Assembly (NCBI GenBank): GCA_003970805.2
Contig: CP051152.1
Span: 2,046,001-2,110,000 of the forward strand
DNA length: 64,000 bases
Reading direction: 5' to 3'
Source: Undibacterium piscinae
GTDB taxonomy: Bacteria > Pseudomonadota > Gammaproteobacteria > Burkholderiales > Burkholderiaceae_D
Both the position numbers and the translations under genes were made by a program. Positions 1-64,000 of this stretch are shown here, piece after piece. How positions within the stretch are numbered: the first letter of the stretch is position 1; the number at the start of each line of letters is the position of its first letter. The notes beneath the pieces were generated by a model. The model saw nothing but the letters and a program-made list of their open reading frames with translations. It was not told where the DNA came from and ran no database searches.

Positions 1-379
1 GCAAAATATCGCTTTTCAGCAGGCGGGCAATTTCATCGTAGGCAAACAAATCGGTGGGATCAGCCATTCCCACCAAGAAGACTGAACCTTTTTGCTCAAG
101 GACGATAGTCCTGAAACGTCTGGCCTGCATCTCGGGCAATAGCCGCACGGTATTCGGATTGATGTTGTATTGCTTCAAACTAACGTAGGCAATATTGAGC
201 TGTCTTGCCAAAGCATCTGAAATCTGTTCCTCGGTCACAAAACCGTTCTCGACAAACAAACGCCCCAGCTTACGGCCAGTTCTCTTTTGTTCTTGTAAGG
301 CAAACTGCAGCTGCTCTTCCGACATCAGCTTCTGTTGCAACAAGATTTCGCCTAAACGCACTTTTTCTGGCCTTGCCAT
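1..379 (-). CDS. MshE/PilB/GspE-type secretion ATPase, N-terminal part
   Basis: The gene starts at the ATG at 379 and runs off the left edge, so only the first 126 codons are visible. They form an MshEN (T2SSE_N) domain, the N-terminus of hexameric ATPases that power type IV or MSHA pilus assembly and type II secretion at the inner membrane. Two copies of a 24-residue pattern are visible: one starts RLGEILLQQKLMSEEQL, the second KLGRLFVENGFVTEEQI, with a five-residue spacer (KRTGR). In the family this tandem pattern binds cyclic di-GMP. The segment RRFRTIVLEQKGSVFLVGMA follows, which is typical of the domain. The Walker A and B motifs would lie outside the window, so the choice between MshE, PilB and GspE stays open. 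Confidence 0.85.
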   Translation of the reverse strand, partial: MARPEKVRLGEILLQQKLMSEEQLQFALQEQKRTGRKLGRLFVENGFVTEEQISDALARQLNIAYVSLKQYNINPNTVRLLPEMQARRFRTIVLEQKGSVFLVGMADPTDLFAYDEIARLLKSDIL

Positions 380-499
380 GCACTTCCCCGGTTATCGCTG
401 CGAACTGGAATCGCGTATTCGAATTATTGTAATTTATTGTCTCACATCAATATGGAAACAAATACTGAAAACCTATGCTTACGCTTCTCTTATGCGTCC

Positions 500-1438
500 C
501 TAATCAAGTCCGGCCAAGGTCTGAATATGGGCGACTACGCTGCGGCCCAGCGCCGACAATTTATACCCGCCTTCAAGACAACTAACTATGCGTCCCTGTG
601 AGTACTGCTGCGCCACTTGCATGATCTGCTGCGTGATCCAGCTGTAATCAGCCTCGACCAAGCCCATCTGGCCCATATCGTCTTCACGATGGGCATCGAA
701 CCCGGCAGAAATAAAGATCATCTCCGGCTGATGTAAATGCAGTGCGGGCAGCCACTGCTCAAGCACAATCTGACGTACCGCAGCGCCCCCTGTATGGCCA
801 GGTACCGCCACGTTATGCATATTTGAAGCCGGATGTTCGGTGCCAGAATACGGGTAAAACGGGTGCTGAAAAAAGCTCACCATCAATACCCGCGGGTCAT
901 CGCTGAAAGCCATTTCGGTCCCGTTGCCATGATGCACGTCAAAATCAACTACCGCCACTCTTTGCAAACCATGCACTTCGAGCGCATGTTTGGCGGCGAT
1001 TGCAACATTATTGAACATGCAAAAACCCATGGATTCCTCAGGCGTCGCATGATGACCGGGCGGGCGAATCGAACAAAAGGCATTGGCTATCTCACCGGCT
1101 ATCACCGCATCGGTGGCTGCCAGTGCGGCACCGGCCGCGCGTAAGGATGCACGCCAGGTACAGGCATTGAGCTTGGTATCGGCATCGAGCAAAAAATAAG
1201 CGGCCTCGCTGCCCGGCGCCGGACAATTGTCGCGCACCCTGGCGATCGCGGCGGCGCTGTGCACCAGTTCCAGATCACTCTCTAGCGCAACCGGCGCCTC
1301 GCGGTATTCAATCAGATCGTGAATCCGGCTGGCAATCAATTGGTCTTCTATTGCCTGCAGACGCTGCGGCGCTTCGGGATGCCATGCGCCCATCTCATGT
1401 AATTTGCAGTCAGCATGGGTATAAAACGCCGTTGTCAT
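500..1438 (-). CDS. Histone deacetylase family (HDAC-like amidohydrolase)
   Basis: A 312-residue zinc-dependent deacetylase of the arginase/deacetylase superfamily, related to HDAC-like amidohydrolases and acetylpolyamine amidohydrolases. Visible motifs are CSIRPPGHHA (tandem active-site histidines), DFDVHHGNGT (zinc ligands Asp and His), and SAGFDAHREDD (third zinc ligand Asp). The reading frame stays open to 1627, but the family start is the ATG at 1438 (MTTAFYTHADCKLHEMG, with the WHPE segment soon after). The extra upstream 63 residues look non-coding. It is divergent from moxR. The natural substrate cannot be read from sequence; small acetylated amines or acetyl-lysine proteins are possible. 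Confidence 0.9.
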   Translation of the reverse strand: MTTAFYTHADCKLHEMGAWHPEAPQRLQAIEDQLIASRIHDLIEYREAPVALESDLELVHSAAAIARVRDNCPAPGSEAAYFLLDADTKLNACTWRASLRAAGAALAATDAVIAGEIANAFCSIRPPGHHATPEESMGFCMFNNVAIAAKHALEVHGLQRVAVVDFDVHHGNGTEMAFSDDPRVLMVSFFQHPFYPYSGTEHPASNMHNVAVPGHTGGAAVRQIVLEQWLPALHLHQPEMIFISAGFDAHREDDMGQMGLVEADYSWITQQIMQVAQQYSQGRIVSCLEGGYKLSALGRSVVAHIQTLAGLD

Positions 1439-1625
1439 GTATTGAGCATCCAGGTAGTGAAGTGGTATAAATCTGCCGCGTATAGCTTGCGCAGCAACAT
1501 CAAGTTTCAACCTATTTGCGCGATTTTGCAAATTTGATGCCATTTTTATCAAAACTAAAAACGCAGGAATAGGAATCGGTTTACACTTGCCCCAGACACA
1601 TGCACCCATTTCATAAGGCAAGCCC

Positions 1626-2651
1626 ATGTTTTCGAAAGTTCACGAAGTCGCCAATCAGGTTGGCCATATCATTATCGGCAAGGATAGCCAGATCAGGCTA
1701 TCCCTGGTTTGCCTGTTGGCGGGCGGCCACTTATTGATAGAGGATGTTCCCGGTGTAGGCAAAACCACGCTGGCGCATGCCTTGGCGATTTCGCTGGGTT
1801 TGCAATTTAACCGGCTGCAATTTACCAGCGATTTGCTGCCGGCTGATGTGGTGGGCGTTTCGATTTTCGACCGGGAAAAAAATCAGTTTATTTTCCATCC
1901 TGGCCCGGTATTTACCCAGGTTTTGCTGGCCGACGAGATCAATCGCGCCACGCCCAAGACCCAGTCAGCCCTGCTGGAGGCGATGGAAGAGCATCAGGTT
2001 ACGGCAGAAGGCAAGACCCGCCCGCTTCCCGAGCCTTTCTTTGTGATCGCCACCCAAAATCCTGCGCATCAGGTCGGTACCTTTGCCTTGCCGGAATCAC
2101 AGCTAGACCGCTTCCTGATGTGCCTGTCACTCGGTTATCCGGATGCCGCCGCCGAACGCGCCCTATTGCTGGGCGAAGACCGCCGTACCCTGCTCAAAAG
2201 CATGAAGCCGGTCATGCAGCCGGAACAGTTACTGCAGGCGCAACAGGCTTTGCGGAAAATTCACAGCTCAGCGGCGCTGGTCGATTATGTGCAGTCACTG
2301 GCCCACGCCACCCGTCAAGGCGATCTATTCGCCGAAGGCATGAGCCCGCGTGCCGCCATCGCCCTATTGCAGGCGGCGCGCGCCTGGGCTGCGCTGGAAG
2401 GACGCGATCATGTAATCCCGGAGGATGTACAAGCAGTCCTGATACCCGTGATCGCCCATCGTCTGCGCCCCTTAAAATCAGTCAGCGGGAAAGTCAGCGC
2501 CAGCAGCGAACTATTGACACATCCGGACATTACGAAGGGCCGCAGGGATACAATTTTGAATTCATCGAGCCTGGCATCCAGAACCACAAGGTCGAGGTCT
2601 ACCGCGGTAAAGATGCCCAGGAACGCATCTACCGGGACACCATTCCGCTAG
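1626..2651 (+). CDS. MoxR family AAA+ ATPase with foreign C-terminal tail
   Basis: This is a MoxR-type AAA+ ATPase, a chaperone-like protein usually encoded with a DUF58 protein and a transglutaminase, as here. Walker A is GVGKTT around residue 44, Walker B is VLLADEINRATPKTQ around residue 100, and sensor 1 is FVIATQNP. The C-terminal lid contains GMSPRAAIALLQAARAWA. Homology stops near residue 298 (HRLRPLKSVSGK, then SSELLTH); from about 2521 the frame reads a low-complexity Ser/Arg tail that does not resemble any MoxR C-terminus. The native last 10 or so residues seem to be replaced by a join to unrelated DNA. The AAA core is complete. RBS AAGG lies just before the ATG. Confidence 0.85.
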   Translation: MFSKVHEVANQVGHIIIGKDSQIRLSLVCLLAGGHLLIEDVPGVGKTTLAHALAISLGLQFNRLQFTSDLLPADVVGVSIFDREKNQFIFHPGPVFTQVLLADEINRATPKTQSALLEAMEEHQVTAEGKTRPLPEPFFVIATQNPAHQVGTFALPESQLDRFLMCLSLGYPDAAAERALLLGEDRRTLLKSMKPVMQPEQLLQAQQALRKIHSSAALVDYVQSLAHATRQGDLFAEGMSPRAAIALLQAARAWAALEGRDHVIPEDVQAVLIPVIAHRLRPLKSVSGKVSASSELLTHPDITKGRRDTILNSSSLASRTTRSRSTAVKMPRNASTGTPFR

Positions 2652-2710
2652 ACGCAAGCGGTTTTAACCTAACCGTGCTCGGCATCCGGAATCCTTCTTA
2701 CACTAAGTAA
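2522..2710 (+). pseudogene. 3' fragment of an unrelated, unidentified gene
   Basis: Directly after the point where MoxR homology ends, a different reading frame gives a protein-like stretch of about 62 residues. It contains PQGYNFEFIEPG, HKVEVYRGKDAQERIYRD and SGFNLTVLGIRNPS and stops at 2710. Composition and codon choice look coding, but there is no start codon and the frame upstream is only the shadow of moxR. It is followed 76 bases later by a good terminator, as expected for a transplanted gene 3' end. I do not recognise the protein family. Being coding is inferred from composition only. Confidence 0.5.
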
Positions 2711-2786
2711 TTAATGCGCTAAGTAATTAATACGCCAAATACGCCAGCGAATACACTAACTTAGCGCTAGGTATTGAAATGAAAAG

Positions 2787-2821
2787 CTGCCACATTGCAT
2801 CAGCAATGCCGGCAGTTTTTT
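2787..2821 (+). terminator. Rho-independent terminator after the gene fragment
   Basis: An outer stem CTGCC/GGCAG (2787-2791 with 2811-2815) encloses an inner stem CATTGC/GCAATG with loop ATCA, followed by TTTTTT. It lies between moxR and the DUF58 gene, so it would uncouple genes that are normally co-transcribed. The remaining DNA to 3006 shows no gene. Confidence 0.75.
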
Positions 2822-3006
2822 CGTATACGACACAAATCCATTCGTGACGATCAGCCGGCTATTGCCCGCAAAAATGCCCGCAGAGCTGCACCCATCGCCT
2901 GCATGGCTCTGGCTATCGAGCTAAACAAATGACTCAACAAATATTAGTGCGATTTGCAGTGAAGGCCGTGATATAACATCATCACCGTCCCTCACCTCAA
3001 ACACCC

Positions 3007-4020
3007 ATGAGCATCATCAGCAATATAGGTCCTGCTTTAGCGGACAAATTTCGAAAGCTGGTTTTTCTGGAACACCGTCCGGAAAGCGGCGAAGTGTTTC
3101 TCAAACAGCGCCGGGTGTTCACCCTGCCCAGCAAGGCCGGCTGGATGTTTGTACTGCTATTGCTGCTGCTGTTCATTAGCTCGACCAACTACAACCTCAA
3201 TCTCGGTTTTGCGCTCACCTTCGTGCTCGCTGGCTGCGCCTGCATCAATGCCTTTCTCGGTTTTCGCAATCTGGCCTACCTGCATCTGCTGGCGGGCCCG
3301 GCGGCACCGGTATTTGCCGGTGAAGAGGCACAATTCACGCTACATCTGATCAACCGGCGCCAGCATTATCGCTATGCGCTGCATGTAGGTTTTGCGGCCC
3401 CGGGACACACTGAACAGGCAGTTGATATTGCGCCCGATAGCCGCTGCACGCTACAACTGAGCCATCCGACTTTGCAACGCGGCATGATGGCTATCCCCAG
3501 AGTGCGCCTGCAGACCTGGTTTCCCTTAGGCTTGCTGCGCGCCTGGAGTACCTGGCTGCCGGATGCGCAAGTGCTGGTGTATCCGCAGCCCGAGGCTTTT
3601 GCGCCGCCACTCCCGGTCACCGGGGTTGCCGGCAAGGAAGGCCAGGGTCACAGCGGCGATGATGAGGATTTTTCGGGGGTACGCGCTTACCAGAGCGGTG
3701 ATCCGCTCAAGCATCTGGCCTGGAAGCATATCGCCAGGATCGATCTCGATGCCGGCGGCTCATTGATCACCAAGCAATTTTCCGGCGGTTCGGCCAGCGA
3801 TATCCTGCTCGACTTCGGCAGCCTGCCGGCAAATCTCGATCTGGAATTACGCTTGTCACGCATGACCAGTTGGGTCATTGCGGCCGATGCCAGCGGTTTG
3901 GCGTATGCGTTCAAGCTCGGTGCCCTTCATCTCGATGCCGCCAGTAACGAGCCGCACCGGCTTGCGTGCCTGCGGGCACTGGCGCTGCACCAGCTACCGT
4001 CGCCTGAGGCGGGCGTATGA
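3007..4020 (+). CDS. DUF58 domain protein
   Basis: A 337-residue membrane-anchored DUF58 protein. Two hydrophobic segments lie near residues 40-80, followed by a soluble beta-rich region and then the DUF58 signature YQSGDPLKHLAWKHIAR around residue 235, which forms part of a von Willebrand A-like fold. In the family this protein works with the MoxR ATPase and a transglutaminase-like membrane protein. The stop codon overlaps the start of the next gene (ATGA at 4017-4020), so translation is probably coupled. No clear ribosome-binding site precedes the ATG at 3007. Its normal upstream leader appears to have been disturbed by the rearrangement at 2521-3000. Confidence 0.85.
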   Translation: MSIISNIGPALADKFRKLVFLEHRPESGEVFLKQRRVFTLPSKAGWMFVLLLLLLFISSTNYNLNLGFALTFVLAGCACINAFLGFRNLAYLHLLAGPAAPVFAGEEAQFTLHLINRRQHYRYALHVGFAAPGHTEQAVDIAPDSRCTLQLSHPTLQRGMMAIPRVRLQTWFPLGLLRAWSTWLPDAQVLVYPQPEAFAPPLPVTGVAGKEGQGHSGDDEDFSGVRAYQSGDPLKHLAWKHIARIDLDAGGSLITKQFSGGSASDILLDFGSLPANLDLELRLSRMTSWVIAADASGLAYAFKLGALHLDAASNEPHRLACLRALALHQLPSPEAGV

Positions 4021-6062
4021 AGCCAAGTAACTTACCCGGCTTCTCGCTCAGCGGCTGGCAACGCCACTGGAAAAATCGCCCGCTGGCGCGTGACAAGGCC
4101 GACACCCTGTTATTGCTCACCGCATGCTTACTGGTATTGCTACCGCATTTAGCGGTATTCGCCTGGTGGGTCAACGCCGGCAGCCTGAGCCTGATGCTGT
4201 GGCGTGGCTGGCTAACGTTCAGCGGCCGCCGGCTGCCGCGCGCCTGGGTGCTGATCCCGGTTGCACTGACATTGATGGCCGGGATTTATCTGACTTATCA
4301 TACGTTTCTGGGACGCGAGGCCGGGGTTGCCATGCTGGCCCTACTGCTCTCTTGCAAGCTGCTGGAAATGCATGCCAAGCGCGATCTGTATATCGTTATT
4401 TTTCTTAGTTTTTTCTTGCTGCTGACCAGTTTTTTCTATTCGCAAAGTATCGCCAGTGCGGCGCTTGCGCTGCTAGCGGTGCTCGCCCTGCTCACTGCCC
4501 AGCTATCATTCCAGTACACCGGCGCAGTTCCCAGCCTATGGAAGCGCATCAAACTTGGTTTGACGATTTTGGGAATGGCAATTCCGCTGACCTTGATCGC
4601 CTTCTTTTTATTTCCGCGTATCCAGGGGCCGCTATGGGGCTTACCCGGTGACGCTAACGCCGGCCGCAGCGGTTTATCCGACTCCATGTCGCCGGGCAAC
4701 ATCAGCAAACTGGCGCTATCGGAGGAAATCGCCTTCAGGGTCAAGCTATCCGGTGCAACACCAGCTAAAAGCGAGCTCTACTGGCGCGGCATAGTCTTAA
4801 ATCGCTATGACGGGCGCACATGGTCACATGAAGACGATGCAAAACCGGCAGCATCAACCTCCGATCTGATTAGTAACGGCGATGTCCTGCGTCAGGAAAT
4901 CATCCTGGAACCGAGCGGCCAGACCTGGTTATTTGCGCTCGACATGCCAGACGCAGCACCGCAGCTGGAAGGTATGCTCAGCGGTATAAATAGCCAGAGG
5001 GAAATGAACAGCGCCCAGCCTATCAATAACCGTATCCGCTACCAAGCTAATTCACACGGCCAATACCGCCTGCAAAGCACACTGACCGCACAAGCTTTAT
5101 TGCCATCATTACGCCTACCGGCCAGCTATAACCCACAAACCCTGCGCTATGCCGCCAAGCTGCGGCAAGGGATAAGCGACGAACGGCAGATCGTTAACGA
5201 GGTTTTACAATTTTTCCGGCGTGAAAATTTCAGCTATACGCTAGAGCCGCCGCTATTAGGCGTCAACGGCATAGACGATTTTTTGTTTGGCAGCCGCGCC
5301 GGTTTTTGCGAGCACTACGCCAGCGCTTTTGTGGTACTGATGCGCGCCAGCGGCATCCCCGCACGTGTCGTCACTGGTTATCAGGGCGGGGCCATCAACA
5401 ATGTCGATGGCTATCTGGAGATCCGCCAATCGGATGCCCATGCCTGGGCCGAAGTATGGCTGAGCGGAATTGGCTGGCTAAGGGTAGATCCGACGGCGGC
5501 GGTAGCCCCGGAACGCATCCAGAAAAATCTTGGCTCGACGCAAAACTCACGCGGACTGGCTGGATTGGTCAATCTGGCGATGTCGAACGACTCCTGGTTT
5601 GGCAGCGCAATTCGGTCGGCCAATATGCGCTGGAGCGCACTCAATAATTCATGGAATCTATGGGTACTGAACTATAACCAGGCGCGCCAATTTGACCTGA
5701 TGCGTACCCTTGGCCTGTCTGAATTTGACTGGGCTCAGCTTAGCCTGATATTTTTCCTGCTCAGTGCCACCGTGATGAGCTTGCTGGCCCTGCCTTTTAT
5801 GCTGAACCGCCCGCAAATATCTGCGCTTGATCGGCTATACTTATCCTTATGTCAAAAACTGGCAAACCAAGGCTACCCCAGACAAGCGCATGAAGCGCCT
5901 TACTCGTATGGACAACGTCTGCGAACCAGTCTGCCAGATACACAATATGCCCCCATACATCGCTTTCTCAGTGCTTACTCCGCTGCCAAATACGGGAAAA
6001 ATGTGCAGTCAGAAGCTAGCACCGTCAAACATCTCAAAATCCTGCTGGCGCAGTGTCGCTAG
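4017..6062 (+). CDS. TgpA-type transglutaminase-like membrane protein (DUF3488)
   Basis: A 681-residue protein with an N-terminal block of membrane helices (DUF3488, about residues 25-200), a periplasmic transglutaminase-like domain and a C-terminal membrane helix near residue 580. The Cys-His-Asp triad is visible: Cys431 in FCEHYASAF, His475 in SDAHAWAEVW and Asp491 in VDPT. Related proteins such as Pseudomonas TgpA have transglutaminase activity and affect envelope growth. It overlaps the DUF58 gene by four bases and completes the moxR-DUF58-tgpA set. The C-terminal cytosolic tail matches DUF4129-type ends. The substrate is unknown. Confidence 0.88.
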   Translation: MKPSNLPGFSLSGWQRHWKNRPLARDKADTLLLLTACLLVLLPHLAVFAWWVNAGSLSLMLWRGWLTFSGRRLPRAWVLIPVALTLMAGIYLTYHTFLGREAGVAMLALLLSCKLLEMHAKRDLYIVIFLSFFLLLTSFFYSQSIASAALALLAVLALLTAQLSFQYTGAVPSLWKRIKLGLTILGMAIPLTLIAFFLFPRIQGPLWGLPGDANAGRSGLSDSMSPGNISKLALSEEIAFRVKLSGATPAKSELYWRGIVLNRYDGRTWSHEDDAKPAASTSDLISNGDVLRQEIILEPSGQTWLFALDMPDAAPQLEGMLSGINSQREMNSAQPINNRIRYQANSHGQYRLQSTLTAQALLPSLRLPASYNPQTLRYAAKLRQGISDERQIVNEVLQFFRRENFSYTLEPPLLGVNGIDDFLFGSRAGFCEHYASAFVVLMRASGIPARVVTGYQGGAINNVDGYLEIRQSDAHAWAEVWLSGIGWLRVDPTAAVAPERIQKNLGSTQNSRGLAGLVNLAMSNDSWFGSAIRSANMRWSALNNSWNLWVLNYNQARQFDLMRTLGLSEFDWAQLSLIFFLLSATVMSLLALPFMLNRPQISALDRLYLSLCQKLANQGYPRQAHEAPYSYGQRLRTSLPDTQYAPIHRFLSAYSAAKYGKNVQSEASTVKHLKILLAQCR

Positions 6063-6121
6063 TCATTTTTTTACTCAATGTGTACGCAATTTATACTCAA
6101 CTTACAGTCAAATAGTTAGCA

Positions 6122-7219
6122 ATGATCCTCAATCCTACTCTCCGTTTCACAATTGCCACCTTGCTTGCCAGCGCAATCGCCTTGAGCCCCGCAGCTTACG
6201 CCAGCAGCAAGCCCAGCAAAAATGCCGCGCCCAAGCCTGCGCCAATCAAGACAGAATTTGCCCACTTTACCCAATGGAAAGAAGTGTCAGAGTTTATCGA
6301 TCAGATGGTCGCCAAACACGGCTTCAACAAGGCAGAACTGGAAGCGAGCTTTGATCAGATCCGCTATGTGGAAACCGCCATACAGTTGATCAAGCCAGCT
6401 CCTGCTGGTAAGCCGAAGAACTGGAAAGCCTATCGCGCCCGCTTTGTCGACAATTACAGAATTGACGCTGGTATCGCTTTTTGGGATCAATATGCCGATG
6501 CCTTGGCGCGCGCCGAGAAGCAGTATGGCGTACCGGCAGAAATCATCGTCGGCTTAATTGGCGTAGAAACGGTTTTTGGCCGCAACACCGGCAATTTCCG
6601 TGTCATGGATGCCCTCACTACCCTGGCATTTGCCTACCCGGATACGCCTACGCGCCAGGCCAGAATGACATTTTTCAGAGGGGAACTGGAAAGCATGCTG
6701 CTGATTGCGCGCGATTCGGTAATCGATCCATTTAGCTTCAAGGGCTCGTATGCCGGCGCAGTGGGTTGGCCGCAGTTTATGCCTAGCAGCATACGTAGTT
6801 ACGCGCTTGACTTTGATGCGGACGGCAAAATTGACTTAGTCTCGTCACCAGTCGATGCCATAGGCAGCGTCGCCAATTACCTGTCACAGCACGGCTGGAA
6901 AAAAGGCCTGCCTACGGTATTCCCCGCCACCCTGAGCGGCAATGAAGCGGAACAAGGCAAATTCAATGAAGTGATGTCACAGGGTCTGAAAGCCAGTTAC
7001 CGTCTGGAAGACCTGAAAAGCGTCGCCACCACCGCCAGTCCGGATGCGCCGGCACAACTCAGTTATGGCCTGATCGACTTGCAAAACGGTAGCGAGGCGA
7101 CCGAATATTGGCTGGCGACCGAGAACTTTTTCGCTATCACGCAATATAACCGCAGCTATTTTTATGCGATGTCAGTGATAGATCTGGGGAAAATGATTGC
7201 GACCGCAAGAATGAAGTAA
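6122..7219 (+). CDS. mltB: Membrane-bound lytic murein transglycosylase B
   Basis: A 365-residue lytic transglycosylase of the SLT2/MltB family, which cleaves the MurNAc-GlcNAc bond of peptidoglycan with formation of 1,6-anhydro ends. An N-terminal signal peptide (hydrophobic residues 5-26, ending PAAYASS) sends it to the periplasm; no clear lipobox is seen, so it may be soluble rather than a lipoprotein. The catalytic Glu149 lies in GVETVFGRNTGNFRV. Further family segments are GSYAGAVGWPQFMPSS and LDFDADGKIDL. It follows tgpA after a 59-base gap and could share its transcript, consistent with an envelope role. Confidence 0.92.
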   Translation: MILNPTLRFTIATLLASAIALSPAAYASSKPSKNAAPKPAPIKTEFAHFTQWKEVSEFIDQMVAKHGFNKAELEASFDQIRYVETAIQLIKPAPAGKPKNWKAYRARFVDNYRIDAGIAFWDQYADALARAEKQYGVPAEIIVGLIGVETVFGRNTGNFRVMDALTTLAFAYPDTPTRQARMTFFRGELESMLLIARDSVIDPFSFKGSYAGAVGWPQFMPSSIRSYALDFDADGKIDLVSSPVDAIGSVANYLSQHGWKKGLPTVFPATLSGNEAEQGKFNEVMSQGLKASYRLEDLKSVATTASPDAPAQLSYGLIDLQNGSEATEYWLATENFFAITQYNRSYFYAMSVIDLGKMIATARMK

Positions 7220-7515
7220 TAGGGTTAAATTTGCTAGAAACAGACACAAAATTCTTTCCTGTTCCAAATATTGAACATTAAACAAAATTTTCTTCAAATA
7301 ATATTGCTAAGTTGCATTCCTTATACTACAGTAACATTATCGAATGATACATTTAGTTGAACTTAAAGTAATGTGTCAATAGATTTAACAATTTTTTTGT
7401 CCCTCTAGTAGCGAAAATTAGTCATTTTAAAGTTACAATATTACCGGATGATTAATTTTTTATTGAAGCAACTTTTTTTCCGCATCAATAACCATATAAA
7501 TATAGCGAGGTAATT

Positions 7516-7821
7516 ATGGCAAATCTGACTCAGCTTGAATCTGATGAGATCGACTACGATCCAAATAATCTTTTGGATACTCTGATCAAGCAACTACACT
7601 TAAAAAACGATGCCGCTCTGTCAAGAGCACTGGAAGTAGCTCCTCCGGTCATCAGTAAAATCCGTCACCGTCGTCTGCCTGTTGGCGCATCACTGTTGAT
7701 TCGCATGCACGAAATCAGTGACGTCAGCATCAAGGATTTACGTGGTTTGATGGGTGACCGTCGCGCAAAATTCCGCATCAGCGATAAGCAGTTCAAACCA
7801 AAGGAAGACGGCAGCAATTAA
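7516..7821 (+). CDS. Small helix-turn-helix protein
   Basis: A 101-residue protein with one helical region of Cro/XRE type: NNLLDTLIKQLHLKNDAALS followed by RALEVAPPVISKIRHRRLP, where the PPVISKIR segment fits a recognition helix. The rest, including ISDVSIKDLRGLMGDRR, is helical and basic. There is no effector domain, so it probably acts as a small DNA-binding regulator; the target is unknown. A GAGG ribosome-binding site precedes the ATG. The 296 bases upstream (7220-7515) are strikingly AT-rich and hold no other gene; a loose sigma-70-like pair TTGAAC/TAGATT with a 17-base spacer is at 7357-7385. A terminator follows the gene, so it is monocistronic. Confidence 0.7.
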   Translation: MANLTQLESDEIDYDPNNLLDTLIKQLHLKNDAALSRALEVAPPVISKIRHRRLPVGASLLIRMHEISDVSIKDLRGLMGDRRAKFRISDKQFKPKEDGSN

Positions 7822-7842
7822 TATTGCTGCCAACCCCGGAAG

Positions 7843-7880
7843 AACCTGAGAAGAGCGTAAGCCTTACTCAGGTTTTTTTT
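7843..7880 (+). terminator. Rho-independent terminator
   Basis: Perfect eight-base stem AACCTGAG/CTCAGGTT with a 16-base loop, followed by a run of T. A second perfect palindrome (GCAGCAAT/ATTGCTGC, 7811-7828) covers the stop codon of the HTH gene just upstream. Confidence 0.88.
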
Positions 7881-8097
7881 CGCCCGAATAAACAGATGAA
7901 TCAAACAAGCGCTTTGTCACCCGAACTAAGCTACCAAGGTGAGGGAATTGCACAGACAAGCCATGCAAAAAAACCAGTATGCACACATCTCGCAATCTCA
8001 TCATTCCAAAGCGGCATTCCTGAAATCTTTGATACCCCTGATACCCCTACCCAGTATTAAATAGAACCACACTGTTGACGGCCGCAACGGCAGGTTT

Positions 8098-8514
8098 TTA
8101 ACGAATACCCCCACCCTCTCCTAGTGCATGAATAATCGGACAAGTCTTGGACGGTCCCGTATGTTCACATTCATGGATAAGCAGAGACAACATTTTTTGC
8201 ATTTTTTGCAAATCGGCTAATTTCCCTTCGACCTGCGCCAACCGATCCGCGGCGACCTTGCGGATCGCGCTGCGATCATCTGTATCTTCCAGCAACAGCA
8301 AAGTAGTGATTTCGTCCAGAGTGAAGCCCAATTCCTGTGCGCGCTTGATAAAGCGTATGCGCTCCACCAGGGTGGCAGCGTAAGTGCGAAAGCCGCTGGC
8401 GACCACCGGCACCGGCAATAAATCACGGCGCTGGTAATACCGTATGGTTTCGACACCAACCCCTGCCAGACGCGCAAGTTGCCCTATAGTCAACTCCGAT
8501 TTATTATTTTGCAT
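8098..8514 (-). CDS. MerR family metal-responsive regulator
   Basis: A 138-residue MerR-type activator. The N-terminal winged HTH is seen in LTIGQLARLAGVGVETIRYY and the long dimer helix in the middle. The C-terminal metal-binding loop is CEHTGPSKTC followed by PIIHAL. The two cysteines are eight residues apart, as in mercury MerR (CueR has seven), but the third MerR cysteine at the start of the dimer helix is missing (LLLLEDTDD instead). It may therefore respond to copper or another soft metal rather than mercury. It is divergent from a P1B ATPase whose promoter carries a MerR-type operator, so that ATPase is its probable target. Confidence 0.88.
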   Translation of the reverse strand: MQNNKSELTIGQLARLAGVGVETIRYYQRRDLLPVPVVASGFRTYAATLVERIRFIKRAQELGFTLDEITTLLLLEDTDDRSAIRKVAADRLAQVEGKLADLQKMQKMLSLLIHECEHTGPSKTCPIIHALGEGGGIR

Positions 8515-8520
8515 TATTCC

Positions 8521-8552
8521 TTGACTCCGTTCTTAGGTACGGGGTCTATGAT
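8521..8552 (+). promoter_or_regulatory. MerR-type promoter and operator of the P1B ATPase
   Basis: The -35 box TTGACT (8521-8526) and the -10 box TATGAT (8547-8552) are separated by 20 bases, the over-long spacing activated by DNA-distorting MerR proteins. Between them sits the dyad ACTCCGT/ACGGGGT (8524-8530 and 8539-8545). The ATPase start follows 28 bases downstream. Confidence 0.85.
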
Positions 8553-8580
8553 AGGATAAAAATCACCCGGAGAATTTGCG

Positions 8581-11273
8581 ATGACTCAAATCAAGCCTAC
8601 AACCGAAGCAGAAACGCATGAGCAGCACAATGAAGCTTGTTGCGGCGGCGCACCTGCGAAGCCAGTGCCGATTGCCGACAGCGGCAATCCGGCCGGGGAA
8701 GAAAAAAAAAATACCTGGATCCGGTATGTGGCATGAGCGTCAGCAAAAACCCTGAAAAAATGGCGCGCTATCAAGGTAGCACCTATTATTTTTGCAGCCA
8801 TTCCTGCGTCAGCAAATTCAACGAGGAACCGCTCGCCTATGTGAAGGCGAAAAAACTCCTCATGCCGCTGGTCGCTAGTAGCACCACAGCCCCGGCAATC
8901 ATGGCAAGCCCCAGTCCGGCCAAGACCGAAGCGAGTTGCTGCGGCGGCAGTCACGATCATCACGACAGTCATCCCTCCGCAACAGAGGGTTTGAAAGACC
9001 CGGTGTGTGGCATGAATGTCAGCGCAGACAGTCCGCACCACATCGACTATCAAGCTAAGCCTTATTATTTCTGCGCCGCCAGTTGCCTGGAGAAATTTCG
9101 CAAGGATCCTGAGAGTTGGCTAGATCCGGCCAAACGCCCAGCCCCCAAAGCGGCCGCCAAGGATGCCATCTTCACCTGCCCTATGCATCTGGAAATAGAA
9201 CAGGTCGGCCCCGGCACCTGCCCTATCTGCGGCATGGCATTAGAACCGAAAGAAGCCAGCGCCGAAGAGGATACCAGCGAACTCGACGATATGACACGCC
9301 GCTTCAAATACAGCGTGGCACTGAGTTTGCCGCTGCTGCTCATGACCATGGCCGACATGCTGCCAGGCATCAGCATGCACGCCTGGCTGGGAATGACGCT
9401 GTTTAGCTGGCTGCAATTCGCGCTGGCGACGCCGGTAGTTTTGTGGGCCGGTTTGCCATTTTTTGAACGCGCCCTGGCCTCTTTCAAAAGCGGCAATCTG
9501 AATATGTTCAGCCTGATCGGCGTAGGTACCTCAGCGGCCTATCTGTTCAGTCTGGTCGCACTACTGTTTCCCGGCCTGTTGCCGCAAGCCTTCAAGATGG
9601 ATGGTATGGCGCCACTGTATTTTGAAGCGGCCGCCGTCATCATCACCCTGGTGTTACTGGGGCAAGTGCTGGAACTACGGGCCCGCTCACAGACTAATCT
9701 GGCGATCAAAGCGCTATTGGCATTGACCCCGGCCACCGCGATCCGTGTGACCGACAACGGCGATGAAAGCGAAATTGCGCTGGATCAGGTGCAATTGAAA
9801 GACGTATTACGGGTCAAGCCCGGCGCTCATATCCCGGTCGATGGCGTATTGCTGGAAGGCCGCTCCAACGTCGATGAATCGATGATCACAGGCGAGCCAC
9901 TGCCCGTGACAAAACAAGCCGGTGACAAGATCAGCGCCGGCACCGTCAATCAGCAAGGCAGCTTTACCATGCGCGCCGAACGCATAGGCCGCGATACCTT
10001 GCTAGCCAAAATCATCGATTTGGTGAATCAGGCAGGACGTTCGCGCGCACCGATACAAAAACTGGCCGATACGGTATCGGGCTGGTTTGTCCCGGGCGTG
10101 ATCGCCATCGCGGTACTGGCGTTCATCGCCTGGGCGGCGCTAGGCCCGACACCGGCCCTAGCCAATGGCCTGATGGCGGCAGTCTCGGTACTCATCATCG
10201 CCTGCCCCTGTGCACTGGGCCTGGCGACGCCAATCTCGGTCACGGTAGGGATAGGACGCGGCGCCACCGAAGGCGTGTTGATCAAGGATGCCGAGGCACT
10301 GGAAAGGCTGGAGAAAATCGACACGCTGGTCATCGATAAAACCGGCACCCTGACCGAAGGCAAGCCGGTCCTGCAAACTATCGTCGCCGCAGACGGCTAC
10401 CGCGAAAGCGAGCTACTCTCGCTGGCACTGGCAATGGAGAAACTCAGCGAACATCCGGTTGCCAGAGCTATCGTCAGTTACGCTGAGGCGCAGCAAGCCA
10501 CAGCTGCCACTATCAGCGGGTTTAGCTCTATCACCGGCAAGGGCATCAGCGCCAACTGGTCAGGCAAAACCGTACTGATAGGCAACCCTCAGCTGATGTC
10601 GGATCAATCCATAGACATGACAGCGCTCAATCAGCGCGCAAGAGAACTGCAGCAAATGGGCCACACCGTCATGATCATCGCGATCGATGGCAGGGCAGCG
10701 GGTTTGCTTAGCGTGGCAGACAGCATTAAGGCCAGTAGCGTACTGGCGATCAAGGAGTTGCAACAAGCGGGCATACGCATCGTGGTGCTGACCGGCGACA
10801 ACCAGCTTACCGCTGAGGCGGTTGCCAAACAGCTAGGTTTAGACGAAGTACATGCCAATGTACTGCCTGAAGATAAATATCGTTTTATTCAGCAACTGCA
10901 AAAAGAAGGACGTATCGTGGCGATGGCCGGCGATGGCATCAACGACGCACCGGCGCTGGCGCAAGCCGATGTAGGCATTGCCATGGGCACCGGCACCGAT
11001 GTCGCCATGCATAGCGCCCATGTGGTGCTGGTCAAAGGCGATTTGCGTGGCATCGCCAAGGCGCGCTCGTTAAGCAAGCATGCGATGCGCAACATACGGC
11101 AAAACCTGTTCTTCGCGTTTGCCTACAATTTTGTCGGCGTGCCTATCGCAGCAGGTGTGCTGTATCCATGGTTCGGGCTGTTGCTCAGCCCCATGATTGC
11201 CAGTGCCGCCATGAGCCTGTCCTCGGTCTCGGTGATCAGCAATGCCTTGCGCCTCAGACACAGCAAACTATAA
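8581..11273 (+). CDS. Copper-type P1B ATPase, frame broken at an A10 run
   Basis: A heavy-metal-translocating P-type ATPase. The true start is the ATG at 8581 (RBS GGAG, eight bases upstream), giving a Cys-rich leader (EACCGGAP). The frame then closes at 8737 unless it shifts by -1 in the run of ten A at 8702-8711; with that shift the protein has about 897 residues. Domains in order: YHS (DPVCGMSVS), a His/Cys linker ([12 protein letters not shown]), a second YHS (DPVCGMNVS), a metal-binding segment with FTCPMH and CPICGM, then the P-type core. The core shows CPC ([11 protein letters not shown]), [30 protein letters not shown] and the C-terminal [15 protein letters not shown] typical of P1B-1 copper exporters. 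No HMA domain is present. Copper efflux across the inner membrane is the likely role. Confidence 0.85.
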
Positions 11274-11298
11274 AGACGAAATAGCATTTATCCAAAAC

Positions 11299-11358
11299 CG
11301 CCCCAAGCCCGCTGTATCCGCCTTGCCATATTTTGTTGCGGGCGGCGGCGCTGGGGCG
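11299..11358. repeat. GC-rich inverted repeat in the gap before the efflux operon
   Basis: In the 316-base gap 11274-11589 between the ATPase and the RND operon, CGCCCCA (11299-11305) can pair with TGGGGCG (11352-11358), and GCCCGC/GCGGGC can pair inside. There is no T run, so its role as a terminator is uncertain. I see no gene elsewhere in the gap and could not pick a convincing promoter. Confidence 0.4.
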
Positions 11359-11589
11359 AGTCGCGCCGGACCAATTTTGTCCAAATCCTAAAAAACTCAA
11401 AAAACAGGAGCAAATCGACTCAGGCTGAAAATTTATTTTCATTGCAGCAAGCCGGAATTTTCCAATTGGCTATAGTTCATCAAGATGAATCTCTGCTAAC
11501 ATGCTAAAAAGTATCTACTTCTTGATAAGAATCAGCTTACATTCAGGCAACGGGTACTTACCAATTTCACTACCTATGGAGTGTCTGCA

Positions 11590-12816
11590 ATGCCTCTTAC
11601 ATCCTCATTCAATTCCCGCCTCACTTCCTTTAGCCTGATTGTTCTGGCCACATTGACAGGCTGCGGTAAAGCGCCCGAGCCGCAGCAACGTCCTCCGGCA
11701 CCGGTTTCGGTAATTGAATTAGTACCTGGCAATGCCCCGCTGACCAAGGAAATGGTCGGTGAAACCGCAGGCTTCCGTGATGTCGACGTGCGCTCCCGGG
11801 TCAATGGCATCTTCATCAAGAAAACTTACACCGAGGGCCAGATCGTGCAGGCCGGGCAAGTCTTGTTTGAAATCGACCCTGAACCCTACAAGGCTGCGCT
11901 GGATCAGGCCAAGGGCGTATTTTCACAGGAAGTCGCAAAATTGGAAAAAGCGCGTGCCGACCGCGACCGGATTGCCCCGCTATATAAAGAAAACGCAGTC
12001 AGCCGCAAAGACTTTGATGATGCCAATGCCGCCTACAATACGGCAGTGGCCAGCAATAGCACAGCGCAGGCCAGCCTGAAACAGGCCGAGCTCAATCTTG
12101 GCTACACCAAGGTGGTTGCGCCCATTTCCGGCACTACCAGCAAACTGGTGCAATCGGAAGGTAGCTTGATCAGCGCCAGCGGAGATTCGGGAAAACTGAC
12201 CACGATTTCCCAGCTTGATCCGCTCTACGTGAATTTTTCCTATTCCGAACAAGATAAGCAGGAACTCGATGCGGCGGTACGTAGCGACAAAGTTTCGCTG
12301 AACGACCTGAAAAACCTCAGTGCCACGCTGAAACTGTCCGATGGCAGCATCTATGAGCACAAGGGGAAAATCAATTTCTCGGATAACCGGGTTGACCCAA
12401 AAACCGGCACGATACGGGCCCGTGCGATTTTCAGTAACCCAAAAGGTGAGCTGCTACCAGGCCAATTCGTGCGTGTCATGCTCGATATCGGCGTGAGAAA
12501 AAATGCATTGATCGTGCCCGAGCGCGCCGTCATGCAATCGCAGGCGGATCACATTATTTACACGGTAGATAAAGACAACAAAGTCGTGCCTAAACCGGTC
12601 AAGCTGGGCAGCATCATCAATGGCAATGTGATCATAGAATCAGGCGTACAGGCCGGCGAAAAAGTCATCATCGAAGGCCAGATGAAGGCGCCGCCAGGTT
12701 CTACCGTCAATCCTGTCAGCGCCGCTGCCGGCAAGCCTGCGCATGCAGCGGATAGCCCGGCTAGTAGCGCAAGCGCTAATGTCGCCGCTAGTGCAGCATC
12801 TGCCACCACCAAATAA
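11590..12816 (+). CDS. RND efflux periplasmic adaptor lipoprotein (AcrA/MexA type)
   Basis: A 408-residue membrane fusion protein linking an inner-membrane RND pump to an outer-membrane channel. The signal peptide ends in a lipobox (LTGC), so the mature protein is lipid-anchored in the periplasmic face of the inner membrane. Family segments include VRSRVNGIFIKKTYTEGQ and VLFEIDPEPYKAALDQ (lipoyl half and start of the hairpin), followed by a coiled-coil hairpin and LNLGYTKVVAPISG. A GTG nine bases upstream is in frame, but GGAG at 11578-11581 is well placed for the ATG at 11590. It is the first gene of a three-gene operon; the pump follows after 11 bases. No linked regulator is seen. Confidence 0.9.
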   Translation: MPLTSSFNSRLTSFSLIVLATLTGCGKAPEPQQRPPAPVSVIELVPGNAPLTKEMVGETAGFRDVDVRSRVNGIFIKKTYTEGQIVQAGQVLFEIDPEPYKAALDQAKGVFSQEVAKLEKARADRDRIAPLYKENAVSRKDFDDANAAYNTAVASNSTAQASLKQAELNLGYTKVVAPISGTTSKLVQSEGSLISASGDSGKLTTISQLDPLYVNFSYSEQDKQELDAAVRSDKVSLNDLKNLSATLKLSDGSIYEHKGKINFSDNRVDPKTGTIRARAIFSNPKGELLPGQFVRVMLDIGVRKNALIVPERAVMQSQADHIIYTVDKDNKVVPKPVKLGSIINGNVIIESGVQAGEKVIIEGQMKAPPGSTVNPVSAAAGKPAHAADSPASSASANVAASAASATTK

Positions 12817-12827
12817 ACGGAGGCAGC

Positions 12828-15800
12828 ATGTTCTCGAAATTTTTCATAGAGCGGCCTATCTTTGCCAGCGTAATCTCCATCATCATCATGCTGGGCGGTC
12901 TGGCCGCGATCAAATCGCTGCCGATAGAACAATACCCTGGCATCACGCCGCCGGTAGTTTCCGTGGTGGCGTTTTTCCCTGGTGCGACACCAGAGGTGAT
13001 CGCCCAAACCGTAGCGGCGCCCCTGGAGCAACAGATCAACGGTGTCGAAAAAATGATTTATGTCCAGTCTGGTTCCGCCTCCAATGGCCAGATGAATATG
13101 AACGTCTATTTCGCCATCGGTACCGACCCCGATCAGGCCACGATTAACGTCAACAACCGCGTCTCGGCGGCCATGGCGCAGTTACCCGAAGAAGTGAAAC
13201 GCCAGGGCGTGACGGTAAAAAAGAAATCGACCTCCATCCTGAATCTGGTGGCGATAGAATCGCCCAACGGCCGTTACGACACCACCTTCCTGTCTAACTA
13301 TGCGTTGTTGAATATCGTCGATGAACTCAAGCGTATTCCGGGCGTAGGCGACTTGACCATGTTCGGCGGCACCGATTACGCGATGCGTATCTGGCTGCGT
13401 CCTGACCGTTTGGCGCAGCTAAGCCTGACCCCATCAGATGTCATCAGCGCTGTCCGCGAGCAAAATGCCCAGTTCTCGGCCGGTAAAATAGGTGCGCAAC
13501 CTACCAGCGCCCCGATAGATTTCACCTACACCGTCAATGCGCAAGGACGCCTTACCAGTGTGGCGGAATTTGAAAATATCATCGTGCGCTCGACCGCAGA
13601 CGGAGCCAAAACCCGCCTGAAAGACGTAGCGCGGGTAGAGATGGGCGGTAAAGACTACGACCTGAAAGCCAAGCTCAACGGCAAGCCTGCCGTGGCCATA
13701 GGCCTGTACCTGCAGCCGGGCGCCAATGCGATCGGCGTCGCCACTGCGATTACCGCAAAGATGGAGGAATTAAAAACCCGCTTTCCGGACGGCATCGCGT
13801 ATTCGATTCCTTACGACACCACCACCTTTGTCAAAATTTCTATCGAGGAAGTGCTGCACACCCTGCTAGAAGCAATCGTGCTGGTATTTGTCGTCGTGTA
13901 TTTATTTCTGCAAAATTTCCGCGCCACCTTGATTCCCTGCATAGCGGTGCCGATTTCCCTGATCGGCACGTTTGCCGGGATGCTGGCGTTTGGCTTCTCG
14001 ATCAACTTGCTGACCTTGTTTGGTTTGGTATTGGCCATCGGTATCGTGGTCGATGACGCCATCGTGGTTCTGGAGAACGTTGAGCGCATCATGAGCGAAA
14101 CCAAATGCTCACCGAAAGAAGCATCGATCAAGGCGATGGAAGAAGTATCAGGCCCGGTGGTGGCAATTGTATTGGTGCTGTGCGCGGTATTCTTGCCGGT
14201 CGCTTTCATGGGCGGCATGACTGGTGTGATGTATCAGCAGTTCGCCGTCACCATTGCGGTCTCGGTAGTCATTTCCGGCATCGTCGCATTGACGCTGACG
14301 CCAGCCCTGTGCGCGATTTTGCTCAAGAACAGCCATCATCAACCTAACCGCTTTTTTGTCGGTTTCAATCATGCCTTTGACAAAATCACCAATGGCTATG
14401 TCGGTGGCGTGTCTTTCCTGAACCGCCGCGTCGGTATCGCCTTCCTGATTTTTGGCGGTATTTTAGTTGCCATGGTGCTCATGATGAAGCATGTGCCGAG
14501 CACCCTGGTACCGGATGAAGATCAAGGCTATTTACTCAGTGCCGTGATGCTGCCCGATGCCGCTTCACTGAACCGCACCGAAGTCAGCAGTACGCAATTC
14601 GATCAGATGCTGATGGCAAATAAGAATGTCGCCAACGTAGTGAGCTTCACCGGTTTCGACCTGTTGTCGGGCGCCGTGGTCAGCAATGGCGGTATCTCTT
14701 TCGTCACCCTGAAAAACTGGGACGAACGTCACGCTAAGGCCGACAGCTCTTTCGCCCTGGCAAAAACCTTTCAGGGCATGGCGTATATGGGCATGAAAGA
14801 CGGTTTTGCCGCGACCTTCAACCCACCGCCTATCTCCGGCATGTCTGCCACCGGCGGCATCGAAGCCTATCTGCAAAACCGCGGCACGGGCACTACCGCA
14901 AGTTTCGCGGTTGCGGTTAATAACTTCATCGCCGAAGCCAAGAAGCGTCCGGAGTTTGCCAGCGTATCGAGTACCTTCCGCGCCAATGTGCCGCAAATCT
15001 ATGTCGACCTCGACCGTGAAAAAGCCAAGGCATTGGGCGTCAATATCAATCAGGTATTTGATGCGATGTCAGCTACTTTCGGCCAGGTGTACGTCAATGA
15101 TTTCAACCAGTTTGGCCGTACCTACCGGGTGCAACTGCAATCGGAAGCGGACTACCGTGCCCGTCCGGACGACATCCGCAATGTCTATGTGCGCTCGGAC
15201 AAGGGCAATATGATTCCGCTGACCAGTCTGGTCAAAGTCAAGCCTGTATTAGGGCCTGAACTGGTAGAGCGCTTCAACGTGTTCCAGGCCGCCAAAATCA
15301 TGGCAACACCTGCCGCCGGCGTCAGTTCCGGCCAGGCCATCGCGGCGCTGGAAGAGGTGGAAAAGGCTATGGCGAATAATGACTACAAGTTGCAATGGAC
15401 AGGTTCGGCATTTCAGGAGAAGCAATCCGGCAGTGCCGCCGCCACGGCTTTCCTGATGGGTATCGTGATGGTATTCCTGATTCTGGCGGCCCAATATGAA
15501 CGCTGGAGCCTGCCGCTTGCGGTGATTACCGCGGTGCCGTTTGCCCTGTTTGGCGCGCTGCTGTCAGTGTGGCTAACCGGCCTGACGAATAACGTTTACT
15601 TCCAGGTCGGGCTGATCACCTTAGTCGGTCTGGCCGCGAAAAAATGCCATCCTGATCGTCGAATTTGCCGTCATGAAATACGAAGAAGGCGAAACCTTGC
15701 TGGAATCATCCTTGCAGGCGGCACGTCTGCGCTTCCGCCCTATCGTGATGACTTCGCTGGCCTTTATTCTCGGTTGCGTACCTTTGGTGATGTCTAGCGG

Positions 15801-15966
15801 TGCAGGCTCGGGTAGCCGGGCTGCGCTCGGTGTTCCGGTTATCGGCGGTATGCTGGCGGCAACCTTCATCGCGACTTTCTTCATCCCCCTGTTTTTCCGC
15901 CTGATCATGCAAATGAGTGAAAAAAACAAACCCACTAAGGCGGCGCAAGGAGACCATCATGCATAA
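12828..15966 (+). CDS. RND multidrug efflux permease (HAE1/AcrB type), frameshifted near the 3' end
   Basis: An inner-membrane proton-driven drug exporter of about 1045 residues. It starts [18 protein letters not shown], as AcrB and MexB do, and the proton-relay aspartates are in [14 protein letters not shown]. The frame breaks at the six A at 15639-15644: with five A it reads [20 protein letters not shown] and continues to the stop at 15964-15966. As given, translation leaves the frame at residue 938 and ends at 15797, losing the last membrane helices. The following 3' part ([20 protein letters not shown]) is well conserved. The stop overlaps the start of the outer-membrane gene. A sequencing error is the simplest explanation. 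Confidence 0.9.
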
Positions 15967-17380
15967 ACCCATACTGGAAAAATTGCTCACGCTCAGCATT
16001 GCAACGCTATTTACCGGCTGCGCCTTCAATCCCTCCGCCACCATGCCGGTGATGGAACTACCGGTGGCGGGCAGCGCACCGGCGACACCAGTGGCGGCGC
16101 CAGTTGCAGTCCAGAGTAACTGGTGGCAACAGTTCAACGACCCGGTGCTCAATCAACTGATCACCGACGCCCTGAGCAACAACCAGAACCTGGCGCTGGT
16201 GACGGCAAAACTCGATGAGGCACGCGCCGTATTCGGCATCAGCTCTGCGGCGCAATTGCCGCGCATCGATATCGGAGCCAGTGGCAGCAATACGCATGTA
16301 TCTGAAAATCTCGGGCGTAGCGTCAGCAACCCGAACAAGGATTATCAATTGGTCGGGCAAGCCAGCTGGGAACTCGACTTATGGGGACGTGTGCGCAATG
16401 CCAGCAATGCGGCAAAACAAGAGGTGTTTGCGGCTGAATACAACCGTGACGCCGCGCTACTGTCCTTAAATGCCGAAATCGCACAAAACTATTTCAATCT
16501 GCGCGCCCTCGATGCGCAACTGAAGATTGCCGAAGACACCGTCCAGTCACGCCAGGAATCCTACGATTTACAGAAAAAACGCTTTCTCGGCGGCGTCACC
16601 TCGGAACTGGACGTGCGCCAGGCCGAGGTAGAACTGGCCAGTACCCAGGCGACCTTGCCCGACCTCAAGCAATCCATTGCCCAACTGGAAGCGGCGTTGA
16701 GCATACTGACAGGCCAGACGCCACGCGCCTTGATTGAGCAAGGGATAGCGCGCGGCAAGAGCATGCCAGAGTTAACGCTATCGAATCAGATACCGGCCGG
16801 GCTGAATTCAGATTTATTGCTAAGACGCGCTGATATCGCCCAGGCGGAGGCCAATCTGCTGGCGGCACGCGCCCGCATAGAAGCGGCACGGGCTGCGTAT
16901 TTCCCGAAGATTTCGCTGACTGGCTTGCTTGGATTCGAAAGCAATGACATGGCGAAATTGTTTAACACCGGCTCGCATATTGCCTCGTTTGCCGGCAACC
17001 TCAGCATGCCCTTGTTTGACAATGGCATGACGGCGGCGCAAGTCAATCAAGCCAAAGCCAGGGAACGCCAGGCAACAGCGGCCTATCAGCTGGCGGTACA
17101 AAATGCCTTTGCCGAAACCCGCAGCAGCCTGATCAGCAATCAGGTATCGGGCGAAAAAGTCATCAACGAAAAAACCAAGGTAGATGCACTGCAAAGGCAA
17201 TTACGTCTGGCCAATTTGCGTTATGAGAACGGCTACTCCAGCTATCTGGAGGCACTCGATGCGCAACGCAGCTTGTTCAACGCGCAACTAAGCCTGATCA
17301 GTGCGCAACGCAATCAGGTCAATGCCCGCGTCGCGCTGTACAAGTCACTCGGTGGTGGCTGGCAGCGCCCTGCCAACTAA
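15959..17380 (+). CDS. Outer-membrane efflux lipoprotein (NodT/OprM family)
   Basis: A 473-residue TolC-like channel of the NodT family, the third component of the RND pump. The start is the ATG at 15959, preceded by AAGGAGA and overlapping the permease stop; the frame is open 14 codons further upstream, but that part is the permease tail. The lipobox is LFTGC around residue 18. Two repeated OEP halves are seen, with [13 protein letters not shown] in the first and the matching [20 protein letters not shown] in the second. It should form a trimeric outer-membrane and periplasmic tunnel. The stop codon is part of an 11-base tandem repeat. Confidence 0.9.
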
Positions 17381-17420
17381 GCTACAACTAAACTACAACT
17401 AAACCACAGCTAAATCACCG
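17377..17420 (+). repeat. 11-bp tandem repeat, four copies
   Basis: Four imperfect 11-mers (CTAAGCTACAA, CTAAACTACAA, CTAAACCACAG, CTAAATCACCG). The first contains the stop codon of the outer-membrane channel gene. Confidence 0.7.
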
Positions 17421-17440
17421 CGAACATCTTCACCCAACTG

Positions 17441-17465
17441 CCTCAGTCGGTTCGCCGGACTGAGG
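17441..17465 (+). terminator. UUCG-capped hairpin after the efflux operon
   Basis: CCTCAGTCGG and CCGGACTGAGG form a strong stem closed by a TTCG loop with one bulged G. There is no T run, so termination is possible but unproven; it may instead protect the 3' end of the operon mRNA. Confidence 0.5.
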
Positions 17466-17550
17466 CTATCTGACAACAGCCACAGGCATGAAACAGGTAG
17501 AATGCTGCACTTGGCGACAGCCCAGCCTTTTTCTTACCAGAATACCCTCC

Positions 17551-18483
17551 ATGCCACATTTTTTTTCGCGCTTTGCCTGCCTTCCTGCCGGTGTATTTTT
17601 TTGTTGTGCCACCCTGGTCGCACCAGATCTGGCGATCGCCGCCAAACCTAAACCAGCCAAAGCGCAAAAAAGCCTGACTATCTATGCGGCAGGCGATATT
17701 GCCGACTGCAGAAAACTTCCTCCTGAAGAAAGCATGGCTGCCAAAACCGCCGCCATCATCAACGCCGGCCTGCAGCAAGACAGTAAGGCCATGGTGCTGA
17801 CACTGGGCGATAACACTTACCCGGTAGGCCGCCCGGAAGAATTCAACAATTGCTACGATGCCACCTGGGGCAAGTTCAAGAGCAGCACCCTGCCCTCACC
17901 GGGCAACCATGATTACGGTATGCCGCAGGCCCTAGGTTATTACAATTACTTTGACGAACTAGCCGGCCCGGACCGCCGTGGCTATTACAGCAAGACCGCA
18001 GGCAACTGGCTGATCCTGTCACTCAATAGCAATCGCAACGAATTACCTATGCAAGAACAGTTGAACTGGCTCAGGGAACAACTCGCCACCAGTAAGCGCG
18101 CCTGCATACTGGCTTACTGGCATCATCCCGTGTATAGCTCAGGCGGCCACGGCAATAATGACATCATGCAGGCGGCATGGGAAATGCTGGCCGCCGCCAG
18201 GGCCGATATCGTACTGACTTCGCATGACCATAACTACGAACGCATGGCACCTATCAATGGCAGCGGCGAACGCGATGACAAGGCCGGCATCCGTAGCTTC
18301 GTGGTCGGCACCGGCGGCGCCAGGCTGACCCCGCTGTTTTTCGCCAAGCCCACCACCGAAGTGAGGAATAATACGACCCACGGGGTCTTAAAACTCAAGC
18401 TGCACGCCAATAGTTATGACTGGGAATTTCTGGCCGTAGACGGCAATAGTTTTAGCGATAAAGGCCATGGCGAGTGCCATTAG
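17551..18483 (+). CDS. Secreted metallophosphoesterase (calcineurin-like)
   Basis: A 310-residue exported phosphoesterase. The chosen start is the ATG at 17551; the frame opens 21 codons earlier but that part lacks family features. A signal peptide ends near DLAIAAKPKP. Dimetal motifs are present in order: YAAGDIADC (GDxxD-like), LTLGDNTYP (GDN), SPGNHDYG (GNHD), AYWHHPVYSSGGH and SHDHNYER (GHxH-like with Ser in first position). This arrangement resembles purple acid phosphatase-like bacterial proteins. The substrate is unknown; phosphate release in the periplasm or outside the cell is likely. It stands alone, with no partner gene. Confidence 0.82.
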   Translation: MPHFFSRFACLPAGVFFCCATLVAPDLAIAAKPKPAKAQKSLTIYAAGDIADCRKLPPEESMAAKTAAIINAGLQQDSKAMVLTLGDNTYPVGRPEEFNNCYDATWGKFKSSTLPSPGNHDYGMPQALGYYNYFDELAGPDRRGYYSKTAGNWLILSLNSNRNELPMQEQLNWLREQLATSKRACILAYWHHPVYSSGGHGNNDIMQAAWEMLAAARADIVLTSHDHNYERMAPINGSGERDDKAGIRSFVVGTGGARLTPLFFAKPTTEVRNNTTHGVLKLKLHANSYDWEFLAVDGNSFSDKGHGECH

Positions 18484-18575
18484 CAATAGTCAATCAAGCT
18501 AGCCAGATAGTTACTATACGTATTTGCTTATAACACCTATTTTAAATTCATAACAAAACTTCCGGATAAACTGAC

Positions 18576-18581
18576 TATACT
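18576..18581 (+). promoter_or_regulatory. Likely -10 box of guaC
   Basis: TATACT is a good sigma-70 -10 hexamer; no clear -35 lies at the proper distance. Transcription from here would begin at about 18587, just before the leader hairpins. Confidence 0.4.
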
Positions 18582-18586
18582 TAATG

Positions 18587-18660
18587 ACGGTTCAGAGGTT
18601 TACCCTATCACACCGATAGCAGGGCCTCTGCCGCGTCACACCGACGTTTACCGGAGTTGT
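18587..18660 (+). promoter_or_regulatory. Structured guaC leader, candidate cis-regulatory RNA
   Basis: Two hairpins fill this leader. The first has an outer stem CAGAGG/CCTCTG (18593-18598 with 18625-18630), then CCC/GGG and CTATC/GATAG, with loop ACACC. The second has CGTC/GACG (18634-18637 with 18643-18646) with the same loop ACACC, giving the 9-mer TCACACCGA twice. TTTACC occurs once before the first loop (18599-18604) and once after the second (18647-18652), directly before the GGAG ribosome-binding site at 18653-18656. Placement next to the ribosome-binding site of a purine gene suggests control of translation. I could not assign it to a known riboswitch class from memory. Confidence 0.5.
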
Positions 18661-18661
18661 C

Positions 18662-19702
18662 ATGCATATAGAAGAATCCCTGAAACTTGATTTCAAAGAT
18701 GTCCTGATCCGCCCTAAGCGATCTACCCTCACATCGCGCGCCCAGGTTGAATTGCAGCGTGAATTTGTGTTCCATCATTCAGGCAAGACTTACCATGGCA
18801 TCCCCATCATTGCCGCCAATATGGACAGCACAGGCACCATGGAAATGGCCGCCGCACTCGGCCGGCACCAGATGTCCGTGGCCTTGCACAAGCATTACGA
18901 CGAAGCGGCACTGGTCAATTATTTTTCCGGCTTGCAAAACAAATCCACCGCGTTTTACTCCATGGGCATCACCCAGACTGATTTTGACAAGTTCTCCGCT
19001 GTCATGAATCAGGCAAAAAACGCCATCGAATATGTTTGCATCGACGTCGCCAACGGCTACACCGAAGGTTTCATCAATTTCGTCAAGAAAGTGCGCGCCA
19101 CCTATCCGCACCTGACCATCATGGCCGGTAACGTGGTCACTGGTGACATTACCGAAGAATTGATATTGGCCGGTGCCGACATCGTCAAGGTAGGCATAGG
19201 CCCGGGTTCGGTCTGTACCACCCGCAAGATGACAGGCGTTGGCTACCCGCAATTATCGGCAGTGATCGAATGCGCTGATGCCGCGCACGGTCTGGGCGGA
19301 CAAATCTGCGCCGATGGCGGTTGCGTAGTACCGGGTGACTTGGCCAAGGCCTTTGGTGCCGGCGCTGATTTCATCATGCTCGGTGGCATGCTGGCCGGAC
19401 ACGATGAATGTGCCGGTGACCTGGTCGAGCGCGACGGTCAGCAATTCAAGAGTTTTTACGGCATGAGCAGCCGCGCCGCGATGGATAAATATGCCGGTGG
19501 TGTCGCCAAATACCGCGCCTCGGAAGGCAAGGAAGTGTTATTGCCTTATCGTGGCCCGGTAGAAGCGAGCCTGCTCGACATCCTCGGCGGCGTACGCTCG
19601 GCCTGCACCTATGTCGGTGCGCACAAACTCAAGGAACTCACCAAGCGCACCACCTTTATCCGCGTCACCCAGCAACTCAATGAAGTGTTTGGTAAATCCT
19701 GA
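18662..19702 (+). CDS. guaC: GMP reductase
   Basis: A 346-residue enzyme that converts GMP to IMP and ammonia with NADPH, in purine salvage. It begins [20 protein letters not shown], as E. coli GuaC does. The catalytic cysteine is in [16 protein letters not shown], with the phosphate-binding glycine segments [19 protein letters not shown] and [11 protein letters not shown] further on. No CBS domain is inserted, which separates it from IMP dehydrogenase. It is a single gene with its own promoter and a structured leader, and is followed by repeat DNA rather than an operon partner. Confidence 0.93.
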
Positions 19703-19729
19703 AACCAGACTTAGCGAAGTAAATTTAAA

Positions 19730-19825
19730 GCACCTGGCCCGGCACGCATATCCCATGCGCCCCGCAGGCCAGGCAGGCTGCAAAGCCGCATGGGCTATAC
19801 GCCGTGGCGGCATGCTTGTTTTTAA
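19730..19825. repeat. Palindromic dispersed repeat, copy A
   Basis: An imperfect inverted repeat of about 95 bases. Arms CGCATATCCCATGCG (19745-19759) and CGCATGGGCTATACG (19787-19801) surround a centre with GCAGGCCAGGCAGGCTGCAA. Copies B (20514-20604) and C (22982-23080) share it. Confidence 0.75.
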
Positions 19826-19849
19826 AAATCATTAATTCATAGCCAAAAT

Positions 19850-20499
19850 CTCAGTCAGATTCATATTCAGATCCGCAGAAATTACCAGTCCGAGCTACAA
19901 AAAGAGCTGGCCGATATCCGCCAAAAGATCGCCCAACTGCAACCGTCTTTAGACAAGAGCCAGTACAAAGAAGGCCTGATGGAACTCAAAGCCCCACAAG
20001 ACGGCATCATCAAAGACTTGGCAACGACAACGGTCGGGGCAGTAGTCCAACCAGGCAGCGTAGTGATGACCCTGGTGCCAAAAGACGAGCTTGCCGACGT
20101 CAACATCAAAAATGAAGACGTAGGCTTTACCCAGATCGGCCAGAAAGTGCAGATCAAACTGGCCACCTATCCGTTCCAGCGTTACGGTATGTTGACCGGC
20201 AACTCACGCACCTGAGCGCCGACGCCACCGAACTCAATAAGGGCAATGCGCCCAACAGCAATACCAACAATGCCAACAGCGGCACCACTGACAACAGCAA
20301 CCCAGCGACCAGCATCTCCACCTACAAAGCGCGCATACAGCTAGACCATCAAACCCTGTTAGACGCGCAAGGCAATAAGCTCCTGATCGCACCCGGCATG
20401 CAAGTAGTGGCTGAGATCAATCAGGGCAAACGCAGCGTGCTGGAATATCTGCTGTCACCAGTGCAGAAGGCGGTCAGTGAGGCGGGGCGCGAGCGCTGA
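19850..20499 (+). pseudogene. hlyD-type secretion adaptor, 5'-truncated and frameshifted
   Basis: The remains of a type I secretion membrane-fusion protein. The readable part begins near RRNYQSELQKELADIRQKI (coiled coil), continues through MELKAPQDGIIKDLATTTVG (lipoyl half), VMTLVPKDELADVNIKNED and QKVQIKLATYPFQRYG, then breaks at about 20203, where one base seems to be missing. The sequence resumes in another frame as LTHLSADATELN, then YKARIQLDHQTLL and APGMQVVAEINQGKRSVLEY, stopping at 20499. The N-terminal half and start are absent. Neither the ABC transporter nor the outer-membrane partner is nearby, so it is a stray remnant between repeats A and B. Confidence 0.85.
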
Positions 20500-20513
20500 T
20501 GAAAAATAAAAAA

Positions 20514-20604
20514 GCACCTGACCCAGCGCGCAGATTCCATGCGCCTTGCAGGCTAGGGTGCTGGAGAACGGCATGGACTATGCTCGCTGGGCTAGGTGTG
20601 TTTT
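20514..20604. repeat. Palindromic dispersed repeat, copy B
   Basis: A diverged copy of the repeat at 19730-19825: it keeps GCACCTG at the left end, TTCCATGCGCC and GGCATGGACTATGC. Confidence 0.6.
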
Positions 20605-20666
20605 GGGATTTGAAGGAAGTAAAATGAGTTGTCTATTTTTGTTGAGTGATGAATGGAAACGGGAAA

Positions 20667-20793
20667 ATGAAAAATAAAATTAATTGGTCTTTTGACGGCG
20701 AAAGATAAAGCCATGCTGCCTCTTTTAATTGGTCGTCGCACACTCGAATCAAGAAGCGCAACAAACAATATATTTTTTAGGAGAACAGCATGA
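20667..20793 (+). pseudogene. Gene remnant overlapping the next decayed gene
   Basis: MKNKINWSFDGER and, after a one-base shift, KAMLPLLIGRRTLESRSATN, ending at a TGA (20791-20793) that overlaps the next ATG in the usual ATGA pattern. This suggests the end of a once-coupled gene. I do not recognise the family. Confidence 0.4.
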
Positions 20794-21368
20794 CAGGATT
20801 GTTACTTATATTTATGGCCGTAATTTGGCTAGTTATCGCCCTATTTATTATCGCATTCATAGCAAGCAAAATCCCGGGAAGAGCATTGAGTTTAGTCATC
20901 TCTATTCCGCTTTTTATCGTGTTATTGCCGATGCCTATCATGGATGAAATTATTGGCGGACGGCAGTTTGAGCAGCTTTGCAAAGAGAATTCAACGATAC
21001 AGGTAGATCGGAAGACGCGGTTGGACGGACTGTCTATTTGGCAGAAGTTGCAAGAGAAATATTACCGATAAATGGATGCCAATGCGGATAGAACGTGGCG
21101 ATTTGTAGATGCGACGACGGGTGAGTTGGTGCTGTCTTACAATATTTTACATGCGACACGAAGCTGGTTTCGTCTTAGTGAATCAGGTTATCCATTTACG
21201 TTTAAAGGTTATTGTGAGCCCAAATCAAGTCCAGCTACAGTAGAAACGTTTGCGGAATATGGAATTACTTATATCGAACCACCGAAAAAAATTGAATGGA
21301 ACAATGAAATGACAACTATTAATGATGCCTATATTAATGCACTTTTAGCAGACGAGCTTCTTATGTAG
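20790..21368 (+). pseudogene. Membrane protein gene with internal stop, decayed
   Basis: A 93-residue first half (two hydrophobic helices: LLLIFMAVIWLVIALFIIAF and ALSLVISIPLFIVLLPM) is followed in the same frame by a stop at 21069-21071 and a 98-residue second half (TWRFVDATTGELVLSYNI, GYCEPKSSPATVE, GITYIEPP). Between them another frame reads TAVGRTVYLAEVAREILPIN, so two compensating small indels around 21015 and 21080 are likely. The intact product would be a membrane-anchored protein of about 190 residues. An AGGAG ribosome-binding site precedes the start. It stands upstream of a lipase-like pseudogene and may have been its partner or immunity protein; that link is inference. Confidence 0.6.
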
Positions 21369-21385
21369 ATGGCCTTAAGTTGGGG

Positions 21386-21935
21386 ATGACTAAATCTGCA
21401 ATACTTGAGAAGCTAAGTCCACGTATGACCCAAGAACAAGCCAAATACATCAGCGGTTATTTCAAGATCGTCACGGCCTATAACGCTCCTACGGCGGTTT
21501 CAACTCTGTCGTCTGGCAAGGTGTTCCAGGATCTCCATTTGCCGGTCAAAACTTTGTTTCAATTCGCGGCACGCAAGAAGGCCAAGATTTTCTTGATGAT
21601 ATCGACCTCGCCTTCAAAAGGATTACCTTCGACGCAACTAAGGGATATGGTCAACTGGTGGTTACGTGAAAACACACGGGCAGGCAATGATCTCATTCAA
21701 ATTGAGATAAAGGAAACGCTGATCTATATCGATCAGTCACACATCAAGTAAGTTAATTGACTTTGTACGGGCTGCAACAGCGACTGCCACCGCCAATGGA
21801 AATTTAGTAGATTTGGCTGGCATCAATCCGTCAATGCACATAGCTTGGGTGGTTATTTGGCCACCTCATTTGCTCGGTTATTTGGAGCTGATAGCATCAA
21901 CACTTTTAATAGTGCCGGCTTTAAACGGGATCAGG
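21386..21935 (+). pseudogene. Lipase-like alpha/beta hydrolase, multiply frameshifted
   Basis: Reading across frames gives a class 3 lipase-like protein. The start is MTKSAILEKLSPRMTQEQAK, then FKIVTAYNAPT. In a second frame come GGFNSVVWQGVPGSPFAGQN and FVSIRGTQEGQDFLDDIDLA (the RGT strand typical of lipase_3 proteins). Back in the first frame is DMVNWWLRENTRAGND, and in a further frame AHSLGGYLATSFARLFGAD, which holds the nucleophile elbow HSLGG at about 21839-21853. At least three indels separate these blocks, and the 3' end is cut off by the transposase-tail array at 21940. Related lipases occur as type VI secretion effectors; nothing here proves that role. Confidence 0.75.
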
Positions 21936-21939
21936 CGAA

Positions 21940-22935
21940 ACTGGGGTCAGTTCTAACATTCCAACATTTTCAAATTACGCTTCCGCAGCGCGTACTGCGC
22001 GGCTTACGTCATGTAATGCCACATGGAAAACGGGGTCAGTTCTAACATTCCAACATTTTCAAATTACGTTTCCGTCGCGTGCGAAACTGGGGTCAGCGTG
22101 CGAAACTGGGGTCAGTTCTAACATTCCAACATTTTCAAATTACGCTTCCGCAGCGCGTACTGCGCGGCTTACCGTCATGTAATGCACAGAAAAATATGCC
22201 GCGATTTCGGCCACGAGAAACTGGGGTCAGTTCTAAGATTCCAACATTTTCAAATTACGCTTCCGCAGCGCGTACTGCACGGCTTACCGTCATGTAATGC
22301 ACAGAAAAATATGCCGCGATTTCGGCCATGGTGTAGGGCGCCGGAGCGGTAGGCGCTTACCATTGCCTCGTTGCGATCGAGTAAGGAAAACGGGGTCAGT
22401 TCTAACATTCCAACATTTTCAAATTACGTTTCCGTCGCGCGTACTGCGCGGCTTACCGTCATGTAATGCACAGAGAAATATGCCGCGATTTCGGCAATGG
22501 TGTAGGCGCCGGAGCGGTAGGCGCTTACCATTGCCTCGTTGCGATCGAGCGCTTTGTGCTGCATAGTCTTCCAGACGCAATGCCAGGCTGCGTTTATGCG
22601 CAAGCGATAATTCTCTAAGCTCGCTTCCTTGCATTGTGGCTTGATGCTGCTTAATAAAATTGTCATCACCCAGCAGTAGCTGATGCTTGGTGGCAAGCAG
22701 CGGCGAGGCTAAGCCTACCCCTTGCAGAACAAATTCTTTGAAATTACGCCTGGCGGCGGCGCGCTGCGTGCCAAATTGTCCGAGCAGCCAATCGGCATCC
22801 AGCCATTCCGGCACCAACTGGTCGTTCATCACTAACGGATTCAAAATCGGCATGAAACGGGGTCAGTTCTAACATTCCAACATTTCAAATTACGTCTACG
22901 CAGCGCGTACTGGCCAACTCACCATCATGCAAGCC
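21940..22935. repeat. Array of REP-associated transposase 3' ends
   Basis: The unit begins AACTGGGGTCAGTTCTAACA, continues TTCCAACATTTTCAAATTAC and, in longer copies, GCGCGTACTGCGCGGCTTAC. GGGGTCAG starts at 21943, 22032, 22089 (core only), 22108, 22223, 22392 and 22859. On the minus strand the unit encodes a transposase C-terminus (RKRNLKMLEC), so the array consists of nested partial copies of one gene end. Copy lengths vary from a dozen to about 165 bases before the longest one, which carries the decayed gene at 22424-22853. Confidence 0.85.
22424..22853 (-). pseudogene. REP-associated tyrosine transposase (RAYT), C-terminal half
   Basis: Only the C-terminal half is left, and it is frameshifted. 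The upstream frame reads WLDADWLLGQFGTQRAAARR, FVLQGVGLASPLLATKHQLL and LRELSLAHKRSLALRLEDY; the downstream frame reads AMVSAYRSGAYTIAEIAAYF and SVHYMTVSRAVRA, a C-terminal HTH seen in one RAYT subfamily. The catalytic Y1 domain with its His-x-His motif is missing. It is the longest member of the repeat array around it. A different, intact RAYT is present at 31687-32217. Confidence 0.8.
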
Positions 22936-22981
22936 GGTAAGGCGAAATAACTTACACATTACTCCAAATGTAAAACCACCC

Positions 22982-23080
22982 CGCCCTTGGCCGGACACGT
23001 ATATCCCATGCACCCCGCAGGCCAGGCAGGCTGCAAACCCGCATGGACTATGCGTAGTGGCGGCATGCTGGTTTTAAAAT
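22982..23080. repeat. Palindromic dispersed repeat, copy C
   Basis: The closest relative of copy A: it shares TATATCCCATGC/GCATGGACTATG arms, the centre GCAGGCCAGGCAGGCTGCAA and the right end GTGGCGGCATGCTGGTTTT. It abuts the 3' end of tcdA. Confidence 0.75.
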
Positions 23081-23938
23081 CTAGATAGTCGCCTGACTCG
23101 CTACCGTCGCCTTGGCGGCCGCTGCCAGATTGCGTAAGACTTGCGCTGCGGCGGCCAGGCCGAACGATGCTGTGACCACGATGGAGGAGCCAAAACCGGC
23201 GCAATTGAGGCCGGTCACGCCTGCGTTGGCGCCTGCGTTGGTGCCTGTGCCAGCGCTAGTGTCGACTTCGCAGACTTCGGCCGTCTCTGGCATCGTCAAG
23301 GCTTCCATGGAAAACACTGCGTCGATACCGAACTTACTCTTGCTGCCACGCGGAAAGCCGTAATTCTGGCGCAAGCGCTTGCGCACCAGCGCCAGCAAAG
23401 GCTCTTGCTCGGTGCGCGACAGATCGCGTATCTCTATCTTGCAGGGATCAGTCTGGCCGCCGGCGGCACCTATCGTGATCAGCGGGATGCTACGCTGACG
23501 GCAATACGCGATCAGCGCAGTCTTGGCCTTGACACTGTCGATCGCATCAATCACATAATCAAAACCCTGGGCGCCGATCATCTCATCGAGATTTTCCGGT
23601 GTCACGAAGTCTTCCACTTCCCTGACCTGGCAAAACGGATTGATCTGATAGATACGCTCGGCCAGCGCAGTAACCTTGGCCTTGCCTAGCGTCTCGCTGG
23701 TTGCCTGTAACTGGCGGTTGACGTTCGATTCGGCCACGTTGTCGAGATCTATCATGGTCAGATGCCCGATCGCACTGCGTGCCAGCGCCTCGACCACCCA
23801 CGAACCTACACCGCCGACCCCAACGATACAGACCTTGGCATGCTTAAAACGTTCAAGCGCGACAGCGCCATACAAACGGGCAACACCGCCAAAACGGCGT
23901 TCATAATCGATATCGATAGGTTCTTGTTGCTTTTGCAT
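23081..23938 (-). CDS. tcdA: tRNA threonylcarbamoyladenosine dehydratase
   Basis: A 285-residue E1-like enzyme (TcdA, formerly CsdL) that uses ATP to cyclise t6A37 of ANN-decoding tRNAs. It begins with the family block DYERRFGGVARLYG; the nucleotide-binding glycine motif is CIVGVGGVGSWVVEALARS, followed by DLDNVAESNVNRQ. The central DAIDSVKAKTALIAYC and GAAGGQTDPCKIEIRDLSRT are also typical. Near the C-terminus NAGANAGVTGLNCAGFGSS carries a short Ala/Gly-rich insertion compared with the usual protein. The gene ends next to repeat copy C. Confidence 0.93.
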   Translation of the reverse strand: MQKQQEPIDIDYERRFGGVARLYGAVALERFKHAKVCIVGVGGVGSWVVEALARSAIGHLTMIDLDNVAESNVNRQLQATSETLGKAKVTALAERIYQINPFCQVREVEDFVTPENLDEMIGAQGFDYVIDAIDSVKAKTALIAYCRQRSIPLITIGAAGGQTDPCKIEIRDLSRTEQEPLLALVRKRLRQNYGFPRGSKSKFGIDAVFSMEALTMPETAEVCEVDTSAGTGTNAGANAGVTGLNCAGFGSSIVVTASFGLAAAAQVLRNLAAAAKATVASQATI

Positions 23939-24122
23939 GAAATTAGTATCTATAGTGGAAAAGAAATGCCGCCATTTTACAAGAAGCGTGAGCGCAGCTT
24001 GCTACAGACTTTTTCAGTGTCGACCTGGCATTGATCTTACACAAGCAGCTTTCGCCAGAATGCGGCATACTTTTTCACTAGACTTAGTCAATTCAGTCAA
24101 TTCACCCATACCAAGAGGATCT

Positions 24123-24662
24123 GTGGATAATTTATTTTCTAGCGCGCCCGGTTTTGACCAGCCTCTGGCCGTCCTCAAGCATTGCCATGACCGCATCCGC
24201 AAACAATTAGGCACGCTGGACAAGATGCTCAAGCACCTGCCGCAGCATGGTGCCGATGAGCAAGCCAGGCAAGCCGCCTTTGCGATCCTGCGCTACTTCA
24301 CCGATGCCGCACCCTTGCATCACGAGGACGAGGAAATCGACTTGCTGCCGACACTGGAAGCGACTGCGCAAGGCGAAGACGCCGCATTACTGGCGCAACT
24401 GTTACCGCGTATCCTGCAGCAGCATCTGGAGATGGCAACTCAGTGGGCCAATCTGGAACTCCAGCTCAAGGCCATTTCGCTAGGCGTTTCGGCGGCCTTG
24501 TCGGAGCCGGATGTAGAGCAATTCAAAGCGATCTATTTTGATCACATGCAAACCGAAGAAACCCAGATCGCTCCTATGGCGAAACGGATTTTCAGCGACA
24601 CGCAAATGAAGGCGCTAGGCAGCGCCATGCAAGAGCGCCGCGGCATACCAACACACGTTTAA
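24123..24662 (+). CDS. Hemerythrin HHE domain protein
   Basis: A 179-residue four-helix protein with a di-iron hemerythrin-type site. Ligand candidates are His in LKHCHDRIRKQLG, HHEDEEIDLL after it, His in LQQHLEMATQW, and HMQTEETQIAPMA (HxxxE) in the last helix. The GTG at 24123 is chosen because AAGAGG lies just upstream and homology begins right after it; the frame is open to 23937, with an ATG at 24060, but that part overlaps the region before tcdA and looks non-coding. It lies 12 bases upstream of pdxH and may be co-transcribed. Likely roles are oxygen, iron or nitric-oxide related, not fixed by sequence. Confidence 0.8.
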   Translation: MDNLFSSAPGFDQPLAVLKHCHDRIRKQLGTLDKMLKHLPQHGADEQARQAAFAILRYFTDAAPLHHEDEEIDLLPTLEATAQGEDAALLAQLLPRILQQHLEMATQWANLELQLKAISLGVSAALSEPDVEQFKAIYFDHMQTEETQIAPMAKRIFSDTQMKALGSAMQERRGIPTHV

Positions 24663-24674
24663 AACAAAGGAATC

Positions 24675-25313
24675 ATGATGTCTATCGCGAATTTACGTAA
24701 AGACTACCAACTGGCCAGCCTGTCCGAAACTGATGTGGCGGCTGACCCTATCGAGCAATTCGCGCACTGGTTTGAGCAGGCGCTCAAGGCCGATGCCGCC
24801 GAAGCCAATGCGATGAGCCTGGCAACCGTCAACGCCGAAGGCCGCCCGTCATCGCGCATCGTGCTGATCAAGGAATTTAACCAGAATGGCTTTTCCTGGT
24901 TTACCAACTACGACAGCAGCAAGGGCCATGATCTGGCCGCCAATCCGCACGCGGCACTATTGTTTTTCTGGAGCGCGCTGGAACGTCAGGTGCGCATCGA
25001 AGGCCGCATAGAAAAAGTCTCGGAACAAGACAACGACAGTTATTTCCATAGCCGTCCGCTGGGTAGCCGCCGCAGCGCCTGCGCCTCGCAGCAAAGCCAG
25101 CCTATCGCCAACCGCGACTTGCTAGAACAGCGTCTGGACGAAGTCACCAGCGAGCATGGCGATCATCCGCCACGGCCACAGCACTGGGGCGGCTACCGCC
25201 TGGTACCAGATCGCCTGGAATTCTGGCAAGGCCGTAGCTCACGCCTGCACGATCGCATCGTCTACACGCGCGGCAGCGACGGGCTCTGGACAATTACGCG
25301 TTTGCAGCCATAA
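24675..25313 (+). CDS. pdxH: Pyridoxamine 5'-phosphate oxidase
   Basis: A 212-residue FMN enzyme that oxidises pyridoxine or pyridoxamine 5'-phosphate to pyridoxal 5'-phosphate. FMN and substrate-binding blocks are [36 protein letters not shown] and [13 protein letters not shown]; the C-terminal signature is [20 protein letters not shown] followed by LHDRIVY. Either ATG at 24675 or 24678 may be used; AAAGGA lies upstream with better spacing to the second. A terminator follows at 25337. Confidence 0.95.
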
Positions 25314-25336
25314 GCAGGACAAAAGCCGAAAACAGC

Positions 25337-25365
25337 AAAAAGCACGTTGTTACGTGCTTTTTTTT
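25337..25365 (+). terminator. Rho-independent terminator of pdxH
   Basis: AAAAAGCACG, loop TTGTTA, CGTGCTTTTTTTT; symmetric A and T tracts, so it may work in both directions. Confidence 0.92.
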
Positions 25366-25457
25366 ATGCGCCAACGTGTTTTATCGAAAAGCGTAACTAT
25401 TGAGCTTGCGGAAAAACAAGGTTAAATAGATGCGAAAACAAAAATGAAAAACCTTCA

Positions 25458-25526
25458 CCGCAGAGGCACAGAGGGGCGCAGAGTCGTTGTTTCACTCTTT
25501 TCTCTGCGTTCTCTGCGCCTCTGCGG
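25458..25526. repeat. GCAGAG-type palindromic repeat
   Basis: CCGCAGAGGC at the left and GCCTCTGCGG at the right form a perfect ten-base inverted repeat; the interior also repeats GCAGAG/CTCTGC. A similar element occurs between genes in many unrelated bacterial genomes, to my knowledge. Confidence 0.7.
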
Positions 25527-25580
25527 CAAAAGCCTTTTATCATTTGTCGAGTAGGCTGAACAGTGTCGAAAAAAACAAAG

Positions 25581-26171
25581 TTAGCTGTACCTTGTCATCA
25601 TATTTTGGCTAGTGGAATAATTGCCTCGCGCCTCAACATTTTGTCCGCGTATTTTCTGACTGACGTATTCCCGCGCGACCTGCACTTTGGGGGCGACCAC
25701 CATAGCGCAATAATTATGATGCCCATTGAGCTTGTAATAATTCTGGTGATAATCCTCGGCCGCATAAAACTCTGGCGCACTACCGAGTTCGGTAACGACA
25801 GGCGCATCCCAGACACAGGCAATTTCTTGCATGACTTTGCGCGCGACCTCATCCTGCCCGGCCGAATGGGTAAAAATCACCGAGCGGTATTGCGTACCGA
25901 TATCACTACCCTGACGATTTAAGGTAGTCGGATCATGTATCGCAAATAAAATTTCCAGCAAAGCACGGTAACTAATCACTTCATTGTCAAAACAAACGCG
26001 TACCACTTCCGCATGTCCGGTATCGCCTTCGGCAACCTGCTCGGATCTCGGGTTAGCAATCTGCCCGCCGGAATAGCCGGGCTCTACACTCTTTACCCCG
26101 CGCAATTGCTGAAACACCGCTTCCGTACACCAAAAACAGCCACCACCGAAAGTTGCCACGTCCATCGTCAT
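25581..26171 (-). CDS. msrA: Peptide methionine sulfoxide reductase A (first copy)
   Basis: A 196-residue enzyme that reduces methionine-S-sulfoxide in proteins and free methionine. The catalytic motif is [13 protein letters not shown], with the nucleophilic Cys in GCFW. Other family blocks are [26 protein letters not shown] and [12 protein letters not shown]. The ATG at 26171 has GGAG six bases upstream. The C-terminal 30 residues (VEARGNYSTSQNM) are longer than usual and low in similarity. A second msrA lies 1.2 kb away on the same strand, with an HTH regulator gene between them on the other strand. Confidence 0.93.
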   Translation of the reverse strand: MTMDVATFGGGCFWCTEAVFQQLRGVKSVEPGYSGGQIANPRSEQVAEGDTGHAEVVRVCFDNEVISYRALLEILFAIHDPTTLNRQGSDIGTQYRSVIFTHSAGQDEVARKVMQEIACVWDAPVVTELGSAPEFYAAEDYHQNYYKLNGHHNYCAMVVAPKVQVAREYVSQKIRGQNVEARGNYSTSQNMMTRYS

Positions 26172-26357
26172 GATAGATCTCCATCCTTGGAATTTGCCTG
26201 ATTTAAAATATCGAGTTATCGCCTCTCGCCACTAGCAATTGCTTGCTGACTGGAATTATCAATTAATCACTAAATGAGGGCAATCTCTATACAAAGAGTG
26301 GCAAGACAAGCAGCTTCGTGTATCATTTTTTAATACTTTTTTACAATTAAAATCATC

Positions 26358-27134
26358 ATGCCAAAAGCTACCACGCTGGTTGACTCCCTGAAACGCGAAC
26401 TGAAGGCCAGAAACATCACCTACGCTGATCTCGCTGTCCGCATTTCCATGTCAGAAGCCAGCGTCAAGCGCATGTTCTCGCAGAAAAATTTCACCCTGCA
26501 AAGGCTGGACGAAATTCTGCAGGCCACCCAGATCAGCTTGCGTGACCTGGCGCTGAATACGGGCGAAGAGTCGCTGATTTCAGAACTGAGCTACGAGCAG
26601 GAAAAAGAGATCATCAATGACCCGAAAGAATTTCTGGTCGCGGTGTCGGCACTCAATTTGCTGACGGTGGAACAGATGATCAAGATTTACGACATCAGCG
26701 AAGCGGAAGTCATCAAGTATCTGCTACGCCTAGATAAAATCGGCTTTCTTGAGCTATTGCCGAATAACCGCGTCAAATTGCTGGTATCGCGCACTTTCCG
26801 CTGGATACCGAACGGCCCTATCCAGAATGATTTCCGCGACAAGGCGTATGCCGAATACCTGTCCTGCGACTTCAACGGTGATCACGAATTGATGCGTCTG
26901 ATCAACGTCATGCTTTCCAAGCAATCGGTGAACGCCTTGTTGAACCGCCTCAAGCAAGTGGCAAGAGAGTTTTCCGAACAGCATCAGGAAGACGCCAAAT
27001 TACCGTTCGAGGAAAAATACCGCATGAGTTTCATGCTGGCGGCCAGGCCATGGCTACCGGAACAATTCAAATCGCTGGTGCGCAAGGAATATATCGAGCA
27101 GTACGAAGAAAACCGGAATAAAAGGAAGGGCTAG
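26358..27134 (+). CDS. XRE-family helix-turn-helix regulator
   Basis: A 258-residue regulator. The N-terminal HTH of about 60 residues contains ITYADLAVRISMSEASVKRM, followed by FTLQRLDEILQATQISLRDL. The remaining 190 residues form a helical domain with a second winged-helix-like stretch (LLTVEQMIKIYDISEAEVIK, LRLDKIGFLELLPNNRVKLL), perhaps for ligand or partner binding. It stands between two msrA genes that are both on the opposite strand, so control of oxidative-repair genes is possible; this is inference from position only. The upstream 150 bases (26208-26357) are AT-rich and serve as the divergent promoter region. Confidence 0.8.
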   Translation: MPKATTLVDSLKRELKARNITYADLAVRISMSEASVKRMFSQKNFTLQRLDEILQATQISLRDLALNTGEESLISELSYEQEKEIINDPKEFLVAVSALNLLTVEQMIKIYDISEAEVIKYLLRLDKIGFLELLPNNRVKLLVSRTFRWIPNGPIQNDFRDKAYAEYLSCDFNGDHELMRLINVMLSKQSVNALLNRLKQVAREFSEQHQEDAKLPFEEKYRMSFMLAARPWLPEQFKSLVRKEYIEQYEENRNKRKG

Positions 27135-27239
27135 AGTACTAGAGAAGTCACGGGAGAAGCACGATTGCTGCCGCAGCATCAGGCAAGCATTGCGGCGCGC
27201 CATGAATTCTAAAAACGGCAATGCCAGAACGCCCATCCC

Positions 27240-27276
27240 ATGCGCCTCTCCGGCCACATTGGCCTGAGAGGCGCAT
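27240..27276. repeat. Strong hairpin, palindromic repeat D
   Basis: ATGCGCCTCT (27240-27249) pairs perfectly with AGAGGCGCAT (27267-27276); GGCC pairs inside. It shares the CCCATGCGCC start with copies A and C but has no T run. It lies in the gap 27135-27355, where I see no gene. Confidence 0.7.
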
Positions 27277-27355
27277 CCAGATTGCGTCCCGGGACTGGCC
27301 AGGGCGGTCTAACATAACGATGACTGCACGGCACGATGGGCATCAGCCTATCAAA

Positions 27356-27904
27356 TCAGCCTATCAATTTACTGGCAAACAACTTGCGCGCTTTCGCCAC
27401 TTTCGGCGCCACCACTACCGCGCAATAACCTTGCTGCGGATGCTGACGGAAATAGTTCTGATGGTAGTCTTCGGCGATATAAAACACCGGTGCGGCAGAT
27501 AGTTCGGTGACGATAGGATCGTCCCATACCGCTGCCATTTGCTGTATCACCTGCTGTGCGATGGCCTGCTGCTCAGCATCGTGGAAATAGATCACCGAAC
27601 GGTATTGGGTACCGGCGTCATTGCCCTGACGGTTTAAGGTAGTCGGATCGTGGATAGTGAAAAATATCTCCAGCAATTCTTTATAGCTGATCACTGCAGG
27701 GTCAAAACTCAGGCGCACCACTTCGGCATGACCGGTTTTTCCGGTGCAGATTTGCTCATAGGTCGGGTGTTCGTTAGCGCCGCCGGCATAGCCCGATTCC
27801 ACTTTAATTACTCCGCGTATCTGCTGAAATACCGCCTCAGTGCACCAGAAACAGCCACCGCCCAGAGTGGCGATGGCGGTGGATGACAAATTATTTTGCG
27901 TCAT
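27356..27904 (-). CDS. msrA: Peptide methionine sulfoxide reductase A (second copy)
   Basis: A 182-residue MsrA, clearly a paralog of the copy at 25581-26171. The active-site block is [18 protein letters not shown]; other matches are [40 protein letters not shown] and [12 protein letters not shown]. The start is the ATG at 27904, preceded by AAAGGAAA; the frame opens 17 codons earlier without a ribosome-binding site. It ends KLFASKLIG, the usual MsrA length, so this copy is closer to the standard enzyme than the first. Both act on the S epimer of methionine sulfoxide. Confidence 0.93.
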
Positions 27905-28081
27905 GATGTTTCCTTTATCTGTATAAATTCCATGAATTCCGGTGAATATCGTCAAAGCGACTTCACAGTGCAGCTACTACTTGGTCTGCCTTAAGTGCAT
28001 TTTCTTACACGTATTTTCGTCCATCTGTAGCAAAGCTGCTCACGGTCCGTTAATAAAAAACCGCAGCCCTGACTGAAGGCC

Positions 28082-28225
28082 GAAACAAGATCGAGACCGA
28101 GTTCGTCAGCATCTGCGTAGAACAACTGAAGCTGAAGCGGAAACTGAGGATGAAGCGGAAAAAGCAAGCACAATAAGTAGCCTCGGCACAGCAAGCGCTG
28201 ACGCTACCGACAGAGAAACACCATG
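28082..28225 (+). pseudogene. 3' end of a lost gene upstream of the SMC-like operon
   Basis: In one frame the DNA gives an acidic tail LRRTTEAEAETEDEAEKAST followed by ISSLGTASADATDRETP, ending at a TGA that overlaps the next ATG (ATGA, 28222-28225). Just upstream another frame reads KIETEFVSICVEQ, so one indel near 28120 is likely. The overlap pattern shows that it was once translationally coupled to the next gene. Most of the gene, including its start, is missing; the family cannot be recognised from the tail. Confidence 0.5.
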
Positions 28226-28727
28226 ACTGAAGATGCACAAATCCTGATCGCCCGCCTGCTGGCACAAAAAAAGCGAAGACAAGCTGTAAAATGAAAATTT
28301 CCGAACCGATCGATCAGCGGAAATTTCTCTAACGTGTATGCCGTCACGCTGGCCTTGACTGACAGCGAATCGAAAGTATTCGGCACCAAGGAAACCTGGC
28401 AGAACAATAATTCTGGTCTGGCGCGTGATGGCGTGGCGCTGTTGGTGGTGGAAGGACCGCCCTGCTCGATCTGATGCCACGATGGATACCGACCGCGCCC
28501 TGCTGGCCACCCTGAAAGAGCGCATCATCAACTGGCGCGCTATCGGAAGGGCGATCTGGTGCTTTTTCCGGCTCAGGTACATTTTTCCGGCTCAGGTACA
28601 ACGCACGCCGGCCTCGATTGCGCCGCTGCCAGAGTCAGAATCAGACACGCAAGCCGAACTTGAAGTCGAAGCCGCGAACATTACAGTCGACCAAGCATCC
28701 GCTGTCACACCAACAGAAGAAGAATAA
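28222..28727 (+). pseudogene. Decayed partner gene of the SMC-like ATPase
   Basis: A gene directly upstream of the SMC-like ATPase, broken by several indels. Readable blocks in order are MTEDAQILIARLLAQKK; NVYAVTLALTDSESKVFGTK then ETWQNNNSGLARDGVALLVV; TMDTDRALLATLKERIINWR; KGDLVLFPAQVQRTPASIAP; and the acidic tail SESDTQAELEVEAANITVDQ to the stop at 28727. A 19-base perfect tandem duplication (28563-28581 and 28582-28600) accounts for one frameshift. The five-base gap to the SMC-like gene indicates an old operon. It could correspond to an accessory subunit such as MksE of Muk/Mks complexes, but no domain match is visible to me. Confidence 0.6.
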
Positions 28728-28732
28728 GCCCT

Positions 28733-31564
28733 ATGTTTCATATTAAATCGCTAGAGTTGGTGCACTGGGATTACTGGCAACGCATCAAGAATATCCCGCT
28801 AGACGCCAAGATCATCACGATTGCCGGCCAAAACGGTTCCGGCAAGACCACCCTGCTCGACGCACTGCGCACCCTGTTCGGCCTGGAATGTTCTATGGGT
28901 CGTTCGTACAAACATTACGCGCGCCATTCCGGTCAGCAAACTTCGTGGATACGTGCGGTGGTCGACAATAGCGCGGTCGGTGCGCAGATCTCAAATCGGC
29001 CGTTCCGCCTGTCCGGCCTGTACGACGATGATGTCACGCTGTTTTGCAAAATAGAAAAAAACGGCGGCGACTGGAAACGCCAATACCTGATGCGCGGCGG
29101 CAAGGTCGAGATCGAAGAAGTGCAGGAAGCCAATGACTGGCTGGGCGTAGAGAATTACCGCAAACGGCTGTCGCACGCCGGCCTGTCGAGCGCCATGGGT
29201 AAGGTGCTGGCACTGGAGCAAGGCGAGACCGACAAGCTGTGCGAATATGCGCCACGCCAATTGCTCGATCTGGTGTTCCAGGTGTTCGGCGACAAGGAAG
29301 TGTTAGACGCCTACGATGACGCCAAGCGCCATCAGCGTGATACTGAAACTGAATTGCAGCACTTCGAGACTGAATTTGATGCGGCCAAAACCAATCTGGA
29401 AGGCTTGCGCCTGCGCGTGGCCAATTACCACCAGTGGGAAGCGCTGAACAAGGAAAAACGTGATTTGCAGGAACAGGTATTACCGACACTGCAATACCAC
29501 GAGGCACTCGAACATGCGGCCGCCACCAGCCAGTCGCTGCGCGGCAGCAAACGCTTTTTGAAAACCCAGGACGAAGGTCTTTCTGAGCGCCGCCAGCAAC
29601 TGGCACAACAGGCGCAAAAACTCACCGAAGCGCAACAGGGCGAAGCCGGACTGGAAGCGGAAGAATCTGGCCTGCGTGAAAAACTGCAACAGATCAATAC
29701 CAAACTAAAACCGCAAGAAAGTCTGCTGGAGCAAAAGACCCGTTTGCAAAAACTGGCGGCGGAAGCCGATGCCGATGTCGCCAACGTCGCCGACGATCTG
29801 GAGAAAAAAGAAGCCGAACTGTCGCGCAATAAGCAAGAGCGCGACGCCCCCCTCAGCAGCCGCATCAGTGCCGAGATGGAAACCATTAGCGCCCTGCAAG
29901 GCAAGAGCGCATTGGCCGATCCGGAAAACGTGCGCCTGATGCGGCGTGCACTCAACGATGCCGGCATTTCTCATTGCATGCTGCCGGAGATCGTCGAAGT
30001 TACCGACCAAAAATGGCAGGGCGCGGTTGAAGGCGTGTTGCGCGGCTACACCTCGGTGATCTTGCTCGACAAAGCCAGTGACGCCAGCGCCGCCTATCGC
30101 GTCGGTGAAAAGCAACGCTATAGCCACTTCATCGTACCGGACCGCATCAATGCCCCTAGCGTCAAAGACGACAGCCTGCTGTCGGTGGTGAACTTTACCG
30201 CCAAGGCACCGGGCTGGTTGATCGAGCAATTGCAGCGCATAGAAACGGTGGATTCCATCGACAAGGGTATGAAGAACGCCAAGTCGCAGGAATGGATTAC
30301 GCCGGACGCTTACCACTTTGAACGGCGCGGTGGCCGCTCGCTGTTTGTCGAAGCCTCACGCTATCGTTTCGGTAGCGCCGGTCGCACCCAGCGTCTGGAA
30401 GCGCTGCAAAAATCCCTGCCACGCTTGCAAGCGCAAGAAGATCAGCTCACTATCAAGATCAGCAAACTAGCCGGTGAAATCAGTTCTTACAAAGCCAGGC
30501 TGGCTGGTGTCGATGCGGCCAAAGAACTCAGCGCACGTCACGCCGAATTTGAAGAGGCTACACGCAACACCCAACCGCTGAAACAGCAGCGCATGGAAGT
30601 CGGCAGCCGTCTGGGCGAGCTGGCACCCTTGCTGAAATCAGCCACCGAACAACGCACGGTAGCGCACCTGAAATGGGAACAAGCCAAGGCGGCGATTGCC
30701 GATGCCGAAGCCCAATTACGCGGCTCGGAAAAACGCCATGCGGAAGAGCGCAAGGCGCAGTTCGAGACGCTCAAGGCGATGCGCGCAACCTGGCACAAAC
30801 TGCCGCATAACTGGAAGCGCAGCTCGCACCGGAAAGAGCTGGTGGCCGAACATGAGAACGTCCATCAGATCGACCTGCGCCTGCGCAGTCTTGGCAATAT
30901 CCTGGGGCGCGACGACTGGGAAATAGACTCCACGGTGGTCGATCAATACGTGCGTCTGAACGCCCTGTTGCAAGGCCGCCAGGCTGAAACCGATGAGCGA
31001 CGCTATCAGAATAACCGCGCCATGGAAGCCACTATCAATGCCCGCAGCGCCTACATGGACAGACTGCGTTACACGATTAAGGCCTACAGCAAAAACATCA
31101 AGCAATTAGGCGAACTGGCCGGGATTGAAGTGCACACAGATCCGGTCAAACTGGAAAATGACGATACCCAATTGGCGCAAGCCGGCCTGCATGTACGCTT
31201 CAAGTTTGACGGCAAAGGCGCGATAGGCATGAACGATGGTGAAGCCTCGGGCGGCCAGCAGGTCATGAAATCACTGATTCTGCTGATCGGCTTATTGAAG
31301 TCGGAAGATGGTTCCGGCGGCTTCGTCTTCATCGACGAACCGTTTGCCCATTTGGATATCCGCAATATTCAGCTGGTCGGGGAATTTTTGAAAAACACCG
31401 ACGCCCAATACCTGATGACCACACCGCTGACGCACAACACCGACGTCTACGACCCATCTGAATTGACGCTGATTACCAGCAAGAAGAAGAAAGACACGGA
31501 ATGGGCGCAACCGATTTTTGTCTTGCAGCGTAAGGTTGAGAAAATCAAGGACGCGCGGGCTTAA
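28733..31564 (+). CDS. SMC-like ATPase (MukB/MksB/JetC-like), intact
   Basis: A 943-residue protein with the SMC/Rad50 layout. The N-terminal head starts FHIKSLELVHWDYW and has Walker A GQNGSGKTT at residues 32-40. Coiled coil covers about residues 190-390, then comes a hinge-like globular part (DPENVRLMRRALNDAGISHC to about residue 530), then a second coiled coil to about 750. The C-terminal head carries the ABC signature EASGGQQVMKSL and Walker B GGFVFIDEPFAHLD. Length fits MksB (about 940 residues) better than MukB or canonical SMC. The usual kleisin and MksE-like partners would lie upstream, where only decayed genes remain. Chromosome organisation, DNA repair or plasmid defence are possible roles. 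Confidence 0.75.
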   Translation: MFHIKSLELVHWDYWQRIKNIPLDAKIITIAGQNGSGKTTLLDALRTLFGLECSMGRSYKHYARHSGQQTSWIRAVVDNSAVGAQISNRPFRLSGLYDDDVTLFCKIEKNGGDWKRQYLMRGGKVEIEEVQEANDWLGVENYRKRLSHAGLSSAMGKVLALEQGETDKLCEYAPRQLLDLVFQVFGDKEVLDAYDDAKRHQRDTETELQHFETEFDAAKTNLEGLRLRVANYHQWEALNKEKRDLQEQVLPTLQYHEALEHAAATSQSLRGSKRFLKTQDEGLSERRQQLAQQAQKLTEAQQGEAGLEAEESGLREKLQQINTKLKPQESLLEQKTRLQKLAAEADADVANVADDLEKKEAELSRNKQERDAPLSSRISAEMETISALQGKSALADPENVRLMRRALNDAGISHCMLPEIVEVTDQKWQGAVEGVLRGYTSVILLDKASDASAAYRVGEKQRYSHFIVPDRINAPSVKDDSLLSVVNFTAKAPGWLIEQLQRIETVDSIDKGMKNAKSQEWITPDAYHFERRGGRSLFVEASRYRFGSAGRTQRLEALQKSLPRLQAQEDQLTIKISKLAGEISSYKARLAGVDAAKELSARHAEFEEATRNTQPLKQQRMEVGSRLGELAPLLKSATEQRTVAHLKWEQAKAAIADAEAQLRGSEKRHAEERKAQFETLKAMRATWHKLPHNWKRSSHRKELVAEHENVHQIDLRLRSLGNILGRDDWEIDSTVVDQYVRLNALLQGRQAETDERRYQNNRAMEATINARSAYMDRLRYTIKAYSKNIKQLGELAGIEVHTDPVKLENDDTQLAQAGLHVRFKFDGKGAIGMNDGEASGGQQVMKSLILLIGLLKSEDGSGGFVFIDEPFAHLDIRNIQLVGEFLKNTDAQYLMTTPLTHNTDVYDPSELTLITSKKKKDTEWAQPIFVLQRKVEKIKDARA

Positions 31565-31628
31565 TGCGGAGTAAATCTGGGGTGGCAGCCGCCATCCCAG
31601 GCTAGTTGAAAAGCCGTAGCCCGCAATC

Positions 31629-31667
31629 GTAGGGCGCCAATAGCCGCAGGCGTATTGCGCCGCATGG
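31629..31667 (+). repeat. REP hairpin upstream of the RAYT gene
   Basis: GTAGGGCGCCAATAGCC, GCA, GGCGTATTGCGCC folds into a REP-type hairpin. The element recurs inverted at 32219-32257. Confidence 0.85.
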
Positions 31668-31686
31668 GATGTGCTAAATTACCGAG

Positions 31687-32217
31687 ATGCCAAACTACCG
31701 ACGCGCCTGGCATCCGGGCGGAACTTACTTCTTCACCGTCAACCTGCTGGAACGATCCGGTAATGATCTGCTGGTGCGCCACATCAATCTGTTGCGTGAA
31801 GCGGTAAGGATGGTTCGTGCTGCACATCCTTTTACAATCCATGCATGGGTGGTGTTACCCGACCATTTGCATTGTGTAATTGAACTGCCAATCGGAGATG
31901 CGGATTTTGCCTTGCGCTGGCGTCTAATCAAAAGTCACTTTTCAAAACTCTTACCAAAAACTGAATTATTATCGACTACCCGTGTGCGACGTGGCGAACG
32001 CGGAATTTGGCAAAGACGTTACTGGGAACATCTGATTCGTGATGAAAAGGATTTTTCTGCGCATATCGACTACGTACATATCAATCCGCTCAAACATGGC
32101 CTGGTCAAGAAAGTGTCCGACTGGCCTTATTCGACCTTTCATCTGTTGAGGGAAATCGGTGTTTATCCTGCAGATTGGGCAGGCGGTGATGAAGGCGATG
32201 TGGGGCATTTCGACTAA
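31687..32217 (+). CDS. REP-associated tyrosine transposase (RAYT)
   Basis: A 176-residue Y1 transposase of the IS200/IS605-related RAYT group, which acts on REP palindromes by single-strand cleavage. The His-hydrophobe-His motif is in PDHLHCVIELP; the start PNYRRAWHPGGTYFFTVNLL, the block GIWQRRYWEHLIRDEKDF and HIDYVHINPLKHGLV with the likely catalytic Tyr are all typical. It is intact and framed by inverted REP copies at 31629-31667 and 32219-32257, a complete REP-RAYT unit. The RAYT remains at 22.4 kb belong to a different subtype with an added C-terminal HTH. Confidence 0.93.
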   Translation: MPNYRRAWHPGGTYFFTVNLLERSGNDLLVRHINLLREAVRMVRAAHPFTIHAWVVLPDHLHCVIELPIGDADFALRWRLIKSHFSKLLPKTELLSTTRVRRGERGIWQRRYWEHLIRDEKDFSAHIDYVHINPLKHGLVKKVSDWPYSTFHLLREIGVYPADWAGGDEGDVGHFD

Positions 32218-32218
32218 T

Positions 32219-32257
32219 CCATGCGGCGCAATACGCCTGCGGCTATTGACGCCCTAC
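32219..32257 (-). repeat. REP hairpin downstream of the RAYT gene, inverted copy
   Basis: CCATGCGGCGCAATACGCC, TGC, GGCTATTGACGCCCTAC; the reverse complement of the copy at 31629-31667 with one mismatch in the compared part. Confidence 0.85.
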
Positions 32258-32315
32258 TTAAGGCTGCTTAGCGCGATAATCAGCAGCAAGTAAAATATCC
32301 CCGCCAAAATGAAAC

Positions 32316-32375
32316 ACGCATACTCCATGCGCCTTAGCGAGCAAAAACAGGCTGTAAGGCGCATAGAATATGCGT
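32316..32375. repeat. Long imperfect palindrome E
   Basis: Left arm ACGCATACTCCATGCGCCTT from 32316 pairs with the right arm TAAGGCGCATAGAATATGCG ending at 32375, with few mismatches. It shares the CATGCGCC motif with repeats A and D. Confidence 0.7.
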
Positions 32376-32401
32376 GATCAGTTTTCAAACTGAAGAAATA
32401 T

Positions 32402-32432
32402 AAAGACCTTCATATCTGCATGAAGGTCTTTT
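32402..32432 (-). terminator. Terminator downstream of the aminotransferase gene
   Basis: AAAGACCTTCAT, loop ATCTGC, ATGAAGGTCTTTT: a perfect 12-base stem. It lies 10 bases past the stop of the minus-strand aminotransferase and may work in both directions. Confidence 0.85.
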
Positions 32433-32441
32433 CTAGTCACT

Positions 32442-33524
32442 TTATGCCGCCTCTATCTTCTGCAATGCCTGCGCCAAGGTATCCACGGTGCGGTCTATAT
32501 TTTGCAGTTTCTCTAAGCCGAACAAGCCGATGCGGAAGGTCTGGAAATCGGCAGGTTCATCGCATTGAAGTGGCACGCCGGCAGCGATTTGCAGACCTTG
32601 TGCGGCGAATTTCTTGCCGTTTTTAAAGTCGGCATCTTCGGTATAACAGACCACCACGCCCGGTGCCTCGAAGCCGCTTGCCGCGACACTTTTGTAACCC
32701 TTGTCACTCAACAAAGTACGCACGCGCTGGCCGAGCTCCAATTGCTGATCGCGGATTTTAGCGAAACCATAGAGCGCCGTTTCTTGCATCACATCGCGAA
32801 AGCGCGCCAATGCATCGCAAGGCATAGTGGCGTGATAGGCATGGCCGCCTTGTTCGTAGGCTTGCATGATCTGCAGCCATTTTTTCAGGTCACAGGCAAA
32901 ACTGCTGCTTTGGGTGGCATTGACACGTTCAAGCGCACGCTCGCTAAGCATCACCAGTGCGCAGCATGGCGAGGCGCTCCAGCCTTTTTGCGGTGCGCTG
33001 ATCAAGACGTCGATGCCGCAAGCCTGCATATCTACCCACAGTGCACCGGAGGCGATGCAATCGAGCACAAACAAGCCACCTACCGCATGCACGGCATCGG
33101 CCACGGCACGCAGATAATCATCGGGTAGCAACATGCCGGAAGCGGTCTCTACGTGCGGCGCAAACACCACTTGTGGCTTTTCTTCGGCGATGGTCGCGAC
33201 TACTTCAGCGATCGGTGCCGGTGCCAAAGCCGCTTGCGAACCAGCGGTTAGCGGGCGCGCTTTGAGTACTTGTACTGAAGCGGGAATATCGCCCATCTCA
33301 AGTATCTGCGTCCAGCGATAGCTGAACCAGCCATTGCGTATCACCAGACACTTTTGCCCGGTGGCCAATTGGCGTGCCACCGCTTCCATGCCAAAGGTAC
33401 CGCTGCCGGGCACGATCGCCACCGCATGCGCTTTGTAGACTTGCTTCAAAGTGCCGGAGATATCATTCATGACGCGCTGAAACTCTTGCGACATATGATT
33501 GAGCGAGCGGTCGGTATACACCAC
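32442..33524 (-). CDS. Class V aminotransferase (alanine-glyoxylate type), N-terminus cut
   Basis: A PLP-dependent aminotransferase of the alanine-glyoxylate/serine-glyoxylate group, 360 residues as read from a GTG at 33524. Family blocks are VVYTDRSLNHMSQEFQ near the start, VPGSGTFGMEAVARQLATGQ, PHVETASGMLLPDDYL, FVLDCIASGALWVDM and the PLP-lysine segment VLISAPQKGWSASPCCALV. Homologs usually have some 15-25 residues before the YTDRSLNH block; here that part is replaced by unrelated sequence (GKVYRSKRWSD in frame), and no ribosome-binding site fits. The active site is complete. Position beside glycolate oxidase genes fits conversion of glyoxylate to glycine. Confidence 0.8.
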   Translation of the reverse strand: MVYTDRSLNHMSQEFQRVMNDISGTLKQVYKAHAVAIVPGSGTFGMEAVARQLATGQKCLVIRNGWFSYRWTQILEMGDIPASVQVLKARPLTAGSQAALAPAPIAEVVATIAEEKPQVVFAPHVETASGMLLPDDYLRAVADAVHAVGGLFVLDCIASGALWVDMQACGIDVLISAPQKGWSASPCCALVMLSERALERVNATQSSSFACDLKKWLQIMQAYEQGGHAYHATMPCDALARFRDVMQETALYGFAKIRDQQLELGQRVRTLLSDKGYKSVAASGFEAPGVVVCYTEDADFKNGKKFAAQGLQIAAGVPLQCDEPADFQTFRIGLFGLEKLQNIDRTVDTLAQALQKIEAA

Positions 33525-33540
33525 ATCAGACCATCTTTTC

Positions 33541-33785
33541 GACCGATAGACCTTGCCGCGGATTTGCTGGCCGCTGCAAGGTCATGCCAGGCGATACGCG
33601 ACCAGATTGCACGATTTGTTTCTATCGGCCTGCACGGGTCGTTCCGAAATTCGCATCATTCCGTACTCCGGCAGGTCAGCGGTGCAACTGCCGGCGCTTC
33701 GGTGCGAGCAATCATGGTTTAACCAGTGGATGGCGGGCGTAATGATTGTTGGGTATCGCGACAGCATCGTACCGGTGCATCGAGC
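33541..33785. other. Unassigned DNA between two truncated genes
   Basis: About 245 bases separate the cut 3' end of glcF from the cut 5' end of the aminotransferase gene. The longest open stretches on either strand (for example MLSRYPTIITPAIHWLNHDC on the minus strand) do not resemble a family I know. It may be a remnant of a third gene or mobile DNA trapped at a deletion. Confidence 0.4.
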
Positions 33786-34356
33786 ACACGCGCCGTGGCG
33801 AAGTTGATGTTGGGCACATCGCCGGTTGCACGCAACCGTCAAGCAACAGCATCTTACGTGCATGCTGCCCCTGCGGCCAGAGGCCGGCATCGTGCGCCAG
33901 CGGTATCTTGTTTTGCAAGGCCTTAGGCAGTACCGGCCGCAAAGCCTGTCCCAGTTTCATGGCAGGGTTGAACAGCGCCTTGCTCGGCAACAGGGTTTTC
34001 AAAGTACCGCGCAACAGTTGTTGCGACAATGGACGCGGGACCTGTTCATCAACGATCTTGCGGCCGATATCCACCAGGCGACCATATTGCACGCCAGAAG
34101 GGCAAGTGGTTTCGCAATTGCGGCAGGTCAGGCAACGATCCAGATGCTGCTGGGTTTTCTCCGTAGCGGGTTTACCCTCCAGCACCTGCTTGATCAGGTA
34201 GATACGACCACGCGGACCATCTAGCTCATCGCCCAGCAATTGATAGGTCGGGCAAGTGGCGGTACAAAAACCGCAGTGCACGCATTTGCGCAGGATCTCT
34301 TCGGCCTCCTGGCCTTCGCGCGTGTGTTTAATGAAATCGGCAAGATTGGTTTGCAT
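33774..34356 (-). pseudogene. glcF: Glycolate oxidase iron-sulfur subunit, 3'-truncated
   Basis: The first half of GlcF, which carries electrons from glycolate oxidation. Two 4Fe-4S motifs are present: CVHCGFCTATCP and CLTCRNCETTCP. The protein then reads KMLLLDGCVQPAMCP, where one C is missing at 33812-33814, so the frame leaves NINFATARVLDA. Homology stops soon after, near 33785, at about residue 190 of an expected 400 or so; the whole second CCG-type half is absent. The start is the ATG at 34356, ten bases after glcE. With this form, the glycolate oxidase complex would lack a complete iron-sulfur subunit. Confidence 0.85.
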
Positions 34357-34365
34357 GGCGGGTCT

Positions 34366-35442
34366 CTATAAATCGGGATACATACGGCCGGGATTAAAAA
34401 TGCCGGCCGGATCGAAACTATTTTTCAGGTTGCGGTGTATCTTCACCAGCGGCGCAGATAAAGGCGTAAACACGCCGCTTGCCTTATCACCACCGCGAAA
34501 CAGGGTGACATGACCTCTCGCCTCCGTCGCCAGTTCACGGATACGCTGCGGCGCTTCGTCACTGAACAACCAGCGTTGTGCGCCACCCCATTCAATCATG
34601 GATTTTCCGGTCAGTGGCATGGCGGGCGTAGTCGATGGCAGGGACAAGCGCCATAAGCCATGTTCATCATCTTGCGCAAAAAAATCATGGCTCTGCTCGC
34701 GCAGTGACTCCCAGTAAGCGCTGGCATTGCGTATCTCTTCACCGCCTAATTTCTGTTTGGCGGCACGCACCGCAGCCTCGGCACCAGACAGGCGCAACAT
34801 CAGGCGGCCGACTTGCCAGGCACTAGCGGAAATCGGCAAGGCCTGTCCGCCCCACTGATTCATGCGGCTGAGCGCATCGGCTTCCGACAGGGCAAAAGCC
34901 AGCGTGGTTTCGGCAAACGGTTTAGGCAAAACCTTGAGCGACACATCGAGCACCAAGCCCAATGTTCCCATGGAACCGGCCAACATACGTGAGACGTCAT
35001 AGCCGGCGACGTTCTTCATGACCTGGCCGCCAAAGCTCAGCACTTCGCCGCTACCATCCATCAGGGTGGCACCCAGGACAAAATCACGCACCGCACCGGC
35101 AGTGGCGCGCCGCGGGCCCGACAAGCCCGATGCAAACACCCCGCCTATGGTGGCGGCGCTGCCGAAATGCGGCGGCTCAAAAGCGAGCATCTGATTTTGC
35201 TGATCCAGCGCGGCGGTAATCTCGCTCAGCGGTGTGCCACAGCGTGCCGTAATCACCAGTTCGGTCGGTTCATAGGCGACGATACCGCGGTAGGCGCGGG
35301 TATCTAGTATTTCGCCACGCGGCGACTGTCCATACCATTGCTTGCTGCCGCTACCTTGTATGCACAGCGCACTTTTATAGGCACTGGCCTTGAGTATCCG
35401 CTCGCGATACTCTTGTAGGATATTGTCCATGTCTGCATTCAT
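34366..35442 (-). CDS. glcE: Glycolate oxidase FAD-binding subunit
   Basis: A 358-residue subunit of glycolate oxidase with an FAD-binding PCMH domain. Visible segments are ALCIQGSGSKQWYGQ, ELVITARCGTPLSEITAALD, FGSAATIGGVFASGLSGPRR and GGQVMKNVAGYDVSRMLAGS. The C-terminus ends FDPAGIFNPGRMYPDL, the usual family end. The ATG at 35442 has AAGG five bases upstream. It stands between glcD and glcF on the same strand in the usual D-E-F order, although a 252-base gap with palindromes separates it from glcD, so it may have its own promoter. Confidence 0.93.
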   Translation of the reverse strand: MNADMDNILQEYRERILKASAYKSALCIQGSGSKQWYGQSPRGEILDTRAYRGIVAYEPTELVITARCGTPLSEITAALDQQNQMLAFEPPHFGSAATIGGVFASGLSGPRRATAGAVRDFVLGATLMDGSGEVLSFGGQVMKNVAGYDVSRMLAGSMGTLGLVLDVSLKVLPKPFAETTLAFALSEADALSRMNQWGGQALPISASAWQVGRLMLRLSGAEAAVRAAKQKLGGEEIRNASAYWESLREQSHDFFAQDDEHGLWRLSLPSTTPAMPLTGKSMIEWGGAQRWLFSDEAPQRIRELATEARGHVTLFRGGDKASGVFTPLSAPLVKIHRNLKNSFDPAGIFNPGRMYPDL

Positions 35443-35490
35443 GGCAGCCTTATCAGCTGCCGTAATATTGAAATTGAAAACGCTTTATTC

Positions 35491-35528
35491 ATGCGCCTTT
35501 CCAGCCATTTTGCTGCCGGAAGGTGCGT
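35491..35528. repeat. Hairpin F between glcE and glcD
   Basis: ATGCGCCTTTCC (35491-35502) pairs imperfectly with GGAAGGTGCGT (35518-35528); it carries the ATGCGCC motif of palindromes D and E. Confidence 0.5.
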
Positions 35529-35601
35529 CCTTATTGCGCATTAGTTTAGGGTAACTTTTAAAAACCTATTTCTAGAGCGCATACCTTTGTTGCACATCCT
35601 C

Positions 35602-35619
35602 GCAATACCGACGTATTGC
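35602..35619. repeat. Perfect small palindrome between glcE and glcD
   Basis: GCAATAC, CGAC, GTATTGC: seven-base stem with a four-base loop in the 252-base gap 35443-35694. No gene is visible in the gap. Confidence 0.55.
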
Positions 35620-35694
35620 TCCGGTGTGCTTCGCGGTCTGCATCTCTATAAATGAGGTTTTTAGAAGCGCACTTAGCCAACCCTTACCACCATT

Positions 35695-37200
35695 TTAGAA
35701 GCGCGGCAGATCGGGGAACTTTAAGGCCCCTTTCTTCACATGCATGCGACCGTATTCGGCGCAACGATGCAGGCTAGGAATCGCCTTATCGGGGTTGAGC
35801 AAAGCGGCCGGATCAAAGGCACGCTTAACGGCCCAGAATGCCGCCAGTTCCTGTGCCGAAAATTGCACGCACATGGAACCGATCTTTTCTATCCCTACCC
35901 CATGTTCGCCGGTAATGGTGCCACCTACCGCCACGCACAACTCAAGGATCTCGGCACCAAAGGCTTCGGCGCGATGAAACTCGCCGGGCTGGTTGGCATC
36001 AAACAAAATCAGCGGATGCAGATTGCCGTCACCGGCATGGAACACATTGGCGCAACGCAAGCCATATTTGACTTCCATATCGGCGATGCCCAGTAGTACC
36101 TGCGCCAAATTCTTGCGCGGGATAGTGCCATCCATGCAGTAGTAATCGGGAGAGATACGGCCCGCCGCCGGAAACGCATTCTTGCGGCCCGACCAGAATT
36201 TCATGCGCTCGGCTTCGCTTTGCGACACCGCAATCGCGGTAGCTCCGGCTTGTTGCAATACCGCGCTCATGCGCCCTATCTCTTCTTCCACTTCCTCTGC
36301 GGTGCCGTCCGATTCGCACAGCAAAATCGCCTCGGCATCGGTATCGTAACCAGCCTTAACATACGGCTCGACCATGCGCGACGAAGTCTTGTCCATCATT
36401 TCCAGCCCAGCCGGGATGATGCCGGCCGCAATCACATTGGCCACCGCATTACCGGCCTTGATTACATCATCGAATGAGGCCATGATGACCCTGGCAATTT
36501 GCGGTTTCGGTACCAGCTTAACCAACACTTCGGTGACGACGCCCAGCATACCTTCGGAACCGATGAAGACTGCCAGCAAATCGAGCCCGGGGGCATCCAG
36601 CATCGCCCCGCCCAGCTCTATGATCTCGCCATCCATCGTCACCGCACGCACAGCCAGGACATTGTGTACAGTCAGGCCATATTTAAGACAGTGCACACCG
36701 CCCGAATTCTCGGCGACATTACCGCCTATGCTGCAGGCGATTTGTGAAGACGGATCCGGAGCGTAATACAAATCATGAACGCCAACCGCCTCCGAGATCG
36801 CCAGATTGCGTACGCCCGGCTGCACCCTGGCAGTCCTGGCATACGCATCGACATTGAGTATCTTATTTAACCTGGCGGTGGACAGCACCACGCCATCGGC
36901 GATAGGCATGGCGCCGCCGGACAAGCCGGTACCGGCGCCACGCGGCACGATAGGCACTTGCATTTCACGGCACACCTGGATAATCGCGAGCACCTGCGCC
37001 TCGCTTTCAGGCAAGCTCACCACCATAGGTAGTTGGCGGTAGGCGGTCAGGCCATCGCACTCGTAGGGACGGGTATCCTCTTCGTGATACAACACGCTAT
37101 GCTTGGGCAATACCGCACGCAAGGCGGCTACTACGGCGCTCTGACGTTGCTGGTGTTGTCTTACTTGCTGTTCGGACTGCTCCGGATTGTTTAGCTCCAT
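35695..37200 (-). CDS. glcD: Glycolate oxidase FAD-linked subunit
   Basis: A 501-residue FAD enzyme that oxidises glycolate to glyoxylate together with GlcE and GlcF. The PCMH FAD-binding block is visible in VPIVPRGAGTGLSGGAMPIA and CSIGGNVAENSGGVHCLKYG; the C-terminal FAD-oxidase half has NVFHAGDGNLHPLILFD and GGTITGEHGVGIEK. The end FDPAALLNPDKAIPSL matches the family; a basic 25-residue tail follows. It is the first gene of the glc set. A terminator upstream separates it from erpA. Confidence 0.95.
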   Translation of the reverse strand: MELNNPEQSEQQVRQHQQRQSAVVAALRAVLPKHSVLYHEEDTRPYECDGLTAYRQLPMVVSLPESEAQVLAIIQVCREMQVPIVPRGAGTGLSGGAMPIADGVVLSTARLNKILNVDAYARTARVQPGVRNLAISEAVGVHDLYYAPDPSSQIACSIGGNVAENSGGVHCLKYGLTVHNVLAVRAVTMDGEIIELGGAMLDAPGLDLLAVFIGSEGMLGVVTEVLVKLVPKPQIARVIMASFDDVIKAGNAVANVIAAGIIPAGLEMMDKTSSRMVEPYVKAGYDTDAEAILLCESDGTAEEVEEEIGRMSAVLQQAGATAIAVSQSEAERMKFWSGRKNAFPAAGRISPDYYCMDGTIPRKNLAQVLLGIADMEVKYGLRCANVFHAGDGNLHPLILFDANQPGEFHRAEAFGAEILELCVAVGGTITGEHGVGIEKIGSMCVQFSAQELAAFWAVKRAFDPAALLNPDKAIPSLHRCAEYGRMHVKKGALKFPDLPRF

Positions 37201-37293
37201 AACTTCTCCTTCTTATTTTTATCCAGTGTAATGAGCTTTTCGCTACTTGTGATGAATTGTTATCAGCTGCAACATTGAATTTATTTCAGGCAC

Positions 37294-37323
37294 AAAAAAA
37301 GGACGCCGCAGCGTCCTTTTTTT
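37294..37323 (-). terminator. Terminator between erpA and glcD
   Basis: GGACGC, CGCA, GCGTCC flanked by seven A and seven T; works on either strand and lies just past the erpA stop. Confidence 0.92.
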
Positions 37324-37335
37324 CTACGCGGCAAA

Positions 37336-37686
37336 TTATGCCGAGAAAGATGATCCACAACCACAGGTAGATTCCGCATTCGGATTCTTGATCACGAATT
37401 GCGCACCTTCCAGATCGTCTTTGTAATCAATTTCAGCACCAACCAGGTACTGGAAACTCATCGCATCGATCAGCAACTGCACACCGTTTTTATCCATTAC
37501 GGTATCGTCTTCATTGGTGATTTCATCAAAAGTAAAACCGTACTGGAAACCGGAGCATCCGCCACCCTGCACGAATACGCGCAGTTTCAGATCTGGATTA
37601 CCCTCTTCCGCGATCAGCTCCGCCACTTTGGAAGCGGCGCTATCGGTAAAAACTATCGGACTTGGCATTTCGGCTACTGCGTTCAT
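37336..37686 (-). CDS. erpA: Iron-sulfur cluster insertion protein
   Basis: A 116-residue A-type carrier that hands Fe-S clusters to apoproteins. The three cluster cysteines are seen: [11 protein letters not shown] and the C-terminal STCGCGSSF. The segment [20 protein letters not shown] is typical of ErpA rather than IscA. It is a single gene with a terminator after it, and lies next to a bactofilin gene and argC, a common order in Burkholderiales. Confidence 0.95.
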
Positions 37687-37740
37687 TTGTTGCTCCTACA
37701 ATTCGGTGTCAGGTCTTCATTATAGACCACAATTTACATG

Positions 37741-38130
37741 CTAGTTTGATGCGGCCAACTTCAGCACAGGTTCAGCCGCTTGCTGGTCATGCGCTAACTT
37801 GCCGGTAACCAAGGCGCCGCTCATCATTTCTAGTGCCTTATAGTGCACATCACCGGAAATTCTCGATTTTGCCTGCAACTCTATCAATTCGGTGGAAAAC
37901 ACCGGACCATTGATCTCGCCATTGACAACAATGTGGGCGGCGCGTACTTCTCCGTCTATCTTCGCCTGCTCGGAAATGACCAGCATACTGGAAACACCGG
38001 CTTCGGCAATCACATTGCCCTTGACATGACCATCTATGCGCAGACCGCCCTTAAAAAGCACATTGCCTTCTATGCTGGTCGATACGCCTATCAAACTATC
38101 AATGGTATTTTTATTTTTGCGACTAAACAT
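37741..38130 (-). CDS. Bactofilin
   Basis: A 129-residue bactofilin (DUF583), a small beta-helical polymer-forming cytoskeletal protein. The core repeats IDSLIGVSTSIEGNVLFKGG, LRIDGHVKGNVIA and RISGDVHYKALEMMSGALVTG show the regular glycines of the beta-helix. The ATG at 38130 is preferred over the one at 38136, because GAGGAA is six bases before the first and touches the second. The short N-terminus FSRKNKN may bind the membrane. It is followed upstream by a DUF6776 gene on the same strand with a 76-base gap. Confidence 0.9.
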   Translation of the reverse strand: MFSRKNKNTIDSLIGVSTSIEGNVLFKGGLRIDGHVKGNVIAEAGVSSMLVISEQAKIDGEVRAAHIVVNGEINGPVFSTELIELQAKSRISGDVHYKALEMMSGALVTGKLAHDQQAAEPVLKLAASN

Positions 38131-38206
38131 GAGCATTTCCTCAGAGTCTGTTTAAAAAAGTATCGTATTTCTCAAATTTGCATTTCTCATGCCTGTAAGC
38201 GCAGGC

Positions 38207-38932
38207 TTACAGATTGATCGATTGCTGGGCGCGCTGTACGCCTTTATCCATGACCTTCACCTGAATTGCCTTCACCGTAACCCCTTCGGGCAAGGTGATC
38301 AAGCCCTCTAGCCGCTGATAATGCCTGAAAAACAGTTTCAGCTTACCCGCCTCGCCAGCCTTGGCATCAGGGAATTGCATCATAGCAGGTTTACCCGCCT
38401 GCACCAGCGTTAGCGTGAACTGCATTTCACCGCTAAAATCCCGATTTCCCTTGCCGCCCTGCATCACCAATACGCGGTAGCGCAGCTGATTCGGTGCCGC
38501 CATTTCAGCTTTGATACGCTGTATGGTAACGCCCTCAGGCCCGGTAGTGACGGGCATCACGCTCTCAAAAAAAGCCAGGTCATCTTTCAGCTTCAGGTTT
38601 TCCGCCGTCAGGCTCTTGACCTGATCGCCCAATTGTTTCTGGGTCGATTTCTCAATATTTTGCTGACTCTCTATGGTGTTGGCGGCAGCCGCCAGTTTAT
38701 CTCTTTCAGCGGCCAGTTGATCGACTTGCTGCTGCAACAAATCCAGGCGTTCTGCACTAAATTTAGGACCGAAAGCGAAACTACGCCCGAGATCATAGGT
38801 CCACATGGCAATTGCACCACTCATGCCTAGCACCAGCACAACCAGGGCCAGTTTGATCCCCCAGGGTTGCTGGTGACTAATCGTCATTTTTGACGCTGCA
38901 ACGCGTCGCTGCCAGAAGCGGGACTTTGCCAT
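38207..38932 (-). CDS. DUF6776 family membrane protein with coiled coil
   Basis: A 241-residue protein with one membrane helix at about residues 27-45 (LALVVLVLGMSGAIAMW), then a coiled coil (LDLLQQQVDQLAAERDKLAA to about residue 120) and a beta-rich C-terminal domain (GVTIQRIKAEMAAPNQLRYR). It is conserved beside bactofilin genes in betaproteobacteria, so a role in the cell envelope or with the cytoskeleton is plausible. The biochemical function is unknown. It ends 17 bases past the argC stop on the same strand, so co-transcription with argC is likely. Confidence 0.75.
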   Translation of the reverse strand: MAKSRFWQRRVAASKMTISHQQPWGIKLALVVLVLGMSGAIAMWTYDLGRSFAFGPKFSAERLDLLQQQVDQLAAERDKLAAAANTIESQQNIEKSTQKQLGDQVKSLTAENLKLKDDLAFFESVMPVTTGPEGVTIQRIKAEMAAPNQLRYRVLVMQGGKGNRDFSGEMQFTLTLVQAGKPAMMQFPDAKAGEAGKLKLFFRHYQRLEGLITLPEGVTVKAIQVKVMDKGVQRAQQSINL

Positions 38933-38948
38933 GTATCAGGCGGGCCGC

Positions 38949-39986
38949 TTAAGGCATCACAGGAACATGCATCAGGCCGGTGGTTTCATCCAGGCCAAAC
39001 ATGATGTTCATACATTGCACCGCCTGGCCGGAAGAACCCTTGACCAGATTATCCTGCACCACCAACACCACCACGGTATTGCTGCCTGCCGGCCTGTGCA
39101 AGGCCAGACGTAACATATTTGAGCCACGGGTAGAACGTGTTTCAGGATGCGAGCCAAATGGCATCACATCGACAAAAGGCTCATCCTTATAAGCGTCTTC
39201 AAACAAGGACTGCAAGGCTTCATTGCTGATCTCTGCGGTCAAACGCGCATACAAGGTGGAATGCATGCCACGTATCATAGGCACCAGATGCGGCGTAAAC
39301 ATCAGGCCAACCTTATCGGCGCTGATATGCTGCAACTGCTCGACCGTTTCAGGAGTATGTCTGTGACCCGATACGCCATACGCTTTGAAGCTATCGCTGG
39401 ACTCGGAAAACAGGAAACCAATTTCCGCCTTGCGCCCGGCGCCGGAAACACCCGATTTGCAATCGGCGATCAGGTTGGCGGCATCGACGATACCCGCCTT
39501 AAGCAAGGGGGCAAAACCCAGTTGCATGGTAGTCGGGTAGCAACCCGGGTTGCCGATCACGCGGGCGGACTTGATCGCCTCACGATTGAGTTCAGGCAAG
39601 CCATACACCGCTTCTTTCAGAATCTCGGTGCAGCTATGCGGAATGCCGTACCATTTTTCGAACTGGGCAACATCCTGCAAACGGAAATCCGCCGCCAGAT
39701 CGATCACTTTCACGCCGGCGGCCAGCAATTCCGGCGCCTGCGCCATTGCCACGCCATGCGGAGTCGCGAAAAACACCACATCGCATTCGGTCAGTTTCGC
39801 TTTATCGGGTGAACAAAAGGCCAGATCAACGCGGCCGCGCAGTGAAGGATACATTTCAGCGACCGGCAGGCCATCTTCTTTACGCGAGGTAATTGCCGTC
39901 AGTTGCGCTTGCGGATGGGTCGCCAATATTCTGAGCAATTCCACGCCTGTGTAACCGGTACCACCCACTATGCCTATTTTGATCAT
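38949..39986 (-). CDS. argC: N-acetyl-gamma-glutamyl-phosphate reductase
   Basis: A 345-residue enzyme that reduces N-acetylglutamyl phosphate with NADPH, the third step of arginine synthesis. The Rossmann motif is [18 protein letters not shown] and the catalytic Cys is in [17 protein letters not shown]. The ATG at 39986 is chosen because AAGG is nine bases upstream; an ATG three codons earlier directly touches that AAGG. No other arg gene is nearby. The gene lies downstream of rplM-rpsI, separated by a terminator. Confidence 0.94.
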
Positions 39987-40166
39987 GCCTTGCATCCTTA
40001 GAAAATATTGACGGGTATTTTAACAGTAGTTTGGCTTACTTCGACGAATCTCAAGAGCGCTAAAACATTCCTCAGAGACACTTGGCTTTAGGCAGATTCC
40101 TCCAAAAACCAAGCTCAGCCAACACGGTAAGCCTGAATAAGAAAAAACCAGGTTTGGCCTGTGAAT

Positions 40167-40196
40167 AAAAAAAGCCGCCAAACATGGCGGCTTTTT
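40167..40196 (-). terminator. Terminator of rplM-rpsI
   Basis: AAAGCCGCC, loop AAACAT, GGCGGCTTTTT with A and T tracts on both sides, 20 bases past the rpsI stop. Confidence 0.92.
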
Positions 40197-40215
40197 GATC
40201 CAGCGAAAAAATGAA

Positions 40216-40609
40216 TTAACGCTTGGAGAATTGCTTTGCGCGACGAGCTTTGCGCAGACCGACTTTTTTACGTTCAACTTCACGTGCATCACGTGTAACG
40301 AAACCAGCTTTTGACAGCTCAGATTTCAAAGTTGCATCGTAGTCGATCAGGGCACGAGTAATACCGTGACGAACTGCACCGGACTGACCGGATTCGCCGC
40401 CGCCGTGAACGTTGACCATAATGTCGAAAGTTTCGAGATTATTTGTCAATTCCAAAGGCTGGCTGATTACCATCAAACCTGTTTTACGAGAAAAAATACT
40501 GGTCTGCTGGCTTACCGTTGACAACGATCTTGCCGCTGCCGGATTTGATGAAAACGCGAGCAACTGCGCTCTTGCGACGGCCAGTTCCGTAGTTGTAATT
40601 ACCGATCAT
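40216..40609 (-). CDS. rpsI: Ribosomal protein S9, one extra base in a homopolymer
   Basis: S9 of the small ribosomal subunit. From the ATG at 40609 the frame reads [20 protein letters not shown] and [12 protein letters not shown], then stops; with one base fewer in the A run at 40491-40496 it continues as [20 protein letters not shown] to the C-terminal [11 protein letters not shown], 130 residues in all. The gene is essential, so this shift is very likely a sequencing error rather than a mutation. The second gene of the rplM-rpsI operon, it starts nine bases after rplM. Confidence 0.93.
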
Positions 40610-40618
40610 GGCTATTCC

Positions 40619-41047
40619 TTAGATGTCGAGAACTTGTGGTTGCTGCGCAGCATGCGGATGAGTTGCCTCTGCATACACTTTGAGCTTTTTGATCATCGCA
40701 TAACCGAGTGGGCCTTTAGGCAACATGCCCTTAACAGCTTTCTCTAATGCACGACCTGGAAAACGCGCTTGCATTTTCTGGAAGTTTGTTTCGTAGATAC
40801 CGCCTGGATAACCAGTGTGACGGTAGTAAATCTTGTTCAGTGCTTTAGTTCCAGTCACACGCAGTTTACCTGCATTGATAACGACGATGAAATCGCCAGT
40901 ATCAACGTGTGGTGTAAATTCTGGTTTGTGCTTGCCGCGTAAACGGAGTGCCACTTCGCTGGCAACACGTCCGAGAATCTTATCTGTCGCGTCAACCACG
41001 AACCAGTCGCGCTGAACCTCATGGCCCTTAGCGGAAAAGGTTTTCAT
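40619..41047 (-). CDS. rplM: Ribosomal protein L13
   Basis: A complete 142-residue L13 of the large ribosomal subunit. It begins [20 protein letters not shown], followed by [20 protein letters not shown] and the RNA-binding [10 protein letters not shown] block; it ends [11 protein letters not shown], as in other betaproteobacteria. The first gene of the operon with rpsI, transcribed from the promoter at 41155-41183 with a leader of about 100 bases that ends in an AGGA ribosome-binding site. Confidence 0.97.
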
Positions 41048-41154
41048 GTTGAATCCTAGTAAAAGTTAAAAACGCCCTTTTTGGTGGTTCTATCAGCACT
41101 TTCCTGACAGACGCATCCTTGTAAAATATCCCCTGGGCGAACAGAGAGTCGGAA

Positions 41155-41183
41155 ATTATAGTATTTACAGGGACTTAGCGCAA
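41155..41183 (-). promoter_or_regulatory. Sigma-70 promoter of rplM-rpsI
   Basis: On the minus strand TTGCGC (41183-41178) and a perfect TATAAT (41160-41155) are 17 bases apart. It gives a leader of about 100 bases before rplM. Confidence 0.75.
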
Positions 41184-41234
41184 GCACTGTTTAAAAATTA
41201 GGCAAAGAATCTGCAAAGTCTGTTTGCTTAAGGC

Positions 41235-41305
41235 AAAAAAAAACCCGAAGGCGTACTTCGGGTAGAAGCCACCACACAAAGTGGCGGAGGAGGCCGGTGC
41301 AAAAC
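41235..41305 (-). ncRNA. Candidate small RNA with its own terminator
   Basis: The 466-base gap 41048-41513 between rplM and osmC holds, besides the rplM promoter, a minus-strand terminator: ACCCGAAG/CTTCGGGT (41243-41263) followed by nine T on that strand. A second hairpin GCCAC/GTGGC (41269-41285) precedes it, and a possible -10 TATTCT lies at 41317-41312. No minus-strand gene ends here, so the terminator needs another transcript. The -35 is weak and expression is inferred only. Confidence 0.35.
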
Positions 41306-41513
41306 GCCTATAGAATAATTAGCAATAAATTGTTTTTTGATAATAGGATAGTCTGTTAGAGGATACAAGACATATCTTATCTAGATTGCACGCATGCCAG
41401 ATTGCTCGCATTGAATACAACACAACTGGCTAGGCACGACCTCCCCCCCATGCTTCAATCGCGTTAATTGTCTATGAGTTACAATACTCAAAAATAATTT
41501 CACAGAGGGAAAC

Positions 41514-41972
41514 ATGGAAGCAACTGTACGTTGGACCGGCTTGTCCGGCATGAGTTTTCTGGCGGAAACCGGTTCCGGTCATGCCGTGTTGATGGATGGC
41601 GCACCAGACGGCGGCGGTCGCAACCTGGCACCGCGGCCTATGGAGATGGTATTACTGGGAACCGGCGGCTGCTCCGCCTATGATGTCGTGCTGATTTTAC
41701 GCAAAAGCAAGCAAGACATCCGTGCCTGCGAAGTAAAACTTACTGCCGAGCGCGCCGAAGTCGAGCCAAAAGTTTTTACAAAAATAAACTTTCATTTCAT
41801 CGTCCGTGGACGCAATCTAAAGGTGACACAGGTAGAGCGCGCCATCAAGTTGTCACATGAAAAATACTGCTCGGCTTCCATCATGCTGGAAAAAACTGCA
41901 CAGATGACGCACAGCTTTGAAATTATCGAAGATCTCGATATGGCTAGCGAACACGATCAGACTACCGGCTGA
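41514..41972 (+). CDS. OsmC family protein
   Basis: A 152-residue OsmC/Ohr-fold protein, a group that includes thiol-dependent peroxidases. The conserved cysteine is in GTGGCSAYDVVLILRKSKQ and the second in SHEKYCSASIMLEKTAQM. Its length and the GCSAYDV block resemble E. coli YhfA more than Ohr or OsmC proper, so the peroxidase role is uncertain. GAGGGA lies before the ATG. Its 3' end overlaps the convergent BPSS1780-type gene by 16 bases. Confidence 0.88.
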   Translation: MEATVRWTGLSGMSFLAETGSGHAVLMDGAPDGGGRNLAPRPMEMVLLGTGGCSAYDVVLILRKSKQDIRACEVKLTAERAEVEPKVFTKINFHFIVRGRNLKVTQVERAIKLSHEKYCSASIMLEKTAQMTHSFEIIEDLDMASEHDQTTG

Positions 41973-42751
41973 TCCTCTGAATTCGACCCGACTGACTCCG
42001 TTTTACCAAAAATTTCGGTGTAAGTCGGGTAAAAAGAACAGTACATCACTACCGTCAGGATGACCGACAAAGGCATCAGGATAATCATCAGTGTCATCGC
42101 ATTGCCGACTATCACGGCAATGATCAGACTGGCCACCAAAGGCAGCAAGACTCCAAGGCCGATCCAAGCCAGACCATAGACGCTAAACGCGGCAGCGGCG
42201 CGGCGTACCGCAAAAAAACTATAAAACACTGCCTTGCCAACTCCCATCTTCTGCCAGGCAATCAACGGTGCGGCGAACCAGAATGCCATCAGGGCCGGCA
42301 GATACACCAGTCCGGAAAACAGCATACTCCAGAACATCCCGGTCTGCGGCAGGCTATCTGGCTCCATCGGCTTTTGGCTCATGACAAATTCCCAGAACAC
42401 GCCCTCATCAATCAGGCTCGATGCTCCTATCGCCAATATTGCGGCCAGAATATATAACACCCCTAATTTCAATAGATTGCCAATCGCCGGAGAGCGAAAA
42501 CCGACTAGCAGCAAATTGGGATAGATGCGCTGCCCTTGCTCAATCTGACGACAGGCTTGCATGAAACTCATGGAAAACACGGGAACCAGCAGCAAAGGAA
42601 GAATTTGCCCGGCCACTGGTATCAGACCCATCGCCATATTGATGAACATATACGCAAAAAACAGCGTCAGCATTTCTGCCGGCTGCTTTTTAAAAAGCGT
42701 AAAGCCTTGTTTGACCCAGGTCCAACCGGTCATTGCATTCAGAGTATTCAT
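41957..42751 (-). CDS. BPSS1780 family membrane protein
   Basis: A 264-residue inner-membrane protein with about six hydrophobic segments and no known enzyme motif. It begins NAMTGWTWVKQGFTLFKKQP, characteristic of the BPSS1780 family of betaproteobacteria, and has the conserved ALMAFWFAAPLIAWQKMGVG near the middle. Function is unknown. The start overlaps the thrB stop by one base (TAATG on the minus strand), so it is translationally coupled to homoserine kinase. It overlaps the convergent osmC-like gene by 16 bases at the 3' end. Confidence 0.85.
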   Translation of the reverse strand: MNTLNAMTGWTWVKQGFTLFKKQPAEMLTLFFAYMFINMAMGLIPVAGQILPLLLVPVFSMSFMQACRQIEQGQRIYPNLLLVGFRSPAIGNLLKLGVLYILAAILAIGASSLIDEGVFWEFVMSQKPMEPDSLPQTGMFWSMLFSGLVYLPALMAFWFAAPLIAWQKMGVGKAVFYSFFAVRRAAAAFSVYGLAWIGLGVLLPLVASLIIAVIVGNAMTLMIILMPLSVILTVVMYCSFYPTYTEIFGKTESVGSNSEDQPVV

Positions 42752-43725
42752 TAATTTTTTTGCAAATTTTGTGGCAAAGGCGGCGCCTCACGTGTCTCTC
42801 TCAAGCGCAAAATACGCTCAAAATGACCCGGATCATGCGGCGTCAGCATTTCCGCATCGCGCGGCTGATGGTAGTCATATAAACGAGAGAGCCAGAAGCG
42901 GAATGCCGCAGCCCTGAGCATAGTACGCCAGGCGACCGCCTCGCCTTCGGTAAACGGACGTACCGCATGGTAGGCATCGAGCATCGCATTCACGCGTGCC
43001 AGATCCAGTTCGCCGCTATCGAGATCGATACACCAGTCATTGACCGTCACGGCCACGTCAAAAATCCAGGTATCACAACCGGCAAAGTAAAAATCAAAGA
43101 AGCCGGTCAGGCGTTCACCATCGAACATCACGTTATTACGAAACAGGTCGGCGTGCACCGGACCATTCGGCAATGCACGATACAGTTCGGTACTGGCAAA
43201 AGCGTCCTGATGATGAATTTCGGCACGCAATAGATGCTGGTTGGCCTCAGACAAAAACGGCAGTACTTTTGGCGTCGTGGCATGCCACCACTCCAAACCA
43301 CGTAAATTCGGCTGGCGGATCTCAAAATCCTTGGCTGCCAAATGCATGCGCGCCAGCATAGCGCCGACTTCGGCACAATGCACGGGTGCCGGCGACATCT
43401 GCGACGCACCTTCCAGCTTGGTGACTATCGATGCTGGCTTGCCGTGCAAAGCCACCACCAGTTCGCCTTGCGCATTGGCAATCGGCGCCGGTACCAGCAC
43501 ACCATGATCGGCCAGGCGGCGCATCAATTTCAAATAGAAAGGCAGTTGCTCAAAACTGAGATTTTCGAAAATTGTCAGGACAAACTCACCTGATTCCGTC
43601 GTAATAAAAAAATTACTATTTTCTATTCCGGAAGCGATCCCCTTGATTGCCAGCGCTTTCCCGAGAGGAAATTGCGCCATCCATGGAGCGATATCGTCCA
43701 GTGTTACAGGTGTAAATACAGCCAT
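42751..43725 (-). CDS. thrB: Homoserine kinase, type 2
   Basis: A 324-residue kinase of the aminoglycoside-phosphotransferase fold that phosphorylates homoserine in threonine synthesis. It starts [20 protein letters not shown], with [20 protein letters not shown] after it. The catalytic loop is [19 protein letters not shown] and the metal-binding segment [18 protein letters not shown]. It sits between a DUF2782 gene and the BPSS1780 gene, the usual order with polA in this group. A GHMP-type thrB is not seen. Confidence 0.94.
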
Positions 43726-43742
43726 AGTGATCAGAGTTTAGT

Positions 43743-44195
43743 TTATTTTTTTGCCGGCATACTTGCTGGAACGGAAGCGGACGAGGCTGGCTTCAAAGGT
43801 TCGGGAGCCACAGGCAAAGCCGCTTCATGCTCGACTTCCTTGGCTTCTTTTTTACCGCCAAACTCAAACACTTTCCATTGCGCACCGCGATTGGCATCGC
43901 CCTGCACGGTTCCTCTAGGCGCATTACCAACTTCCTGATCTGGCTTGACCACGTAAGTGCTTTTACCGGATGTCACTTCCACCTCGGTCAGTTTGCCGCC
44001 TACGCGTTTCTCCGTCATTTTTTTCTTGCTGCTGTCAGGCTTGGCAATCGTAATGCCGCTGTCCGGCGCTTCTTCCAGCTTCTCCAGATTCGGTGGCATA
44101 GGCGCAGGCTTGCTCTGCGCCAAGACGCTGACTGGCAACACAAGGCCAAACAGGCATAACATCAGTGCAGAGGTGGTTTTGGATATAGTTTTCAT
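43743..44195 (-). CDS. DUF2782 family secreted protein
   Basis: A 150-residue small protein with an N-terminal signal peptide (ALMLCLFGLVLPVSVLAQS). The core has GKLTEVEVTSGKSTYVV followed by the basic-acidic stretch VQGDANRGAQWKVFEFGG; this matches DUF2782 proteins found between polA and thrB in proteobacteria. The C-terminal tail is rich in Ala, Pro and Ser (PASSASVPASMPAKK). Periplasmic location is likely; function unknown. It is followed 17 bases later by thrB on the same strand. Confidence 0.8.
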   Translation of the reverse strand: MKTISKTTSALMLCLFGLVLPVSVLAQSKPAPMPPNLEKLEEAPDSGITIAKPDSSKKKMTEKRVGGKLTEVEVTSGKSTYVVKPDQEVGNAPRGTVQGDANRGAQWKVFEFGGKKEAKEVEHEAALPVAPEPLKPASSASVPASMPAKK

Positions 44196-44377
44196 GAATA
44201 TTCACGTTGAATGCGGATTAAAGACTATCTTTGATGCGCATTGTAACAAAGCCAGCTTGGCTCTCACAGAGATATCGGCAGCAATTGGCGTCAATTAACG
44301 TGAATGCGGCAAGTTTGTGTCATTACCCCCAAACTTGCCGCAACGATCACATCCATAATAGTCAGGCTAGTGCCATC

Positions 44378-45115
44378 CTACAAATACAGCATGCGCTGCC
44401 GCTCTTCATCGGAAGGCTCAATATCATGCGCCTCATAAAACGCAAAGATCGCGTCGACGATGTTAGCTGGCTCATCAATCACTTGCACCAGATTAAGGTC
44501 GCTGGCGGCGATCATGCCCTTGTCGACCATTTGCGCTTGTATCCAGTCCAGCAAGCCACGCCAAAAGCTGCTGCCGACCAGTATCACCGGAATATGGCGC
44601 GACTTGCCGGTCTGTATCAGGGTCAGCACCTCGCTCAATTCATCCATGGTGCCGAAACCACCGGGAAAGATCACATAGGCATCGGCATATTTGACGAAAG
44701 CCACTTTGCGGGCAAAGAAATGCCTGAAAGTCAGCGAAATATTTTGCCAGGGATTGGTTTTCTGTTCGTGCGGCAACTCTATATTCAAACCCACCGACGC
44801 CGACAAGCCCTCGAAAGCGCCGCGGTTGGCCGCCTCCATAATGCCCGGCCCGCCACCCGAAATGACCGCAAAACCGGCGTCGGACAAGCGCCGCGACACA
44901 TCGACACATTGCAGGTAATACGGATTATCGGCAGCGATACGGGCCGAACCAAAGATAGTCACGGCAGGGTGAACTCCCGACAGTCGCTCGGTAGACTCGA
45001 TAAACTCTGCCATAATCGTGAACATATGCCAGGATTCGCGGGCCTTGAGCGCAGTAGCGCGCTCACCATCGGCAATCTGGCGCAATTTCAATATTCTTTT
45101 TCGGTTGTCTTCCAT
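44378..45115 (-). CDS. LOG family protein (cytokinin-activating type)
   Basis: A 245-residue Rossmann-fold protein of the LOG family, whose members release adenine from AMP or N6-modified AMP. The signatures are SGGGPGIMEAANRGAFEG and PGGFGTMDELSEVLTLIQTG. The ATG at 45115 touches the polA ATG at 45116 on the other strand (the shared CATATG), so the two genes have no spacer; the frame is open by two more codons to a TTG. No ribosome-binding site precedes the start, since the polA poly-A run lies there. The proteobacterial function is not settled. Confidence 0.88.
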   Translation of the reverse strand: MEDNRKRILKLRQIADGERATALKARESWHMFTIMAEFIESTERLSGVHPAVTIFGSARIAADNPYYLQCVDVSRRLSDAGFAVISGGGPGIMEAANRGAFEGLSASVGLNIELPHEQKTNPWQNISLTFRHFFARKVAFVKYADAYVIFPGGFGTMDELSEVLTLIQTGKSRHIPVILVGSSFWRGLLDWIQAQMVDKGMIAASDLNLVQVIDEPANIVDAIFAFYEAHDIEPSDEERQRMLYL

Positions 45116-47885
45116 ATGCAAAAAAACCCTGTTATTAGTTGATGGTTCAAGTTACTTGTACCGCGCCTTTCATGCCATGCCGGATCTGCGCAATGCGCAG
45201 GGCGAGCCAACCGGCGCGATCTACGGCATGATCAATATGTTGCGCCGTTTACGCCATGATTATCCAGCAGCATATATGGCATGCGTGTTCGATGCCAAGG
45301 GAAAAACTTTCCGTGACGATCTGTACCCTGAGTATAAGGCGCAACGTGCGCCTATGCCGGACGACTTGCGCCTGCAAATCGCGCCTATCCACGAAGCGGT
45401 ATTGGCGATGGGCTGGCCTATCCTGATGGTGGAAGGTGTCGAAGCCGATGACGTGATCGGCACGCTGGCGGTGAACGCCACCGCGCAAGGCTTAAATACC
45501 GTGGTATCTACCGGTGACAAAGACATGGCGCAACTAGTCAATGCCAATGTCACCCTGATTAACACCATGAGCAATGAAAAACTCGATGAAGCCGGCGTAT
45601 TGGGAAAATTTGGCATCCCGCCCAATCGCATCATCGACTACCTGACCCTGATCGGCGATACGGTCGACAACGTTCCCGGCGTGATGAAGTGCGGCCCGAA
45701 AACCGCGCTCAAATGGTTGGCACAATATGACAGCCTCGATGGCGTCATGGCGAACGCCGACAAGATCAGCGGCGTGGTCGGCGAAAATCTGCGCCAGGCA
45801 CTCGACTGGCTGCCGCAAGGACGGGTCTTAATCACGATTAAAACCGATTGCGACTTATCGCAGCATCACATCTCTATCGACGATTCGCTGACTGCCAAAG
45901 AAGAAAGCAAGGAAGCCATGCTGGCCTTCTTTAGCCGCTATGGTTTCAAGAGCTGGTTGCGTGAATTGTCGGGCGACGCCACCGCCAACGCCACACCGTT
46001 AAAAACCGTTGCCAGCACCAGGCCGGCGCAAGGCGGCTTGTTTGGTGACGAGAGCCAGGATGAACCCGCAGCAGCGCCGGCAACACCTACCAAACCGGCT
46101 GTCACGCAGTATGAAGCGATCCTGACCGAACAGGCACTCGACGCCTGGATAGCAAAAATAGCTAGCGCCACACTCACCGCCGTCGATACCGAAACCACCT
46201 CGCTGGAACCGATGAACGCGCAACTGGTCGGCATTTCGCTGTGCTGCGAAGCCGGCATCGCCGCCTATATTCCGGTGGCGCATTGCTATGCCGATGCACC
46301 GGCGCAATTGTCACGCGAACTGGTACTGGAAAAATTAAAACCCTGGCTGGAAGACGCCAGCCAGGCCAAGGTCGGGCAAAACCTCAAATACGACAGCCAT
46401 ATTTTTGCCAATCATGGCGTTACCCTGCGCGGCATCGTCCACGATACCCTGCTGGAATCCTACGTATTTGAATCGCACAAATCGCACGATATGGATAGCC
46501 TGGCGCTGCGCCATCTGGCGCACAAGACCATCAGTTTTGAGGAAGTCTGTGGTAAAGGTGCGTCGCAAATCTGTTTCGACCAGGTCGATCTGGAACGCGC
46601 CACCGCCTACGCCGCCGAAGACGCCGACATTACGCTGCAACTGCATCAGGCCATGTGGCCGCAGATAGAGCACGATGCCAAGTTGCTCTACATCTACAAC
46701 AAGATAGAGCTGCCAACTGCCGTAGCACTGCAAAAAATAGAGCGCAACGGTGTGCTGATCAATAAGGATCTGCTGGCGACCCAATCGCATGAGATAGGCA
46801 TACGCCTGCTGCAACTGGAACAGGGCGCTTATGAACTGGCAGGCCAGCCTTTCAACCTGAATTCACCAAAGCAACTGGGCGAGATATTTTTCGTCAAGCT
46901 AGGTTTGCCGGTCGTCAAAAAAACCCCTTCAGGCGCCCCATCGACCGATGAGGAAGTCTTGCAAAAACTGGCGGAAGACTACCCTCTGCCAAAAATCCTG
47001 CTGGAATACCGCGGTCTGGCCAAGCTGAAATCGACTTACACCGATAAGCTACCGAAGATGGTCAATCTACGCACCGGTCGCGTACACACCAATTATGCGC
47101 AAGCGGTAGCGGTCACCGGCCGGCTGGCATCGAACGATCCGAATCTGCAAAATATTCCGGTGCGCACCGCCGAAGGCCGCCGTATCCGCGAAGCCTTTGT
47201 GGCAGCACCTGGCAGCAAGATAGTCTCGGCCGATTATTCGCAAATTGAATTACGCATCATGGCCCACATCTCGGGCGACACCAGCCTGCTGAACGCCTTT
47301 GCCGCAGGGGAAGACGTGCACCGCGCAACTGCCTCGGAGATTTTTGGCGCAGCCCTGGCCGACGTCACCAGTGAACAAAGGCGTTACGCCAAAGTGATTA
47401 ACTTTGGCCTGATCTACGGCATGAGCGCCTTTGGCCTGGCCGGCAACCTGGGCATAGAACGCAGCGCGGCGCAAAGCTACATCGACAAATACTTCCAGCG
47501 TTATCCGGGCGTGGCGCAATACATGGCCGACACCCGTAGCCAGGCCAAAGCGCAAGGCTATGTGGAAACCGTGTTCGGCCGCCGCCTGTGGCTGGCCGAA
47601 ATCAATAGCCCGAACGGCCCGCGCCGCCAGGGTGCCGAACGCGCCGCGATCAACGCGCCCATGCAAGGCACCGCCGCCGATTTAATTAAACTGGCGATGG
47701 TAGCGGTACAAGACTGGCTGGAACGCGATGGTCTGCAAAGCAAAATGATCATGCAGGTACACGATGAATTGGTGTTGGAAGTTCCGGAAGCCGAGTTGGA
47801 ACTGGTCAAGAAAAAACTGCCGCAAATGATGGCCCAGGTAGCCGAATTGAAAGTACCTTTAGGTTCCCTCCAGAGAATCGCCTAG
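45116..47885 (+). CDS. polA: DNA polymerase I, shift at the start and C-terminus cut
   Basis: DNA polymerase I, about 920 residues. Domains in order: 5'-3' exonuclease (LLVDGSSYLYRAFHAMPDL, VEGVEADDVIGTLAV), 3'-5' exonuclease with the Asp and Glu of AVDTETTSLEP, and polymerase (VSADYSQIELRIMAHISGD, RRYAKVINFGLIYGMSAFG, MQVHDELVLEVPEAE). The ATG at 45116 reads MQKTLLLVDG only if the seven A at 45120-45126 are six; as given it stops after eight codons. At the other end the protein reads AELKVPL, then GSLQRIA and a stop, where homologs continue for about 14 more residues. This is where the truncated ccsB begins. The DUF2782-thrB neighbours are usual for polA. Confidence 0.9.
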
Positions 47886-48174
47886 ACAACAAATATTTTA
47901 GTCGCCATATCCAGCGAACCATCGTGGATTGGAACAGCGCCAGTAAGGCCAACGTCAATGTCAGGCTACGCATAGGTTTCCAGTGCCAGCCCAGCCAGGC
48001 GAGCGTCGGCGCCGTCAGCAGCAAGATCGCTTTTTCGTAGATATCCATATACTGACCAAACTGGCTCAATACATACAAAGAAGCGGTTCCCAGAACAGCC
48101 GCGTATAACCAGTCGATTACCGACAAGCGCTTGAAGAAGCCCTGGTAAGGTGTGTAGCCTTGTGTCATTTCCAT
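47871..48174 (-). pseudogene. ccsB: Cytochrome c biogenesis protein CcsB, N-terminal fragment
   Basis: The start of CcsB (CcsA/ResC), the haem-handling partner of ResB in system II. The ATG at 48174 gives GYTPYQGFFKRLSVIDWLYA, DIYEKAILLLTAPTLAWLGW and LKYLLS, then after a small indel AILW. At about 47870 the sequence joins the polA 3' end. Some 290 residues are missing, including the tryptophan-rich haem-binding (WWD) motif and most membrane helices. The fragment is convergent with polA, so one deletion could explain both cut ends. It lies 95 bases past resB in the same direction. Confidence 0.8.
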
Positions 48175-48269
48175 GATGATTCCATTACTTGAAACTATGT
48201 GCGAAATTTAGTGTAGCCGAATAATCAAAACGCGGTTGGAAGTCGCGACATATAAACGGAGTAAGCTGT

Positions 48270-50438
48270 TTAGCGAATTTGCTGTAATTGCGTTTTCAGT
48301 TGCTCAAATTCTTTTTCAAAATCCAAAGTTTTGCGCTGTGAACTCAATGCCATCAGGGCGCGCGAACCGCCATCCTCTTCCTTGATCCAGATCCATAAAC
48401 GTCGCTCACGGATATAAAACATGGAAAACACGCCGATTACCAAAAACAGGCAACCGAGATACACGATGTTTTGTCCCGGTGAACGCGTCACTTGCAGTAC
48501 CGAAGCTTTGACCTCATCAAAGCCTTGAAGTTGCATATAAACTGGCGCGCCGTAAAAGAAAGAATCAGATAGGGCACTGGTTGCCACCTGCAGGAAACGC
48601 GCATGTTTTTCATCTAGTTCTATGGCTGGCAAACCTTCGCTCTTGCGCGCCAACTGCCATAAATCCCACATCCCGCCATTCAGAATTTTCATGAAAACGT
48701 CAGCCGCCTTACCTTGTTCTGCCGCCGGTATTTGCTCAAGAAATTGCGAAATAGCCAAATAGCCTGCAGGTTGCTCGGCATTTGATCCGGTACCGGCAAA
48801 GATAGTCATGCCTTTTAAGGCAGAAGCTGCCAACTGTGCCTGCAATTGAGCGCCATTCGGGCCGCTAGACGGCAACGCACGTTGCGCGTAAGCCTGCGCC
48901 GCAAGTTGTCGCAATGCAGGATCGGCCATAGCGCCACGGATACGCATCCATTCCTTGACGCTATCATCATCATCGGCAGGAATCCTCAGATAGCGAAAAG
49001 CGTCGTTAGGGTTATCGCGGGTACCTGCCAAAAATACCCATGCCCCATCCACTTCCACTGGCTGCATGTAATTATGAAACTCCCTTGCCTGCCCATTCTT
49101 ATCGCGTAATTTGTATTGCACGCTAGGGCCGACATTTTTCAAATCCTTATTATTGACATTTTTGGCGGCAGAACCCATGTGCCGCTCCAAGTCAGCAGAT
49201 ACTTTCTCATTGAAACTTTTTTTTGTATCCACCGCACGCACGTCCTGACCATTGCGTGACATGTTTTCAACGTTAAACGGACGGAAACCCGTCCACTCTA
49301 TGGTGAATTCATTACCATTCTCAAGTTTCAGCGGAGTATTGCCACCGACATCCCCCTTGATATCAACATTAGCGGTTTTAGCGCCCTGCATAGGATAGGT
49401 CTTCAGGCGCAAATGGCTGCCACCATCCTCAAAACTCGACTGAAACAGTGCGATACCTTTGTAAATTAAGGGCTGATTCACCTTGATCGTGGCAGGAAAC
49501 GTCTTGCCAGTTTCATGATCCGTGATCACGACATCACTGGCAAACAGCTTAGGCATGCCGGTCGAGTAATAGTCGATGGTAAATTTTTTCAGTTGTATCG
49601 TGAACGGCAAATCCTGAATCAACACGCCCTTTTGCTGGGAGATAATCGCGGTATTGCTACTAGCCCCCTCCGGGATCATGCTATTGCCACGGAAAGTGGG
49701 CGTTCCCAGCGCAAGCCTGTGCTGCTCCGGAATCTGGGCGATGATGCCATTGCCTTCAAAAGGCACCTTACCCATAAACCACTGCTGATAGCGTATCGCC
49801 AGATCTGAATCGAGCAATCCGCCGACGCAAATAATCACAATCGCGCTATGCGCAAAAATGTACCCCCACTTATTCGCCGCACCTTGCTTGGCGACGATCA
49901 GGGTCGCCTTCTCTTTTTCTATCAACTTTGATTTATAGCCAAGATTGGCAATATGACTACCGATTCGAGCAGCCATCTCTGAGTGCTGTTGCGAGCCACT
50001 CCATTCAAGCTTATGGTGAAAATTACGCAATGAGGCTTCACGTACATTTTCACGCCAACTGCGCATATCCTTGAGCATCTTTGGGGTATTTCGTATCAGG
50101 CACAGACTGGTAGAGAGCACCAGAAATGCCATGATCAGCAAAAACCACCAGGCCGAATACAGTGAATACAAACTCAATTTATTAAATACATCAAACCAGA
50201 GCGGGCCGAATTGATTGACATAGTTGGGCATGGGCTCATTCTGCTTCAAGACCGTACCGATCATCGCAGCAACAGCAATCAGCGTGAGCAAACTAATTGC
50301 GAAACGCATAGAGGACAGTAATTCGACCAGATCCGCAAGCCAACGGCGTTCGGTATTCAGGTTCAATCCTGCAGTTTTGCTGACGGGGTCTGTATCGCTA
50401 TTATCGGTGGAGGTATCTGTTTGCGTATCGGTATTCAT
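48270..50438 (-). CDS. resB: Cytochrome c biogenesis protein ResB
   Basis: A 722-residue membrane protein of system II c-type cytochrome maturation. It shows N-terminal membrane helices (MRFAISLLTLIAVAAMIGTV, then SAWWFLLIMAFLVLSTSLCL), a large periplasmic domain and a final helix (NIVYLGCLFLVIGVFSMFYI). Family blocks are QFGPLWFDVFNKL and AHSAIVIICVGGLLDSDLAI. It forms the haem ligation complex with CcsB, whose gene is cut short directly downstream. The cytochrome c4 gene lies just upstream with a terminator between. Confidence 0.92.
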   Translation of the reverse strand: MNTDTQTDTSTDNSDTDPVSKTAGLNLNTERRWLADLVELLSSMRFAISLLTLIAVAAMIGTVLKQNEPMPNYVNQFGPLWFDVFNKLSLYSLYSAWWFLLIMAFLVLSTSLCLIRNTPKMLKDMRSWRENVREASLRNFHHKLEWSGSQQHSEMAARIGSHIANLGYKSKLIEKEKATLIVAKQGAANKWGYIFAHSAIVIICVGGLLDSDLAIRYQQWFMGKVPFEGNGIIAQIPEQHRLALGTPTFRGNSMIPEGASSNTAIISQQKGVLIQDLPFTIQLKKFTIDYYSTGMPKLFASDVVITDHETGKTFPATIKVNQPLIYKGIALFQSSFEDGGSHLRLKTYPMQGAKTANVDIKGDVGGNTPLKLENGNEFTIEWTGFRPFNVENMSRNGQDVRAVDTKKSFNEKVSADLERHMGSAAKNVNNKDLKNVGPSVQYKLRDKNGQAREFHNYMQPVEVDGAWVFLAGTRDNPNDAFRYLRIPADDDDSVKEWMRIRGAMADPALRQLAAQAYAQRALPSSGPNGAQLQAQLAASALKGMTIFAGTGSNAEQPAGYLAISQFLEQIPAAEQGKAADVFMKILNGGMWDLWQLARKSEGLPAIELDEKHARFLQVATSALSDSFFYGAPVYMQLQGFDEVKASVLQVTRSPGQNIVYLGCLFLVIGVFSMFYIRERRLWIWIKEEDGGSRALMALSSQRKTLDFEKEFEQLKTQLQQIR

Positions 50439-50453
50439 GCTTATCCAAGAAAC

Positions 50454-50482
50454 AAAAAAAGGGGATGGCTTTTGCCACCCCC
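50454..50482 (-). terminator. Terminator of the cytochrome c4 gene
   Basis: On the minus strand GGGGGTGGC, AAAA, GCCATCCCC with seven T after it; between the cytochrome c4 stop and the resB start. Confidence 0.9.
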
Positions 50483-50527
50483 TCCTTTAATATTACTATT
50501 TTATCTTTTTACACTAGCTTCTGACGC

Positions 50528-51187
50528 TTACTTCAGGCCCGCCATATAGTCAGCGACAGCCTTCATCTCATCATCTGACATACGTTTGGCGATAGTCGCC
50601 ATTTGCGGGCTATTTTTACGTACACCGGTACGGAAATTAGTCAATTGAGCAATTGTGTAATCCTGATGTTGAGCTGCAATCCGTGGATATTGGGCTGGCA
50701 TACCTGCTCCATTCGGGCTGTGGCAACCAGCACAGGCTGGAACATTTTTCTCAGCGATACCGCCACGATAAATTTGCTTGCCTAATTCCACGATGTCTTT
50801 ATTTTTAGCGGAGCCCGGTTTCGATTTTTGTGCAGCCAGATAAGCGGCAACATTTTTCACATCGTCGTCTTTCAATGCAGCTGAAAATGCGGTCATTACT
50901 GCATTGTTACGATCTGCGCCCTTGAAATCGTGCAATTGCTTATTAATATAGGCTTCGTGTTGTCCGGCCAACTTAGGATTCACGCTAATGGTGGAATTAC
51001 CACCCTCACCATGACAGGAAGCGCAAGCGACAATCCCACGTGCGGCATCACCGTTCGCGTAAAGCGTTGCTCCCTTAGCGGCGTCAGCTTTGGCTGGGGC
51101 TGCTTGCTCGTTGGCATAGGCTATGGAAGACACCGCTAAAATTGCGATGCTGATTGATTTCAAAAATGGTAAAAAAGCACGGTTCAT
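50528..51187 (-). CDS. Cytochrome c4 (dihaem)
   Basis: A 219-residue secreted dihaem cytochrome. The signal peptide (ISIAILAVSSIAYA) ends near residue 25. Two haem-binding motifs are visible, CASCHGEGGNS and CAGCHSPNGAGMP, each followed by its axial Met segment (AVMTAFSAAL and SPQMATIAKRMSDDEMKA). The duplicated fold is typical of cytochrome c4, which passes electrons to terminal oxidases. It precedes resB, whose product is needed for its haem attachment. It has its own terminator. Confidence 0.94.
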   Translation of the reverse strand: MNRAFLPFLKSISIAILAVSSIAYANEQAAPAKADAAKGATLYANGDAARGIVACASCHGEGGNSTISVNPKLAGQHEAYINKQLHDFKGADRNNAVMTAFSAALKDDDVKNVAAYLAAQKSKPGSAKNKDIVELGKQIYRGGIAEKNVPACAGCHSPNGAGMPAQYPRIAAQHQDYTIAQLTNFRTGVRKNSPQMATIAKRMSDDEMKAVADYMAGLK

Positions 51188-51421
51188 TCAAACACCCTGA
51201 GACTAAATAATGGAAATCTGCCCTATTGGCGACGCAAATAGCTTATTCGCAGGACAGCACGTTTACCGCTGCCCAATACCTAACCCCTTATTGTACAATA
51301 GCTTTTAAGGAAATGTTGGCTAATTCGGGGTGCGTGAAACCAGAAAGAGGCAGCATTTTTAAGCGAATCCGCTCATTTCTGTCGTATTTTTTCACGCATT
51401 TATCATTATTGGCCACCTCTT

Positions 51422-52159
51422 ATGTCTATCCTCTGGCAAGCCCGCTTCTTTACGACGGTCAACCATTTACGCGACCTGCCTACTCTACAGGTGCCTGAAA
51501 TCGCCTTTGCCGGCCGCTCCAATGCCGGGAAATCTACCGCCATCAACATTCTGTGCAATCAGAAAAAATTATGCTTTGCATCCAAGACGCCGGGACGCAC
51601 GCAACACATTAATTATTTTTCCATCGGCGGCGCGCATGTGGCGCAGCATCGCAAAGATGCAACAATCGTAGAGGAAATTCGTGCTTTATTGGTCGATTTG
51701 CCTGGCTATGGTTATGCAGAGGTCCCTGGCGCGGCTAAAAACCACTGGAATCAGTTACTTGGTAATTACGTGCAAAAACGCGATCAATTATCTGCCCTGA
51801 TATTGATTATGGATTCGCGCCGGCCATTCACGGATCTTGATAGGCAAATGCTGGAATGGTACGCGCCTACCGGTCGCCCTGTGCATTGCCTACTGACCAA
51901 GGCAGATAAACTCAACCGCAACGAAGCGACCAATGCACTCAGACTGACCAATACAGTGCTGGCAAGCTATACCGACGAAAACGGTGTGCCATTTCCATTT
52001 ACGGCACAACTGTTTTCTTCGCTAAAACGCATAGGAATAGAAGAAGCGGATGCGAAAATACAGCAATTGACCGGCCTAGACCTGCCTTTCACCAAAAATA
52101 TCGTTGAAAGCGATGAGGCAGAAGCATCGTCAGCCAATCAAGAGAACGATCCGGCATAA
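51422..52159 (+). CDS. engB: Ribosome biogenesis GTP-binding protein EngB (YihA)
   Basis: A 245-residue TrmE-Era-EngA-like GTPase needed for 50S assembly. GTPase motifs: G1 [10 protein letters not shown]2 TPGRTQ, G3 DLPGYG, G4 TKAD ([13 protein letters not shown]), and a G5-like [14 protein letters not shown]. An insertion ([17 protein letters not shown]) between G2 and G3 is longer than in E. coli. A 30-residue acidic C-terminal tail follows. It is divergent from the cytochrome c4 gene; the 234 bases between hold their promoters. It ends close to a hairpin at 52166. Confidence 0.95.
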
Positions 52160-52190
52160 AAAAAACCCCGGCAATGTCTAGTTGCCGGGG
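52158..52190 (-). terminator. Hairpin with A tract after engB
   Basis: CCCCGGCAA/TTGCCGGGG, a perfect nine-base stem. Eight A precede it on the plus strand and AAAA follows, so the T tract needed for termination exists only on the minus strand, although engB is on the plus strand. Confidence 0.6.
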
Positions 52191-52265
52191 AAAATAACGC
52201 CATAATCGAATAGGGTCGATGGGCGCCCGCTCAGGGAGAATAAGCGGTAGGCTAGCGCCTGTTAA

Positions 52266-53354
<1,089 letters not shown>

Positions 53355-53431
53355 GCGACGCAGGGTGAGCGCCAAATTATTCTGACATTTACGCTCACCC
53401 TATCCTGAAATTTTTCAGCGAGCGCCCCATC

Positions 53432-54661
53432 ATGCAAGAAAAAATCATTAGCTTTGCCAGCCCTGTATTTTTTTTGCTGATCGCCATCGAATTCATGGTC
53501 GCAGTACGGCGCCAACAACATCGCTACCAAATCAACGACGCCATCAACAGCCTAAGTCTCGGTGTCATGAGTCAGATCACCGGCGTGTTCCTCAAAGTAT
53601 TGTCGGTAGGCGTATACGCATGGGTATTTCAACATGCCGCGCTATTCAATCTGCCGGAAGACAGCAGCTGGATTTGGCTATCGGGCTTATTGCTGTACGA
53701 CTTTTTATATTACTGGCTGCATCGCATGGGGCACGAAACCAACCTGCTGTGGGCTGCCCACGTAGTCCACCATCAAAGCGAAGCCTATAATCTCACCACT
53801 GCATTGCGTCAAACCAGCAGCGGCGCCTTATTTGGCTGGGTGTTCTACCTGCCGTTAGCGCTAATCGGCTATCCGGTTCAGGTGTTTATCGCCATCGCAC
53901 TGATTGATCTACTTTACCAATTCTGGATACATACCCAGCAGATCGGTAAGCTCGGCTGGTTTGACCGCGTTTTTGTTTCGCCCTCCAATCACAGGGCGCA
54001 TCACGCAGTCAACGATCTGTATCTGGACAAGAATTACGGCGGCATCCTGATACTCTGGGATAGGCTGTTCGGCACTTTTATTGAAGAGCAAGACGCCCAT
54101 CCCGTGGTGTTCGGCACACGTAGTCCACTACGCAGCTGGAACCCGCTATGGGCCAATCTGGAGGTGTATGCGGCAGTAGCGCAAGATGCCTGGCACACCA
54201 AACGTTGGGGAGACAAATTGCGTATCTGGCTGATGCCCCCCGGCTGGCGGCCGGCTGATCTGGAAAACAGTACAAACACAAAAAAATTTGATTTGCAGCG
54301 AAGTCTGTTTAATCCGCCATTAGAAGCCTCAAAGATCTGGTATTGCCTGCTGCAGTTCATTCTCGCACTACAATTGAGCACGCATTTTTTACTCTCTTTT
54401 CAGAGCATTTCTGCACTCGCTGCATTCGCCTATGCATGCTGGCTGATCATCACGTTCTGGATCATAGGCGGTCTGATGGAACCCCAGCGCTTATATGTAT
54501 TATTGGAAAAATGCCGGCTGGGTCTGACTTCCCTCGCACTCGCTTTCAGCGACAGCTGGTTCAACAGCTTCCCGCTAACAATGTTAAGCAAAATAGCAAT
54601 TAGCTGCTTCTGCCTGATCTCTCTACTCACGCTATGGCGTATTTTTGAAAAAACTAAGTAA
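53432..54661 (+). CDS. Sterol desaturase family (fatty acid hydroxylase) membrane protein
   Basis: A 409-residue membrane protein with the four-helix di-iron hydroxylase fold. The histidine boxes are HRMGH, HVVHHQSE and SNHRAHHAVND, as in sterol desaturases and fatty acid hydroxylases, with membrane helices before and after. Beyond residue 270 a second hydrophobic domain (LLQFILALQLSTHFLLSFQS) makes it longer than the core family. The substrate is unknown; a lipid is expected. Its stop directly precedes the start of the CorA-like gene (no spacer), so the two are likely co-translated. Confidence 0.85.
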   Translation: MQEKIISFASPVFFLLIAIEFMVAVRRQQHRYQINDAINSLSLGVMSQITGVFLKVLSVGVYAWVFQHAALFNLPEDSSWIWLSGLLLYDFLYYWLHRMGHETNLLWAAHVVHHQSEAYNLTTALRQTSSGALFGWVFYLPLALIGYPVQVFIAIALIDLLYQFWIHTQQIGKLGWFDRVFVSPSNHRAHHAVNDLYLDKNYGGILILWDRLFGTFIEEQDAHPVVFGTRSPLRSWNPLWANLEVYAAVAQDAWHTKRWGDKLRIWLMPPGWRPADLENSTNTKKFDLQRSLFNPPLEASKIWYCLLQFILALQLSTHFLLSFQSISALAAFAYACWLIITFWIIGGLMEPQRLYVLLEKCRLGLTSLALAFSDSWFNSFPLTMLSKIAISCFCLISLLTLWRIFEKTK

Positions 54662-55780
54662 ATGGATATTTTCCACATAGGTGACAAACAAGTTTCACTT
54701 AACAACACTGAAATACCATCCAGCGGCTTTCTATGGCTGGACGTAACTCATGAAGAAGTGACTGCCGATCCTGAAGCATGGCGCGATGAAGTCGAAAGGA
54801 TCACCGGCACCCATCTGTATGATCTGCATCTCAGAGATGCCGTGAACCTATCGCACCCCTCGTATTTTGATGCGACTCAAGAATACGAAATGGTGGTATT
54901 TCGCAAACTCGCCTTGCATGCTGATCCGGCTAACACAGTAGCGACTGACGGGATCAAGAGGAAAATACCCGCCGTCCTCAATAAGTTGGTAACGCAACCG
55001 GTTGCTTTCTTTTTGGTCGGATCAGCGCTGGTCACCGTAAGGTCGAGCACCAGCCAAACCATAGAAAACGCCCGGGCCCGTTTGCTTGCGTATAAGTTCA
55101 AAGCGGAAGCGAGCACTCATGCCACTCGCCTGCCGGCATCACCGGAAGACCTGATGCTGCGTTTGCTCAATTCCATGGTGGATCAATATCTGGCACTACG
55201 CCAACCGCTCACCCAACAACTAGATCGCTGGCAACACGCCCTGCTCGATCCGCGCAAACCGTTCAAAAACTGGCTAGCCTTACTCGACTCCCGCATAGAG
55301 CTACGCAAGTTAGATCACCTCTGCGAAGAGCAGCATGACGCCTTGCAAGAGTTAAGGGATCACATCATAGACACCCATGATGGCAGTAGCAACGGTAACG
55401 GTCACGCCAAAGACCTACTTCTAGTGCGCACCAATGATGTGATCGAGCATATCGGCCGCGTACTCAATCATGCGCGCAGACTGGAGGCATCACTGGAGTC
55501 AGCGGTGCAAATCCATTTCGCGGCCATGGCGCACCGCACCAGCGAGATCATGCGCACCCTCACTGTCATCACAGCGCTATTTATGCCCCTGACCTTAATT
55601 ACCGGTATCTTTGGGATGAACTTCGTCAAGATGCCCATGCTGGAGAACGCATCAGGCTTCTGGGTTATTATCGGCATCATGCTGGGCATGGTGGTGCTGT
55701 TACTCGGGTACTTTCGCAGCAAGCGCTACCTTGAGGAACGGGCTACACAGCAAGCCGCACGCCAAATGCATACTAGATAG
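54662..55780 (+). CDS. CorA family divalent metal transporter
   Basis: A 372-residue CorA/ZntB-type protein. The long N-terminal cytoplasmic part has a helix-rich funnel; two C-terminal membrane helices follow (LTVITALFMPLTLITGIFGM and FWVIIGIMLGMVVLLLGYF). The ion-channel signature GMN is present in IFGMNFVKMPML, between the helices. Magnesium uptake is the usual role, though ZntB-like zinc or other metal transport cannot be excluded. The ATG abuts the previous stop codon. Confidence 0.9.
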   Translation: MDIFHIGDKQVSLNNTEIPSSGFLWLDVTHEEVTADPEAWRDEVERITGTHLYDLHLRDAVNLSHPSYFDATQEYEMVVFRKLALHADPANTVATDGIKRKIPAVLNKLVTQPVAFFLVGSALVTVRSSTSQTIENARARLLAYKFKAEASTHATRLPASPEDLMLRLLNSMVDQYLALRQPLTQQLDRWQHALLDPRKPFKNWLALLDSRIELRKLDHLCEEQHDALQELRDHIIDTHDGSSNGNGHAKDLLLVRTNDVIEHIGRVLNHARRLEASLESAVQIHFAAMAHRTSEIMRTLTVITALFMPLTLITGIFGMNFVKMPMLENASGFWVIIGIMLGMVVLLLGYFRSKRYLEERATQQAARQMHTR

Positions 55781-55877
55781 GGGTATGCTCATAGCATGCT
55801 CCATCGCGCAGCATTGATAAGCGCAATGAACACAAATATGAATATACTCCTCCATTTTTCAAATATTGAGAGCAGCA

Positions 55878-57317
55878 ATGCAAGACTACACTTTCCTTTG
55901 GCATGATTATGAAACCTTTGGCGTGCAAGCCAGACGGGATCGCCCGGCCCAATTTGCCGCCATCCGTACCGATGCGGAACTCAATGAAATCGGTGAACCT
56001 ATCATGCTGTACTGCCAACCGGCACCCGACTTCCTGCCAGATCCGCAGTCTTGCCTGATTACCGGCATAACGCCTCAGCTATGCCTGGAGCGCGGCATTC
56101 CGGAACACCAATTCGCTGCAAAAATTGAACAAGAATTTTCACAGAGCGGCACTATCGGGGTCGGCTACAACACGATACGCTTCGATGACGAAATCACGCG
56201 CTTCATGTTCTGGCGTAACCTGATAGACCCATACGCACGTGAGTGGCAAAACAATTGCGGTCGCTGGGATCTACTTGATGTGGTACGCACTACCTACGCA
56301 CTACGTCCGGAAGGCATCAACTGGCCGGTCAATGACGACGGCAAGCCTAGTTTTCGCCTTGAACTATTAACCGCCGCCAACGGCTTGGCCCACGATGCGG
56401 CACATGACGCCTTATCTGACGTACGCGCCACCATCGCGCTGGCAAGACTGATACGTCAGCATCAGCCCAAACTATTCGAATTTTGCCTGGCCTTGCGCAA
56501 GAAGGAACGCGTCGCCACAGAGATAGGCTTGCCGCTGAAAAAAGCCTTCCTGCATGTCTCTGGCATGATACCGGCCGAGCGCGGTTGCATCACCGCGGTA
56601 TGGCCACTGGCAACGCATCCGCACAACAAGAACGAAGTGATAGTCTGGGATCTTAATTTCGACCCTAGCGAGTTATTTACGCTAGATGCGGCCAGCATAC
56701 GGCAACGCATGTTCAGCAAAGCCGATGCCTTGCCAGAGGGAGTAACACGCCTGCCGGTCAAGAGCATACATCTGAACAAATCCCCGGTCGTGATCAGCAA
56801 TCTAAAAACCCTGAGCCCGCAACGCGCCGAGCACTGGGGCCTGGATATGCAACTGGTTCAGGCCCATGCACAACTGGCAGAACTAGCCGAAGCGCGCTCG
56901 GATATGTCCGGGATCTGGCAGCAAATTTTCTCGCGCGACGCAGAAACCGGTGTCGATGTAGATGAAGATTTGTACGGTGGATTTATCGGCAACAATGACC
57001 GACGCACGCTCAACGATTTAAGAGCCATGAATGCACAACAACTAACATCTGCCCATCCACACTTTCAGGATGGACGACTCGAAGAACTGTTGTTTCGCTA
57101 TCGCGCCCGCAATTTCCCTCATAGCTTATCGGCCGATGAGCAACAACTTTGGGAGCAGCACCGGGCGGCACGCCTGCTAGGCGGTGCAGCAAAGGCCCTC
57201 ACAGTCGAACAGTTTTTTGATCGTATTGATACTCTGCAGGAATCTGCGAGTGAACGAGATGAGGAAATTCTCGGCGCCTTATACGACTACGCAGAACAAA
57301 TTACTCCGGTTAGATAA
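55878..57317 (+). CDS. sbcB: Exodeoxyribonuclease I
   Basis: A 479-residue 3'-5' single-strand DNA exonuclease. DnaQ-like motifs: WHDYETFGVQARRDRPAQFA (Exo I), GVGYNTIRFDDEITRF (Exo II) and AHDAAHDALSDVRATIALAR (Exo III), followed by the SH3-like and helical ExoI C-terminal domains (DEDLYGGFIGNNDRRTLNDL). The ATG at 55878 is chosen; a TTG four codons earlier is in frame. It is convergent with dsbD. Confidence 0.94.
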   Translation: MQDYTFLWHDYETFGVQARRDRPAQFAAIRTDAELNEIGEPIMLYCQPAPDFLPDPQSCLITGITPQLCLERGIPEHQFAAKIEQEFSQSGTIGVGYNTIRFDDEITRFMFWRNLIDPYAREWQNNCGRWDLLDVVRTTYALRPEGINWPVNDDGKPSFRLELLTAANGLAHDAAHDALSDVRATIALARLIRQHQPKLFEFCLALRKKERVATEIGLPLKKAFLHVSGMIPAERGCITAVWPLATHPHNKNEVIVWDLNFDPSELFTLDAASIRQRMFSKADALPEGVTRLPVKSIHLNKSPVVISNLKTLSPQRAEHWGLDMQLVQAHAQLAELAEARSDMSGIWQQIFSRDAETGVDVDEDLYGGFIGNNDRRTLNDLRAMNAQQLTSAHPHFQDGRLEELLFRYRARNFPHSLSADEQQLWEQHRAARLLGGAAKALTVEQFFDRIDTLQESASERDEEILGALYDYAEQITPVR

Positions 57318-57334
57318 AAAACTATCATAAAAAA

Positions 57335-57367
57335 TGCCCATGCTAACTTGCTTAAGCAGCATGGGCA
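57335..57367. terminator. Bidirectional hairpin between sbcB and dsbD
   Basis: TGCCCATGCT pairs with AGCATGGGCA across a 13-base loop. A-rich sequence lies on the left and GTTTCT on the right; it separates convergent genes. Confidence 0.7.
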
Positions 57368-57382
57368 GTTTCTAAACCGCAC

Positions 57383-59187
57383 TTACCTATTTTCAATCAC
57401 GCGAAGTGATGTCAGAAATTTTGGCGCATTCTGATAACCAATGACGCGCCCATCCATAATTTCGATTCCCCGCGTATCAAAAAAAATGATTGCGGGCGGC
57501 CCGAACAAACCGAAACGTTTTAGCAGCGCCTTATCTTCAGCGTTGTTGGCGGTGACATCTACCTGTAGCAACAATACATCGGCCAACTTGGATTTCACCT
57601 GTGCATCGGTAAAAGTTAATTTTTCCATCTCTTTGCAAGACACGCACCAGTCAGCATAAAAATCAAGCATAGCGACCTTGCCCTTAGATTGAGCCAGGGC
57701 CGCATCCAACTCTGCCAGCGAAGCTACCCGCTTGAAGCTAACACCATGCTCTTGCGTACCAAGCAGATGCGCTATCGGCGCGAAAACATCACGACCACCA
57801 GTGCTAACGCCAATCAATTGCGTCAGTCCCAGCAGCGCAATCACAATAGCCAAAAGTTTTGACGGAATGCCACCCAGATGTATAAATAATTGATAAGCCG
57901 CATATCCAATTAACAATGCCGCCCAGGCGGCCATCTGCAACCATACCGGAATCACGGGCGACACCATCCACAAGGCCATCGCCAACATCAGTACGCCAAA
58001 AAAGCGTTTGATCGCCTCCATCCAGGCACCCGCCCTCGGCAATAGGCTACCCGCCGACACCCCGACCAAAAGTAAGGGCACACTCATCCCCATCGCCATA
58101 GCAAATAGTGCTGCCCCACCCACCACCACATCCCGGGTTTGACTGATATACACGAGTGCGCCAGCCAAAGGCGCTGCCACACAGGGTCCGACTATCAGGG
58201 CGGAAATCGCCCCCATTAAAAATACTCCTACCAGTTTGCCATTACGCTGCCCCTCAGAAACCAGAGTCAACTTGCTTTGCAATGCGCCCGGCATTTGCAA
58301 CTGATAGACCCCGAACATCGACAAAGACAAGACCACCATCAAGGCCGCGAAGCCACCCAACACCCAAGGGTTCTGCAAGGTTGCCGATAAACCCTCGCCA
58401 ATCAAGCCAGCCACTACACCCAACGCGGTATACACCAAGGCCATACCCAGCGCATAACTCAGGGACAATAAAAAAGCCCTGCTACGCTTGATGCCGACAC
58501 CCTCGCCGACAATAATAAACGACAGGATCGGCACCATAGGCAAGACGCAAGGAGTAAATGACAAGCCCAGGCCGAGTAAAAAAAAAATAAGGGAAGAATC
58601 GCGGCCAATTTGCCGCTTTTTAGCGCCGCACTGATACTGTAACTCTCACTTACCGCCCCTGGATTTTCAGGATTGACGGCAGCCAATTCACTAGCTGTCG
58701 CGGCCGAGGCAAGCGAAGACCCAGAACTAGCGACAGCGCTGAGCTGAAACTTTGACTCTATAGGCGGATAACACAATCCCTGATCCGCGCAGCCCTGGTG
58801 ACCTACCGTCAAGACAAAATCACCGCTAACCTGAACCGGAATCCTAACCGAGATCTTGCCGCGATAAGTTTCTACGTCTTTTTGAAACGTTTCGTCAAAT
58901 TTCACTTTGCCGGCCGGAAGCACTGGCTCGCCCAATTGCGCGCCCTGCGCACTAAACGTAAGCCGCTCCCGATAAAGGTAATAGCCGCCTGCTACGGTAA
59001 AATTCACTTCTGCAACACCTGGCGCTACCATCCTGGCAGCAACCTTAAACGCCACCTCTGGGTCGAGGAAATCATCCGCCACACTCCAAGGCGAGGCAAG
59101 CAATAGCAAGGCGCTGAGTAGGCAAGCTAAGCTACGAGAAAATAACTCGGATAGCACAGCAAAACGCGCTTCAATTTGGATATTCAT
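57383..59187 (-). CDS. dsbD: Thiol:disulfide interchange protein DsbD, frame broken at a 10-base run
   Basis: DsbD moves reducing power from cytoplasmic thioredoxin to the periplasm. The gene is read from the ATG at 59187. The alpha domain has GYYLYRERLTFSAQG and GCADQGLCYPPIE, following a signal peptide. At the run of ten A/T at 58578-58587 the frame breaks; with one more base (or two fewer) it continues LLGLGLSFTPCVLPMVPIL into the membrane beta domain (VGPCVAAPLAG) and the gamma thioredoxin domain (YADWCVSCKEMEKL). The repaired protein has about 600 residues, normal for the family. The C-terminal piece alone from 58564 would lack the alpha domain. Confidence 0.9.
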
Positions 59188-59452
59188 TCACTTCCGATCT
59201 TTACCTGAAAACATCTTCTATCTGGCTTGCGTAGCCTATTTAACGCCACCACAAGGTAGCGGCAGAGCGCATCACAACAGCGAGCCCTAGCAGAGCCCGA
59301 ATTACATTAAAAATGTCACCGCACCCGCAGAGCTACGATAATCCGACACTGCGGCGTGATACTTAGCTGTGACAAGGATAATGCCATATTGTTCCTTGTC
59401 GACCAACATCTATGGCAACTGTCTGCGCCAGCTCAACCCGCATCACTACGGC
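59188..59452. other. Gap between dsbD and rplQ terminator
   Basis: The upstream 265 bases of dsbD hold no gene I can support. In related bacteria cutA often lies here; I found no trace of its protein on either strand. Its promoter for dsbD could not be placed with confidence. Confidence 0.4.
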
Positions 59453-59486
59453 AAAAAAAAAACCGCCCAGCTTACACTGAACGGTT
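59453..59486 (-). terminator. Terminator of the alpha operon after rplQ
   Basis: On the minus strand AACCG and CGGTT (with CAG/CTG inside) are followed by ten T; it lies 32 bases past the rplQ stop. Confidence 0.85.
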
Positions 59487-59517
59487 TGAATATCAAAAGA
59501 ACCGAAGTTCTTCTAAA

Positions 59518-59913
59518 TTATTCTGCTACTGGAGCGTCGTCGATGTCGCTGATTTCTGGACGATCCATCAGTTCAACATAGGCCATAGGCGCATTGTCAC
59601 CAACGCGGAAACCCATTTTCAAAATGCGCAGATAGCCGCCGTTACGATTTGCGTAACGTGGACCCAATTCAGCGAACAATTTCAAGACCATTTCACGATC
59701 ACGCAGGCGGGAAAACGCCAGACGCTTGTTTGCTAATGTGTTTGTTTTACCCATAGTCAGAATCGGCTCGATAACGCGGCGCAATTCTTTTGCTTTAGGC
59801 AAAGTTGTTTTGATGGCTTCGTGACGCAACAGGGATACTGTCATGTTGCGCAGCATAGCCAGACGGTGGGAAGAAGTACGATTCAGCTTACGTAAGCCGT
59901 GACGATGACGCAT
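59518..59913 (-). CDS. rplQ: Ribosomal protein L17
   Basis: A 131-residue L17 of the large subunit. It begins [20 protein letters not shown], followed by [20 protein letters not shown] and [19 protein letters not shown], as expected. It is the last gene of the alpha operon and lies about 120 bases after rpoA; hairpins in that gap (AGGGCGG/CCGCCCT near 60010-60032) have no good T run. A terminator follows. Confidence 0.97.
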
Positions 59914-60037
59914 GATATTTCCTTTCAGGTTTCAAAAAATCCAGCTCTTCTATCACCGACAATAAGATCGGTGCGGGCCGGTAATTGCTTTTTACTACAA
60001 CAACAAGGGCGGAACAAAAGCCCGCCCTCAGTACAAA

Positions 60038-61015
60038 TTATTTTTCCAGGCCAACTGGCGGCCAGTTTTCCAGCTTCATACCCAAAGACAAGCCACGGGA
60101 CGCCAAAACTTCCTTGATTTCATTCAAGGATTTGCGACCCAAGTTTGGTGTCTTCAACAGCTCATTTTCACTACGTTGGATCAAGTCACCAATATAGTAA
60201 ATATTTTCTGCTTTCAGGCAGTTTGCTGAACGAACTGTCAATTCCAGATCATCCACTGGACGCAACAAGACAGGATCAACTGCTGGTGCGCGGGATGGCG
60301 CTTCAGCGGCAGCTTCAGTACCTTCCAAAGCGGCAAACACGTTCAACTGATCTACCAAAACACGAGCGGACTGACGAATGGCTTCTTCAGGAGAAATCAC
60401 ACCGTTTGTTTCGATATTGATGATCAACTTATCCAGATCCGTACGCTGTTCAACACGAGCGGATTCTACGGAGTAGGATACGCGACGAATTGGAGAAAAC
60501 GATGCATCCAAAATAATACGACCGATAGTTTTGTTCGCATCTTCAGACAAGCGACGAACGTTACCTGGTACATAACCACGGCCTTTTTCGACCTTGATCT
60601 GCATGTCCAGCTTACCGCCGACTGTCAGATTCGCAATAACGTGATCTGGATTAATCAGCTCAACGTCATGTGGCAAATCGATATCCGAAGCCAAAACCGG
60701 GCCTTCGCCATCTTTTTTCAATGTCAAAGTAACTTCATCACGGTTATGCACCTTGAAGACGATACCCTTCAGATTGAGCAAAATGTCAACAACGTCTTCC
60801 TGAACGCCATCAAGAGTAGAGTACTCATGAACAACGCCAGCAATTGTTACCTCAGTAGGAGCGTATCCGACCATGGAAGACAACAGAACACGGCGCAGGG
60901 AATTTCCCAGTGTGTGTCCGAAACCACGTTCAAACGGTTCCATCACGACTTTAGCGTGACCGGCACCCAGCATTTCCACATCAATAATACGTGGCTTAAA
61001 CAAATTGTTCTGCAT
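60038..61015 (-). CDS. rpoA: RNA polymerase alpha subunit
   Basis: A complete 325-residue alpha subunit. The N-terminal assembly domain begins [20 protein letters not shown] and has [19 protein letters not shown]; the C-terminal domain that contacts UP elements and activators has [20 protein letters not shown] and [20 protein letters not shown]. The ATG at 61015 reads MQNNLFKP. It follows rpsD after a 104-base gap that contains a terminator-like hairpin. Confidence 0.97.
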
Positions 61016-61073
61016 GAAATATCCTTTTCAATACCCTCGGCTCATTACACCGATAAGGCTGATGGCAGCAAAG

Positions 61074-61103
61074 AAAAAAGCCTGCCTGAAAAAAACAGGC
61101 AGG
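61074..61103 (-). terminator. Terminator-like hairpin between rpsD and rpoA
   Basis: On the minus strand CCTGCCTG, TTTTTTT, CAGGCAGG, then C and six T. It is a perfect eight-base stem with a T tract inside the alpha operon, so it may reduce transcription into rpoA-rplQ. Confidence 0.8.
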
Positions 61104-61119
61104 CAGTAAAACTTGAATA

Positions 61120-61743
61120 TTAACGTGAATACAATTCAACGATCAATGATTCATTGACGTCGTGGCAGATATCGCTGCGATCTGGCATGGACTTGAAAGT
61201 GCCTTCCATTTTCTTGGAATCAACTGCAACCCAAGATGGCATACCGATTTGTTCAGCCAAAGACAGTGCTTCAACAATACGCACTTGCTTCTTGGACTTT
61301 TCACGAACAGCAACCACATCACCAGATTTAACTTGGTAAGAAGCGATGTTAACAACGATGTTATTAACAGTAAATGCTTTATGGCTAACCAACTGACGCG
61401 CTTCTGCACGTGTTGAACCGAAACCCATACGATATGCAACGTTGTCCAGACGGGACTCGAGCAATTTCAACAGTGTTTCGCCAGTGTTACCTTTTTGACG
61501 ATCAGCTTCTGCGAAATAACGGCGGAACTGACGTTCCAAGATGCCGTACATACGCTTAACTTTTTGCTTTTCGCGCAATTGATTACCGTAGTCAGAAGTA
61601 CGAGCACCAGATTTGGCACCGTGCTGACCTGGTTTTACATCTAATTTGCATTTCGAATCCAAAGAGCGACGTGCGCTTTTCAGAAACAGATCCGTGCCTT
61701 CGCGACGGGATAATTTTGCTTTTGGTCCAATATAACGTGCCAC
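61120..61743 (-). CDS. rpsD: Ribosomal protein S4
   Basis: A complete 207-residue S4, which binds 16S rRNA and in some bacteria represses its own operon. It begins [20 protein letters not shown]; the S4 RNA-binding domain is seen in [20 protein letters not shown] and [20 protein letters not shown]; the end [16 protein letters not shown] is typical of betaproteobacteria. The gap of 200 bases to rpsK contains small hairpins (for example GCAGGA/TCCTGC near 61774) but no gene. Confidence 0.97.
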
Positions 61744-61943
61744 GGTATTTTCCTTTTATAAATGACGCAAGCAGGAACATCATCCTGCTGCGCTAGTCTG
61801 GTCCGCATTCGGCCAGACGGTGGTCTTAATAGACTGCTAGAGACTACTAAAAACTGCTAAATAACACAAAACCCACCAAATGAATTGGCGGGCTGTATTC
61901 TAACGCTAAAACTATCAGAACGCCAGAAGCTTTCGCTACTGTT

Positions 61944-62348
61944 TTAGATACGGCGACGCTTTGGAGGGCGGCAACCGTTATGCGGTACTGGAGTTACGTC
62001 TTGAATCAAGGATATTTTAATACCCAAGTTATTCAAAGCACGTACTGAAGATTCACGACCTGGGCCTGGACCCTTGATGCGAACTTCCAGATTTTTGATG
62101 CCGCACTCAACTGCAACTTTGCCTGCAGCTTCCGCTGCAACCTGTGCTGCAAATGGTGTCGATTTACGCGAACCTTTAAAACCAGCGCCACCAGCTGTTG
62201 CCCAAGACAATGCATTGCCTTGACGATCTGTGATCGTGATGATGGTATTGTTAAAAGAAGCGTGAACGTGTGCGATACCTTCAGCGACATTCTTTTTAAC
62301 TTTTTTACGAGCGCGGGCTGCGTTTGCGTTATTTTGTGCTTTTGCCAT
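61944..62348 (-). CDS. rpsK: Ribosomal protein S11
   Basis: A complete 134-residue S11. It reads [40 protein letters not shown] and ends [16 protein letters not shown], as usual. The lysine-rich N-terminus ([14 protein letters not shown]) is normal for this group. It starts 30 bases after rpsM in the alpha operon. Confidence 0.97.
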
Positions 62349-62378
62349 AATTGTTTCCTTAAATCCAGCAGTACTGGA

Positions 62379-62744
62379 TTATTTCTTCAATGATTGCGCT
62401 GCTTTACGCGGACCCTTACGCGTACGAGCATTCGTACGTGTACGTTGACCACGGCAAGGCAAACCCTTACGATGACGGAGGCCGCGGTAGCAACCTAAGT
62501 CCATCAAACGTTTGATGTTCATCGAGATTTCACGACGTAGATCACCTTCGACGATGAATTTTGCAATTCCGTCGCGAAGCTTTTCTAATTCGCTATCATC
62601 CAGATCTTTAACTTTTTTACTAGTTAAAACACCGGTTGCTTGGCAGATTTTCTCTGCGCGTGGACGACCAATACCATAGATAGCTGTTAAGCCGATTACG
62701 GTATGCTGATGATTTGGGATATTAACCCCTGCTATACGTGCCAT
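62379..62744 (-). CDS. rpsM: Ribosomal protein S13
   Basis: A complete 121-residue S13 at the head of the small subunit. It begins [20 protein letters not shown], followed by [17 protein letters not shown], and its basic tail is [20 protein letters not shown]. It starts 26 bases after rpmJ on the same strand. Confidence 0.97.
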
Positions 62745-62770
62745 TCGTTATCCTCGATAAATAACGTTAA

Positions 62771-62884
62771 TTAACCTTGGCGCTGCTTATGGCGTGGTTC
62801 AGTGCATATAACACGAACAACACCCTTGCGCTTGATGATCTTGCAATTGCGGCAGATCCGCTTAACTGATGCGAGAACTTTCAT
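62771..62884 (-). CDS. rpmJ: Ribosomal protein L36
   Basis: A 37-residue L36, easily missed because of its length. It reads [20 protein letters not shown] and ends [13 protein letters not shown], and it keeps the zinc ligands (two Cys in CRNC, then Cys and His). It stands between infA and rpsM, the standard place at the end of the spc operon. Confidence 0.95.
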
Positions 62885-62916
62885 TTTTGCCCTCTTTCCT
62901 TCTAGTTCATTTAAAT

Positions 62917-63135
62917 TTACTTGGTACGGAACACTATACGCGCCCGGCTCAAATCATAAGGCGTCAATTCTACTGTCACCTTATCACCGGGAAGAATGCG
63001 AATATAGTTCATTCGCATCTTTCCGGAAATATGGCCTAGCACAACATGCCCATTTTCCAACTTAACTCGAAATGTTGCATTCGGAAGATTCTCAAGAATC
63101 TCGCCCTGCATCTGTATAACGTCGTCTTTTGCCAT
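62917..63135 (-). CDS. infA: Translation initiation factor IF-1
   Basis: A 72-residue IF-1 with the S1-type OB fold. It begins [20 protein letters not shown] and includes [20 protein letters not shown] and the end [12 protein letters not shown]. It binds the ribosomal A site during initiation. It lies between secY and rpmJ on the same strand. Confidence 0.97.
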
Positions 63136-63159
63136 TCGATCTGCTGTTCCTCTGGGCGA

Positions 63160-64000
63160 TTACCTAGAAGGAATTCCGCCCTTGAAATTTGCTTTACGAA
63201 GAAGCGATTCGTATTGCTGTGACATTACATAATTTTGCACTTGAGCCATAAAATCCATCGTTACTACAACGATAATCAACAAGGATGTGCCGCCAAAATA
63301 AAACGGAACCTTCCAATGTGCGATTAAGAACTCAGGCAACAAACACACGGCCGTAATATACACCGCACCTGCCAAGGTCAAACGCATCAATATTTTATCA
63401 ATATAACGCGCCGTTTGATCACCAGGACGAATACCAGGAACGAATGCCCCACTCTTCTTCAGGTTATCGGCTGTTTCTTTACTATTAAACACAAGAGCCG
63501 TGTAAAAAAAGCAGAAGAAAATAATCGCACCAGCGTACAAGAGGGCATGCATAGGCTCACCTGGCCCCATTGACGCAGCAAGATCCTTAAGGAAGCTAAC
63601 AACCCGACTATCCGAGTCTTCAACACCTTTTGTGAACATGCTGATAATCGTCGCTGGAAACATCAGTATCGATGAAGCGAAAATTGGAGGTATTACACCG
63701 GCCATATTCAACTTCAAAGGCAAATGACTAGTTTGCCCACCGTACACTTTGTTACCCACTTGACGCTTGGCATAATTAACCAATATTTTGCGCTGTCCTC
63801 GTTCAACAAATACAACCACATAAGTAACAGCAGCGACAATCAAACAAACTATCAAAGCTGTAAATGGCATCATCGAACCAGTACGAACCAACTCAAACAA
63901 ACTTGCCAAACCACTTGGTAAGCCAGCGGCAATACCCGCAAAGATAATGATAGAAATACCATTACCTAAACCACGCTCAGTAATTTGCTCACCTAACCAC
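63160..64000 (-). CDS. secY: Preprotein translocase subunit SecY, C-terminal part
   Basis: The C-terminal 280 or so residues of SecY, the channel of the Sec translocon in the inner membrane; the start lies outside the window. At the right edge the frame reads [20 protein letters not shown], followed by [20 protein letters not shown] (with the plug-adjacent loop), [20 protein letters not shown] and [20 protein letters not shown]. The C-terminus is [17 protein letters not shown]. It is first in transcription order among the alpha/spc genes visible here and lies 24 bases before infA. Confidence 0.96.

Follow-up and report, generated by a model that had tools for sequence, protein, structure and literature searches.

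Does the mRNA leader of guaC in Undibacterium piscinae carry a regulatory RNA, and if so, which of its parts would act? The question arose from a stretch of 64,000 nucleotides (the window, meaning the whole DNA analysed here), in which two short hairpins with the same ACACC loop had been noticed ahead of a gene taken to be guaC. The gene assignment was borne out, the product scoring 591 bits against NF003470 (cut-off 397) and 550 bits against TIGR01305 (cut-off 492); GMP reductase converts guanine nucleotides back to IMP. The sequence features described were also found as claimed: the shared 9-mer TCACACCGA is present at 18608-18616 and 18636-18644 with no further copy on either strand of the window, TTTACC flanks the hairpins at 18599-18604 and 18647-18652, and both hairpins appear in the predicted fold of 18580-18664 (z = -2.47; 3 of 200 shuffles fold equally well). 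A repeated 9-mer was obtained in 73 of 20000 shuffles of the window leader and is unusual taken alone, though it was chosen after looking.

The sequence-only reading had taken the identical loops for the recognition element, and this claim failed. The paired 9-mer was found in 1 of the 98 genomes searched, the window's own, and in 0 of the 97 others, and among 30 leaders of the genus the longest repeat is 9 bases in the window and at most 8 in all others. The nearest relative, L083, whose GuaC is 97% identical, carries ACACC in the first hairpin and TTAGC in the second; the next relative, L084, has GTGCC, and its second hairpin is not clear by eye. Given the single genome with the 9-mer pair and the ACACC/TTAGC loops of L083, the identical loops are private to the window genome among those searched, and they were rejected as a recognition signal. 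The same observations led to rejection of a double hairpin of the guanidine-II (mini-ykkC) type, a class in which two hairpins have alike loops. A small upstream ORF was rejected by eye: the window has ATGACGGTT..., yet most leaders have no ATG at that place.

A shared structure emerged when guaC leaders were aligned, DNA similarity search being insufficient: with the 105-bp window leader as query against 43 genus genomes, real matches were limited to its own genome and the sisters G015 (89%) and G007 (76%), the others being short with E of 0.002 or worse. The guaC leader is a predicted three-helix element found in most guaC loci of Undibacterium (Table 1). In a core of 17 distinct leaders from 19 loci (alignment A2), the order is ACGGCUC, a P2 helix of free sequence, a linker ending in UUCCC (15/17), a P3 hairpin of the form GCGUC-CGCCA-GACGC (loop CGCCA in 16/17), GGAGUCGU and the start codon. 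The 5' end ACGGCUC is complementary to GAGUCGU in the ribosome-binding region, and the two make up the predicted helix P1; the 5' end can therefore close on the ribosome-binding site, which would give a three-way junction. In the window 3 of the 7 P1 pairs are G-U. The two hairpins noticed at the outset correspond to P2 and P3, and P1, the presumed controlling helix between 5' end and ribosome-binding site, was missing from that description.

Table 1. Predicted features of the guaC leader and gene in the window.
Feature	Positions	Strand	Basis
-10-like box TATACT of guaC	18576..18581	+	ACGG exactly 5 bases further on
Whole leader element	18583..18664	+	match to covariance model R1 (model built without the window)
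P1 5' strand: ACGGTTC 18587-18593, possible extension ATG 18584-18586	18584..18593	+	complementary to 18654-18660 (and 18661-18663)
P2 hairpin (first hairpin): outer stem AGAGG/CCTCT; apical stem CTATC/GATAG 18605-18619; loop ACACC 18610-18614	18594..18629	+	covariation in the genus, fold of the window
P3 hairpin (second hairpin): GCGTC-ACACC-GACGT	18633..18647	+	aligned to P3 of model R1
Ribosome-binding site GGAG 18653-18656; P1 3' strand GAGTTGT 18654-18660; possible extension CAT 18661-18663 into the start codon	18653..18663	+	P1 conservation and pairing
guaC, GMP reductase, 346 aa	18662..19702	+	NCBIfam profile match

It had been proposed that an alignment of guaC leaders might reveal covariation in both stems together with conserved loops. 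Judged by covariation, the structured leader is conserved, strongly in P2 (the first hairpin), weakly in P3 (the second) and not in P1; the ACACC loops are not conserved. In A2, 92.4% of the cells pair. Both sides have changed in 9 of the 21 pairs, of which 8 belong to P2 and 1 to P3. The covariation score of 0.274 compares with 0.166 for shuffles, 0 of 500 of which reach 0.274, and with at most 0.099 for slid registers. Alignment A3 (26 model matches, 24 distinct) was aligned by the model and is thus fitted to the structure; with that limit, its score was 0.305 against 0.157 when shuffled, and 11 pairs were changed on both sides (9 in P2, 2 in P3). The P2 pairs so changed amount to 8/9 in A2 and 9/9 in A3. 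For P3 in A3, 93.3% of the cells are paired and both-side changes occur in 2 of 5 pairs. P1 is paired in 97.6% of the cells of A3 and has no pair with changes on both sides in either A2 or A3, and the case for P1 pairing therefore comes from conservation, complementarity and predicted energy. One P1 G-U pair is invariant in 24/24 distinct leaders of A3. Four core leaders (L090, L092, L097 and L111) break the sixth P1 pair (A2 columns 10-85), and in these P1 is predicted to re-register with a bulge. RNAalifold alone, applied to the 25-leader alignment, recovered P3 and no other helix; by eye, MAFFT partly misaligns P2.

Comparison with silent sites in guaC shows the P1 strands, the linker and P3 with its loop to be under purifying selection in the core. 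The mean pairwise difference in the core was 0.055 for the 5' strand of P1, 0.017 for its 3' strand, 0.071 for UUCCC, 0.085 for the P3 stem and 0.047 for the P3 loop. The corresponding value was 0.535 at fourfold-degenerate guaC sites and higher in two stretches of the leader, the P2 loop (0.637) and the first part of the linker (0.627). Across the 25 leaders of alignment A1 the P1 strands kept low values (0.079 and 0.076), and conservation was more relaxed in the P3 stem (0.215), the P3 loop (0.342) and the linker (0.306), with 0.550 at fourfold sites.

Part of the conservation concerns the promoter region. In 27 of the 30 genus guaC loci (the exceptions being L085, L087 and L095) the pattern TATA[CA]T is followed by ACGG exactly 5 bases further on; a consensus scan found no sigma-70-like site before the window guaC. 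Because the TATACT at 18576-18581 would place the start of the guaC transcript near 18587, upstream of 18600, the objection that transcription might begin downstream of 18600 probably does not apply to the window guaC. Upstream of guaC, 12 of the 29 genus loci that have a -10-like box carry an imperfect dyad of the approximate form TATAYG-N6-CGTGATA, which begins 61-62 bases ahead of that box. Clear copies occur at L083, L094, L096, L099-L101 and L105-L110, and, judged by eye, a degenerate copy at 18511-18537 of the window. A loose dyad pattern, written post hoc, was matched in 16/29 loci, 4 of them at other offsets and the window being negative, and in 2.2% of shuffled regions; the dyad is possibly an operator for a guaC transcription factor. 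The fixed 5-base spacing and the dyad would both fit conservation at the level of the DNA (promoter, initially transcribed sequence or operator) with the hairpins incidental. We regard that reading as highly improbable: promoter function accounts neither for the covariation in P2 nor for the conservation of a linker and P3 that lie about 40-60 bases beyond the predicted start.

Other observations concern the surroundings of the gene. Directly upstream of guaC, positions 17488-18483 of the window encode a predicted protein ending in ...SYDWEFLAVDGNSFSDKGHGECH, which has no NCBIfam match and which we take to resemble a metallophosphoesterase. A similar ending precedes guaC in at least 15 of the 30 genus loci (the script chose another frame in the rest) and, by eye, also in some loci of the family. 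Downstream of guaC, at 21845-22566, three adjoining ORFs all have GSVLTFQHFQIT in their translations, which indicates that a stretch of DNA is repeated there. The gene itself is patchily distributed, being present in 30 of 43 Undibacterium genomes and in 42 of the 294 genomes of the family draw, 19 of those 42 being Undibacterium.

The range of the element was examined with a covariance model, R1, trained on the 17 distinct core leaders (19 loci), the window excluded. R1 finds 26 of the 30 guaC leaders. The 19 core loci score 70-95 bits, and of the 11 loci outside the training set 7, the window among them, score 22-34 bits; R1 misses L084, L085, L087 and L095. The leaders of L085 and L095 are both without the RNA element, and ahead of the -10-like box these two loci have in common TGATTATATCCAAATCA, an inverted repeat (TGATT-N7-AATCA). 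At other places in the 43 genus genomes R1 had no match below an E of 0.03 (best 0.0319), and below this value the element is seen at guaC only. One of the 13 genus genomes that are without guaC, several of them incomplete, had an R1 match at E up to 1 (E 0.816).

Outside the genus no convincing match was obtained in sampled, strictly filtered scans. Of the 294 genomes scanned in the family at E up to 0.1, 37 had a match, 17 in the genus and 20 outside it; of the 399 scanned in the order at E up to 0.01, 9 had one, 3 in the genus and 6 outside. The non-genus counts are about the number expected by chance at those thresholds. The order scan missed the 26.8-bit copy of the window and the family scan missed the copy in G015, so that the scans exclude strong members alone and weak distant members are possible. 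Thirteen scan loci were inspected, 12 of them non-genus (6/13 of the family loci, L172-L177, and 6/7 of the order loci, L207-L212) and one a secondary genus match (L170). A stop-free frame of 120 or more codons overlaps each of them; this suggests a position inside genes, though such frames are no proof in G+C-rich DNA. R1 was also applied to 42 of 80 contig-search loci (L002-L043), where the matches at L004 and L005 are genus leaders already counted and one further match, at L027, is weak (11 bits, E 3.1, other strand). Outside the genus, 23 family genomes were found to have guaC; the leaders of 22 of them (L185-L206; the gene of G049 is without a start) were folded, and no obvious counterpart was seen by eye. 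Of the conservation that the sequence-only reading had proposed to look for, a structured leader running into the ribosome-binding site is kept before guaC in 26 of the 30 genus loci, and conservation throughout Burkholderiales was not supported by these sampled and filtered scans.

Within its own genome the window leader is the best R1 match (26.8 bits, E 1.9e-4; next E 0.477), and it is without both the UUCCC linker and the CGCCA loop. In a GuaC tree (FastTree, rooted on L007, shown without support values) the window falls in a nested group of 11 loci, 10 of which have low-scoring or lost leaders, with L111 at 74.6; the leader of L103, which branches outermost in the genus, is scored by R1 at 25 bits. 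Given this nested position among low-scoring or lost leaders and the disappearance of UUCCC and CGCCA, the guaC leader of the window appears to be a divergent copy, and perhaps one in decay.

What the element would do was examined by folding. In 23 of the 30 leaders (28 of them distinct) the first 15 nt are predicted to pair with the ribosome-binding site at a mean probability of 0.5 or more, the shuffled means being 0.09-0.28, and in 18 of 30 this pairing lies within the top 5% of the leader's own 200 shuffles. The predicted cost of freeing the 8-nt site ranges from 2.8 kcal/mol in the window to 10.3 kcal/mol among the 18 leaders computed, and is 6.3-9.4 kcal/mol in the core (13 of 17 core leaders computed). 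P1 of the window is predicted at 0.16, about the level of its shuffles (mean 0.15), and a fold that pairs UGACG to CGUCA of P3 competes with it; the energies are -25.3 kcal/mol for the P1-closed form, -23.1 for the site-free form and -25.9 for the minimum. Another fold is preferred over P1 in L089 (0.00), L091 (0.03), L083 (0.11), L084, L085 (0.00) and L087 (0.03). On these predictions the masking model has stronger support among the core leaders than for the window itself. Two further ideas were dropped. One was an RNA thermometer: pairing from the site to the start codon in the window weakens gradually with temperature, being 0.69 at 10 C and 0.42 at 42 C, and shows no sharp step that would distinguish it from ordinary melting. 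The other, a strand exchange between P1 and P2, fits, by eye, only part of the core.

We consider it probable, with some reserve, that this genus-level three-helix leader at the 5' end of the guaC mRNA controls translation initiation of GMP reductase. The extreme 5' end of the transcript (ACGGYUC) would pair with the ribosome-binding site and spacer (GAGUYGU), and closure of P1 would make a three-way junction bearing the variable P2 and the conserved P3. With P1 closed the site would be held off the ribosome, and with P1 open guaC would be translated. We infer that P1 forms in cells and represses, and that some signal, be it a purine nucleotide, a protein or another factor, may shift the balance of P1.

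A serious rival, though one we hold to be rather unlikely, is that the folded leader is static, setting a low translation rate or shielding the 5' end of the mRNA from decay without any signal. Several points would suit it: P1 would begin at about the predicted +1 with the 5' end paired to the site in the 23 of 30 leaders given above, P2 keeps its pairing despite sequence drift, and the element is lost or altered in several species. Net exposure of the site and start codon is also overall not below that of shuffled leaders, just one of the 30 falling within the lowest 5% of its shuffles, and this counts against masking by P1. A static structure would, however, have no need for the conservation of the unpaired linker and loop (0.071 and 0.047 against 0.535), nor for the invariant G-U pair in P1, which looks as if P1 must stay weak.

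Translation control by way of P1 would include, as special cases, a riboswitch and a protein-binding site. In a riboswitch the three-way junction with UUCCC and CGCCA would be an aptamer for a purine compound (e.g. GMP, IMP, guanine or an adenine nucleotide) that sets P1 and thereby GMP reductase translation. In its favour, the core linker and P3 loop match the pairing strands in conservation despite the drift of P2, the element is restricted to guaC below an E of 0.03, and known riboswitches include designs in which a three-way junction closes on the ribosome-binding site. The linker and loop are, however, lost in the window clade and changed in L086, L088, L094, L100, L103 and L111; a ligand pocket could scarcely absorb such changes if these copies still worked, and the element is seen in one genus only. 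We consider the riboswitch doubtful because the strong conservation of linker and loop across the core is offset by their absence from the window and their changes in several other leaders. There is a small chance that a new riboswitch class, so far seen in one betaproteobacterial genus, senses a purine nucleotide through the UUCCC/CGCCA junction and gates GMP reductase translation via the 5'-end helix, the window copy being in the course of loss. The same restriction to guaC, together with a short conserved hairpin just upstream of the site whose CGCCA loop recurs in 16/17 core leaders, would also suit GuaC autoregulation or another RNA-binding protein acting on P3 beside the ribosome-binding site. 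We judge this improbable, as no protein known for such a hairpin was identified and the loop is altered in the window clade though the gene served is unchanged.

Under the preferred explanation, translation control through P1, an RNA leader dedicated to guaC would add an RNA layer to the control of the balance between adenine and guanine nucleotides. The core leaders, the window's own excluded, offer a defined target, some 83 nt long, in which obvious mutants could be made, and the natural losses of the element within the genus allow comparison.

The expectation that the leader would fit no known class was supported by comparison with Rfam 15 (4227 models, among which we take the NMT1 and guanidine models to be included), which gave no credible match. 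There were 0 matches at the gathering score in the 64-kb window and in the loci of 17 relatives, and 0 at E up to 10 in the region 18480-18680; the core leader L102 gave one chance-level match, on the other strand, at 5.2 bits against a cut-off of 55. The guaC leader resembles the NMT1 (xanthine) and guanidine riboswitches in having small hairpins in a leader, and differs from them in these null results and in that its ACACC loops are not conserved. With the purine riboswitches (guanine, adenine, 2'-dG) it shares a three-way junction with two hairpins and a purine gene; unlike them it is without an Rfam match, and its P2 loop is not conserved, so that there is no conserved loop-loop contact, as compared by eye between A2 and the general features of the family. 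Among the matches listed from the open-access literature searched, where subscription journals are mostly missing, no title or abstract opening describes this leader, and the main text of PMC2864571 makes no mention of guaC or GMP reductase; as far as searched, the element is apparently undescribed. Like other leaders that mask the ribosome-binding site, including translational riboswitches, ribosomal-protein leaders and RNA thermometers, the guaC leader has a 5' helix predicted to pair with the site and spacer by the start codon, and it differs from these in the two-hairpin three-way junction of its core, with the UUCCC linker, the CGCCA loop and no credible Rfam 15 match. In Bacillus subtilis, PMC4223553 places guaC in a purine-responsive regulon, that of PurR. 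This control is transcriptional and exerted by a DNA-binding protein, whereas the conserved element of Undibacterium lies in the mRNA leader.
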